DNA of 48,127 nucleotides, from contig JANQIL010000110.1 in NCBI GenBank assembly GCA_028282245.1, positions 1 to 48,127 on the forward strand, given 5' to 3'. Below the pieces are notes generated by a model. That model made no database searches and was not told where the DNA came from. It saw nothing but the letters and a program-made list of their open reading frames with translations. Source of the stretch: Magnetospira sp. (GTDB taxonomy: Bacteria; Pseudomonadota; Alphaproteobacteria; Rhodospirillales; Magnetospiraceae). The position numbers and the translations under genes were made by a program. This document shows positions 1 through 48,127 of the stretch, piece by piece. Numbering within the stretch: position 1 is the stretch's first letter; the number at the start of each line of letters is the position of its first letter.

Positions 1-678
1 GCCATGAAGTTCCTGCTCCCCCTCGGTGTCGCGGCCATCGCCACGATGCCCACCACGTTTGCCCAGGATTGTGCTGACACCAAGGCGATGGCTTCCGCCG
101 AGTGCAGCGAAAAGAGCACCATCGTCGACACCGCCGTCGCGGCCGGCTCGTTCGAGACCCTCGCCACCGCGCTGACCGCCGCCGGTCTCGTCGATGCCCT
201 GCAGGGTGAGGGCCAGACGGTCGAGCACGCCGTTCACCAAGCCCGGTTCGTTGCTCAGGAAGAAATCCCCGGCCAAACTCACGTATTCGTTAATGACCAC
301 CCGCGCCGGAACGTCCCGGCAGGACAGCAACTCGAAGGCGCCGGCCCTGAGCATGGCGCGCAGCACCGCCTCCAGGCGCGCGACCGTCCAACCCTTCTGG
401 AGGGCGTCGTTGATCATGGCGTCCAGGTCGCCCTGACGGGCCAGGGTTCCGCGCACCACGAGTCCGAAGAAATCGCCGTCCGGCGACGGCAGCGGCACGC
501 CGTCGCCGTCGCTGAGGTCGACTCCGGTCCAGCGCCGGTGAATGAATTCCGAAAGCACGGAATCGAGCGCCGCGCCCGTCATTTCGATTTCGTACAGAGC
601 CTGCACGGCGGACAGCCGGGCCGCGCTTCGCGATCCGGCGGCGCCATCGCCCTGCACCCCATCGCCGGGTTCGCCCAT
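1..678 (-). CDS. nusB: transcription antitermination protein NusB, 3' end lost
   Basis: NusB binds boxA RNA with NusE (S10) and supports antitermination, chiefly of rRNA operons. From the ATG at 678 the protein shows an N-terminal helix with SAARLSAVQALYEIE, a middle segment FFGLVVRGT, and the conserved C-terminal half with RLEAVLRAMLRAGAFELL, VPARVVINEYVSLA and GLVNGVLDRLA, about 161 recognisable residues down to about position 196. NusB normally ends close to that last motif. Here no stop codon is reached: the frame stays open to position 1 through DNA that is antisense to a fasciclin gene. The start lies 2 nt after the ribH stop, so nusB is the last gene of the riboflavin operon, as in many alphaproteobacteria. 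NusB identity is firm; the last 64 codons are probably not native. Confidence 0.85.
   Translation of the reverse strand, partial: MGEPGDGVQGDGAAGSRSAARLSAVQALYEIEMTGAALDSVLSEFIHRRWTGVDLSDGDGVPLPSPDGDFFGLVVRGTLARQGDLDAMINDALQKGWTVARLEAVLRAMLRAGAFELLSCRDVPARVVINEYVSLAGDFFLSNEPGLVNGVLDRLALTLQGIDETGGGQRGGEGLERAGRDGGVDDGALFAALGGSHRLGVSTILGKRGGHRGDGRDTEGEQELHG
4..214 (+). pseudogene. 5' fragment of a secreted fasciclin-domain protein, cut at a junction
   Basis: The reading frame starts at the ATG at position 4. It encodes a signal peptide (hydrophobic core about residues 4-18, Ala-type cleavage near FAQ) and then the start of a fasciclin (FAS1) domain: IVDTAVAAGSFETL followed by AGLVDALQGEG. FAS1 proteins continue at this point with a PFTVFAPTD-like segment. 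Here the frame instead runs into sequence that is the exact complement of nusB coding DNA, so everything after about position 214 is antisense noise. The frame stays open by chance to 786. FAS1 proteins are secreted adhesion or cell-surface proteins; only about 70 of the usual 160 or so residues remain. I read it as a truncated gene joined to nusB by an assembly chimera or a rearrangement. The family assignment is good; that a product is made is unlikely. Confidence 0.6.
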
Positions 679-680
679 GG

Positions 681-1142
681 TCAGCCGAGCTTGAAGTGTT
701 GTTTGATCTCGATCATCCGCAGGCAGGCCCGCGCCGCCCGGCCGCCGAAATCCTTGCCGGCCACGTCGGCCCGGACCCGCGCCTGATCGCGGCTCTCCAC
801 GGTCAGGATCCCGCACCCATGGGCGAGGGAGTATTTCAGGGTCAGATCCATCATTCCGTCGATGGCGCAGCGGCATACGTGATCGTAATGATCCGTCTCG
901 CCGCGCACCACGCAGCCCAGGGTGATGAATCCGGCATAGTAACCGTTCGGGGCGCCGACCTCCATGCTGCGGACGGCCAGCCGCACGGCGCCCGGAATCT
1001 CCATCGCGCCGGGCACCACGATGTGGTGGTGCGCCCAGCCCTCGGACTCCAGCGCCCGGGTGGCGCCGTTGAAAAGCTCCTGGCCGATCTCCTCGTAGAA
1101 GCGACCCTCGACGATAAGCACGCGACCGCGCACCGAGGTCAT
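681..1142 (-). CDS. ribH: 6,7-dimethyl-8-ribityllumazine synthase
   Basis: RibH condenses 5-amino-6-ribitylamino-uracil with 3,4-dihydroxy-2-butanone 4-phosphate to give lumazine, the penultimate step of riboflavin synthesis. The protein has 153 residues, normal for the family. Visible motifs are VVPGAMEIP (about 42-50), LGCVVRGETDHYDHV (75-89, with His85 at the position of the catalytic histidine of the B. subtilis enzyme) and GILTVES (111-117). The ATG at 1142 overlaps the stop of the upstream ribB gene by 4 nt (ATGA), which implies translational coupling; nusB follows 2 nt after the stop. Both 3,4-dihydroxy-2-butanone 4-phosphate and the product's next enzyme are supplied by neighbouring genes. 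Confidence 0.95.
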   Translation of the reverse strand: MTSVRGRVLIVEGRFYEEIGQELFNGATRALESEGWAHHHIVVPGAMEIPGAVRLAVRSMEVGAPNGYYAGFITLGCVVRGETDHYDHVCRCAIDGMMDLTLKYSLAHGCGILTVESRDQARVRADVAGKDFGGRAARACLRMIEIKQHFKLG

Positions 1143-2269
1143 TCCGAAATTCCTTCGATCGGGATCGGTTTCCGGTCGACGACCCGCAGGCCGTAGCCCT
1201 CGAGCCCGATGATGTTGCGCTGAGTATTCGACAACAACACCATATCCCGCACCCCGAGGTCGAGAAGAATTTGCGCGCCGACGCCGTAGTCCCGCAATTC
1301 CGAGGGTTGGGGCGGCTCGCCGGCGAGTCGCGCCCTGACGTGGCCGGACAGGCTGGTCGACTGCGGCTCGCGGATCAACACCACGACGCCGCGCCCGGCC
1401 GCGCCGATGGTCCGCATCGCCTGATGAAGCTCGGCCGCCTTGCCGGCCCGGTGATCCCCCAGGATGTCGTCGAGCACGTTGATGGAGTGCATCCGCACCA
1501 GCACCGGCCCATCGGCCGCGAGGTCGCCCTTGACCAGGGCGATGTGCTCCGCGTAGGCGACCTCGTTGGCGTAGACATGGAGCCGGAAATCGCCTCCGTA
1601 GATGCTCTCCAGGCCGCATTCCGCGGTTTTCTTGACGATCCGGTCGTGGCGCAGCCGATAGGCGATCAGGTCGGCGATGGTGCCGATCTTGAGGCCGTGC
1701 CTCTGCGCGAAACCGACCAGATCGGGCGTCCGGGCCATGGTGCCGTCGTCGTTCATGATCTCGCAGATCACTCCGGACGGATTCAGCCCGGCCAGCCGCG
1801 CGACGTCGACCGCCGCCTCCGTATGGCCGGTGCGCACCAGCACCCCGCCGTCCCGCGCGGTCAGCGGAAAAATATGCCCGGGCGTGGCGATGTCCGCCGC
1901 TCCCTTGCCGGAATCGATGGCGACCGCGATGGTGCGTGCCCGATCGGAGGCGGAAATTCCGGTGGTGACCCCTTCCCGCGCCTCGATCGACACCGTGAAC
2001 GCGGTCTGATGGCGCGACACGTTGGACTGCGCCATCGGCTTGAGGCCAAGCGCCTCGATCCGCTGCCGGGTCAGCGAGAGACAGATCAGGCCACGCCCGT
2101 GCTTGGCCATGAAATTGACCGCGTCCGGAGTCGCCATCTGGGCCGGAATCACCAGGTCGCCCTCGTTCTCGCGCTCCTCGTCGTCGACCAGGATGAACAT
2201 CCGGCCGTTGCGGGCGTCCTCGATGATGTCCTCGATCGACGACAGGTACTGCTGGTATTCGGCGGTCAT
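1139..2269 (-). CDS. ribB: 3,4-dihydroxy-2-butanone 4-phosphate synthase with degenerate GTP cyclohydrolase II-like domain
   Basis: The N-terminal domain (about 8-208) is DHBP synthase, which converts ribulose 5-phosphate to the four-carbon precursor of riboflavin. It shows RENEGDL (33-39), GHIFPL (131-136), [10 protein letters not shown] (146-155) and the catalytic-loop region [12 protein letters not shown] (169-180). The C-terminal part (about 210-376) has the fold signature of GTP cyclohydrolase II (VRMHS near 258-262, [14 protein letters not shown] 327-340, GLEGYGL 355-361). It lacks the three zinc-binding cysteines, because the stretch after VRMHS has no Cys. It is therefore probably a RibBX-type protein without cyclohydrolase activity, and a separate ribA is expected elsewhere. 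I chose the ATG at 2269 because GGAG lies 5 nt upstream and it overlaps the ribE stop (ATGA); a GTG at 2275 is the alternative. Length is 376 residues. Confidence 0.93.
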
Positions 2270-2856
2270 CGGCACTCCAGGAGACGGGCCACGTAGCGGG
2301 CCAGCATGTCGATTTCGAGGTTGACCGGATCGCCGGCCGCGAGACCGCCAAGCGTGGTGGCATCCCGCGTATGCGGAATGATGTTGACCCCGAACCGACG
2401 ATCCGCCACCTCGTTGACGGTCAGCGACACCCCGTCCACCGCCACCGATCCCTTGGGCGCGATGAATCCCTTGAGATCCTCGGGAACGTCGAACAGCAGG
2501 CGCAGCGATTCCCCCTCGGGAACGGCCGAGACCAGGGTGCCGACCCCGTCCACGTGCCCGGACACGATGTGGCCGCCCAGTTCGTCGCCGACCTTCAGGG
2601 CGCGCTCCAGATTGACCCGGGTGCCCGCCGTCCAGTGGCGCATGGTGGTCGTCGACAGGCTTTCGCCGGACGCCGAAATCCGGAACCAGTCGTCACCGGT
2701 GGCGATGACCGTCATGCAGGCGCCATTGCAGGCGATCGACGCGCCGATCTCGATTTCCGACGTCTCGTACGAGGTGGCGAAGGTGAAACGGGTATCCCCG
2801 TCGCCGGGCTCGACCGCCACCACGCGGCCCAGGTCGGTGATGATTCCGGTAAACAT
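2266..2856 (-). CDS. ribE: riboflavin synthase, alpha chain
   Basis: This enzyme dismutates two molecules of 6,7-dimethyl-8-ribityllumazine to riboflavin and the pyrimidine precursor. The 196-residue protein begins MFTGII, the family's invariant start. It has the two tandem lumazine-binding half-domains: the first with CNGACMTV and GGHIVSGHVDGVG at its border, the second with GSVAVDGVSLTVN. The length is typical. It starts 3 nt after the ribD stop, and its own stop overlaps the ribB ATG. The order ribD-ribE-ribB-ribH places four enzymes of one pathway in a compact operon. Confidence 0.95.
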   Translation of the reverse strand: MFTGIITDLGRVVAVEPGDGDTRFTFATSYETSEIEIGASIACNGACMTVIATGDDWFRISASGESLSTTTMRHWTAGTRVNLERALKVGDELGGHIVSGHVDGVGTLVSAVPEGESLRLLFDVPEDLKGFIAPKGSVAVDGVSLTVNEVADRRFGVNIIPHTRDATTLGGLAAGDPVNLEIDMLARYVARLLECR

Positions 2857-2859
2857 GGC

Positions 2860-3987
2860 TCAGCGCGTCGCCCGATAGTCTTCCATTCCGTCGGGCCCGA
2901 TCCCGCGCAGCCCGGAGCGTTCGAAATAAGGCGTCGCGGCCAGTTTGTCCACTCCCAACCCGGCCACCGCCGGGGTTCCGTCGCCGCCGATCAGGCGCGG
3001 TGCCCGGAACCATGCCAGACGGTCGGCCAGACCCCCGCCCAGAATCGTCGCCGCCAAGGCGCCGCCGGCCTCGACCAGAATCCGCGTAAGGCCGCGATCG
3101 GCCAGCGCCCGAAAGGCGGCCTCGACGTCGACCCGACCGGTCTTGTCGGCCGGCAACCCGATCACCTCGACCCCGCACCCGACAAGCGCGGCCCTTCGGT
3201 CGGCGGGGGCGTCGTCGCGGGCCAGCACCCATGTCGGGACGCGCCGCGCCGTCCGGACCAGACGGCTGTCCGTCGGCAGCCGGAGTCGGCTGTCGAGAAC
3301 AAGACGCAGCGGCGACGTTCCGTCCAGGCCCGGCAGCCGGCAGGTCAGATCCGGGTCGTCGGCCAGCACCGTGCCGATACCGGTCAGGATGGCGTCGTGG
3401 CGGGCCCGCAGCAGATGCCCCCAGGCGCGCGCCGCCTCGGCGGTGATCCAGCGGCTGTCGCCGCCGCGCGTGGCGATGCGGCCGTCCAGGCTGGTCGCCA
3501 TCTTCAGCGTGACCAGCGGCCGCCGCTCGACGATCCGCAGCAGAAATCCCGCGTTGAGGTCGGCCGCCGCGTCGGCCGCCACCCCCTCGGTGACCGCGAT
3601 CCCGGCGCGGCGCAGGGTTTCGAGTCCCCGTCCGGCGGTGCGCGGATCGGGATCGCGCAACGCCACCACCACCCGCGCCACCCCGGCCGCCGCCAGGGCC
3701 GCCGCGCAGGGCGGCGTCTTGCCGTGATGGTTGCAGGGTTCCAGGGTCACGTAGACGGTGGCGCCCTCGGCCGCCGCGCCGGCCCGCCGCAGGGCCTCGG
3801 TCTCGGCATGCGGTCGCCCGCCCGGCCGGGTCCAGCCGCGCCCGACCACGCGCCCCGATGCCGCGACGATCAGGCAGCCGACCGACGGATTGGGCCAGAC
3901 ATTGCCCAGGCCACGTTGGGCCAGAGTCAGGGCGGCGTCCATGAAGGCCCGGTCGGCGGCCGGATCGGCCGCCCCGGACTCACTCAC
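2860..3987 (-). CDS. ribD: bifunctional riboflavin deaminase/reductase RibD
   Basis: RibD carries out two successive steps after GTP cyclohydrolase II: deamination of the pyrimidine and NADPH-dependent reduction of the ribosyl side chain. The N-terminal cytidine-deaminase-like domain shows PNPSVG (32-37), HAE (60-62) and [11 protein letters not shown] with zinc cysteines 85 and 94. The reductase domain starts near 155 with [17 protein letters not shown] and contains ILVEAGG. I chose the GTG at 3987, which overlaps the nrdR stop by 8 nt and gives 375 residues with the expected short lead into [14 protein letters not shown]. The longer frame up to 4080 would add 31 residues that are only an out-of-frame reading of nrdR. 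No FMN riboswitch is seen before it, since the gene is embedded after nrdR. Confidence 0.92.
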
Positions 3988-4429
3988 CCAGTTCTCCAAT
4001 GAATTTCTCGAAGTCTTTCTTTTCGCGGAAATTCTTGTAGACCGAGGCATAGCGGACGTAGGCCACCTGATCCAGTTCAAGCAGGACGTCCATGACCATT
4101 TCGCCGATCACCTTGGACTGGATCTCGCTTTCCCCCAGGCTTTCCAGGCGGCGCTGGATGCTGGTCGCGATGCGCTCCACCTTGTCCGCCTCGACCGGTC
4201 GCTTGCGCAGCGCGATTTGCAGGGATCTGAGCAGCTTCTCGCGCTCGAACGGGGCCTTGGTGCCGTTTTTCTTGACCACCGTCAGGTCGCGCAACTGCAC
4301 CCGCTCGAAGGTGGTGAAGCGGGAACTGCACGACGGGCAGTAGCGCCGCCTTCGGATCGCCGCGTTGTCCTCGGTCGGGCGCGAGTCCTTGACCTGGGTA
4401 TCGTCGTTGCCGCAGAACGGACAGCGCAT
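3980..4429 (-). CDS. nrdR: transcriptional repressor NrdR
   Basis: NrdR is the nucleotide-sensing repressor of ribonucleotide reductase genes. The 149-residue protein has the N-terminal zinc ribbon with Cys3, Cys6, Cys31 and Cys34 (MRCPFC and YCPSC), the linking segment [12 protein letters not shown], and an ATP-cone domain from about 49 to 139 ([20 protein letters not shown], then [13 protein letters not shown]). Length and start are canonical, and a purine-rich AGGGAGGGGG lies upstream of the ATG. It lies between glyA and ribD, the usual alphaproteobacterial position. It starts 31 nt after glyA and ends inside the start of ribD. Confidence 0.96.
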
Positions 4430-4460
4430 GAGCCATCCCCCTCCCTGTTGTTTCTTATGG

Positions 4461-5741
4461 TCAGGCGTCCGGATAGACCGGGAACCGTCGGCACAGGCCC
4501 TCGACTTCGTCGCGCACCCGATCCTCGACCGCCGCGTTGTCGTCCGGATGCGCCGCCAAGCCGTCCAGGACGTCGCTGATCAGTTCGCCGGTACGCCGGA
4601 ATTCCTCCACCCCGAAGCCGCGCGTGGTGCCGGCCGGGCTGCCGAGTCGCAGTCCGGAGGTCACCATGGGCTTCTCGGGATCGAACGGGATGGCGTTCTT
4701 GTTGCACGTCATGCCGGCCCGCTCCAGGCTCGCCTCGGCTAGCTTGCCGGTCAGTTTCTTGGGCCGCAGGTCGACCAGCATCAGATGGGTGTCGGTGCCG
4801 CCCGACACCACGTCGCAGCCCCGCGCCATCATCACCTCGGCCAGTGCCCGGGCATTGTCCACGACGGCCTGGGCATAGGTCTTGAAAGCCGGTGCCAGGG
4901 CCTCCCCGAAGGCCACCGCCTTGGCCGCGATGACATGCATCAACGGCCCGCCCTGAAGGCCCGGAAACACCGCGGAATTGAACTTCTTGCCGAGATCCGC
5001 GTCGTTGCAGAGAATCATCCCGCCGCGCGGCCCGCGCAGGGTCTTGTGGGTGGTGGTGGTGACCACGTGGGCATGCGGCAGCGGGCTCGGGTGCACGCCG
5101 GCCGCGACCAGTCCGGCGAAGTGCGCCATGTCGACCATCAGCAGCGCCCCCACGCCGTCGGCGATCTCCCGGAACCGGGCGAAATCGATGATTCGCGGAT
5201 AGGCCGAGCCGCCGGCAACGATCAGCTTCGGCCGATGCCGGTCGGCCAGCGCCGCCACCTCGTCGTGGTCGATCCGTCCGTCCTGGCGCCGCACCCCGTA
5301 TTGCACCGCGTTGAACCATTTGCCCGACTGGGCCGGCGCCGCGCCGTGGGTCAAGTGCCCGCCGGCGGCCAGGGACATGCCCATCAAGGTGTCGCCGGGG
5401 GTCAGCAGGGCCTGATAGACGGCCCCGTTGGCCTGTGCCCCCGAATGCGGCTGCACGTTGGCGTAGGAGCAGCCGAACAGCGCCTTCGCGCGATCGATGG
5501 CCAGCGCCTCGGCGACGTCCACGTGCTCGCAGCCGCCGTAGTAGCGGCGCCCCGGGTAGCCTTCGGCGTACTTGTTGGTCAGCACCGACCCCTGGGCCTC
5601 CAGAACCGCGCGCGACACGATGTTCTCCGAGGCGATCAACTCGATCTGGGTCTGCTGGCGACGCAGTTCGCGGTCAACCGACTCGGCGATTTCGGGGTCG
5701 GCATCGGCCAGCGCGCGGCCAAAAAAAGGGTCGAGGGTCAT
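4461..5741 (-). CDS. glyA: serine hydroxymethyltransferase
   Basis: GlyA interconverts serine and glycine with tetrahydrofolate, feeding one-carbon units. Motifs counted from the ATG at 5741 are [10 protein letters not shown] (34-43), [19 protein letters not shown] (57-75), QPHSGAQAN (97-105) and the PLP lysine in [14 protein letters not shown] (Lys233). The total is 426 residues, normal for the family. The frame extends to 5867, but the upstream residues are unlike the family. I chose ATG 5741 because AAGGA lies 11 nt before it; ATG 5753 (430 residues) is a close alternative and has that AAGG directly against it. It is probably the first gene of the glyA-nrdR-rib-nusB run. A 347-nt gap precedes it toward the divergent mucR-like gene. 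Confidence 0.94.
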
Positions 5742-5977
5742 GGAGTCGGGCATCCTTCGCGGTTTCGGTGGGCCTGTCACCCCGCGCGCGGCCCAATCGG
5801 CCGACGGCGCGGGATCGGTCATATCCCTGGATACCATATGTCGAGATCGGTTGTCAGCACGCCACAAGGTGTCGGGCGCCGGATGGAACCCGGAGGCTCC
5901 GCCTATTCTTTAGCGCAATCGGTGGCCAATTAACGGCGCATTAAAGCGCATGGATTACTTGCCAGTACCTTTTGTAA

Positions 5978-6002
5978 GCGGATTTATTAGCATAGAATCC
6001 GC
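5978..6002. promoter_or_regulatory. inverted repeat in the glyA/mucR-like divergent region
   Basis: Perfect 7-bp arms GCGGATT (5978-5984) and AATCCGC (5996-6002) are separated by an 11-nt AT-rich spacer. It lies in the middle of the 5742-6088 intergenic region, whose second half is much more AT-rich than the genes. It could be a protein-binding site or a small hairpin. No T-tract follows on either strand, so a terminator is less likely. The remaining sequence of this gap, apart from the promoter listed next, shows nothing I can name. Confidence 0.35.
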
Positions 6003-6012
6003 ACATACAGAA

Positions 6013-6051
6013 TTGACAACGCCGAACTTCGTACTAGTATATTCTGTCAAT
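6013..6051 (+). promoter_or_regulatory. candidate sigma-70 promoter framed by an inverted repeat, for the mucR-like gene
   Basis: A perfect -35 hexamer TTGACA (6013-6018) is followed after 16 nt by TAGTAT (6035-6040); TATATT at 6038 is an overlapping alternative with a 19-nt spacer. The -35 box is also the left arm of an inverted repeat, ATTGACA (6012-6018) and TGTCAAT (6045-6051). The two arms sit about three helical turns apart, so an operator would cover both ends of the promoter. MucR-family genes are commonly autoregulated, which would fit; that is inference. Confidence 0.5.
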
Positions 6052-6088
6052 ACATCGTCACGCCAACCAATCAGAGATGATAAAATCC

Positions 6089-6511
6089 ATGAGCGAAGAC
6101 TCGAATAAAATTTCCAACGAGAACATCCTTCAGATGGCGGTGGATATCGTTTCCGCCTATGTCGCGAACAACACGCTTCCGACCTCGCAAGTGACCGAGG
6201 TCATCACAACCGTTTACGGTTCTCTGAAGTCGCTAAGTTCGGAATCGGTCGAACGCGACGAATCGCCCAAACCCGCCGTCCCCATTAAGAAATCGGTTAC
6301 GCCGGAATACCTGATTTGCCTTGAGGACGGCAAAAAAATGAAGATGCTCAAGCGCTACCTGCGGACCACCTACGGCATGTCGGCGGAGGAATACCGAACC
6401 AAATGGGGCTTGGCTCCGGACTACCCCATGGTCGCGCCGAATTACGCCAAGCAGCGTTCCGAATTCGCCAAGCAGATCGGCCTTGGCCGCAAGGCGGGCA
6501 GCCGCAACTAA
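6089..6511 (+). CDS. MucR/Ros-family transcriptional regulator without zinc-binding histidines
   Basis: MucR/Ros proteins are alphaproteobacterial H-NS-like regulators of exopolysaccharide, motility and virulence genes. The N-terminal oligomerisation part (about 10-48, MAVDIVSAYVANNTL) and the C-terminal DNA-binding domain (about 73-130, YLICLEDGKKMKMLKRYL, then SAEEYRTKWGL, DYPMVAPNYA and GLGRK) are clear. In usual MucR the zinc ligands are Cys-Asp-His-His or Cys-Cys-His-His. Here Cys77 and Asp80 are kept, but the two His positions are Tyr90 and Thr94, so zinc cannot be bound in the standard way. Zinc-free homologues that still bind DNA are known (the Ml proteins of Mesorhizobium). I prefer ATG 6089 (140 residues); ATG 6077 in the same frame is possible. 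The gene stands alone with its own AT-rich promoter. Confidence 0.88.
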   Translation: MSEDSNKISNENILQMAVDIVSAYVANNTLPTSQVTEVITTVYGSLKSLSSESVERDESPKPAVPIKKSVTPEYLICLEDGKKMKMLKRYLRTTYGMSAEEYRTKWGLAPDYPMVAPNYAKQRSEFAKQIGLGRKAGSRN

Positions 6512-6616
6512 CCGCCTGCCGTCTCCGGTGGTTTTCGACCGCGTCGGCGAACGGGCCGCGCGGCATTATGAAAATCTGTCTTTTCGAACCGCCGGACGGT
6601 CGGTTACAGTTCGGGG

Positions 6617-6632
6617 TCCGACCGTGGTCGGA
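6617..6632. promoter_or_regulatory. palindrome upstream of livK
   Basis: TCCGACC, a GT spacer and GGTCGGA form a perfect 16-bp interrupted palindrome ending 60 nt before the livK ATG. A further GGTCGG half-site occurs about 30 bp upstream. The position suits an operator for the substrate-binding-protein gene. No regulator gene for it is in the window. Confidence 0.35.
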
Positions 6633-6692
6633 TCTCGCATTCCCCGCCTTGTATCGATTTCGCTCCGACGACCGATGAGGAGAACTCGTGAC

Positions 6693-7898
6693 ATGGGTAA
6701 ACTGACGCAGACCCTTGGCCTGGTGTCGGCCGCCGCCTTGACCCTGGCCTCCGGCGCGCAGGCCGACTCGCTCAAGATCGGCGCCCTGATGCCGATGACC
6801 GGCGACCTGCAAGCCTATGGCATCACCTGTTACAACGGCGTAAAGCTGGCGATCGACGAGGTCAACGCGGCCGGCGGCGTGATGGGCGCGCCGGTGACCC
6901 TGGCGGTCGGCGATACCCAGACCCTGCCACAGCCCGGAGTGGACGCCGCCAAGAAGCTGGTCAGCGTGGAGGGCGTGCATGGCATCGTCGGCGCGTTGTC
7001 GTCGGGAGTCACCATTCCGGTCGCCAAATCGGTGGCGGCGCCATCCGAGGTGCCGCAGATATCGCCCGCCTCCACCTCGCCGGAAATCACCGGCCTGGCC
7101 GACGACGACTTCCTGTTCCGCACCGTCCCGACCGACGCCGTCCAGGGGTTCGCCCTGGCCCAGGTGGCCCAGGAGAAGGGCGTCGGCAGCGTCGGCATCG
7201 TCTACGTGAACAATGACTATGGCAAGGGGCTCGCCGATGCCTTCTCGTCCGCCTTCGAGGGCCTCGGCGGCAGCGTGACCGCGCGGACCGGCTACGAGCA
7301 GAAGCAGGCGTCCTATCGCGGCGAGTTGCAGGCCGCCTCGCAGGGCGATCCCGAGGCCCTGGTTCTGGTTGGCTATCCCGAAAACGGCCAGACGATCATC
7401 CGTCAGGCCCTTGAGGGCGGCTACTTCAACAAGTTCATATTCACCGACGGCATGAAGGCGCCGGAAATCGTCGACAACATCGGCGCCGAATACCTCAACG
7501 GCTCGTTCGGGACCTCTCCGGAATCGATCGGCGAATCCAACCAGCGGTTCCGGGACGCCTACAACGCGGCGTTCGGCGAACTGCCGCCCAAGCCGTACAT
7601 CGATTCGTCCTATGACGCGGTGATCCTGCTGGCCCTGGCGGCCGAGAAGGCGCAGAGCACCAATCCGAAGGCGATCCGCGACGCCCTGCGCGCCGTCGCC
7701 GGCCCGCCGGGTGCCCCGGTGATGCCGGGCGATTTCGCCAAGGCAATCGAGATGATCAAGGCGGGCGAGGACATCGACTACGTGGGCGCCGCCGGCCCAG
7801 AGAACTTCGACGCCGCGGGCGACGTCGCCGGCACCTACGCGCACTGGGAAATCCAGGACGGCCAAATCGTCACCGTGAAGGTGTTCGAGCCGAAATAG
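6693..7898 (+). CDS. livK: branched-chain amino-acid ABC transporter, periplasmic binding protein
   Basis: This is a periplasmic binding protein of the LivK/peripla_BP_6 family that delivers substrate to the LivHMGF membrane complex. A Sec signal peptide occupies residues 1-23 (basic start, hydrophobic core SAAALTLAS, cleavage after AQA). The mature part begins with SLKIGALMPMTGDLQAYG and contains AAGGVMGAPVTL, VHGIVGALSSG and DYGKGLADAF, typical of the type I periplasmic fold. The total is 401 residues. I chose ATG 6693 because GAGGAG lies upstream; an in-frame ATG at 6675 contains that ribosome site and is less likely. The permease and ATPase genes lie downstream on the opposite strand, so livK has its own promoter. 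The ligand cannot be told from sequence. Confidence 0.92.
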   Translation: MGKLTQTLGLVSAAALTLASGAQADSLKIGALMPMTGDLQAYGITCYNGVKLAIDEVNAAGGVMGAPVTLAVGDTQTLPQPGVDAAKKLVSVEGVHGIVGALSSGVTIPVAKSVAAPSEVPQISPASTSPEITGLADDDFLFRTVPTDAVQGFALAQVAQEKGVGSVGIVYVNNDYGKGLADAFSSAFEGLGGSVTARTGYEQKQASYRGELQAASQGDPEALVLVGYPENGQTIIRQALEGGYFNKFIFTDGMKAPEIVDNIGAEYLNGSFGTSPESIGESNQRFRDAYNAAFGELPPKPYIDSSYDAVILLALAAEKAQSTNPKAIRDALRAVAGPPGAPVMPGDFAKAIEMIKAGEDIDYVGAAGPENFDAAGDVAGTYAHWEIQDGQIVTVKVFEPK

Positions 7899-7924
7899 TC
7901 CGCGCCCCGGACTCCACTCTCCTC

Positions 7925-7961
7925 CCGAACGGATGGCCTCACGCGGGATCCATCCGTTCGG
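7925..7961. terminator. stem-loop between convergent livK and Nudix gene
   Basis: Perfect 12-bp arms CCGAACGGATGG (7925-7936) and CCATCCGTTCGG (7950-7961) enclose a 13-nt loop, starting 26 nt after the livK stop. The right arm is inside the last codons of the Nudix gene. There is no T-tract on either side, so it may act as an RNA-stabilising or Rho-assisted end rather than a classical intrinsic terminator. It can fold in both transcripts. Confidence 0.55.
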
Positions 7962-8409
7962 ACGCATCGAGCATCCGGGCCCGCCGCGCGACCTTGGAAA
8001 CGCCGAAGCTCATGGCGAGTCCCGCCTCGTCCAGGTCGGCAAATCCGATCCAGCGGGCCTCCAGCGCATCGTCCCCGGCGACCGGCTCTCCGGAAACCCA
8101 CCGGCAAAGCACCGCGATCAGGATGAAATGCCGGCGCAACCCGCCGGCCCCGTCGCGGTCGAACACGTCAACGGCGGTGAACACCGGACCGGCTTCCGCG
8201 TGAACGCCGGTTTCCTCCAACAGCTCGCGGACGGCGGCGTCCCGAATGCTCTCTCCGAACTCGATCTTGCCGCCCGGAAATCCCCAGCGCCCGGCATCCG
8301 GAGGGTTGGCGCGGCGGACCAGCAACACCTCGTCGTCCCGTATGACGGCCGCGATGGTGGCCGCGATCGGCCGATCGACCGCCGATGCATCCGAGACGAA
8401 CGTCGTCAT
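7939..8409 (-). CDS. Nudix hydrolase
   Basis: Nudix enzymes hydrolyse nucleoside diphosphates linked to another group. The complete Nudix box is present, G47-x5-E53-x7-R61-E62-L-L-E65-E66-T-G68-V, preceded by VLLVRRANPPDAGRWGFPGG. The protein has 156 residues, a single-domain enzyme. The C-terminal half (RRHFILIAVLCRW, ARWIGFADLDEAGL) resembles the ADP-ribose pyrophosphatase/MutT-like group, but the substrate cannot be deduced. The ATG at 8409 has GGGGAG 7 nt upstream. It lies 62 nt after livM on the same strand, so it may be read through from the liv operon. A functional link to amino-acid uptake is not apparent. Confidence 0.9.
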   Translation of the reverse strand: MTTFVSDASAVDRPIAATIAAVIRDDEVLLVRRANPPDAGRWGFPGGKIEFGESIRDAAVRELLEETGVHAEAGPVFTAVDVFDRDGAGGLRRHFILIAVLCRWVSGEPVAGDDALEARWIGFADLDEAGLAMSFGVSKVARRARMLDASERMDPA

Positions 8410-8471
8410 GACATGGCTCCCCACGCGATCCGAGACAACCCGGTGGCCAGCCCGCCCGGGAACCGCCGCGA

Positions 8472-9398
8472 TCAATCCTCGCCCGGCTTGCCCAGCTTCG
8501 GCCGTTCCTCCGGCAACAACCCCTCCGGCCGGTAGAGGAGGATCACCTGAAGCACGATGCCGATCAGCAGCACCCGCAGGGCACCGGCCTGGGTCACGTA
8601 TTCGACCGGCAGTCGCGAGGTGAGGATCTCCGACCCCGACCACAGGATCCAGATGACCAGGGTCCCGAACAGCGCTCCCTTGTTGTTGCCGGACCCGCCG
8701 GCGATCAGCGCCACCCAGATCAGGAAGGTGCCGTAAAGGGGGCCGAACGCCTCCGGACTGACGAAGCCGTTGAAATGAGCGAAAAGCGCTCCCCCGAGGC
8801 CCATGATCGCCGAACCGACCACGAACGCCTGAAGCCGGAAGTAGGAGACGTCCTTGCCCGACGCCATGACGGCGTTCTCGTTCTCGCGGATCGCCCTGAG
8901 CACCCGCCCCCAGGGCGATTTTCGGGCCCGCTCGATCAACAGGTAGACCAGCGCCACGAAGGCGAGCACCACCGCCAGCAGGCCCGCCTCGCTCTCCACC
9001 GGGCGCGAAATACCCGGAATGCCCCGCACCCCGTTGGTCAGCCAGTCCTCGTTCTTGAGCACATGGCGGATGATTTCGGCGATGCCGATGGTCGCGATGG
9101 CCAGGTAGTCGGTGCGCAATCGCATGGTGCCCCAGCCGACCAACACCGCGATCAAGCCGGACGCCAGCATCGCCGCCGCGATTCCGACCGGGAACGGCAG
9201 GTCGAAGCCGCCCAGGTGGGACGCGGTCTCCGGAGTGGTGAAAATGGCCGAGGTATAGGCACCGACCGCGAAGAAGCCGGCGACGCCAATGTTGAACTGG
9301 CCGGTGAATCCCCACTGCAAATTCAGGCCGAGGGCCAGGATCGCGTAAATCCCGGTCATGGTCAGGAAGAAGACGCCGTAGTCGAGCAAGCTTTCCAT
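8472..9398 (-). CDS. livM: branched-chain amino-acid ABC transporter permease LivM
   Basis: This is the second inner-membrane subunit of the transporter. The 308-residue protein has about eight to nine hydrophobic segments, the first being FFLTMTGIYAILALGLNLQWGFTGQFNIGVAGF (residue 11 on; the LN.Q.G..G..N.G...F pattern is the LivM hallmark). The EAA-like cytoplasmic loop carries SPWGRVLRAIRENENAVMASG. The start ATG shares one base with the livH stop (TGATG), so the two permeases are translationally coupled. The C-terminus ends with a charged tail after VILLYRPEGLLPEERP, usual for the family. Confidence 0.94.
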   Translation of the reverse strand: MESLLDYGVFFLTMTGIYAILALGLNLQWGFTGQFNIGVAGFFAVGAYTSAIFTTPETASHLGGFDLPFPVGIAAAMLASGLIAVLVGWGTMRLRTDYLAIATIGIAEIIRHVLKNEDWLTNGVRGIPGISRPVESEAGLLAVVLAFVALVYLLIERARKSPWGRVLRAIRENENAVMASGKDVSYFRLQAFVVGSAIMGLGGALFAHFNGFVSPEAFGPLYGTFLIWVALIAGGSGNNKGALFGTLVIWILWSGSEILTSRLPVEYVTQAGALRVLLIGIVLQVILLYRPEGLLPEERPKLGKPGED

Positions 9399-10258
9399 CA
9401 GGTCCGCCCTCCGAACAGGCCGCTCGGCCGGACCACCAGCATGGCCACCATGATGGCGAAGGCGACCGCCGGCTTGTAGGTCGGTTCCAGGAACAGTGTC
9501 GACAGTTCCATGGCGATGCCGATCACCATGCCGCCCGCGATGGCGCCATAGGGCTTGCCGATGCCGCCCAGGATCGCCGCCGCGAACACCGGCAACAGCA
9601 CCCCCCAGCCGATGGTCGGATGCAGGCGGGTGTCCATGCCGAGGAACACGCCCGCCGCCGCCGCCATGGCGCCGCCCAGGACCCAGGTGCCCATGACCAC
9701 CCGTTCCGCCGGAATGCCGGTCACCAGGGCGAGATCCACGTTATCGCTCATCGCGCGCATCGCCTTGCCCATCTTGGTGCGGGTCAGGAACAGGTGCAGG
9801 CCGATCACCAGCACCACCGCGCCGGCGACGATCCACACGTGATCCGGCTTGATGATCAGTCCGAAGACGCGGTGCGGAATCTGGATGCCGCTTTGAAAAA
9901 CCTGGCTATTCGGACCCCAGATGAGTTGAATCACGCTGCGCAGCGCCAGCGCCATGCCGAACGAGGAAATCAGGAGAATCACCGGCGCCGTGCGGCGCAG
10001 GCGCCGATAGATCGTCTGGTCGATGAGCACCGCCACGCCGGCGGTGAGCCCCATCGCCAGAGGCAGCGCGGCAAGTGGCGATATCTCCAGACCGACGACG
10101 AACACCAGCCCGAAATAGGCTCCAAGGGTCATCATGTCGCCGTGCGCGAAATGGGCGAAGCGCAGGATGCCGAAAACCATCGAGACGCCGATCGCGCCCA
10201 GGGTCAGGATGCTGCCCAGCACGACGCCGTAGATCAGGAGTTGCAGAACATCCAACAT
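9398..10258 (-). CDS. livH: branched-chain amino-acid ABC transporter permease LivH
   Basis: This is the first permease subunit, 286 residues from the ATG at 10258; the frame extends to 10342, but the added residues read through livF. It shows GVVLGSILTLGAIGVSMVFGILRFAHFAHGDMMTLGAYFG at the N-terminus, the LivH signature, and the coupling-loop sequence TKMGKAMRAMSDNVDLALVTG. It has about eight predicted membrane segments. It starts 8 nt after the livF stop and couples to livM by a 1-nt overlap. Confidence 0.94.
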   Translation of the reverse strand: MLDVLQLLIYGVVLGSILTLGAIGVSMVFGILRFAHFAHGDMMTLGAYFGLVFVVGLEISPLAALPLAMGLTAGVAVLIDQTIYRRLRRTAPVILLISSFGMALALRSVIQLIWGPNSQVFQSGIQIPHRVFGLIIKPDHVWIVAGAVVLVIGLHLFLTRTKMGKAMRAMSDNVDLALVTGIPAERVVMGTWVLGGAMAAAAGVFLGMDTRLHPTIGWGVLLPVFAAAILGGIGKPYGAIAGGMVIGIAMELSTLFLEPTYKPAVAFAIMVAMLVVRPSGLFGGRT

Positions 10259-10266
10259 CCGCTCGC

Positions 10267-10971
10267 TCAGCCCCCCAGGAACATCTCGGCCACCTCGCGG
10301 TTGGCCAGCAGGTTGGGGCCGGTGTCCTCGAATCGCTTGCACCCCATGGCCAGAACCAGGCCGCGATGGGCGATCTCAAGGGCCTGACGGGCGTTCTGCT
10401 CGACCATGAGGACGGTGATGCCGAGCCCGTTGACTCGCTGGATCATCTCGAAGGTCTGGCCGATGAACTTCGGCGACAGGCCGGCCGTCGGTTCGTCGAG
10501 CATCAGCAGGCGCGGCTCCATCATCAGGGCGCGCCCCATGGCCACCATCTGCCGCTCACCGCCCGACATCAGGCCGGCCTCCTGCGACTGCCGCTCGGCC
10601 AGACGGGGGAATAGATCGAACACCTTCTCCATGGCCGGGCGAATGTCGTCCTTGCGCGGATAGGCGCCCATTTCCAGATTCTCGCGCACCGTCATGGTGG
10701 GAAACACGTTGCGCTCCTGGGGCACGTAGCCGACGCCACGCCGCACCATACGTTCCGGCGGCTGATTGACGATGCTCTCGCCGTCCAGGGCAATATCGCC
10801 CTTGCGCACCTTGACGAGTCCGAACACGGCCTTCATCAGGGTCGACTTGCCGGCCCCGTTGGGCCCCACGATGACCGCGATCTCGCCCTTCTCCACCGTC
10901 AGGTCGGTACCGCGCAAGATGTCCAGCCCGCCGTATCCGGCATAGACGCCGCGCCCTTCGAGAAAGCTCAT
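10267..10971 (-). CDS. livF: branched-chain amino-acid ABC transporter ATPase LivF
   Basis: This is one of the two cytoplasmic ATPases of the transporter. The 234-residue protein has Walker A GPNGAGKST (36-44), the Q-loop region GYVPQERNVFPTMTV (81-95), an ABC signature MSGGE (135-139, with Met in place of the usual Leu), Walker B LLMLDEPTAGL (155-165) and the switch His replaced in context by VLMVEQNA, all normal for LivF. The ATG at 10971 overlaps the livG stop by 4 nt (ATGA). Confidence 0.95.
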   Translation of the reverse strand: MSFLEGRGVYAGYGGLDILRGTDLTVEKGEIAVIVGPNGAGKSTLMKAVFGLVKVRKGDIALDGESIVNQPPERMVRRGVGYVPQERNVFPTMTVRENLEMGAYPRKDDIRPAMEKVFDLFPRLAERQSQEAGLMSGGERQMVAMGRALMMEPRLLMLDEPTAGLSPKFIGQTFEMIQRVNGLGITVLMVEQNARQALEIAHRGLVLAMGCKRFEDTGPNLLANREVAEMFLGG

Positions 10972-11750
10972 GGGGTGTCGTCTCCGCGCGCCGCGGCACC
11001 GCCGCCGAAATAGGCATCGAGCACCGCCTCGTTGCTCCGCACGTGGTTCATGCTTCCCTCGGTGAGTACCCGGCCCTGCGCCATCACCACCACCGGATCG
11101 CACAGCCGGGTGATCACGTCCATGTCGTGCTCGATGATGCAGAAGGTATAGCCCCGTTCCTCGTTCAGCCGCCGAATGGACTCGCAGAGCTTGGCGAGCA
11201 GGGTCCGATTGACTCCGGCTCCCGGCTCGTCCAGCAGCACCACCTTGGCGTCGGTCATCATGGTGCGCCCCAGCTCAAGCAGCTTCTTCTGGCCGCCCGA
11301 CAGATTGCCGGCCAGCTCGCGCGCGACGTGCCCCAGTTGCAGGAAATCGATGACCTCCTCGGCTTTCTCGCGCACCCGCCGTTCCTCGGCCGCCACCCGG
11401 CCCGGCCGCAGCCAGGTCGCGAGCAGCCGTTCCCCCGACTGCCCGGCCGGCACGACCATCAGGTTTTCGATCAGCGTCATGCGGCTGAATTCCTGGGGAA
11501 TCTGGAACGTTCGGACCAGCCCGCGGTGGAACAGCCGGTGTGGTGGCTGGCCGGTGACGTCCTTGCCTTCGAGCAGCACCCGCCCGGTATCGGCGCGGAT
11601 GAAGCCGGCCACGATGTTGAACAGGGTCGTCTTGCCCGCCCCGTTCGGGCCGATCAAGCCGGTAATGCGTCCCTTGGCAATTCGAAACGAACATCCGTCG
11701 ACCGCCCGAATACCGGAAAAATGCTTGCTGACGTTGTCGATAACGATCAC
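10968..11750 (-). CDS. livG: branched-chain amino-acid ABC transporter ATPase LivG
   Basis: This is the partner ATPase, 260 residues. Walker A GPNGAGKTT lies at 34-42, the signature is LSGGQ, Walker B is VVLLDEPGAGVN, and the H-loop is CIIEHDMDVI. The LivG-specific segment LVRTFQIPQEFSRMTLIENLMV follows Walker A. The start is GTG at 11750 (no better ATG gives the MIVIDNVSKHFSGI opening). It is the first gene of livG-livF-livH-livM, all overlapping or within 8 nt. livK is not part of this transcript. Confidence 0.94.
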   Translation of the reverse strand: MIVIDNVSKHFSGIRAVDGCSFRIAKGRITGLIGPNGAGKTTLFNIVAGFIRADTGRVLLEGKDVTGQPPHRLFHRGLVRTFQIPQEFSRMTLIENLMVVPAGQSGERLLATWLRPGRVAAEERRVREKAEEVIDFLQLGHVARELAGNLSGGQKKLLELGRTMMTDAKVVLLDEPGAGVNRTLLAKLCESIRRLNEERGYTFCIIEHDMDVITRLCDPVVVMAQGRVLTEGSMNHVRSNEAVLDAYFGGGAAARGDDTP

Positions 11751-11831
11751 GAAGCGGCGGCCCGAAGGAGTTCTTGACTGGAGCTCCGAAGAGCGAATTG
11801 GCGCTGAACGATACTCAGGCGACTCGGATTG

Positions 11832-12056
11832 TCAAAGGGAATTCCCCACCCTCGCCGCCCGTTTGCGCAAGACGTAGAGCAGTTTCGCCTTGGCGATTTG
11901 CTTGAGATCCTCCTTGGCGCGCTTCGGATCGCCGACGATGCAGACCTCGGTGTTGGTGATCGGATCGATCGCCGATACCTTCACGTAGGCGCCGACCCGG
12001 CGCATCTCGACCAGTACTTCCGGAAGATGGATATCGGGGTCCTTGTGGCGCGTCAT
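11832..12056 (-). CDS. small DUF6898-type protein
   Basis: This protein of 74 residues has a conserved core: VLVEMRRVGAYVKVSAIDPITNTEV followed by IVGDP and LKQIAKAKLLYVL. This matches the small alphaproteobacterial family annotated as DUF6898, whose function is unknown. It has no signal peptide or membrane segment; it looks like a compact cytosolic alpha/beta protein. ATG 12056 is the natural start, since the 30 residues upstream in frame do not look like the family. It is divergent from the sulfhydrylase gene with a 115-nt gap, and lies 81 nt upstream of livG on the same strand, so co-transcription with the liv operon is possible. The family call is from memory of the motif, not a search. 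Confidence 0.7.
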   Translation of the reverse strand: MTRHKDPDIHLPEVLVEMRRVGAYVKVSAIDPITNTEVCIVGDPKRAKEDLKQIAKAKLLYVLRKRAARVGNSL

Positions 12057-12171
12057 GGCAAACCGTGCGGCGTGTGGCCGATCCCGCGACGAGTTTAGAC
12101 GCATTACCGCTTGACGAAAAGCGCGCGGACGGTTTTCCTTGCGCAAAAAGTAGCTTTGGAGTTTTCACATA

Positions 12172-13464
12172 ATGACCGAAGAATTTACGCGCCCGGAAAC
12201 CGTGGCCCTGCACGGTGGCCATCGCCACGACCCGCAGACCAACGCCGTCGCGGTTCCGATCTACCAGACCACGTCGTACCAGTTCCGCGATACCGAGCAC
12301 GCCGCCAACCTGTTCGCGCTGAAGGAACTGGGCAACATCTACACGCGGATGATGAATCCGACCACCGACGTGCTGGAGAAACGCCTCGCCGCCCTGGACG
12401 GCGGCGTCGCTGGTCTGGCCACGGCGTCCGGGCAGTCGGCGGCCACCCTGTGCATCCTCAATCTGTGCCAGGCCGGAGACAACTTCGTCAGTTCGACCGA
12501 CCTGTACGGCGGGACCTGGAACCTGTTCGCGAACACCCTCACCGCGATGGGAATCGAGTGCCGCTTCGTCGACCCGGCCGATCCGGAAAACTTCCGGAAC
12601 GCCGCCGACGCGCGAACCCGCTGCTTCTTCGCCGAGACCCTGCCCAACCCGAAACTCAACGTGTTTCCGATCCGCGAGGTGGCCGACATCGGCCGCGAGA
12701 TCGGGCTGCCGCTGATTGTCGACAACACGGCGGCGCCGATCATTTGCCGGCCGCTGGAGCACGGGGCGGCGGTGGTGATGTACTCGACCACCAAGTACAT
12801 CGGCGGCCACGGCACCTCGATCGGCGGCGCGATCGTCGACGGCGGCAATTTCGACTGGGAGGCCGGCGGCGACCGTTTTCCGACCCTCAACCACCCGGAC
12901 CCGAGCTACCACGGGGCGGTGTGGACCGAGGCGGTGAAACCGCTCGGCCCGATCGCCTTCGCGATCCGCGCCCGGGTCACCCTGCTGCGCGACATCGGCG
13001 CCGCGATGAGCCCCTTCAACGCCTTCCTGTTCCTGCAGGGACTGGAAACCCTGCCGCTTCGGATGCGGGCCCACTGCGCCAACGCCGACACGGTGGCCGC
13101 CTTCCTGTCGGCCCATCCGAAGGTCGAGCGGGTGATCTTTCCGGGCCTCCAGGACGGCGAGATGCGGCGGCGCGCCGACGCCTACCTGAGCGGTGGACAT
13201 GGCGCCCTGCTCGGCTTCGAGTTGAAGGACGGCATGGAGGCCGGCAAGCGGTTCATCGACAGCCTGAAGCTGTTCTACCACGTGGCCAACATCGGCGACG
13301 CGCGCAGCCTGGCGATTCACCCGGCGACCACCACCCATTCCCAGTTGTCCGAACAGGAGCGGACGGCAACCGGGGTATCGGACGGCTACGTGCGGCTGTC
13401 GGTCGGCATCGAGCACGAGGAGGACATCCTGGCCGATCTCGCCCGGGCGCTGGAGGCAGCCTGA
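12172..13464 (+). CDS. metY: O-acetylhomoserine sulfhydrylase (aminocarboxypropyltransferase)
   Basis: This PLP enzyme of the Cys/Met metabolism family makes homocysteine directly from O-acetylhomoserine and sulfide. The 430-residue length and the long loop after the PLP lysine match MetY better than MetB or MetC. Motifs are VALHGGHRHDPQTNAVAVPIYQTTSY (11-36), YTRMMNPT (57-64), ATASGQSA (83-90), the active-site YSTTKYIGGHGTSIGG with Lys208, and the C-terminal ARSLAIHPATTTHSQL. A weak ribosome site GGAG lies 10 nt upstream. I looked for a SAM-II or SAM/SAH riboswitch in the 115-nt leader and saw no convincing match. The sulfide user sits a few kilobases from a persulfide dioxygenase gene. Confidence 0.93.
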   Translation: MTEEFTRPETVALHGGHRHDPQTNAVAVPIYQTTSYQFRDTEHAANLFALKELGNIYTRMMNPTTDVLEKRLAALDGGVAGLATASGQSAATLCILNLCQAGDNFVSSTDLYGGTWNLFANTLTAMGIECRFVDPADPENFRNAADARTRCFFAETLPNPKLNVFPIREVADIGREIGLPLIVDNTAAPIICRPLEHGAAVVMYSTTKYIGGHGTSIGGAIVDGGNFDWEAGGDRFPTLNHPDPSYHGAVWTEAVKPLGPIAFAIRARVTLLRDIGAAMSPFNAFLFLQGLETLPLRMRAHCANADTVAAFLSAHPKVERVIFPGLQDGEMRRRADAYLSGGHGALLGFELKDGMEAGKRFIDSLKLFYHVANIGDARSLAIHPATTTHSQLSEQERTATGVSDGYVRLSVGIEHEEDILADLARALEAA

Positions 13465-13495
13465 TCCAGGCCATTCACGCGCCCGGATCATCGCG

Positions 13496-13526
13496 GGCCG
13501 TCGCCTCGATCCTCCTGGCGACGGCC
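13496..13526. terminator. stem-loop between convergent metY and chemoreceptor gene
   Basis: Perfect 10-bp arms GGCCGTCGCC (13496-13505) and GGCGACGGCC (13517-13526) enclose an 11-nt loop, in the 81-nt space between two converging genes. No T-run follows on either strand, so it is a candidate bidirectional transcript end without the classical U-tract. Confidence 0.5.
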
Positions 13527-13545
13527 ACTGTCGCCGCGCCGCCGG

Positions 13546-15630
13546 TCAGGATCGGATCTTGGACAGGAAGTCGGCGACCTGTTGATTCAACCGCGACGCC
13601 TGCTCCGCCAAGCCATTGGCCGCCTCCTGGACGGTGACGGCCGAGCGGCCGGTTTCCTCGGTGGATTCACGGACTCGGACGATGTTCGACGTGACCATCG
13701 TCGTGCCCGAGGACGCCTCCTGAACGCTGCGCGAGATTTCCTGGGTCGCCGCGTTCTGTTCCTCGACCGCCGCCGCGATGGAGGCGGCGATGTCGTTGAT
13801 GGTGGCGATGGTGGTTCCGATCTCGCCGATGACGGCAACGGAGTTCTTCGTTTCGGCCTGAATGGAGTTGATCTGCTGGCCGATCTCCTCGGTGGCCTTG
13901 GCGGTCTGGTTGGCGAGGTTCTTGACCTCGGAGGCGACCACCGCGAACCCCTTGCCGGCCTCGCCGGCCCGGGCCGCCTCGATCGTGGCGTTGAGGGCCA
14001 GCAGGTTGGTCTGATCGGCGATATCGGTGATCAGGGTGACCACCTCGCCGATCCGCTCGGCCGCCGCCGCCAGCCCCTGAACCCGATGGTTGGCGTCCTC
14101 GGCCTGCTCCACGGCCTGGCTGGAAACGCCGCTCGCCCGGTGCACCTGGCCGCCGATCTCGCCGATCGAGGCGGCCAACTGCTCGGACGCCGCGGCCACC
14201 GTCGAAACGTTGGCGCTGGCCTGCTCCGCCGCCTCCGCCACAGCTATCGCCTGGCCGACCGCGCCGTCGGCGATGTTGCTCATACCCTTTGACGTGCCGG
14301 CCATCTCGCGGGCCGCGCCACCCACCGCGGAGACGGTTTCGCCGATCGAGGATTCGAAGGTGTCGGCAAGCTCGCGCAGGGCCCGTACGCGTTCGTCGCG
14401 CGCGCGCTGCTCCGATGCCTGTTGCTCCCTTTCCAATTCGCGGACGCGTTTCAGGTTGTCGCGGAATCCGGACAAGGCCCGGGCGATGCGGCCGATCTCG
14501 TCGCCGCGCCGAAGGTCGGGAATCTCGCTGTCGTAGTCTCCGCCGTCGATCCGGCCGATGGTCTCGATCACCCGGGCCACCGGTCGCGACACGACGAACC
14601 GACCGATCACCGCCAGCGACACCACGAGCACGGCCAGCAACACCACGCCCACGATCCACGTCAGGGTCTGCTGCCAGGAGGCATCGGCCAGCATCTCCTT
14701 GACCGGAAGAGTCACGATCACCGCCCAAGATGAATCGAGGCCCCGCAGCGAGAACGGCAGGACGAGGCGCACCAACTCGGCGCCGGAGCCCGGGTCCACG
14801 TCGGCGATCGTCGTTTCCTTGGCGTCGCCAATCCACGATTCCATTCCCTTCAATCCGGGCATGGTCTCGGACGCGTCCTTTCCCCAAGCGTCGGACTCGG
14901 GATAGCCGACCCATTTGCCGCCGCCCGAAACCACGTGGACACTGCCGGTGCCAAAGGGCCGGACCTCCTTGAGATCGCTCCAGATATCGTTGAGCAGGAT
15001 GTCCACGCCGGCCACCCCGACCACGCGGCCATTGAGTCGGATCGGATGGCAGAGCGATGTCATGAACGCCGCCTTGCCCTGAATGTCGTAGACCGTCGGC
15101 TCCGTGAGGAAGGCCTTGCCGCTCGTGAGCGGGACCTTGTAGTAGCTTGAGGTTTCGTCATCGGCGTCGAGCGACGGCAGATGATATTGCGTCAGCCCCT
15201 CCGAATCCTTGAAATCGTAGAAATAGGTGTCGTATCGGCCATCGTTGGGGGCGCCGGCGGCCGCCAGTTCCGCGTCCCGTTCGTCGAGGGCGCCGGGCTC
15301 GAAACCGGCCCATGCGCCGGCAAGCTCCGGGTTGGCGAGCATGGTGTTGCGCAGAATCCCGTCGAGGGCCTCGCGGTCCGTGTCCCCGCGCTCGGCAAGG
15401 GCCTGGAAGGTCGCCGCCAGATCCTCGGCCCGGGTCAGCGCCACCTCGAGGCGGCGCTTGACCGTCTCGGCCTCGGTCCGGCCGATCGCGCGCCCATGTT
15501 CGAGCGCCGCCCGCTCCGTCATGCTCGCCGTTTCGAAGGCCAGATATCCCATCGCGACAATCATGAATGCCGTGACCGCGAGCGCGCCGGCGAGAGTCAT
15601 TTTCAATGTCACGGAATGATTGGAAAACAT
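13546..15630 (-). CDS. methyl-accepting chemotaxis protein with double Cache sensor
   Basis: A transmembrane chemoreceptor of 694 residues from ATG 15630 (GGGGAGG lies just upstream; an in-frame start at 15669 would add 13 residues). It has TM1 at about 11-32, a periplasmic dCache-type ligand domain at about 35-318 ([32 protein letters not shown]), TM2 at about 323-347, HAMP at 348-400 ([19 protein letters not shown]) and a signalling domain at about 430-690. The hairpin tip reads [20 protein letters not shown] and then [13 protein letters not shown], the canonical CheA/CheW contact region. No CheR/CheB-binding pentapeptide is at the C-terminus. The ligand is unknown; dCache receptors mostly bind amino acids, amines or carboxylates. 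cheW and motAB occur later in the window but not in the same operon. Confidence 0.95.
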
Positions 15631-15993
15631 GCGAACCTCCCCTTCGACGTTCCGGCCAATGGATTGCACGGATTGTCGTGTTCACATTAATCAAAGCTAA
15701 AATTCAGTTTCTCCATATTACAGGAACGACCACGAAATTGCTTTGGAATTCTTTCGCAAGCCATTGCTTTCACGATCCGCGCCCGAGTGATGTTGCCGCG
15801 TGGCGCGGACACGGCGATGAATCGATTCAGGGTCACCCCATCCCCGCGGAGATTGATGGTGGCTCAACGCGTGCCCCGAATGAGCGATCTGGAATCCACA
15901 TAGTACCGCACGGCATCATGTCCCATCACCGCCCTTGAATTCCGGAGCCGGTTCTCCACTTAAAGATTGTGTTACAGAAATTCGGGAGACCCC
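15631..15993. other. 363-nt divergent intergenic region (chemoreceptor / persulfide dioxygenase)
   Basis: The part near the chemoreceptor (about 15680-15770) is AT-rich and probably holds its minus-strand promoter, with TAATAT as a possible -10 box. The rest is GC-rich up to GGGAG before the dioxygenase ATG. Short open frames here lack family resemblance. I see no RNA gene, repeat or clear operator. Confidence 0.4.
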
Positions 15994-16746
15994 ATGATTT
16001 TCCGACAACTGTTCGACCCGATATCGAGCACCTATACCTACCTGATCGGCCATCCCGGCCATGGCCGGGCGGTGCTGGTCGATCCGGTTCTGGAAACCCA
16101 CGAGCGCGATCTGGCGCTGCTGAACGATCTCGGCCTCGCCCTGGCGGCGACCATCGAGACCCACATCCACGCCGATCACCTGACCTCGGCCCTGAAGCTC
16201 AAGTCCTTGACCGGATCGCGAATCGTGATTCCGGCCGGCACCGGGGCCGGCTGCGCCGACGCCGAACTGTCGGAGGAGCATCCCTACGAGGTCGACGGAT
16301 TGAGCCTCCGGCCGCTGTTCACCCCCGGCCATACCGACCATCATCTGAGCTACCGGCTCGATGGCGGCGCCTGGCAAGCGGTGCTGAGCGGCGACGCGCT
16401 GCTGATCGACGGCTGCGGGCGAACCGACTTCCAGGGTGGCGATTCGCGGACCCTCTACCGCTCGGTCCGCGACCGTCTGTTCACGCTGCCCGACGAGACG
16501 CTGGTCTATCCGGGCCATGACTACCAGGGCCGCCGGGTATCGTCCATCGGCCAGGAAAAGGACCGCAATCCACGCCTGGGCGGCGAGCGGACGGCCAAGG
16601 AGTTCGCCCGGATCATGGCCGACCTCGACCTGCCCTACCCGAAAAAGATCGATCTCGCGGTGCCCGGCAACCTCGACTGTGGCCGCTGCCCGGACAACGT
16701 GCCCAGGGACATGGAGCGTCTCTGCGATCCGTCCGTGCAGGGATAG
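15994..16746 (+). CDS. ETHE1-type persulfide dioxygenase (metallo-beta-lactamase fold)
   Basis: These enzymes oxidise glutathione persulfide to sulfite with a mononuclear iron. The 250-residue protein has HIHADH (His57-x-His59-x-Asp61-His62), GHTDHH with His113, SGDALLIDGCGRTDFQGGD with Asp134, and YPGHDYQGR with His175. His57, His113 and Asp134 fit the 2-His-1-Asp iron site of ETHE1. The long C-terminal match (KDRNPRL, EFARIMADLDLPYPKKIDLAVPGNLDCG) is specific to ETHE1-like proteins as opposed to glyoxalase II. The start ATG has GGGAG 6 nt upstream; an upstream in-frame TTG at 15967 is not needed. No rhodanese domain is fused and no sulfide:quinone oxidoreductase is adjacent, so its sulfur-oxidising partners must be elsewhere. 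Confidence 0.9.
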   Translation: MIFRQLFDPISSTYTYLIGHPGHGRAVLVDPVLETHERDLALLNDLGLALAATIETHIHADHLTSALKLKSLTGSRIVIPAGTGAGCADAELSEEHPYEVDGLSLRPLFTPGHTDHHLSYRLDGGAWQAVLSGDALLIDGCGRTDFQGGDSRTLYRSVRDRLFTLPDETLVYPGHDYQGRRVSSIGQEKDRNPRLGGERTAKEFARIMADLDLPYPKKIDLAVPGNLDCGRCPDNVPRDMERLCDPSVQG

Positions 16747-16756
16747 ACTCCCGACC

Positions 16757-16773
16757 GGCCCCGTTTCGGGGCT
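16757..16773 (+). terminator. short hairpin after the persulfide dioxygenase gene
   Basis: GCCCCG (16758-16763), loop TTT, CGGGGC (16767-16772), extended by a G-T wobble, lies 11 nt after the stop. It is compact and GC-rich but has no T-tract, so a weak terminator call. Confidence 0.35.
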
Positions 16774-16798
16774 CCCGCCTCCGAATTCCGATTTCCGC

Positions 16799-16826
16799 TT
16801 GGCATTGGCGTGCGCCGCGTTATGCT
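16799..16826 (+). promoter_or_regulatory. candidate hemB promoter
   Basis: TTGGCA (16799-16804), a 16-nt spacer and TATGCT (16821-16826) match the sigma-70 consensus at 5 and 4 of 6 positions. It lies about 45 nt upstream of the hemB ATG and is followed by the strong ribosome site GAGGAGG. Confidence 0.4.
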
Positions 16827-16856
16827 CCCGGGCGAAAAATGACACTTTTTCGATGA

Positions 16857-17882
<1,026 letters not shown>

Positions 17883-17884
17883 GG

Positions 17885-17912
17885 CGGCGGGTTACTGCAC
17901 CACCGCCGTTTT
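17885..17912 (+). terminator. hairpin with T-run after hemB
   Basis: CGGCGG (17885-17890), a 12-nt loop, CCGCCG (17903-17908) and TTTT (17909-17912) follow 2 nt after the hemB stop. The right half overlaps the last codons of the convergent cheW gene. Confidence 0.5.
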
Positions 17913-18398
17913 GGTGCCGACGCCGATGTTGAGCAGCTTGTTCACGTCGAGCACCACCATCAGGCAGCCCTTCAGGCGGTAGACCCCGATCGAGAATTCC
18001 CGCCACACGGCGTCCAGGGTGCCGGGATTTTTCTCGTAGTCGGAGGGCGACAACGGAATCACGTCGCCGACCCGGTCGACCACCAGGCTGTAGAGATCGT
18101 TGCCGTGCTCGACGGTCACGCCCATAGGAGTCGCCTGCTTGATGTCCACCGGCGGCAGGCCGAGGCGTACCCGGACATCGATCACCGTGACGATCCGGCC
18201 GCGCAGATTGATCGATCCGGCGACCTCTGGCGGCGCCAGGGGAATCGAGGCGATTCGATCCGGTTGTAGAATGTCCTGAACCTTGAGCACCGGAACCCCG
18301 AACATCTGCTTGCCGATGAAGAAGGTAACGAATTCCTCGGTCGCGCCGCCGACGGCCTCCAATCCCCGGCCACCGGCAACCGGAACGATGCTGTTCAT
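17892..18398 (-). CDS. cheW: chemotaxis adaptor CheW
   Basis: CheW couples chemoreceptors to the kinase CheA. The protein is 168 residues from ATG 18398 (GGGAG lies 6 nt upstream; the frame to 18491 has no supporting features). The CheW domain spans about 20-165, with FVTFFIGKQMFGVPVLKVQDIL, the conserved APPEVAGSINLRGRIVTVIDVRVRLGLPP, LYSLVVDRVGDVI, and the C-terminal LLNIG. The N-terminal 18 residues (with VPVAGGRG) are a short variable leader. It is not beside cheA or other che genes here, so it is a solitary cheW; it converges on hemB and is divergent from the acylase gene. Confidence 0.95.
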   Translation of the reverse strand: MNSIVPVAGGRGLEAVGGATEEFVTFFIGKQMFGVPVLKVQDILQPDRIASIPLAPPEVAGSINLRGRIVTVIDVRVRLGLPPVDIKQATPMGVTVEHGNDLYSLVVDRVGDVIPLSPSDYEKNPGTLDAVWREFSIGVYRLKGCLMVVLDVNKLLNIGVGTKTAVVQ

Positions 18399-18591
18399 GG
18401 TATTCTCCCAGACGACTGTCAGGACGCTTCGACACTCCATGATGCCGTATTCCTGGAACCGATCCAAACGGATTCTGCGCGACCTGTACAAGCGATCATC
18501 GGCAGGCTAGGCTCGCGCCGACGGGGTGGCCCGCCCCGGGTACGCGCAATTGTTTATTTTCTGCATTCGATATGCTACACAAAGCGCTGAT

Positions 18592-20877
18592 ATGAAAAGA
18601 TTCGTGATCGTTTCCCTGATCGTCGTCACGGTCGTTGTCCTGGCCCTGCTGGCGACCCAGTACACGCTCCTGTATCTGGCCCTGCCCGACACCCAGGGGC
18701 GCCGGGAGGTATCCGGCCTGGACGCCGATGTGCGGATCCTGCGCGACGCCCGAGGCATCCCGACCATCCGCGCGGAGTCCGAGGGCGATGCCTTTTTCGG
18801 CCTCGGCTATGTCCACGCCCAGGATCGCCTGTGGCAAATGGACATGATGCGGCGCCTGGCGCTCGGGCGGCTGTCGGAGATTCTCGGCGACGCCACCCTG
18901 AAGACCGACCAGGGAATGCGCCTGCACGGGTTCGGCGATCTGGTGCGCGACCAGTACGCGAGCCTCGACCCGGCGACCCGGGACGACCTCCAGGCCTATG
19001 CGCGCGGAGTCAACGCCTTCCTGCGCCACGATGGCGCGCTGGGCACCGAATTCGCGGTCCTCGGATATGCCCCGGAGCCCTGGAAGGCTTGGCACTCCTT
19101 GCTCTGGCCCCGGCTGATGGCGTTGCGCCTGAGCGGCAACTGGAACGGCGAACTGCTGCGGCTGCGACTCGCCAAACGGCTGCCGGCCGAACGCGGCGAC
19201 GACCTGTGGGCCAGCGACCAGCCGGGACCGGTCACCGTGACCCTGCCCGAAGCGATCACCGGCGGCCAGGGCGCCTCCAATGCATGGGTCGCGCGGGGCG
19301 ACCGCACCGCCACCGGGGCGCCGCTGCTGGCCGGCGACCCGCACCTGGGGCTAACCCTGCCCTCGACCTTCCACCTGGGCCGCCTGGAGGCCCCCGGCCT
19401 GACCCTGGCCGGCGCCTTCGCGCCGGGCGTGCCGTTCCTGGTGATCGGCCACAACGGCCATGTGGCCTGGACCTTCACCACCACCCACGCCGACACCGCC
19501 GACCTGTACCTGGAATCCGACGGCGACCTCATCGAGCGGCGCGAGGCGATTCAGGTCGACGGCGCCGAGGATGTTTCGTTTAACGTCCGAATCGGTCGCC
19601 ACGGTCCGATCGTTTCGGATCTCCTGACCGACGACGAACGCCGGGACCTGCTGCCGGACGGCCGGGTCCTGTCCCTGGCGGCGGCCTTTCGCAATCCCGA
19701 CGACACCACGCCCGACGCCCTGCGCATGCTCAACCGGGCCCGCGACATGGAGCAGGCACTGGACGCCCTGGCCGCCTTCGAGGCACCGGTGCAGAATGTC
19801 ATGCTGGCCGACACCGGCGGCCGGATCGGATTCTCGGTGGCCGGCCGCATCCCGTTGCGCGCCGACGGCCACGCGGGCTGGGTGCCGATTGAGGGCGACA
19901 CCCCGGACACCGCCTGGCGCGGATTCATTCCGGCCTCGGAATTGCCCCGAATCACCGACCCGGCGGATGGCGTTCTGATCAACTCCAACAACCGGGTGAT
20001 CGGCGAATCCTATCCCCACTTCATCTCGCGCGACTGGGCGCCGCCGTTCCGGGCCGGACGCGTCGCCGAGCTCCTGAATGGCCGCGACCAACTCACGGCG
20101 GACGATTTCCGACGCCTTCAGATGGATCACGTGTCCCGTCTGGTCCCGCACGTGCTGCCGGTCCTGTTGCGCCACGCCGGCCCGGCCACCGACCCGGCGG
20201 CCGACGCGGTGCGCGAACGGCTCGCCGCCTGGGACGGCGGCATGGACCGCGAGCGGGCGGAACCACTGATCTTCTTCCAGTGGCTGCGCGAGGCCGGGCG
20301 GCATCTTTGGCACGACGAGCTGGGCGATGACCACGCCCGTCTGCGTGGCTTTTTACCGCTGGCGATGACCCGGATGCTCGACCAACACCCGATCTGGTGC
20401 GACGACGTGACCACCCCGGACATCAAGGAGGATTGCGACGCCGTGGTCGGCGCGGCACTGGACTCCGCCCTCGGCGAGCTTCGGGACCGTTTCGGCGGCG
20501 ATCCGGAAAGCTGGCGATGGGGCGACGCGCACCGGGTGGCGCTGTCGCATCCGGTTTTCGGGCGGCTACCGGTGATCGGCCGCCTGTTCACCGAGTACGT
20601 GCCGACCGACGGCGGCGAAACGACGGTCAGCCGTGGCACCATGGCGTCGGACGGCGACGACGTCTTCGCGCACCGGCATGGCAGCGTCCTGCGGGCGGTC
20701 TTCGATCTGGCCGACCTGGACCGATCCGGATTCATCATGCCCGGCGGCCAGTCGTCGCATCTGCTGTCCGATCATTACGACGACCTGACGCCGCTCTGGG
20801 CGGCCGGCGAGCTGGTGCCGATTATCGCCGATCCCGGCGGCACGGCTTTCGTGCTCGCCCCGCCGGCCGCCGAGTGA
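18592..20877 (+). CDS. penicillin acylase-family Ntn hydrolase, membrane-anchored
   Basis: The 761-residue precursor belongs to the penicillin/cephalosporin/AHL acylase family, periplasmic amidases that cut themselves into alpha and beta chains. An N-terminal hydrophobic segment (about 4-24) has no clear cleavage site, so it may be an anchor. Family motifs are DARGIPTIRAESEGDAFFGLGYVHAQDRLWQMD (52-84), then the autoproteolysis site GAS229NAW with Ser229 as the new N-terminal nucleophile, LLAGDPHLGLTLP, VIGHNGHVAWTFTTTHAD and the INSNNRVIG segment. The substrate cannot be told: beta-lactams, N-acyl-homoserine lactones or other amides are all possible. The start at ATG 18592 gives the expected signal-anchor; the ribosome site is weak. 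ilvA follows 13 nt downstream, probably in the same transcript. Confidence 0.88.
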   Translation: MKRFVIVSLIVVTVVVLALLATQYTLLYLALPDTQGRREVSGLDADVRILRDARGIPTIRAESEGDAFFGLGYVHAQDRLWQMDMMRRLALGRLSEILGDATLKTDQGMRLHGFGDLVRDQYASLDPATRDDLQAYARGVNAFLRHDGALGTEFAVLGYAPEPWKAWHSLLWPRLMALRLSGNWNGELLRLRLAKRLPAERGDDLWASDQPGPVTVTLPEAITGGQGASNAWVARGDRTATGAPLLAGDPHLGLTLPSTFHLGRLEAPGLTLAGAFAPGVPFLVIGHNGHVAWTFTTTHADTADLYLESDGDLIERREAIQVDGAEDVSFNVRIGRHGPIVSDLLTDDERRDLLPDGRVLSLAAAFRNPDDTTPDALRMLNRARDMEQALDALAAFEAPVQNVMLADTGGRIGFSVAGRIPLRADGHAGWVPIEGDTPDTAWRGFIPASELPRITDPADGVLINSNNRVIGESYPHFISRDWAPPFRAGRVAELLNGRDQLTADDFRRLQMDHVSRLVPHVLPVLLRHAGPATDPAADAVRERLAAWDGGMDRERAEPLIFFQWLREAGRHLWHDELGDDHARLRGFLPLAMTRMLDQHPIWCDDVTTPDIKEDCDAVVGAALDSALGELRDRFGGDPESWRWGDAHRVALSHPVFGRLPVIGRLFTEYVPTDGGETTVSRGTMASDGDDVFAHRHGSVLRAVFDLADLDRSGFIMPGGQSSHLLSDHYDDLTPLWAAGELVPIIADPGGTAFVLAPPAAE

Positions 20878-20890
20878 GCGACCACCCCGC

Positions 20891-22147
20891 ATGACCGCCA
20901 ACCCCGAGGCCCCGACGCCGGCCGACATCCAGGACGCCGCCTGGCTGCTCGCCGACAAGGTGATCCATACCCCGCTCGCGGAATCGGCGGTCCTGTCCGA
21001 ATTGTCCGGGGCGCGGGTATTCCTGAAGATGGAGAACCTGCAATACACCGCCTCGTTCAAGGAGCGCGGCGCGCTGGTCAGGCTGTCCGGTCTCGACGCC
21101 GCGCAGCGGGCCCGTGGCGTGATCGCCATGTCGGCCGGCAACCATGCCCAGGGCGTGGCGCGCCATGCCGCCCTGGCGGGCATCCCGGCAACCATCGTGA
21201 TGCCGCGCGACACGCCGTTCGTGAAGGTCGTGCAGACGCGGACCCTGGGCGCCCGGGTGGAACTGGTCGGCGACGGGCTGGACGGCGCCACGGCGCATGC
21301 CCTGGCGCTTGCCGAGGCCGAGGGCCTGACCTTCGTGCATCCCTACGACGATCCCAGGGTGATCGCCGGCCAGGGCACGGTGGCCCTGGAGATGCTGCGC
21401 GACCGCCCGGATCTGGACTGCCTGCTGGTGCCGGTCGGCGGCGGCGGCCTGATCGCCGGCATGGCCGTCGCGGCCAAGGCCTTGCACCCGTCGATCGAGG
21501 TGATCGGCGTGGAGGCCGCCCTCTATCCCGGCCTGCGGGCCGCGCTGTCCGGCGCCCCGCCGGCGGTCGGCGGATCGACCATCGCCGAGGGAATCGCCGT
21601 CAAGCGGCCGGGCGGCCTGCCGCTCGCCATCGCCCGCGATCTGGTCGACGACGTGCTGACCGTCGCCGAACCGGAGATCGAAAGCGCCGTGCAGGTGCTG
21701 GTCGAACTGGAAAAGACGGTCGCCGAGGGGGCCGGCGCGGCGGCGCTGGCCGCGCTGTTCGCGCATCGGGAGCGATTCGCCGGGCGGCGCTGCGGACTGG
21801 TGGTCTCGGGTGGCAATATCGATTCGCGGCTTTTGGCCTCGATCCTGATGCGCGGCCTGGCGCGCGGCGGGCGCCTGACACGGCTTAGGATCGGCATCCC
21901 CGACCGACCGGGACAGCTGGCCGAGGTGGCTCGGCTGATCGGCGAGTCCGGCGGCAACATCATCGAAATCCAGCACCAGCGGCTGTTCCACGACGTGCCG
22001 GTCAAGGCGACCGAGTTGGATGTGGTGGTCGAAACCCGTGGCCCCGAGCACACCCGCGACCTGATCGACGCGCTCAACCGGGGCGGCTGCCGAACCCGCG
22101 AGTTGGGCTACGCCTCGGTCGACGCGGTGGCCGCGGCGGTCAACTGA
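20891..22147 (+). CDS. ilvA: threonine ammonia-lyase with C-terminal ACT domain
   Basis: This PLP enzyme deaminates threonine to 2-oxobutyrate. The 418-residue protein has the PLP lysine in TASFKERGA (Lys57), SAGNHAQGVA, the phosphate-binding VGGGGLIAG, and VSGGNID. A single ACT domain spans about 330-410 (RLRIGIPDRPGQLAEVARLI, GGNIIEIQH). One ACT domain and about 400 residues match the short form (TdcB/IlvA-2 type, TIGR01127-like) and not the 514-residue E. coli IlvA with two regulatory domains. It could serve isoleucine synthesis or threonine catabolism. Its 3' end overlaps the 3' end of the convergent flavin reductase gene by 8 nt. Confidence 0.92.
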   Translation: MTANPEAPTPADIQDAAWLLADKVIHTPLAESAVLSELSGARVFLKMENLQYTASFKERGALVRLSGLDAAQRARGVIAMSAGNHAQGVARHAALAGIPATIVMPRDTPFVKVVQTRTLGARVELVGDGLDGATAHALALAEAEGLTFVHPYDDPRVIAGQGTVALEMLRDRPDLDCLLVPVGGGGLIAGMAVAAKALHPSIEVIGVEAALYPGLRAALSGAPPAVGGSTIAEGIAVKRPGGLPLAIARDLVDDVLTVAEPEIESAVQVLVELEKTVAEGAGAAALAALFAHRERFAGRRCGLVVSGGNIDSRLLASILMRGLARGGRLTRLRIGIPDRPGQLAEVARLIGESGGNIIEIQHQRLFHDVPVKATELDVVVETRGPEHTRDLIDALNRGGCRTRELGYASVDAVAAAVN

Positions 22148-22610
22148 GGCGCGCGTAGGCGCCGCGAAAATAGACCAGGGGCCGCGCCGTCTCGTCGTGC
22201 CAAAGATCATCGACCCGGCCGACCACGATTCGGTGATCGCCGCCGTCGTGCACCGCCTCGACACCACACCGCAGATACGCCAGGCACTGGTCGAGGCGCG
22301 GAATGCCGTCGGCATCCTCCCGCCAGGCCACGGCGCCGAACTTGTCGGCCCCGCGAGTCGCGAAAACGGCGGAGACCTGTTCCTGATCGGCGCTCAGCAC
22401 ATGGACGTTGAACCGCCCGCCGGCGGTATAGGCGTCGATCTCCGTGGTCTGGTCGCCCAGGCAAACGAGGATCAGCGGCGGTGTCAACGAAACCGAGGTG
22501 AAGGCGTTGACGGTCAGACCCACCGGCCGCCCGTCGGCGGTCCGGGCGGTCACCACCGTGATCCCGGTGGCGAACTGCCCCAGGGCGGTACGGAACCTCC
22601 GCGAATCCAT
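22140..22610 (-). CDS. flavin reductase-like FMN-binding protein
   Basis: This single-domain NAD(P)H:flavin oxidoreductase of the HpaC/RutF type has 156 residues. Motifs are RTALGQFATGITVVTA (6-21), PVGLTVNAFTSVSLTPPLILVCL (about 29-51) and the late GDHRIVVGRVDDL. Such proteins reduce FMN or FAD for a partner monooxygenase, but no monooxygenase gene is next to it, so the partner is unknown. I chose ATG 22610 with GGGAGG 5 nt upstream; the frame extends to 22664 through a Pro/Gly-rich stretch without family match. Confidence 0.9.
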   Translation of the reverse strand: MDSRRFRTALGQFATGITVVTARTADGRPVGLTVNAFTSVSLTPPLILVCLGDQTTEIDAYTAGGRFNVHVLSADQEQVSAVFATRGADKFGAVAWREDADGIPRLDQCLAYLRCGVEAVHDGGDHRIVVGRVDDLWHDETARPLVYFRGAYARLS

Positions 22611-22835
22611 GTGTCCTCCCAATCCCGGTTTCCCCCCCGGCCCGGCGGGCCGCGCGTCGGGCATTCAGGGGATGCCACGACGCCGCGCCGGGCACAACAC
22701 CAAAAGTTCGCGTCATGGATCGATGCCGGGAACGAATTGGACTTGAAAACCTTGGACTATCAAATAAGGATTGCATTCGCGGCCGGGTTCTTCCCACGAT
22801 CCGTCCGGACATCAGATCTAAAGATACGGTGGCCG

Positions 22836-23696
22836 ATGTTTTTCATTGTCGGATCGGTGGTTGTCACCGTTTGCGTCGTCGGTGGGTACATGGCCGGCGG
22901 CGGTCACATGCACGTGCTTTGGCAGCCCTTCGAGTTCCTGATCATCTTCGGGGCGGGCCTGGGCGCCTTCATCACCGCCAACCCGAAGGAGGTGGTCATC
23001 GAGGGCCTGAAGGCGCCGCTTACCCTGGTCAAGGGCCCGAAGTTCAAGAAGCCCGCCTACCTGGAGCTTCTCGGGGTTCTCTACGCGGTGTTCAAGCTGG
23101 CCAAGACGAAAGGCGATCTGGCGCTGGAATCGCACCTGGACCAGCCCCAGGAAAGCACCCTTTTCAGAAAATTCCCGAACTTCATCGGCGATCATCACGC
23201 GGTCGAGTTCCTGTGCGATTATCTGCGCCTGCTGACGCTGGGCGCCTCCAACGCGCACGAGGTCGAGGCCGTGATGGACGAGGAGCTCGAACTGCACCAC
23301 CACGAGAGCCAGCGGGCGGCGAGCGCGGTGCAGATGGTGGCCGACGCCCTGCCGGCGCTGGGAATCGTCGCCGCCGTGCTGGGTGTCATCCACACCATGG
23401 GATCGATCACCGAACCGCCGGAAGTGCTGGGCCACCTGATCGGCGCCGCCCTGGTCGGCACGTTCTCCGGCGTCCTCGCGGCCTATGGATTCGTCGGCCC
23501 GATGGCGCTGTCGATGGGCAATATCGCCGATGCCGACGGCCGCTACCTGCAATGCATCAAGGTCGGCCTGATCGCCCACATGCAGGGCTACGCGCCGCAG
23601 GTGTCGGTGGAGTTCGCGCGCAAAAGTCTGGCCGCCGACGTGCGGCCCACCTTCATCGAGCTGGAGGAGTGGGTCCAGAACCTGCCAAGTGACTGA
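22836..23696 (+). CDS. motA: flagellar motor stator protein MotA
   Basis: MotA forms the proton channel and torque-generating stator with MotB in the inner membrane. The 286-residue protein has four membrane segments: 2-20 (FFIVGSVVVTVCVVGGYMA), about 30-48, about 170-190 (LPALGIVAAVLGVIHTMG) and about 200-220. It has the conserved PPEVLGHLIGAALVGTFSGVLAAYGFVGP region and a large cytoplasmic loop. ATG 22836 gives the canonical MotA start; the frame is open far upstream but that part reads antisense to the flavin reductase. motB follows 2 nt after the stop. The 225-nt leader shows no clear flagellar sigma-28 promoter. Confidence 0.95.
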   Translation: MFFIVGSVVVTVCVVGGYMAGGGHMHVLWQPFEFLIIFGAGLGAFITANPKEVVIEGLKAPLTLVKGPKFKKPAYLELLGVLYAVFKLAKTKGDLALESHLDQPQESTLFRKFPNFIGDHHAVEFLCDYLRLLTLGASNAHEVEAVMDEELELHHHESQRAASAVQMVADALPALGIVAAVLGVIHTMGSITEPPEVLGHLIGAALVGTFSGVLAAYGFVGPMALSMGNIADADGRYLQCIKVGLIAHMQGYAPQVSVEFARKSLAADVRPTFIELEEWVQNLPSD

Positions 23697-23698
23697 AC

Positions 23699-24655
23699 AT
23701 GGCGGAAAGCAACGGCGACAAGCAGCCGATCATCGTCAAGAAGATCAAGAAGGCGGGCCATGCGCATCACGGCGGCGCCTGGAAGGTCGCCTATGCCGAC
23801 TTCGTGACCGCCATGATGGCGTTTTTTCTGCTGCTGTGGCTCCTCAATTCGGTCACCGAGGAGCAGCTTCAGGGCATCTCCGACTACTTCGCGCCGGTGG
23901 TGATTTCGCGTAGCGAAAGCGGCGCCGGCGGCATGCTGGCCGGCCAGACCCTGTCCGAGGATGGCGCGCGGATCAGCGACAAGTCGCCGGTCATCACCCT
24001 GGATCTGCCCTCGGTGCGCGCCGGCGGCGGGCCGATGGCGCCCGAGCTGGCTGGCGATATCCCGCCCGAGACTCCGTCGAACAGGGAACTGGAGGCGGAC
24101 GAGGAACAACTTCGGGAGGCCCTGCGCAAGCGGGAGCAGGACGCGTTCGACCGCGCGCGGGAAGCCTTGCAGGCGGCCATCGAGGCGGTGCCGGCGCTTC
24201 AGAAACTGGGCAAGAGCCTGCTGATCGATAACACGCAGGAGGGCCTGCGCATTCAGATCGTCGACCAGGAAGGCCTCGCCATGTTCCCGCGCGGCGCCGC
24301 CGACATGTACCTGCATACCCGGCGGCTGGTCGAAACGGTCGCCAAGGTCATCGACCGGATGCCGCAGACGCTGGCCATCACCGGCCACACCGACGCCACC
24401 CCGTTCATCGACGACAGCGGCTACACCAACTGGGAACTGTCGGTCGACCGCGCCAACGCGGCGCGGCGCGAACTGGTCCGGCTGGGTGTCCCCGAGGAGC
24501 GCATCAGCCGGGTCGTCGGCAAGGCCGACCGCGAGCCGCTGGTCGACGACGACCCGACCAGTCCCCGCAACCGTCGGCTCAGCATCGTGCTGTTGCGCGG
24601 CACCGGCCGACCCGGCGAGTCCGGCGTCGCCGTCCCCCTGGAGTCCCGGCCATGA
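23699..24655 (+). CDS. motB: flagellar motor stator protein MotB
   Basis: MotB anchors the stator to peptidoglycan. The 318-residue protein has a basic N-terminus (IIVKKIKKAGHAHHGGAWKVAYAD), a single membrane segment at about 35-50 with the proton-carrying Asp34, a plug/linker region rich in Glu and Arg (about 125-165), and an OmpA-like domain at about 190-300 (TGHTDATPFIDDSGYTNWELSVDRANAARR, ISRVVGKADREPL). The N-terminal HHGGAWKVAYADFVTAMMAFFL pattern is the alphaproteobacterial form. Its stop overlaps the next gene by 4 nt. Confidence 0.95.
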   Translation: MAESNGDKQPIIVKKIKKAGHAHHGGAWKVAYADFVTAMMAFFLLLWLLNSVTEEQLQGISDYFAPVVISRSESGAGGMLAGQTLSEDGARISDKSPVITLDLPSVRAGGGPMAPELAGDIPPETPSNRELEADEEQLREALRKREQDAFDRAREALQAAIEAVPALQKLGKSLLIDNTQEGLRIQIVDQEGLAMFPRGAADMYLHTRRLVETVAKVIDRMPQTLAITGHTDATPFIDDSGYTNWELSVDRANAARRELVRLGVPEERISRVVGKADREPLVDDDPTSPRNRRLSIVLLRGTGRPGESGVAVPLESRP

Positions 24656-25197
24656 CGAAAACCCTGCCCAGCACCCGAGACCCCGGCCCCGCGTGGTCCG
24701 GCGAGGCCCCCGATCCGCTCCGCTTCCCGGACTATTACGATGGCATCGTGGTCAAACGGATGGTCGCCTTCCTGCTCGACGGGGCGCTCATCGTCGTCCT
24801 GATGGCCGGCTGGTGGGTGGCCTCCATGATGCTGGCCATCGGCAGCCTGGGCCTGCTGTCGCCGCTGGCCGCGGTCTACGTATTGATCCCGCTGCTCTAC
24901 GACACCCTGCTGGTGGGCGGCGAGCGCTCGGCCACCCCCGGCATGCGGGTCATGGGGATCGAGGTCCGGCGATGGGACGGCGGCCGCCCGGACCGATTGC
25001 AGTCGGCGCTGCAATCGCTCATGTTCTATGGAACCGTGGGTTTGACCAGCACCCTGATTCTGCTGGTCGCGCTGTTCAATCCGCGCCGCCGCTGTCTGCA
25101 CGACTATCTGGCCGGCACGGTGACGGTGAACCGGATCGATTTCGCGCAGGTCGAATTCAGGTCGCCCGCGCGAGCCGGAACCGGGCGCGCGCGATGA
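24652..25197 (+). CDS. RDD-family membrane protein coupled to motB
   Basis: The 181-residue protein has a cytoplasmic N-terminus, then FPDYYDGIVVKRMVAFLLDGALIVVLMAGWWV (about 26-57; the R-x-x-A-x-x-x-D arrangement is the RDD signature), a second hydrophobic segment (about 60-85), SATPGMRVMGIEVRR, and a third at about 122-142 before FNPRRRCLHDYLAGTVTV. RDD proteins are small three-helix membrane proteins; some act as Na+/H+ antiporters or occur with transport systems, most are unassigned. The ATG overlaps the motB stop (ATGA), so it is translated with the motor genes. Whether it assists the stator is unknown. Confidence 0.9.
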   Translation: MTKTLPSTRDPGPAWSGEAPDPLRFPDYYDGIVVKRMVAFLLDGALIVVLMAGWWVASMMLAIGSLGLLSPLAAVYVLIPLLYDTLLVGGERSATPGMRVMGIEVRRWDGGRPDRLQSALQSLMFYGTVGLTSTLILLVALFNPRRRCLHDYLAGTVTVNRIDFAQVEFRSPARAGTGRAR

Positions 25198-25270
25198 CGA
25201 CCCACCCGGCCGTTTTCGAGGCTTGGCGATCAAACCACATGAATTCAACTTATTAGCGACACTCGTTTGG

Positions 25271-25295
25271 CGGAAATTCAGGCTATGAATTTCCG
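25271..25295. promoter_or_regulatory. inverted repeat just upstream of bpt
   Basis: Perfect 9-bp arms CGGAAATTC (25271-25279) and GAATTTCCG (25287-25295) with a 7-nt spacer end 23 nt before the bpt ATG, within an AT-richer 121-nt gap. It may be an operator or a leader hairpin. It lacks a T-tract, so it does not look like a terminator for the RDD gene. Confidence 0.4.
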
Positions 25296-25318
25296 GAATG
25301 GAACACTAGGCTGACCCC

Positions 25319-26056
25319 ATGAAACAGAGCTTCGTGAACCGGCCCGAGTTCTTCTTCACCACCGCGCCCCTGCCCTGTCCATATCTCCCGGGGCGGATGG
25401 AGCGTCGGCTGGTGACCGAACTGATCGGCACCCGGGCGACCGAAATGCACGACGCCTTGTCGCGGGCCGGGTTCCGGCGCAGCCACAATATCGCCTATGC
25501 GCCGATCTGCCCGTCCTGCTCGGCCTGCGTGCCGGTGCGCATCGACGCGTTCGGCTTCTTCCCGTCGCGCACCCAGCGCCGCATCGCACGGGCCAACAGC
25601 AATCTCGTGATCGACCGGGTGGCGGCCGAGGCGACCCTTGAGCAGTTCACCCTGTTCGAAGCCTATCAGGCGGCCCGCCACGGCGACGGCGACATGGCCA
25701 CCATGACGTTCCGCGATTACCGGCTGATGATCGAGGACAGCCCCATCGAGACGTTCATGGTCGAGTTCCGCGACGCGGCCGATTCACGCCTCGTCGGCGC
25801 CTGCCTGACCGACCAGATGTCGGACGGTTATTCCGCCGTCTACAGCTATTTCGCCCCCGACCTGGACCGCCGCAGCCTGGGTATCTACATGGTGTTGTGG
25901 CTGGCCGAGCGGGCGCGCCTGGACGGCCTGCCGTACATCTATCTCGGGTACTGGATCAAGGAGACCCGAAAAATGTCCTATAAGCGCCAGTTCCGGCCCC
26001 TCGAGGCATTGACCCCGGCCGGCTGGACCCCCATCGAGGCCAGCGGCCTGCTGTAA
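25319..26056 (+). CDS. bpt: aspartate/glutamate leucyl-tRNA-protein transferase (Bpt / arginyltransferase family)
   Basis: These enzymes add leucine from Leu-tRNA to proteins with N-terminal Asp or Glu, marking them for ClpAP in the N-end rule pathway. The length is 245 residues. The N-terminal domain has FFFTTAPLPCPYLPGRMERRL (11-31), and the Cys-rich IAYAPICPSCSACVPVRI. The C-terminal GNAT-like domain has DGYSAVYSYFAPDLDRRSLGIYMVLWL, then YIYLGYWIKETRKMSYKRQFRPLE, the bacterial ATE/Bpt hallmark. The start is clear: MKQSFVNRPEFFF aligns with the family. Its gene stands between the motor operon and the TRAP operon, probably with its own promoter. Confidence 0.93.
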   Translation: MKQSFVNRPEFFFTTAPLPCPYLPGRMERRLVTELIGTRATEMHDALSRAGFRRSHNIAYAPICPSCSACVPVRIDAFGFFPSRTQRRIARANSNLVIDRVAAEATLEQFTLFEAYQAARHGDGDMATMTFRDYRLMIEDSPIETFMVEFRDAADSRLVGACLTDQMSDGYSAVYSYFAPDLDRRSLGIYMVLWLAERARLDGLPYIYLGYWIKETRKMSYKRQFRPLEALTPAGWTPIEASGLL

Positions 26057-26210
26057 CCCGCACGACGGGATCGGCTATTGCTCCACCCGTTGGCGGGGTA
26101 TATGATTCTTTTCCTTATGTTATTTTCCGGTTTCACCGGCCGCGTGACCGGCGGAACCACAAGGAAATGGGGCCGCTTTTGCCAAGGAACCCGTGGGAGG
26201 ATCTTTCGCC

Positions 26211-27347
26211 ATGAAACGCCGTGATTTCATCACCGGCGCCGCGACCGGTCTGGTGGCCGGTGCCGGCGCGCTCGCGCTCTCGGCCTGCGACCAGGAACAG
26301 CCACAGCGGAGTCCGGAACGGAAGCCGCAACCGGCCGCGCCGGCGGTCCAGAAACAGAAACGCGAACTCAAGATGGTCACCACCTGGCCGAAGAACTTTC
26401 CCGGCCTGGGCACCGGCGCGCAGCGTCTGGCCGACCGCATCACGGCGATGAGCGACGGCGAGCTGACGGTCAAGCTGTTCGCGGCCGGAGAACTGGTTCA
26501 GGCCTTCGATTCCTTCGACGCCGTCTCCGGCGGCCAGGCGGAGATGTATCATGGCGCCGAATACTACTGGCAGGGCAAGTCGAAGGCCTTCAATTTCTTT
26601 GCCGCCGTGCCATTCGGCCTGATGTCGCATGAAATGGATGCCTGGGTGCATCAGGCGGGCGGTCAGGACCTGTGGGACGAACTGGCCGCGCCGTTCAACA
26701 TCAAGCCGTTCATCGCCGGCAACACCGGGGTCCAGATGGGGGGCTGGTTCAACAAGGAAATCAACACCATCGAGGACTACAAGGGACTCAAGATCCGGAT
26801 GCCGGGGCTCGGCGGCGAGGTGCTGAGGCGGATCGGCGCCGCGGCGGTGTCCCTGCCGGGCGGCGAGATCTTTCCGTCCCTGCAATCCGGCGCCATCGAC
26901 GCCACGGAATGGGTCGGTCCCTGGAACGATCTCGCGTTCGGCTTCTACAAGGTCGCCAAGTTCTACTACAGCCCCGGCTTCCACGAGCCGGGCACCGTGC
27001 TGTCGTCGGGCGTCAACCTGGATGTCTGGAACGGCCTCTCGGAATCCCACAAGGCCATCGTCCACGGCGCCATGCAGGCCGAGGCGGCCAACATATTCGC
27101 CGAGTTCAACGCCCGCAACGGCGACGCGCTGAGGACCCTGATCGACGATCACGGCGTGATTCTCAAGTCGTTCTCCGACGAGGTGATGCTGGAAGTCCGC
27201 AAGGTCTCGGAGGAGGTCCTGGCCGAGGTCGCGGCGGTCGACGAGATGTCCGGCCGCGTCTACCGGAGCTTCAAGGACTTCCGCGAGAAGGCGAACGGCT
27301 GGCACGGCATCGGCGACGGGCCGTTTGCCCGCGTCCGCGCCCTCTGA
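26211..27347 (+). CDS. dctP: TRAP transporter solute-binding protein, 2-oxoacid/lactate (TakP-like) type
   Basis: This 378-residue protein binds a carboxylate and delivers it to the DctQ/DctM membrane proteins. The N-terminus MKRRDFITG is a Tat-type twin-arginine motif (Arg3-Arg4), followed by a hydrophobic stretch ending in LSAC, a lipobox with Cys26 and Asp27 at +2. It is thus probably a Tat-exported lipoprotein held at the inner membrane. The mature part has ELKMVTTWPKNFPGLGTGAQ, EMYHGAEYYWQGKS, and GLKIRMPGLGGEVL with Arg196 as the carboxylate-binding Arg of the DctP family. WVGPWNDLAFGF is typical of the TakP/lactate-binding branch. The ATG 26211 is favoured by the Tat motif; an in-frame GTG at 26193 lies inside the ribosome site. 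Confidence 0.9.
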   Translation: MKRRDFITGAATGLVAGAGALALSACDQEQPQRSPERKPQPAAPAVQKQKRELKMVTTWPKNFPGLGTGAQRLADRITAMSDGELTVKLFAAGELVQAFDSFDAVSGGQAEMYHGAEYYWQGKSKAFNFFAAVPFGLMSHEMDAWVHQAGGQDLWDELAAPFNIKPFIAGNTGVQMGGWFNKEINTIEDYKGLKIRMPGLGGEVLRRIGAAAVSLPGGEIFPSLQSGAIDATEWVGPWNDLAFGFYKVAKFYYSPGFHEPGTVLSSGVNLDVWNGLSESHKAIVHGAMQAEAANIFAEFNARNGDALRTLIDDHGVILKSFSDEVMLEVRKVSEEVLAEVAAVDEMSGRVYRSFKDFREKANGWHGIGDGPFARVRAL

Positions 27348-27407
27348 TCCGGAGGTTGCCCGGGAACGCCTCCCCGACCGGCTTTCCGGGCACCGTTCGC
27401 ACGCATC

Positions 27408-27929
27408 GTGGCCACCCTCATCGCCGTCGCGGATCGCATTGACCGCCTCAATTCGTGGATCGGGCGCGGCGTGGCGTGGCTGGCCCTGGCCATGGTGCTG
27501 GTTCAGTTCCTGGTGGTGCTGTTGCGCTACATCTTCGGACTCGGCTTCATCTGGATGCAGGAGTCCGTCATCTACATGCATGCCTTCATGTTCATGCTGG
27601 GGGCCGGGTTCACGCTGCTCAACGACGGGCACGTGCGGGTCGACGCGTTCTATCGCGGCGCCTCGATGCGATTCAAGGCCTGGGTCAACCTGCTGGGAGC
27701 CCTGTTCCTGCTGATTCCGGTCTGCGCGCTGATCGTCTGGGCCTCCTGGAGCTACGTTATCGACTCCTGGATCGCCTGGGAGGGCTCCAAGGAAACCAGC
27801 GGCATTCAGGCGGTGTTTCTGCTCAAGACGGCGATTCCGGTGTTCGGCGGCCTGATGATCCTACAGGGTGCCTCGCTGGCCATCCGGGCCGCCCATAGCC
27901 TCGTCGGGGACGCCGACGAGGACGGCTGA
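27408..27929 (+). CDS. dctQ: TRAP transporter small permease subunit
   Basis: This 173-residue four-helix membrane protein has hydrophobic segments at about 20-42, 52-72, 95-115 and 138-158. It shows RYIFGLGFIWMQESVIYMHAFMFMLGAGFTLLNDGHVRVDAFY, the DctQ hallmark (W.QE...Y......A.......HVRVD). It scaffolds the large permease. The start is GTG at 27408, 60 nt after dctP; the ribosome site is weak. dctM follows after 24 nt. Confidence 0.92.
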   Translation: MATLIAVADRIDRLNSWIGRGVAWLALAMVLVQFLVVLLRYIFGLGFIWMQESVIYMHAFMFMLGAGFTLLNDGHVRVDAFYRGASMRFKAWVNLLGALFLLIPVCALIVWASWSYVIDSWIAWEGSKETSGIQAVFLLKTAIPVFGGLMILQGASLAIRAAHSLVGDADEDG

Positions 27930-27953
27930 CCAACCGGGAAAGGGGCCACCCAT

Positions 27954-29528
27954 ATGTCCGGCGACCTCCTGGGCCTGCTCATGTTCCTGGCCACCTTCGG
28001 GTTGCTGATGGCCGGATTTCCGGTCGCCTTCACCCTGTCCGGAACGGCCCTCGCCTTCGCCGGCCTGGGCATCCTGACCGGAACCCTGGACGCGTCCTTC
28101 CTGTCGTTCATGCCGCAGCGGGTTTTCGGCAGCATGACCAACGAGGTGCTGATCGCGCTCCCGCTGTTCGTGTTCATGGGGGTGATGCTGGAGCGCTCCA
28201 GGGTGGCCGAGGAACTGCTGGACTCCATGGGCCGCCTGTTCGGGCCGATACGCGGCGGCCTCGGAATTTCGGTGATCCTCGTCGGCACCCTGCTCGCCGC
28301 ATCGACCGGCATCGTCGGCGCGACCGTGGTCACCATGGGGTTGCTGTCGTTGCCGACCATGCTGCGCCGGGGGTACGACCCGAGTTTGGCCTGCGGGGCG
28401 ATCTCGGCGGCCGGCACCCTGGGCCAGATCATTCCGCCGTCGATCGTGCTGATCCTGCTCGGCGACCAAATCTCCAACGCCCATCAGGATGCCCAGCGAG
28501 GCCTCGGCAACTTCTCGCCGGAGCCGGTGTCGGTGGGCGACCTGTTCGCCGGCGCCCTGCTGCCCGGGCTCCTGCTGGTCGCCCTTTACATCCTCTACCA
28601 GCTTGCCATGGCGTGGCGGCGTCCCGCCTCGTCGCCGGCCATTCCGTCCGGCGAGTTGGGCGACATCGGCCCCCTCCGGACGGCACTCGTCATCGCCCGC
28701 GCGCTGATCCCGCCGATCGCCCTGATCGTCTCCGTCCTGGGCTCGATCCTGACCGGCGTCGCCACCCCGACCGAGGCGGCGGCGGTCGGATCGGTGGGCG
28801 CCCTCTACCTGGGCGCGCTGCGGCAAACCGACGCTCCGGGCTGGCCGGTCTATCTCGGCATCGGGGGTCTGGCCCTGATGTTCGCCCTCTCCGCGCGGGC
28901 CGATCTCAGAATCACCCGCGACGTCATCCCCGGAGCCGACATGGCGGCCATCGCGGCGGCAATGGCGGGCGGCCTGCTGGTCCTCCAGGGCACCGCGGTG
29001 AGCGTGATCCGGATTTGGCGGGCCGGGATTCTGCCGGATGTCATGCGGGCCACCGTCAACATCACCGCGATGGTGTTCGTGATTCTGATCGGCGCCGCCC
29101 TGTTCTCGCTGGTGTTCCGGGGCTTCGGCGGCGACGAGCTGGTGCACGATTTCCTGGCCGGATTGCCGGGCGGCGCCTTCGCGGCGGTGGTCCTGGTGAT
29201 GGGGTTGATGTTCCTGCTCGGGTTCTTCCTCGACTTCATCGAGATCATTTTCGTCGTGGTGCCGATCGTCGCCCCGATCCTGCTCGCCATGGGGCTCGAC
29301 CCGGTGTGGCTGGGGGTCATGATGGCGATGAACCTGCAAACCTCGTTCCTCACCCCGCCGTTCGGCTTCGCCCTGTTCTACCTGCGCGGCGTTGCGCCGA
29401 AGCAGGTCACGACCCTGCAAATCTATCGGGGCGCGGTGCCCTTCGTGGTGATCCAGATCGTCGGCCTGGTCATGTTGGCCGCGTTTCCGGCGCTTGCCAC
29501 CTGGTTGCCCAAGGTGGTGTTCGGCTGA
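27954..29528 (+). CDS. dctM: TRAP transporter large permease subunit
   Basis: DctM is the ion-coupled transport subunit. The protein has 524 residues with about 12-13 membrane segments. Motifs are LPLFVFMGVMLERSRVAEELL, AASTGIVGATVVTMGLLSLPTMLRRGYDPSLACGAISAAGTLGQIIPPSIVLILLGDQ (about 110-170), SVLGSILTGVATPTEAAAVGSVGAL and the C-terminal DFIEIIFVVVPIVAPIL and TSFLTPPFGFALFYLRGVAP. This is longer than the 425-residue minimum owing to an insertion at about 285-360, as in the TakM-type. AAAGGGG lies about 9 nt before the ATG. It completes a dctP-dctQ-dctM operon. Confidence 0.94.
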   Translation: MSGDLLGLLMFLATFGLLMAGFPVAFTLSGTALAFAGLGILTGTLDASFLSFMPQRVFGSMTNEVLIALPLFVFMGVMLERSRVAEELLDSMGRLFGPIRGGLGISVILVGTLLAASTGIVGATVVTMGLLSLPTMLRRGYDPSLACGAISAAGTLGQIIPPSIVLILLGDQISNAHQDAQRGLGNFSPEPVSVGDLFAGALLPGLLLVALYILYQLAMAWRRPASSPAIPSGELGDIGPLRTALVIARALIPPIALIVSVLGSILTGVATPTEAAAVGSVGALYLGALRQTDAPGWPVYLGIGGLALMFALSARADLRITRDVIPGADMAAIAAAMAGGLLVLQGTAVSVIRIWRAGILPDVMRATVNITAMVFVILIGAALFSLVFRGFGGDELVHDFLAGLPGGAFAAVVLVMGLMFLLGFFLDFIEIIFVVVPIVAPILLAMGLDPVWLGVMMAMNLQTSFLTPPFGFALFYLRGVAPKQVTTLQIYRGAVPFVVIQIVGLVMLAAFPALATWLPKVVFG

Positions 29529-29551
29529 ACGGCGGGCTGCTCCCAACAAGA

Positions 29552-29577
29552 AACCCCCGCCGACAACGGCGGGGGTT
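29552..29577. terminator. strong terminator between convergent dctM and bioY
   Basis: An 11-bp perfect stem AACCCCCGCCG / CGGCGGGGGTT has a 4-nt loop ACAA. On the minus strand the stem is followed by TCTTGTT after its own TT, giving a U-rich tail, so it is best read as the bioY terminator; it can also stop dctM transcripts. Confidence 0.8.
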
Positions 29578-29606
29578 CCATGTGAAGGCCGGGACTCCGG
29601 AGAGGG

Positions 29607-30200
29607 TCAGCCGCGACGGGCCAGCAGCTTCCAGGCGGTCGGCAGGACGGCGGCGGCGAGGGCGATCTTCAACGCGGCGGCGAGCAGGAACGGCGTCATG
29701 CCGAACTGGATCGCCTTCTCGAAGCCGATCAGATAGGTCAGCCAAATGATCCCCGGCACGTAGAGGGTCACGGTCCCCAGCAGCATCGCCGCGAGGGTGG
29801 TCGGGACGGTCCGGTCCCATCCCCGCTGGGCCAGAGTGCCGACGATCCAGGCGGTGGCCAGGTAGCCGACGAGATAACCGCCGGTCGGGCCCATCATATA
29901 GGCAAGGCCGATCCCCTTTTCCGGGGTGCCGGCGAACACCGGCAGTCCGGCCGCGCCTTCGAGCAGATAGAGCGCGATGGTGGCGACGCCGAGGCGCGGC
30001 CCGAAGGCGGCGCCGATCAGCAGCACCACGAACGTCTGCATGGTCATCGGCACCGGCCAGAACGGAATCTGAAGCTTGGCCGACACCGCCAACAGAAGGG
30101 ACCCGGCAAAGGCCAGCAGAAGGCCCTTGATCAGGCGATTCTGCTGAAACGATGGCCAGGCGGCGACAAGCAAGGTCGTGTGAGTGGTCTCAGCGCGCAT
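29607..30200 (-). CDS. bioY: BioY biotin transporter S component
   Basis: BioY is the substrate-binding membrane subunit of ECF-type biotin transporters. The 197-residue protein from ATG 30200 (AGAGG lies 5 nt upstream) has six hydrophobic segments. It shows KLQIPFWPVPMTMQTFVVLLIGAAFGPRLG (about 42-71), LPVFAGTPEKGIGLAYMMGPTGGYLVGYL and the late GMTPFLLAAALKIALAAAVLP. The Q-I-P-x-x-P-V-P-x-T-x-Q-T block is diagnostic. No bioM/bioN ATPase or energy-coupling gene is adjacent, as in many alphaproteobacteria where BioY acts alone or shares modules. It lies 14 nt after the DUF6314 gene and ends at a strong terminator. Confidence 0.93.
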   Translation of the reverse strand: MRAETTHTTLLVAAWPSFQQNRLIKGLLLAFAGSLLLAVSAKLQIPFWPVPMTMQTFVVLLIGAAFGPRLGVATIALYLLEGAAGLPVFAGTPEKGIGLAYMMGPTGGYLVGYLATAWIVGTLAQRGWDRTVPTTLAAMLLGTVTLYVPGIIWLTYLIGFEKAIQFGMTPFLLAAALKIALAAAVLPTAWKLLARRG

Positions 30201-30214
30201 CGGAACCTCTTGAT

Positions 30215-30673
30215 TTATGGGAGACATGAAAGCCGATACTTACGGTAGCAGTCTTTTCGTCGGTCGTAAACGGCTTCCAGACGGCTCAGGATGGAGAGAT
30301 CCTTGGTCGGTCCGGTGACCCGCCATTGAACCCGCAGCCGAGATCCACGCTCAAGCGTGAAGCGGCCCCGGTACAGGTCGTCGCCGCAGCGGTGCCGGAC
30401 CGACCACGCGCCGCCGCGCAGGTCGAGATCATGGAAGGGGCGGCCGTCCTCGAACCGGAACTCGGCGCGGTGCCGGGCCGGAAACCGCAGCCGGTAATCG
30501 CGGAAGAACGGTCCCTGGTGGGACCCCATGCGCAGGACGCCGCGCTCCCGGTAGCCGGTCGTGTCGATCACGACCAGACCATCCACGACCAGGCCACGGA
30601 GCCCGGACCGGCGGTCGTCGATCCGACGGGTCAGCCGCCAGGTCCGACACAGGAATCGCCGCAGATCATCCAA
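30215..30673 (-). CDS. DUF6314-family protein
   Basis: About 152 residues. It shows [18 protein letters not shown] near the start, [15 protein letters not shown] and [12 protein letters not shown] in the middle, then [22 protein letters not shown] at the end. This pattern (FL..W.L.R.I.DR, F.DGR.FH..DL, H.C..D.Y.G, W.V.GP.KD) fits a small, mainly beta-stranded family of unknown function common in alphaproteobacteria (DUF6314, assigned from memory). No ATG is available in frame; TTG 30673 gives the expected N-terminus and overlaps the end of parC by 8 nt. A longer frame up to 30733 lies wholly in parC coding DNA. bioY follows directly. Confidence 0.72.
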
Positions 30674-32888
30674 ACCGGTTCGACTTCGGGAAACCGTTGG
30701 GCGGCAGGCGGCCGCTCTGCGCCCGCTTGCCAATCCAGGCCGTCAGATCGGTTTCGGTGCGGGTCCGTCCGCCGAGACTCCAGGTCAGGCCGTCGGCGTG
30801 CCCGAACACCTTGAGGTCGGACAGCCCGCCGTCGCGGTATTTTTGCAGGATCACCCCGCGCCCTCGCGCCATCACCGGGATTTCGTCGACCGCGAACACC
30901 AGCAGCTTGCGGTTCTTGCCGATCACCGCCACCGAGTCCCCGGCGACCGGCCGGCAGATCCGGGCCCGGTCGACGCCGCCCAGGGTCATCACCTGGCGGC
31001 CGGAGCGGGTCTGCGCCACCACCTCGTCCTCGGCGACCCGGAACCCGCGCCCGGAGAACGCGGCGATCAGCAGTTCGCGTCCCGGCTTGTGGACCAGGAC
31101 CGCCGCGATATCGTGCTCGTTGGGCAGGTCGACCATCAGACGGACCGGCTCTCCCATCCCCCGCCCGCCCGGCAGGCGGTCGACCCCGAGGGTGTAGAAG
31201 CGGCCGTTGGTCGCAAAAATCAACAGCTTATCGGTCGTTTCGCACCTGATGACGAAACGTTCCCGGTCGCCTTCCTTATATTTCAAATTCGCAACGTTCT
31301 CCACGTGACCCTTGAGCGCCCGGACCCAGCCCTTCTCCGAGCACAGCACGGTCACCGGTTCCCGCTCGATCATCGAATCCAGCGGCACCACCACGGCGCT
31401 CGGCGGCTGGCCGATCTCGGTGCGCCGCCGCCCGAGTTCGGTCTTGCCGCCGAAGCGGGCCCGGGTCTCGGAAATCTGCTCGGCGATCCGTGCCCAGCGC
31501 CGTTGCGGATCGGCCAGCAGGTCCTCCAGGTCGGTCTTCTCGGCGGTCAGTTTCGCGTGCTCCGCGCGAATTTCGATCTCTTCCAGCTTGCGCAACTGGC
31601 GCAGCCGCATGTTGAGGATGGACTCCGCCTGGAGGTCGGAAAGGCCGAAGCGGCGCATCATTTCCCGTTTCGGCTCGTCTTCCTCCCGGATGATTCGGAT
31701 CACTTCATCGAGGTTGAGATAGGCGACCAGGAAGCCTTCGAGGATTTCGAGGCGGCGGGCGATCTTCTCCAGGCGGTGCTCGGTGCGCCGCGTCAGAACC
31801 ACGTGGCGATGGTCCAGATAGGCCGTCAGCGCCTCGCGCAAGGACATCACGCGCGGCGTGTTGTCGGCGTCCAGCACATTCAGATTGAGTCCGAAACGGG
31901 TTTCCAGGTCGGTCAGACGGAACAATTGTTCCATCATCGAGTCCGGATCGAGGCCGCGATTGCGCGGTTCCAGGACCAACCGCACCTCGTCCGTGGACTC
32001 GTCCCGGACGTCGGCCAGAAACGGCAGCTTGCGGGCCTCCAGAAGCTCGGCGATTTTTTCGAGCAGGCGCGCCTTCTGCACCTGATAGGGAATTTCGGTG
32101 ACGACGATCTGGAACATGCCCAAACGCAGCTTCTCGACCGTCCAGCGCGCCCGGATTCGGAACGACCCGCGCCCGGTGCGATAGGCCTCGGCGACCCCGT
32201 CGCGGCTCTCCACCAGCACCCCGCCGGTCGGGAAATCGGGCCCGGGCACCAAGTCGACCAGTTTTTCCAGCGTGGCGTTCGGATGCCTGACGAGGTGCAG
32301 CAGGGCATCGCAAAGCTCGCCCACGTTGTGCGGTGGGATCGCGGTCGCCATGCCCACCGCGATGCCCTGGGCACCGTTGGCGAGCAGGTTCGGGAAGGCG
32401 GCCGGCAGCACCGCCGGCTCCTCCTCCTCGCCATCGTAGGTGGCGCGGAAATCGACCGCGTTCTCGTCGATGCCGTCGAGCAGGGCATGCGCCACCTCGG
32501 TCAGGCGGGCCTCAGTGTAGCGCATGGCGGCGGCGTTGTCGCCATCGATGTTGCCGAAGTTGCCCTGCCCGTCGACCAGCGGATAGCGCTGCGCGAATTC
32601 CTGGGCCAGACGGACCATGGCGTCATAGATGGCCTGATCGCCGTGCGGATGATACTTGCCCATCACGTCGCCGACGATGCGGGCGCATTTCTTGAAGCCG
32701 GTGCCGGGGTTCAGCTTCAGTTGCCGCATGGCGTAGAGGAGCCGGCGATGCACCGGTTTGAGGCCGTCGCGCACGTCGGGCAGCGAGCGCGACATGATCG
32801 TGGAGAGGGCATAGGACAGGTAGCGCTCGCCGAGCGCGTCGGCAAGCCTGGTGTCGCGAATGTCCTCGGCCGGGGCGCCGGTGCTCAT
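30666..32888 (-). CDS. parC: DNA topoisomerase IV subunit A
   Basis: ParC is the DNA-cleaving subunit that, with ParE, unlinks daughter chromosomes. The protein has 740 residues. It shows [29 protein letters not shown] (26-54), [14 protein letters not shown] (78-91), [22 protein letters not shown] with catalytic Tyr124, and a C-terminal beta-propeller region shorter than that of GyrA, without the GyrA box QRRGGKG. This separates it from gyrA. At the position of E. coli ParC Ser80 it has Gln85, which I believe is usual in alphaproteobacterial ParC. The ATG 32888 begins [29 protein letters not shown], fitting the family. No parE is in the window. Confidence 0.94.
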
Positions 32889-32987
32889 GGATGTGCGGGC
32901 CTGTGCGGGGTTGGTCGAGAGTCAGCTACATACAGTAGCCGATCGGAAACCGACGCTCAACATGCGGCGGGGAAACCCAGTCGTCAC

Positions 32988-34073
32988 CTAATGGGAGTCC
33001 CCCGGCCAGTCGAACGTCCAGGTGGTTTTCTCCACCTGCTCCTTCGGAGGCTGGCCGCCGGCCCGCAAGATGGTCCTCGACTCGACCATGACCCGTCGCG
33101 GCATCAAGGTGGCGGGCGCGGTGATCGCCTCGATCACGATCCTGCGACGAATGTCCTCCAGACCCGCGAGGAAGTCCTCGAGCCCGGCCGCCCGGTCGCC
33201 GGCCATCTCCTTGACCTGCCGGCGCATCATGGACGCGAAGGCGGCCTTGAACTCCGGACCGTCCAGCAGCGATTCGGCGCGCAGGCGCACGCAGCCGACG
33301 CAGTCGGACACCGGCCCCAGGGAGTGTATGCGGGTCTGTTGCTCGACACTGGTTCCAAACATCGGAATCACCGAGGTCAGGACGACGGTCTCGCCCTCGG
33401 CAAATTCCGCGTGGCGCCAGAACGTCACCCAATAGGCCCAGTCATCCCCGGTTTTGGCGGCGATCTGCCGTTGCATCGCCGGAGTGCGCATTTGGGCGAA
33501 TATCCGATCCAATACCGCCTGCTTCTCGGCGTCCAATTGCTCCTGGGCCCCTATGAACGCGCGCAGCTCGGACAGCAGGCGGTCGATGTCGAACCCCTCG
33601 AGCGACAGAAGCTCGCCGCCATCCGACACCCGAAAACTCGGCGCAAGCGACGACAGGGCCTGAACCGGGGCGATTTCCGCCCGCTCCCCGGGTGTGTCGA
33701 TGACTTCGCCGTTCAATTGAACGATCTCGAACTCCCTTGGGGTCACCAGATAGGTCCCGTCCGCCGGATTACGCGCCCCGACGAGCGTGAACACGGCTTG
33801 CATCGTATTGCCTTTTTTGAGCTTGGCCACGCGCACCGGGACGCGGACCGACTCCGGCCATCCGAAGGCCGGCGTGATCGTCGCGGCGCCGTCATCGGCG
33901 GCCGACCCGTCGATTGCCGCGAGCCCCATCGCCAGGGCGAGCGAGACGATCGCGATCATTGACTTGACGGTCGATCGGGCCCCGAACCCCATGCGGTGGT
34001 CGCGAGCCCGGCGCCCGGCCACCAACGATCGCCCGTTGAATCGGTCGAACGGGTCTGCCGTGAATATACCCAT
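32988..34073 (-). CDS. exported protein of unknown function with a CxxC motif
   Basis: A 361-residue protein I do not recognise. A signal-type hydrophobic segment is at about 38-54 (SMIAIVSLALAMGLAAI), with possible cleavage after GSA near 57. The 38 residues before it are basic. I kept ATG 34073 because GGGAG lies 6 nt upstream; ATG 33992 or 33959 would give a more usual signal peptide but have no ribosome site. The mature part is mixed: beta-like at first (VRVPVRVAKLKKGNTMQAVFTLVGAR), then an alpha-helical section (about 170-215, SLEGFDIDRLLSELRAFI), a CVGC pair at about 258-261, helices to about 310, and a beta-like tail. No catalytic motif is evident. It follows the SLC13 gene on the same strand, with a hairpin between. 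Confidence 0.7.
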   Translation of the reverse strand: MGIFTADPFDRFNGRSLVAGRRARDHRMGFGARSTVKSMIAIVSLALAMGLAAIDGSAADDGAATITPAFGWPESVRVPVRVAKLKKGNTMQAVFTLVGARNPADGTYLVTPREFEIVQLNGEVIDTPGERAEIAPVQALSSLAPSFRVSDGGELLSLEGFDIDRLLSELRAFIGAQEQLDAEKQAVLDRIFAQMRTPAMQRQIAAKTGDDWAYWVTFWRHAEFAEGETVVLTSVIPMFGTSVEQQTRIHSLGPVSDCVGCVRLRAESLLDGPEFKAAFASMMRRQVKEMAGDRAAGLEDFLAGLEDIRRRIVIEAITAPATLMPRRVMVESRTILRAGGQPPKEQVEKTTWTFDWPGDSH

Positions 34074-34096
34074 GAGAAACTCCCTAAAAACGGATA

Positions 34097-34131
34097 CGCC
34101 GCGCGGACAACATACCAGAAAAGGCGCGGCG
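34097..34131 (-). terminator. hairpin between the SLC13 gene and the unknown exported-protein gene
   Basis: On the minus strand CGCCGCGC and GCGCGGCG form a perfect 8-bp stem with a 19-nt loop, followed by TATCCGTTTTTAGG and immediately by the ribosome site of the downstream gene. It fits an intrinsic terminator for the SLC13 transcript. Because it lies about 24 nt before the next start codon it could also be a leader hairpin controlling that gene. Confidence 0.5.
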
Positions 34132-34197
34132 GCGTCCCCGACGGCGGTGCCGCGATTGCCTCGGAGGCCGGGTCGCGGGCTCGCTCGACAAAGCCCC

Positions 34198-36060
34198 CTA
34201 CCCCAACGCCCAAAGGGCGTAGGCCGTGAACGCTCCCCACAACACCACCACGAGCGGCCCCCCGGCGCGCACGAAATCCATATAGCGGTAATGCCCGGGG
34301 CCCATTACCAATAGGCTGGTCTGGTAGCCGGTCGGCGTGGCGAAAGCGCAGTTGGCGGCCAGCAGCACCGCGATGGCATAGAGATGCGCGTCGCCCCCCA
34401 GTTCGCCGGCCAGGCCGACCGCGATCGGCGTGAACAGGACCGCCGTGGCGTTGGAGCCGATCAGATTGGACAGCGCCGCCATGATCAGGAAGAATCCGGA
34501 CAACACGGCGACCGGACCGACGCCGGCCAGCAGCCCGGTGAGGGCGTGGGCGATCAGGGCCGCGCCGCCGGTCTCCTGCAGGGCGGCGCCGAACGCCAGG
34601 GTGGCCGGAATCACGGTGACGATCCGCGCGTCGAGGGCGCGCGCCGCCTGGGTCACGTTCAGAACGCCAAGCGCCACCATCCCCGCCGCGCCGCCGATCG
34701 CCAGCACCACCACCGGCACCAGGCCGCTCGCCGCGACGATCACGAAGATCAGGAACACGATCAGCGACCGCACCACGCCGCGCCGGTGCGGCAGGTCCTC
34801 GCTGGACCCGGACATCAGCACCACGTCCGGATCGTCGCGCAGTCTTTCCACGTCCTCGGCCCGCCCCTGGACCAGCAGCAGATCCCCGGCCTCCATGAAA
34901 ATCCGCGACAGGCGGCTGCGGAACACCACGTCGCGGCGCCGGATGCCAAGCACCGCGCAGCGGCTGCGGGCCTGGAAGCCGGCCCGCCCGATGCGCCGCC
35001 GGATCAGGCTGGAGCCGGGCGCCACCATCACCTCGGCCAGCGCGCGGTCCTCGTCCTGCAGCACGTCGCCGATCGCCTCCGGTGGTGCGTGATCGTGGAA
35101 TCCGGGCGGCTTGAGGAGGCCCGGGTGCTTGCCCTGGATTTCGGTCAGCGCCCGGCGCGATCCGGCGACCACCGCCAGATCGCCGGTGCGCAGCCTGAAT
35201 CCGTGGAACGGTGGCCGGAACACCCGCTCCTCGCGCACCACCATCCGCAGCCGCACCGTGGGCAGCGCCTTGACCACCGCGCCCACCGCCTCGACGCCAT
35301 CGAGCGGCGACCCGGCGTGAATCGGAATCTGCGCCATGAAATACTTGGCCGAGCGGGCGAGCAGCTTCTCGGCCAGCGACGCCCGGTCGACCAGCAGGCG
35401 CGGCATGGCGAACAGCACATAGATCAGGCCGACCACGGCCAGGACGGTTGCCGGCAAAATCATCTCGAAGAAACCCAGCGGCCGCTCGCCAAGCGCGACC
35501 AACTCGCTGGACACCAGCAGGTTGGACCCCGAGCCGACCAGGGTCATCGAGCCGCCCATGGCGGCGGTGAAGCTGAGCCCCATCATGACGCGGCTCGGCG
35601 ACACCTTCATCCGCTCGGCCAGACGCTGCAAGATCGGGATGAAAATCACCACCACCGGCACGTTGTTCATCACCGCGCTGATCAGGGTCACCGTGGCAAG
35701 GGCGATCGCGACCGACAGGGCAGCGCGGCCGCGCGACAGCGACAGCAGGGCCAGGGCGCCGCGCTCCAGGACTCCGGTGCGCACCAGCCCCTGGCCGATC
35801 ACCAGAAGTCCCAGCACGGTCAGCAGGGCCGGATTGCTGAACCCGGCCAGAAGACGCGCCACGTCGAGACGATTGACGCCGTCCGCGCCGGCCGCCGGAA
35901 AAAAATGAAAAATCACGATCAGAAGAACGATCGCGCCGATCGACGTGATCTCCATGGGCAGACGCTCGGTCACGTAGAGCGCCAGGACCCCGGCGAGCAG
36001 CAGGAACACCGTCCAGATCTGGATATCGCCAATGACGTCGTGCGGCAGACCGGTTTCCAT
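34198..36060 (-). CDS. SLC13-family permease with two RCK_C (TrkA-C) domains
   Basis: This 620-residue inner-membrane transporter of the ion transporter superfamily is of the type annotated as SLC13 or CitT/ArsB-like. The N-terminal membrane half is at about 10-210 ([61 protein letters not shown]). Two cytoplasmic TrkA-C-like domains follow at about 225-410 ([26 protein letters not shown]). A second membrane half spans about 440-620 ([38 protein letters not shown]). The TrkA-C insert suggests ligand-gated control. The substrate may be sulfate or a dicarboxylate; sequence does not decide. I chose ATG 36060 with GGGGAGGGGG upstream; the frame to 36174 has no match. Confidence 0.87.
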
Positions 36061-36191
36061 GCCCCCTCCCCGAGTCGGCGCCCCATGGTCGCGCAAGCCG
36101 CCTCCGGCCGCAAGCCGCCGCGCCGTCCGGCTCGCGGGATGACAGGCCATGGTATGGGAGGCCCCCGGCGCCACAACCCAGGGGGCGCCCG

Positions 36192-36271
36192 GAACATACC
36201 GCGAAAATATATTCTAATTTATTGTTTTTACGTGTTTTTTTTGGGTTTACGCGAAAGAACAAATTGTGTAC
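36192..36271 (+). promoter_or_regulatory. recA: recA upstream region with two imperfect SOS-box-like repeats
   Basis: The alphaproteobacterial LexA box is the direct repeat GAAC-N7-GAAC. Here GAAC-N7-GAAA occurs at 36192-36206 and GAAC-N7-GTAC at 36257-36271, each one base from consensus. They lie 54-133 nt before the recA ATG in a region that turns sharply AT-rich (36205-36270), which also holds the divergent SLC13 upstream DNA. No lexA gene is in the window. The regulatory reading is inference. Confidence 0.35.
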
Positions 36272-36324
36272 ATTCAGGGGGCAGGTTGCGTTGGGTTCAA
36301 CCTTATGGAATAAGGGCCGAAGAC

Positions 36325-37422
<1,098 letters not shown>

Positions 37423-37429
37423 TCGGCGC

Positions 37430-37475
37430 CGCGCGGGCTCGGTCAAGTCTCGCCCGGTGCGATCCGTTGTTTTTT
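37430..37475 (+). terminator. candidate recA terminator
   Basis: CGCGCGGGC (37430-37438) can pair with GCCCGgTGCG (37452-37461) with one bulged G and one G-T pair. A T-tract TTGTTTTTT (37467-37475) follows after 5 nt. It lies 7 nt after the recA stop. Confidence 0.45.
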
Positions 37476-37522
37476 AATCGCCTCGCGGCGCCCGGCAAAG
37501 CCGGCCCGCGAAGGGCGCGGCC

Positions 37523-38476
37523 TCACCGCACGATCATCACCGAATTGTAGGCCTTGGCCATCACCCGATAGGCCACCGATCCCTTGATGAGGCGCTGCAG
37601 ACCGCTCTTGGCGCTGTCCGAGACGACGATCAGCGAATAGCCGGGGCCGGTCTCGACGATCTGCTCCACCGGATCGCCCACCTTGACAATGGTCTCCAGG
37701 ACCTCGACCCCCATCTCCTTGAGCATCGCCTCGGCGCGCGCCACGGCGTCCCGCGCCGCCGCCTCCCCCTCCGCGTCCGGGCTTATCGACAGCAGGGAAA
37801 TCGGGCAGTCGCAGCGCGACGCGAGCTGGGCGTCAATGGCCACCGCCGCCATCGAGATGTCCGACCCGTCGGTGCAGATCAGGTGACCATGCCCCTCCTC
37901 CAGTTCGCGCGCCACGATCACCGAGCAGGGCGCCGACGTGGCGACCGTCTCCGCCACCTCGGGGTCCATGAACGAGGCCAGGCGCCCTCCCCGCCAGCGC
38001 TCCGACGCCCCGAGGATCAGGATCTGATACTTGCCGATCTCCCATTGCTCCAGGATGCCCTCGGCGATTCTCTGCGAGACCTTCAGCTTGAGGATGATCT
38101 GCTTGCCGTCGCGGTTGGTGTAGACGGTCTTGTTGTCGCCCAGGGGATCGCCCTCGACGTCCGTGTGGAACGACTGGCTCTCCCAGTCGTCGCCCATCAC
38201 CCCCATCTCGACCAGCATGTCGCTGGCCTTCCTCAGGTATCGGATGCCGGGCAGTTCGAGGCCCCAGTTGAGCATGTTCTCGCGCGCCACCCGCACCTGC
38301 AGGCCGCCCGAGTAGAGCCCCTGGTCCATCGGCCGCACGTAGACAAGGCAGATGTCGGCGTCGATCCCGCCGCCCAGCTTCGCGGCATAGCGGAGCCCGC
38401 GATAGGATTCGTCCGATCCGTCGATGCAGACGAGGATTCGAAATCGCGTCTCGTCGATCTTTTCAAGTTCGAGCAT
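37523..38476 (-). CDS. tandem universal stress protein
   Basis: The 317-residue protein has two UspA-like domains, about 12-168 (FRILVCIDGSDESYRGLRYAAKLG at its start, ILILGASERWRGG near its end) and about 170-317 (HLICTDGSDISMAAVAIDAQLASR, then YSLIVVSDSAKSG and SVAYRVMAKAYNSVMIV). The ATP-binding motif G-x2-G-x9-G-(S/T) is not intact in either half, so nucleotide binding is doubtful. The first domain carries a 60-residue insertion (about 70-130). It starts 18 nt after the adjacent SLC13-type transporter on the same strand, so the two are almost certainly one operon and the USP may regulate or follow that transporter. Confidence 0.85.
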   Translation of the reverse strand: MLELEKIDETRFRILVCIDGSDESYRGLRYAAKLGGGIDADICLVYVRPMDQGLYSGGLQVRVARENMLNWGLELPGIRYLRKASDMLVEMGVMGDDWESQSFHTDVEGDPLGDNKTVYTNRDGKQIILKLKVSQRIAEGILEQWEIGKYQILILGASERWRGGRLASFMDPEVAETVATSAPCSVIVARELEEGHGHLICTDGSDISMAAVAIDAQLASRCDCPISLLSISPDAEGEAAARDAVARAEAMLKEMGVEVLETIVKVGDPVEQIVETGPGYSLIVVSDSAKSGLQRLIKGSVAYRVMAKAYNSVMIVR

Positions 38477-38494
38477 GCCTTCGTCCCCCCGCGC

Positions 38495-40249
38495 TCAGAC
38501 ACCCAGCATCGGCCAATACAGGGCCGCGCACAGAAGCATGATGATGGTCGATATGACGGCCATTTTCCAACCCACTTTCAGGAAGTCCGTGGTTTTCAGA
38601 TATCCCGAGGCGTAGACGATGGTGCAGGCTGGCGTTCCAACCACGGTGAGATAGGCGAAGGCCGACGACACGGCGGTGATGAAGCCGATGACGATCGGGC
38701 TTTCCTGCGCCGCCGTCGCCAGATTGAGCACGATCGGCCCCAGAACCGCCACCGCGGCGCCGTTCGACATGGTGTTGGTGACGAACGTGGTGAGCACCGA
38801 GACGGCCCCCCACAGGCCGATTCCCTCGCCCATCCCCAGCGGTTCCAGCAGGGTCAGGAAGCTGTTGGCGACCCAGGCCGCCGCCCCGGTATCCTTCATC
38901 TGCACGCCGAGCGAGATCGCCGCCGCGTAGAGCAGCACCACCCCCCAGTTGACGCCGGAGTTGACGTCCTCCCAGCGCACCAGGCCGGCGACCAGGAAGG
39001 CGGCGGCGCCAAGGATCGCCACCGTGCCCATGCCGATGCTGCCGGATATGGTGATCCAGCCGATCAGGATGAACAGAAACAGCAGGATGGCCACGTAGTC
39101 GGCGCCCTTCATCGGCCCCTGTTCCTCGATCTGCCCGCGCAGCTTGACCACGGCGCGCGACAGGTCCCGATACTCGGGCTTGAAGGTGAGCAGCAGGATC
39201 AGGGTCACGAAGGGCAGTTGGACGAGGAACATGGGATAGGCGTAGAGCATCCATTTCATGTAATCGATGAGGAACTTGTAGGTTTCCGGATTGGTCGGAT
39301 CGTAGAAGAAATCCTTCCAGTAGCCGATCATGATGGCGTTGCGGGCGCCGCCGGACGGGGTCCCGATGCCGGCCACCGAACAACCATAGGAAATCGAGAA
39401 CAGCAGAACGGCGGCCAGATTGCGCACCTTCTTCGGATCGTCCGAGGTCAGGGTGATCAGGGTAATGCCCACCGGCAGCATCATCGCGGCCACGGTGTGC
39501 TCGCCGATGAACGACGCCAGAAGACCGGACACCACCGAAATCCCGAACGCGATACGGGCCGTCTTGGTGCCGGTGATCTTGACGATGAAGAAAGCGATCC
39601 GCTTATCCAGTTTCTGTTTGACGACCGCCACCGCGAGCATCAGCGATCCCATGATGAACAGCACCGAGTCCTTCATCAGGCTCCGTGCCACCTCGGTGGA
39701 TTCGATCCCCAGTAACAACACTTGGCCGACGATGATCAGCAACGCCACCGTGGGCAGCGGCACCGGCTCGGTGATGAACAATATCGTCGCGATCACCGAC
39801 ATGGTGAGCACGATCAGCCCCTCGCGCGTCAAGCCATCCGGGGTGGGCATCGACAGGAGCCCGATCCCAACAACCATGGCAATGAAGAACCAGCGCTTTT
39901 CCCAAAAATATCGAAACAATCCACGGTTGCGCAGGCGGGTCGCCCGGCGCGTCACGATGGCGGCTCGGCGCACCGTGCGGGAATCCTCGATGGCATGCGC
40001 GACCGGAGTCCTGATCAGGGCGCGCAACGCATTCATATGAAGGCCAACGACCCCGTCCTTGGCCAGGATCAGGGCCGAAAAAAGCACACCGAAGGCATCG
40101 TAAATGAAATGGGCGATGGTCCGAAGGGCACCGCGATGCGGCTCCGGATCCGGCGGTGGATCGTTCGGCTCGTCGTCGGCCGCCTCGTGATTCGCGACGC
40201 CACCGCGCGTCGCCGTCCGGGTCTTGTGCGGACGCCCTTTCCAGACCAT
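38495..40249 (-). CDS. SLC13/DASS-family sodium:carboxylate or anion symporter
   Basis: The 584-residue membrane protein has a long cytoplasmic N-terminus (about 1-115: Pro/Asp/Glu-rich to about 40, then basic with RRAAIVTRRATRLRNRG). A DASS transport core follows. It shows RWFFIAMVVGIGLLSMP, ITEPVPLPTVALLIIVG, GEHTVAAMMLPVGITL, SISYGCSVAGIGTPSGGARN, then WGVVLLYAAAISLGVQM, VTNTMSNGAAVAVLGPIVL and VVGTPACTIVYASG. The two S-N-G/T-P motifs mark the family's substrate and sodium sites. The substrate is probably a di- or tricarboxylate or sulfate. It has AGGGGG before ATG 40249. It is unrelated in layout to the RCK-containing SLC13 protein across recA. Confidence 0.88.
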   Translation of the reverse strand: MVWKGRPHKTRTATRGGVANHEAADDEPNDPPPDPEPHRGALRTIAHFIYDAFGVLFSALILAKDGVVGLHMNALRALIRTPVAHAIEDSRTVRRAAIVTRRATRLRNRGLFRYFWEKRWFFIAMVVGIGLLSMPTPDGLTREGLIVLTMSVIATILFITEPVPLPTVALLIIVGQVLLLGIESTEVARSLMKDSVLFIMGSLMLAVAVVKQKLDKRIAFFIVKITGTKTARIAFGISVVSGLLASFIGEHTVAAMMLPVGITLITLTSDDPKKVRNLAAVLLFSISYGCSVAGIGTPSGGARNAIMIGYWKDFFYDPTNPETYKFLIDYMKWMLYAYPMFLVQLPFVTLILLLTFKPEYRDLSRAVVKLRGQIEEQGPMKGADYVAILLFLFILIGWITISGSIGMGTVAILGAAAFLVAGLVRWEDVNSGVNWGVVLLYAAAISLGVQMKDTGAAAWVANSFLTLLEPLGMGEGIGLWGAVSVLTTFVTNTMSNGAAVAVLGPIVLNLATAAQESPIVIGFITAVSSAFAYLTVVGTPACTIVYASGYLKTTDFLKVGWKMAVISTIIMLLCAALYWPMLGV

Positions 40250-40438
40250 GGCGAATTCCCCCTGCGGCCCTTTAATTATTCGAAATTAATGTATTTTATC
40301 TGGACGGGCGCGGCGAGCAAGGCGAATCTTGCGGCGGCGTGACGGCGACAACGCCCGCCGAGCGGCCATCCCGGCCCTGGCCCCGCGATCGAAAACCGGC
40401 TAGAAGCCCTCCCAGAGGCAACGAGGAGTCCCTGACCG

Positions 40439-41350
40439 ATGACCGACGGCGCAGGCGAAAAAACCCACGAGGAATGGCTGGCCCAGGCGGCGACCCTGTC
40501 CGAGGCGCTGCCGTTCATGCGCAAGTACGCCGGCGAGACCTTCGTCATCAAGTACGGTGGCCACGCGATGGGCGATGGCACCCTGGCCAGGCTGTTCGCG
40601 CGCGACATCGTGCTGCTGCGTCAGGTCGGGATCAACCCCGTGGTGGTGCATGGCGGTGGCCCGCAGATCGGCCGAATGCTGGACAAGCTCAAGATCCAAA
40701 GCGAATTCATCGACGGCCTGCGGATCACCGACCGGGCCACCGTGGACGTGGTCGAGATGGTTCTCGCAGGATCCATCAACAAGCAGATCGTCTCCGAGAT
40801 CAACGCCGCCGGCGGCTTCGCGGTCGGCCTGTCGGGCAAGGACGGCCACCTGATCCGCGCCAGCAAGCTGCACCGCACCCGCAAGGACCCGGAATCGCAC
40901 ATCGAGAGCGTGCTCGATCTGGGATTCGTCGGCGAGCCGGAGGAAATCAACCCGCACCTGCTCGACGTGTTCGAGGAGACCGACATCATCCCGGTGATCG
41001 CGCCGATCGGCCAGGGGGTCGACGGCGAGACCTTCAACATCAACGCCGACACGGCGGCCGGCGCGGTGGCCGGCGCCCTGCGCGCCCGCCGCCTGTTGAT
41101 GCTGACCGACGTCGCCGGGGTGCTCGACACAAACGGCGACCTGCTGTCGGACCTCACGGTCGCCCAGGTGCACGACCTGATCCGCGACGGGACCATCCAC
41201 GGCGGCATGATCCCCAAGGTGCAAACCTGCCTGGACGCCGTTCAGCAGGGAGTCAGCGGCGCGGTCATCCTGGACGGCCGGGTGCCGCACGCGCTGCTGC
41301 TCGAAACCTTCACCGAGCACGGGGTCGGCACCCTGATCCAACAGGAATAG
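40439..41350 (+). CDS. argB: acetylglutamate kinase
   Basis: ArgB phosphorylates N-acetylglutamate in arginine synthesis. The 303-residue protein belongs to the amino-acid-kinase family. Motifs are [12 protein letters not shown] (36-47), [44 protein letters not shown] and [14 protein letters not shown]. The N-terminal helix (about 10-27, [15 protein letters not shown]) is the extension that in arginine-sensitive hexameric enzymes mediates assembly and feedback inhibition. The ATG 40439 follows GAGGAG by about 12 nt. It stands alone, divergent from the SLC13 gene and convergent with the dihydroorotase-like gene, which ends 13 nt later. Confidence 0.95.
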
Positions 41351-41363
41351 GGCCGCCGCGCGG

Positions 41364-42698
41364 TCAGCGAAGCGTGTCCTGGAAACGGATCGCCGCGCCC
41401 GCCGGATCGCCCAGAACCTCGCCGTCCCGCATCACCACGCGGCCCCGCACGACGGTGGCGACCGGCCAACCGGTGATCCGCATCCCGTCGAACGGCGTCC
41501 AGCCGCAGCGCGAGGCGCTCCAGCGATCGGACAGGGTGCGTTCGGCCTTCAGGTCGACCAGCGAGAAATCGGCGTCGTAGCCGCGCGCGATCCGCCCTTT
41601 TCCGGCCACTCCATAGACCCGGGCCGGGCCGGCGCTCGTCAGGTCGACCAGCCGCCGCAGGCTCAGGCGGCCGGCGTTGACATGGTTCAGCATCACCGGA
41701 AGCAGGGTCTGGACCCCCGGCATCCCGGACGGGCTGTTCGGATAGGACTCGGCCTTCTCGGCAAGGGTGTGCGGCGCGTGGTCGGAGCCGATCACGTCGA
41801 CCAGCCCCTCGTCCACCGCCCGCCACAGGGCGTCGCGATGTCGGGCATCGCGGATCGGCGGGTTCATCTGGGCCCGCGTGCCGAGCGTCTCGTAGGCCTC
41901 GGGAGCGGCCAGGGTCAGGTGTTGCGGCGTCACCTCCACCGTCGCCAGATCCCGAAATTCGGGCAGCAAGCCCATTTCCTCGGCCGTGGTCACGTGCAGC
42001 ACGTGAACCCGCCGCCCGACGCCACGGGCCAGCCGCAGCAGCCGCTCGGTGGCCAGCCGCGCGGTTTCGGCGTCGCGCCATTCGGCGTGCATCGCCACCG
42101 GGGCGCCGCCCTCGACCAGGGCAAATCGCGCGCGCAACCTTGGTTCGTCCTCGCAATGCACGGCCACCCGCCGGTTGCCGTTGGCCAAGACCTGGGCCAG
42201 CGTGACATCGTCCTCGACCAGCAGGTTGCCGGTCGAGGACCCCATGAACACCTTGACCCCGGCGCACGACGGCAGCCGCTCCAGATCGCCCAGTTGCTCC
42301 AGGTTGTCGCCGCTGGCGCCGACGAAGAACGCCATGTCGCACCGCGCCCGGCCCTTGGCGCGCCGCGCCTTGTCGGCCAGGGCGGCCGCCGTGGTGGTGT
42401 TCGGCCGGGTGTTGGGCATCTCCATGACCGCCGTCACGCCGCCCAGCACGGCGGCGGTGGTTCCGGTGGCGAAATCCTCCTTGTGCTCCAGGCCCGGCTC
42501 GCGCATGTGGACCTGGGAATCGATCACCCCCGGCAGCACGTGCAACCCGGCCGCGTCGATGTCCGCATCGGCCGTCGCCCCGTCAAGCCGGCCGATCGCC
42601 GCGACGCGCCCGTCGCGCACCCCCACGTCGGTGACCGCAGTCCCCGACGGCAGCACGCAGGCGCCACCGCGCACCAGCAGATCGAACCGCCCGCTCAT
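41364..42698 (-). CDS. dihydroorotase-like amidohydrolase
   Basis: The 444-residue protein is of the class I dihydroorotase type (third step of pyrimidine synthesis). Core motifs are GVIDSQVHMREPG (57-69), GGVTAVMEMPNT, GVKVFMG with the carboxylatable Lys149, VHCED (His181), VLHVTTAEE (His235) and GSDHAPH (Asp306). The first metal segment is normally D-x-H-x-H; here Gln62 stands in for the first His, while His64 remains. I have seen this Q form in alphaproteobacterial proteins called dihydroorotase, so it is likely a family trait rather than a mutation. The activity could be a different cyclic-amide hydrolase. The start ATG is at 42698; the upstream hemerythrin gene's stop overlaps it by 4 nt. 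The symbol pyrC is withheld for this reason. Confidence 0.85.
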   Translation of the reverse strand: MSGRFDLLVRGGACVLPSGTAVTDVGVRDGRVAAIGRLDGATADADIDAAGLHVLPGVIDSQVHMREPGLEHKEDFATGTTAAVLGGVTAVMEMPNTRPNTTTAAALADKARRAKGRARCDMAFFVGASGDNLEQLGDLERLPSCAGVKVFMGSSTGNLLVEDDVTLAQVLANGNRRVAVHCEDEPRLRARFALVEGGAPVAMHAEWRDAETARLATERLLRLARGVGRRVHVLHVTTAEEMGLLPEFRDLATVEVTPQHLTLAAPEAYETLGTRAQMNPPIRDARHRDALWRAVDEGLVDVIGSDHAPHTLAEKAESYPNSPSGMPGVQTLLPVMLNHVNAGRLSLRRLVDLTSAGPARVYGVAGKGRIARGYDADFSLVDLKAERTLSDRWSASRCGWTPFDGMRITGWPVATVVRGRVVMRDGEVLGDPAGAAIRFQDTLR

Positions 42699-44950
42699 TT
42701 GTGCCGACCGCCGATTTCCTCGGTCCGCCGCACCAGTTCGCGTATGTTCTCCATCAACGATTCCACATCGGCCAAGCGATCCAGAGCCTCCACCCCGACG
42801 GGGTCCGCGGGCTCGCCCGGCGGGTCGGCGAAGTCCTCCGGTTCGACCTCGAACGGCGGCAATTCAGCGGCCTCGCCGGTTACGTCCGCCGCCACGTCGA
42901 ACGGAAGGGACTCGGGCTCCGCGACGTCGAGATCCGCGATGCCGTCATCGCCCCCGCCGACCGTCACCAGATCGTCGTCCAGGCCGCCGACCGACAAGCC
43001 GTCCAGATCGCCGTTCAGGCCGTCGAGCGACGGGCCGTCCAGATCGTCGTTCGGGATCCGGAATTCCGGCGCGCCCCCCGCCTCGGTCATCGCGACCTCG
43101 TCGAGAGCCTCCGCGCCGGCCGCCGCCAGATCATCGAGGAGGTCGCCGTCGCCGGCCACGGCCGCCGCCGCCAGGGCCACCGGGCTGTCGGCCACCAGCG
43201 ACGCGAAGGCCAGATCTTCCTTGAGAATGTGCTGGACCAGCCAGGTCCGCAGAAATTCATAGACAAGGTCCAGATCGACGCTATCCGGGGCACCGCCGTA
43301 CTGCACCTTCAGTTCATGCACCACTTCCTGCAGTTCCCGGTGGATCTTGAGATGCGCCTCCCGGTGCTCGTAGTCGACCGCCGCCATGACCCGTGCCTCG
43401 CGATCGAAGTGGTGCTCCGTGTAATCGACCAGGAAATCGAGCACGTCGCCGACCGCCGCGCGCCGCGCCTCCGGGTCGGGGTCGCCACGCTCCCGGCGCA
43501 GGCGCTCGGTCATGTCCAGCATCCGGCGATGGTCGTCGTCGAGCTCCGGCACCCCGACGCTCATCTCCTCGCGCCAGACGAGGGCGCCATCGGCGGCTTC
43601 CGGGTGACGGGGATCGAACGGCGGCAATGCCGGCTCGGGGTCGGAATCGTCGCCCGCCGACGGCTCGACCGCCTCCACGTCCGGCACATGTCGTTCGGCG
43701 TCGGAGCCGAGGTCTGGATCCGGGTCCGCGTCGGTGGTTTCGTCGGGCAACGATTCGGCGTCCGGCCACGTCGCGTCGGTGTCCATCTCCAACAGCGAGT
43801 CGTCTTCCAACGCGAGGAGCACCTCCTCGTCCGCGTCGGCGGCCGGTTCCAACGTCTGGTCGTCAACGACCTCGGGCTCCACCCCGGCATCCGGCTCGGA
43901 GTCCGCCGTCAATTCGACGTCCGAATCTCCCGACGGGCCGGGCGCGTCCGGCGGCGGCGCCTCGCCGGGGTCCTCGGCCTCGCCATCCGCGTCGAGCAGC
44001 AGATCGTCCCAATCGGCGGCCGAGTCCTCCGGCGCGTCCTCCTCCGTGGGATCGCGGCCCAGCATCGCCCGCAAATCGATGTCCAGGACATCGTCCTGGT
44101 CGTCGTCGGCGTCCTCGAACAGATGGGCCAGTTCCTCGTCCGGCGGCTCCGACACCCCGTCGGCGCCGTCCAGAACCGACGCCACGCCGCTTTCCTCGTC
44201 CAGCCAGCCGTCGGAGTCCGCCGCCTCGACGTCGCCGGCCGGCCGCGTGTCATCGGCCGTGGCGGGCCGGGCATAGGGCATCCACTCGCGGTCGGCGCCC
44301 TTGACGTGATCGGATACCCAGGAGTCCAGCGTCACGAGCAGATCGTCCAGGTCGACCGCTTCCGGCTCGTTCGCCAGACGCGCGCGGACCTCGCGCAACT
44401 TGTCCAGAAACAGTTCGTGGCGGCTGCGATGGGCGTTGATGGCCGGGAAGCCGGCGTAGTCGAGAAGCCCCTCCTCGCGCGCGAAGTTGTACACCGCCTC
44501 CTCGACCATGTCGGCGAGCAGGCTTCGGATGGCCAATCGGTCATCGGCCGAAACAAGATCCGCCAGCCGGGTCGCCTGATCGAGCAGCATCCGGTGGCCG
44601 GTGTCGACGGCGGTAACGCCGAGCGCCATGTCGGCCGTCCATTCGTAGCGGCCAGGCGACGATACGGCCGCCTCCTCGGACGCGGGAACGCCCTCCGTTT
44701 CCGGAACCAGCCACCACTCCTGGTAGCCGTAGCTCTCGCCATCCCGCTCGAATCCCATCACGCTGACCCCGTTGGGATGCAGGGCGATGGTGCAGTTGTG
44801 CAGCGGTCGCGCGGCTGGCACCTCGGCGGCCAACCAGGCGAAGGTGCTGTGGTTGTGGGTCTCGAAGTAGGTGCCGTGCATTTCGCGCGGATGTTTGAGC
44901 GGTTTTCCGTTCTCCCGCTGGACGCGAAGGGTAAATCTGAGTTGCGGCAT
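42695..44950 (-). CDS. large acidic protein with two hemerythrin domains
   Basis: A 751-residue cytosolic-looking protein without signal peptide. Residues 1-95 are an unrecognised domain with a conserved feel (HGTYFETHNHSTFAWL). A first hemerythrin domain spans about 101-227: His119, Glu159, His174, His178, His215 and Asp220 are in place, but the expected His four residues before Glu159 is Asn155. A second, about 458-582, has the full set: His474, His514, Glu518, His529, His533, His574, Asp579. Between them a 230-residue linker is mainly Asp, Glu, Pro and Ala. A 170-residue acidic tail carries LDG-type repeats (about 635-661) and a final helix. Domain 2 should hold a di-iron O2 site. The ATG 44950 has GGGGAG 7 nt upstream. 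Its stop overlaps the start of the dihydroorotase-like gene. Confidence 0.85.
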   Translation of the reverse strand: MPQLRFTLRVQRENGKPLKHPREMHGTYFETHNHSTFAWLAAEVPAARPLHNCTIALHPNGVSVMGFERDGESYGYQEWWLVPETEGVPASEEAAVSSPGRYEWTADMALGVTAVDTGHRMLLDQATRLADLVSADDRLAIRSLLADMVEEAVYNFAREEGLLDYAGFPAINAHRSRHELFLDKLREVRARLANEPEAVDLDDLLVTLDSWVSDHVKGADREWMPYARPATADDTRPAGDVEAADSDGWLDEESGVASVLDGADGVSEPPDEELAHLFEDADDDQDDVLDIDLRAMLGRDPTEEDAPEDSAADWDDLLLDADGEAEDPGEAPPPDAPGPSGDSDVELTADSEPDAGVEPEVVDDQTLEPAADADEEVLLALEDDSLLEMDTDATWPDAESLPDETTDADPDPDLGSDAERHVPDVEAVEPSAGDDSDPEPALPPFDPRHPEAADGALVWREEMSVGVPELDDDHRRMLDMTERLRRERGDPDPEARRAAVGDVLDFLVDYTEHHFDREARVMAAVDYEHREAHLKIHRELQEVVHELKVQYGGAPDSVDLDLVYEFLRTWLVQHILKEDLAFASLVADSPVALAAAAVAGDGDLLDDLAAAGAEALDEVAMTEAGGAPEFRIPNDDLDGPSLDGLNGDLDGLSVGGLDDDLVTVGGGDDGIADLDVAEPESLPFDVAADVTGEAAELPPFEVEPEDFADPPGEPADPVGVEALDRLADVESLMENIRELVRRTEEIGGRHK

Positions 44951-45000
44951 GCGGACGCTCCCCGGGATGGCACGGCGTGGGATCAATAGTGCCAGTCACT

Positions 45001-46782
45001 TTACAACAATGCCAAGGATTCCTCGACATCGGCGACAAGCCGTTGTCCAACCACGTAGTGTTGGTGCCAAAGCGCGAAAAACAGCAGGCTCCAGGCGGCC
45101 TTGCCGGCGCGCGGCGCGGGATCCCCGAACAGCGCCTCGACCGCCTCCGGCCGGCACAGGGCCGCGACCCCGGGCTGTGCCGCCACCAATCGCCCGAGAG
45201 GTCGCCCACGGGCCCGAATCCAGGTTGCCACCGGCACCGTGAATCCGCGCTTGCGGGCCAACGGATCGCTCTCCGGCAGCGCCGTGGCGAGCCAGCGTCG
45301 CAGCAACCATTTTCCGCGCCCGTCAACAACCTTGAGTCGATCCGGCAACGCGAACGCGAAACCGGCCAGACGATCGTCGAGCAGCGGGACCCGTCCCTCC
45401 ACCCCCTCCGCCATCAGGCAACGGTCGAGCTTGACGAGCAGATCGTTGGGCAGCCACCCGGCGACGTCGGCCGCCTGCGCCCTTTGCAAACGCGACCAGC
45501 CGGGGCGCCTCCCCTCGCGCTCGATGGCGGCGAGGCCATCGCGCCAGCCGACGGGGGAGTCGCGCAGCACGCCAAGGCCGTCCAGAATGCCCCGCCGGCG
45601 GACCGCCCGGGTCAGCGGCCAGGGACGCATCGCCCCCCGATAGCGCCCGTAGCCACCGAACACCTCGTCGCCCCCCTCGCCGCTCAGCACCACCTTGAGT
45701 CCTTCGGCCCGCGCCGCGCGGGCCAGCTTGAGGGTCGGCAGAATGGCATAGTCGGCCACCGGATCGTCCATCGCCGTCACCGCGTCCGGCAACATCGCCC
45801 AGAAGTCGGCCTCGGTGAACGGCACGTCGATCCGTTCCGCCCCGGCGGCGCGCGCCGCCGCCGCCGCCGCCGCCCGCTCGTCGCCCACGGCGCCGACGGC
45901 ATCCGGAAAAAACGCCGTGTAGGCGCGCACCGGGCGCGGGTTGAGGCGCGCCATCATCGCCAACACCGCCGAGGAATCGACTCCACCCGAAAGAAACATG
46001 CCGTAGGGCACGTCCGAACGCTGGTGAATCGTCACCGCGTCCTCGAACAGGGAATCGAACCGCGCCAGCGCCGCCCGCGCGTCGGCGTCCTGCGGCCCGA
46101 TGTCGGCCGGCAGGGCCTCGCGCCGCGTCTCGGATATAATTCTTCCGTCGCGCAGGGTCACCAGGGCGCCCGGCGGCAGCCGCCGGATCGCCCGAAACGG
46201 AGTCGCCGCGCCGGTGGTGAACTGGAGCTGCAACAGTTCAAGGATTTTCCCCGGGTCCGGGTCGCGCGGCACCAAGCCGGACGCCAGCAGGGCCCGGGGC
46301 TCGGAGGCGAACAGGACGGCGTCCGGAGTCTCGGCCAGATACAGCGGCTTGATGCCGAACGGATCGCGGGCCAATTTCAGTTCTCGCCGCCTCGGGTCGT
46401 GCAGCGCCAGGGCGTACATGCCGCGCAGGGAGTCGACGAAGCCGTCTCCGCGATCGGCCTGGAGATGCAGCGGAGGCTCGCAGTCGGAGCCGGTGCGGAA
46501 CGCCGCCCCGCTCAATCCGGCGCGCAACTCGACGTGGTTGTAGATCTCCCCGTTGGCGACCAGCGCCGAACGCTCGTGGTCGGGTCCCGGTCCGAACAGC
46601 GGCTGATCGCCGGTCGCCAGGTCGATGATCGCCAGGCGGGTGTGGACCAAGCCCACGCCGCCGGACACGTGGACGCCGCCACCGTCGGGACCGCGATGGG
46701 TCAGGGCCGCCGCCATGCGGTCCAGCACCGCGCGGTCCGGTGCCGCCCCATGGCGGGTCATCAGGCCGGCGATGCCGCACAT
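45001..46782 (-). CDS. asnB: asparagine synthase-family glutamine amidotransferase
   Basis: The 593-residue protein has a class II glutaminase domain beginning with Cys2 (MCGIAG). It shows HRGPDG (29-34), RLAIIDL, NGEIYNH and a KLARDPFGIKPLY block. The C-terminal synthetase domain has the PP-loop SGGVDSS (265-271), LSGEGGDEVFGGYGRYR and LDRCLMAEGVEGRVPLLD. It is either an asparagine synthetase or one of the related amidotransferases that modify sugars in polysaccharide loci. The neighbours favour the latter: the ATG at 46782 lies 22 nt inside the end of a glycosyltransferase gene, with another glycosyltransferase upstream. I left out the frame extension to 47094, which reads through the glycosyltransferase. 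Confidence 0.9.
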   Translation of the reverse strand: MCGIAGLMTRHGAAPDRAVLDRMAAALTHRGPDGGGVHVSGGVGLVHTRLAIIDLATGDQPLFGPGPDHERSALVANGEIYNHVELRAGLSGAAFRTGSDCEPPLHLQADRGDGFVDSLRGMYALALHDPRRRELKLARDPFGIKPLYLAETPDAVLFASEPRALLASGLVPRDPDPGKILELLQLQFTTGAATPFRAIRRLPPGALVTLRDGRIISETRREALPADIGPQDADARAALARFDSLFEDAVTIHQRSDVPYGMFLSGGVDSSAVLAMMARLNPRPVRAYTAFFPDAVGAVGDERAAAAAAARAAGAERIDVPFTEADFWAMLPDAVTAMDDPVADYAILPTLKLARAARAEGLKVVLSGEGGDEVFGGYGRYRGAMRPWPLTRAVRRRGILDGLGVLRDSPVGWRDGLAAIEREGRRPGWSRLQRAQAADVAGWLPNDLLVKLDRCLMAEGVEGRVPLLDDRLAGFAFALPDRLKVVDGRGKWLLRRWLATALPESDPLARKRGFTVPVATWIRARGRPLGRLVAAQPGVAALCRPEAVEALFGDPAPRAGKAAWSLLFFALWHQHYVVGQRLVADVEESLALL

Positions 46783-47813
46783 GTCCCGGCGATCGATTGG
46801 AAGAAATCCAGATAGCGCCCGACCACCACCTGTTCGGTGAACTCGCGGCGATAGCGCTCGTGGCCGCCGGCCGCGTTCCGCGCCGCCACCGCCGGATCGT
46901 CCAGCAGGTAGCGCATGGCCTCGGCCAGTCGGCGGGAGTCGTCGACCGGGACCAGCAGCCCCGACTGGTTGTGCTCGATCAAGGTGCCCGGGCCAAGGCT
47001 GTCGGTCGCCACCACCGGCACCTCCTGGGCCCAGGCCTCCAGCACCACGTTGCCCAGCGGCTCGTGACGCGACGGGCACACGAACAGGTCGCAAGCCGCG
47101 AACAGTTCGGCCGTGTCATCGCGCCAGCCGAGGAAGCGGACCCGTGGCTTGATTCCCAGGTGTCCGGCACGGATTTCCAGGTCGCGGCGCAGCGGTCCGT
47201 CCCCGGCCAGCCAAAGGTAGGCGTCGGGCACCCGGACCAAGGCGTCGAGCAGGACGTCGAAGGCCTTGTTGCGGTGCAGTCTCCCGAGGGCCAGGACCAG
47301 CGGCACGCTGTCCGGGGTCGACAGATGGCGGCGCGGCAGCGGCGGCCGGCGGTCGGCGGACACGAAATTGGGTAGAAAATGCGCGCGCTCCGCCGGCCAG
47401 CCCTGGCGCGTCAGGTAGTCGACCAGGTCCGGGGTGTTGCCGATCAGGTGGTCGCAGTGCCGGTAATACTTGAGGTCGTAATAGCCGCCGAGCCGTGCCA
47501 CGTGAACGAATCCGTGCCGTCGGCCGCGCGGGCAGAACCGGGTTGCCCGATTCATCCACGTCATCACCACGCGCGGACCGAACGCCGCCGTCTGCCGGCG
47601 GAACATCCATCGGCTGCGCAGGTCCAGCGGGCCGCCGAACGGCAGTTCGGTCACGTCGATCCCGCCGCCGCGCAGGGTCTCGGCCCGCTTCCGATGGCGG
47701 CGGATCACCACCCGCTGGTCCAGGCCGGCGGCCCGAAGGGCAAGGGCGAGGCGGACGAAGAAGGACTCGGCGCCGCCGAATTCCGCGCCCGCCATGGCCT
47801 GCAACACGCGCAT
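46761..47813 (-). CDS. GT4-family glycosyltransferase
   Basis: The 350-residue protein transfers a sugar from a nucleotide-sugar donor. The N-terminal Rossmann half starts MRVLQAMAGAEFGGAESFFVRLALAL, with the GGAE loop of GT4 enzymes. The C-terminal donor-binding half has LVLALGRLHRNKAFDVLLDAL, YLWLAGDGPLRRDL, VRFLGWRDD and the EX7E motif in CPSRHEPLGNVVLEAW. It has no signal peptide or membrane segment; it likely acts at the cytosolic face of the membrane. The ATG 47813 shares one base with the stop of the preceding gene (TGATG), so I prefer it to the longer frame from 47903. Donor and acceptor are unknown. Confidence 0.92.
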   Translation of the reverse strand: MRVLQAMAGAEFGGAESFFVRLALALRAAGLDQRVVIRRHRKRAETLRGGGIDVTELPFGGPLDLRSRWMFRRQTAAFGPRVVMTWMNRATRFCPRGRRHGFVHVARLGGYYDLKYYRHCDHLIGNTPDLVDYLTRQGWPAERAHFLPNFVSADRRPPLPRRHLSTPDSVPLVLALGRLHRNKAFDVLLDALVRVPDAYLWLAGDGPLRRDLEIRAGHLGIKPRVRFLGWRDDTAELFAACDLFVCPSRHEPLGNVVLEAWAQEVPVVATDSLGPGTLIEHNQSGLLVPVDDSRRLAEAMRYLLDDPAVAARNAAGGHERYRREFTEQVVVGRYLDFFQSIAGTCAASPA

Positions 47814-48127
47814 CAGCCAAGCAGCCCCTCGAAGGCCCGGGCCGCGTCGTCCCAGCCCCAGGCGCGCTGTCGTTCCAGGGCCGCGCGGTGCCGGGATCGC
47901 CAATGGGCGTCATCGGTCAGCAGCCGCACCGCGGCGTCGGCGAATCCCGCGCCATCGGCGGCGACGTGCCCGGTCAGGCCGTCGTCGACCCGCTCCGCCA
48001 TCGATCCGAGGTCCTGCACCACCGCCGGCACTCCCGATGCCTGCGCCTCGCCGACCGCCAGACAGAAGGTCTCGTTTTCGTCGCCCCGGTAGAGCATGCA
48101 GCGGGCGTCGCGGAATTCCTCGACAAG
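47813..48127 (-). CDS. GT4-type glycosyltransferase, C-terminal part (runs off the window)
   Basis: 105 codons are in the window, open at the right edge with no start needed inside it. The sequence DENETFCLAVGEAQASGVPAV contains the EX7E donor-binding motif of GT4 glycosyltransferases, followed by DLGSMAERVDDGLTGHVAAD and a C-terminal helix ending AFEGLLG. It belongs to the same minus-strand operon as the next glycosyltransferase and the amidotransferase, which suggests a polysaccharide locus continuing to the right. Confidence 0.85.
   Translation of the reverse strand, partial: LVEEFRDARCMLYRGDENETFCLAVGEAQASGVPAVVQDLGSMAERVDDGLTGHVAADGAGFADAAVRLLTDDAHWRSRHRAALERQRAWGWDDAARAFEGLLG

Follow-up and report, generated by a model that had tools for sequence, protein, structure and literature searches.

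Single, fused and covalently paired hemerythrins are known from bacteria, and Rhodospirillum rubrum has a double hemerythrin of 262 amino acids, so covalent Hr pairs are not new (PMC2556348). In hemerythrins, Fe1 is bound by three histidines and Fe2 by two, and O2 binds to Fe2; DcrH-Hr and bacteriohemerythrin are known O2-binding domains (PMC9388753). Altered ligands or a lost helix were found in 18% of 327 bacterial hemerythrin sequences, with Asn in 10% of the changes (PMC2556348), and 56.9% of the long O2-binding Hr architectures have flanks without an assigned domain (PMC4919030). Here, we compare these systems with gene X (42695..44950, minus strand) of the window, which is the whole 48,127-nucleotide stretch of Magnetospira sp. 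DNA that was analyzed. As read from the sequence, X encodes 751 amino acids from its ATG, arranged as an N-terminal β domain, a first hemerythrin domain (Hr1), an acidic linker, a second hemerythrin domain (Hr2), an acidic tail and a C-terminal helix.

The preliminary description of this DNA had called the reading frame at 42695-44950 (minus strand) a double hemerythrin, and the profile searches confirm this: TIGR02481 (3.8e-50) and PF01814 (1.3e-29) each match two stretches of X far above the curated cut-offs, which places X in the bacteriohemerythrin domain family. Across Pfam and NCBIfam, nothing scores above cut-off on X besides hemerythrin, twice. No recognized output domain (kinase, cyclase, MCP or GGDEF), by which a hemerythrin signalling protein would be identified, is found above the Pfam cut-off, and the defence-system models give no match. 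The strand opposite X also contains an open frame of 762 amino acids; the hemerythrin-less orthologue (L043) has no long frame matching it, and the simplest explanation for the opposite-strand frame is the high GC content. Elsewhere in the window, positions 13546-15669 (minus strand) encode a methyl-accepting chemotaxis protein with Cache-like and HAMP domains.

We compared the two X domains with bacteriohemerythrin and DcrH-Hr (TIGR02481, NF033749, PF01814). Both match the family; Hr2 (residues 455-590; 43181..43588, minus strand) carries all seven di-iron ligands (H474, H514, E518, H533, H537, H574 and D579), and the Hr1 model has the same fold. By sequence, the nearest solved relatives of Hr2 are DcrH-Hr and bacteriohemerythrin. 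Hr1 (residues 99-229; 44264..44656, minus strand) carries six of the seven ligands, the corresponding positions being H119, N155, E159, H174, H178, H215 and D220. The ligand set H-HxxxE-HxxxH-HxxxxD is thus complete in Hr2 and incomplete in Hr1, where Asn155 (codon 44486..44488, minus strand) replaces the helix-B histidine, His54 in myohemerythrin numbering. The ligand alignment agrees with the preliminary description on both points, namely seven ligands in domain 2, and six in domain 1 with Asn155 in place of a His. By this numbering, the residue lost in Hr1 is one of the two Fe2 ligands, and an Asn for one Fe2 His is a first difference from bacteriohemerythrin and DcrH-Hr. A second is that the X domains are carried by a long acidic arm that follows an unrelated β domain, and neither stand alone nor belong to an MCP/GGDEF protein. 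The predicted Hr1 model is a four-helix bundle that closely matches DcrH-Hr and myohemerythrin; the comparison with hemerythrin structures gives Z 17.7 and 2.4 Å for 129 residues, so the altered Hr1 site is set in an intact predicted fold. The PDB matches of the full-length model are filled by Hr1 and say little about the other parts of X. Iron binding by Asn occurs in other proteins, for example lipoxygenase, and an altered form of metal binding is therefore possible in Hr1.

Replacement of a single His ligand by Asn is already known among ligand-altered hemerythrins (PMC2556348); the X case differs in that the change is fixed across three species, in a protein that also holds an intact site. 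Asn155 occurs in all three Magnetospira-group orthologues, and the 12-residue block around it, YNFAREEGLLDY, is identical in the three species and forms the longest invariant block of Hr1. Asn at this site was found in none of 33 other sampled Hr domains, a count that excluded X, and in none of about 50 non-X domains in a wider ligand count that also took in a few X domains from loci L064-L067. The three orthologues give Hr1 scores of 218-244 bits, and no other domain in the order exceeds 96 bits. As to an origin of Hr1 and Hr2 by duplication, their monophyly is not rejected in a tree test (p-AU 0.205). As a description of anatomy, the earlier phrase "unequal metal sites on a flexible polyanionic tether" is correct, and this anatomy is conserved in three genomes. 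The R. rubrum double hemerythrin shares two covalently linked Hr domains and the bacterial order with X; however, with 262 amino acids it is too short to include a long linker or a further domain, both of which X has. In another Rhodospirillales genome (L033; G043:C59:40109-43534), two adjoining hemerythrin genes carry C-terminal extensions.

The N-terminal domain (residues 1-86; 44693..44950, minus strand) is the best conserved segment of X. Six strands are predicted at pLDDT 90, from only five sequences. The alignment of the five orthologues has no internal gap over residues 1-86, and 38 of its positions, H32, H51 and H58 among them, are invariant. Identity to four orthologues is 92, 77, 65 and 55% in the β domain versus 45, 32, 22 and 23% in the linker, the first of each series (92 and 45%) being the comparison between congeners. 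Nothing credible matches its sequence among Pfam, PHROG and PDB profiles, and in the fold searches the best results (a PH-like fold at Z 6.9; Foldseek E 0.013) both lie within the usual background. On these searches, the β domain of X is apparently new. The first 95 residues had been described as matching nothing; this holds for family matches, but the region is not featureless, since residues 1-86 form a conserved, predicted all-β domain.

The linker (residues 230-454; 43589..44263, minus strand) is about 225 residues long with a net charge of about -75, and its residues 233-453 (221 residues) contain 80 D/E versus 5 K/R, with a pI of about 4. The tail (residues 591-728; 42767..43180, minus strand) has 34 acidic versus 1 basic in 125 residues. 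The net acidic fraction of the most acidic 221-residue stretch reaches 0.34 in the X linker, versus 0.12 in any other long open reading frame of the window. Both parts are predicted to be disordered (AlphaFold2 pLDDT about 30), and a helix is predicted at residues 729-749 (42704..42766, minus strand), which is conserved in the three Magnetospira-group orthologues only. X as a whole has a net charge of -140, and the five orthologues range from -80 to -181; judged from these five, the charge of the acidic arm is conserved and its sequence is not. Extreme acidity, disorder and a terminal helix had all been proposed from the letters alone and are borne out, and the LDG repeats noted in the tail are present here, but they are specific to this genome and not a feature of the family. 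A candidate short linear motif in the arm (DIDLRAMLGRD, with a FliM-like STDEINAMLG in G006) was rejected, being strong between G000 and G001 and not above shuffles in the other three. The hemerythrin-less orthologue at L046:6001-7002 carries IMSTDEINAMLG and AVLSDSELNALAD, which as a family motif do not exceed shuffles and which resemble the FliM N-terminal type of motif.

The β domain is present in five of 317 genomes of the order Rhodospirillales, so this is not the common, already characterized architecture that the preliminary description had allowed for. Samples of the class (385 genomes) and the phylum (299 genomes) yielded no further genome and only chance-level fragments, and none was found in viral contigs or plasmids. 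Of the named genomes scanned, three carry the domain; one is a Magnetospira MAG and the other two are Rhodospirillales MAGs. The hemerythrin content varies among the five. All three Magnetospira-group orthologues have an Hr1 that carries Asn155. The G006 orthologue has the β domain and the acidic arm without any hemerythrin, and in the G015 orthologue the first Hr is intact and the second carries Gln in place of the first His and Glu in place of the Asp. The first His replaced in G015 is the other Fe2 ligand; the Fe2-ligand losses in the Hr1 trio and in G015 are two events, too few for a pattern. Because G006 lacks hemerythrin and G015 has a differently altered second Hr, the common core of the family, as far as its sequences indicate, is the β domain with the acidic arm, and the hemerythrins would be exchangeable cargo.

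No carrier departs from the same gene order. X lies between an asnB-type amidotransferase gene (TIGR01536; 45001..46782, minus strand), which is 50 nt upstream, and a dihydroorotase-like gene (PRK09060, here dho; 41364..42698, minus strand) in 5/5 carriers. Glycosyltransferase genes stand upstream of asnB in the three annotated genomes (the window, L045 and L046); in the window these are a GT4-type gene (46761..47816, minus strand) followed by a second, partial one (47813-48127). In ten further genomes of the order, dho follows asnB and X is missing, the spacing by aligned ends being 13-42 bases in eight of the ten; X is thus an extra gene in an existing pair and, judged from gene order, was either added to this old pair or lost from it. 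In the dho tree, a single origin of X is not rejected (p-AU 0.405). The stop of X and the start of dho overlap as ATGA (42695..42698, minus strand) in three of the five genomes, the window and two relatives, and a fourth has a 1-nt gap, which supports the co-translation suggested earlier. An FNR-like box was not found near the operon start, and the match at 42744 falls inside X.

We tentatively favour, at clearly under even confidence, the reading that X serves the asnB-dho operon as an accessory or scaffold protein, to which the hemerythrins add an O2- or redox-responsive arm in some lineages. The constant place of X between asnB and dho in all five genomes makes an accessory or scaffold the best fit, and this invariant position, together with the translational overlap and the strongest conservation lying in the β domain, suggests a role dedicated to these two genes. 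For this protein we infer metal and O2 binding, a docking partner and regulation, as follows. X would be cytosolic and dedicated to a glycan-linked asnB-dho operon into which it would have been inserted. The partner to which its conserved β domain would dock would most likely be encoded by one of the flanking genes, and the acidic disordered arm would carry both hemerythrins. Hr2 could hold a normal O2-binding di-iron site, and Hr1, because its Fe2 (O2-binding iron) site is altered, would be a redox- or metal-tuned or a structural partner. Finally, O2 or the redox state at the Hr sites would modulate the docked enzyme or complex. Such a response would not be universal to the family, since the G006 orthologue has no hemerythrin. 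The lack of an output domain in X and of an FNR-like box near the operon start also speaks against this reading.

The variation among orthologues also bears on a rival explanation, in which the working part is the β domain with its polyanionic arm, serving the operon enzymes as a solubility bristle, chaperone or cation-binding arm, and the hemerythrins are exchangeable, weakly selected cargo. The complete lack of Hr in G006, the different Hr content of G015 and the conservation of acidity without sequence all speak for it. On the other hand, the Magnetospira-group trio keeps most ligands and the fold in both Hr domains, with an identical block around Asn155, which points to selection on the Hr domains; we consider the cargo explanation possible, although on the unlikely side. 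Doubtful at present is the claim that X is the first tethered unequal di-iron pair, with an O2-binding and an altered-Fe2 Hr docked by a new β domain to an amidotransferase/amidohydrolase pair. If this were true, a biosynthetic step would respond directly to oxygen or redox state.

Of the roles listed in the preliminary description, the O2 sensor stays plausible and the scaffold, as above, is the best fit, whereas the pure iron or cation buffer is weakened, since the β domain is the most conserved part and, in one orthologue, the acidic arm is retained although hemerythrin is absent. As a buffer, Hr2 would store O2 for, or deliver it to, a partner enzyme or protect that partner, and the acidic arm would buffer Fe2+ or other cations. 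The complete Hr2 site and the net charge of X speak for this, as does the protection of oxygen-labile iron-sulphur enzymes to which bacterial hemerythrins contribute in Campylobacter (PMC4257069). However, a buffer leaves the strict synteny and the strong β-domain conservation unexplained, and no O2 dependence is obvious for the flanking enzyme families, which makes it improbable. A part in magnetosome formation or iron biomineralization in Magnetospira-type bacteria is very improbable: the genus is related to magnetotactic Magnetospira and magnetotactic bacteria have many hemerythrins (PMC2556348, PMC5088516), but magnetochrome (MCR) domains occur in one of the five X carriers (G002, not G000, G001, G006 or G015; several assemblies are incomplete, and G006 is 99% complete), and deletion of two magnetosome-island hemerythrin genes in M. 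gryphiswaldense gave no phenotype, although redundancy could mask one (PMC3197154). The magnetochrome domains of G002 form a cluster of magnetosome genes (G002:C1:1040529-1064905; L094-L098), and the window's own genome has none.

Compared with the described systems, the novelty of X lies in a combination: a conserved β domain without a family, a tether of extreme acidity, one intact and one altered site on the same chain, and an unchanging place in an operon. For one unassigned Hr flank, X supplies a defined, conserved and apparently new β domain whose operon setting is fixed. In addition, an intact and an Asn-altered di-iron site can be compared as they occur naturally within a single chain. 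Moreover, the orthologues form a natural series on the same carrier (no hemerythrin, a pair in which Hr1 is altered, and a pair in which Hr2 is altered), from which the contribution of the metal sites could be learned.

The downstream neighbour of X also departs from its namesake family. Class I dihydroorotases have the motif D-x-H-x-H; the PRK09060 protein of the window reads D-S-Q-V-H, and its G006 counterpart reads D-P-Q-V-H. Because one metal His is Gln, the PRK09060 gene product may not be a true dihydroorotase.
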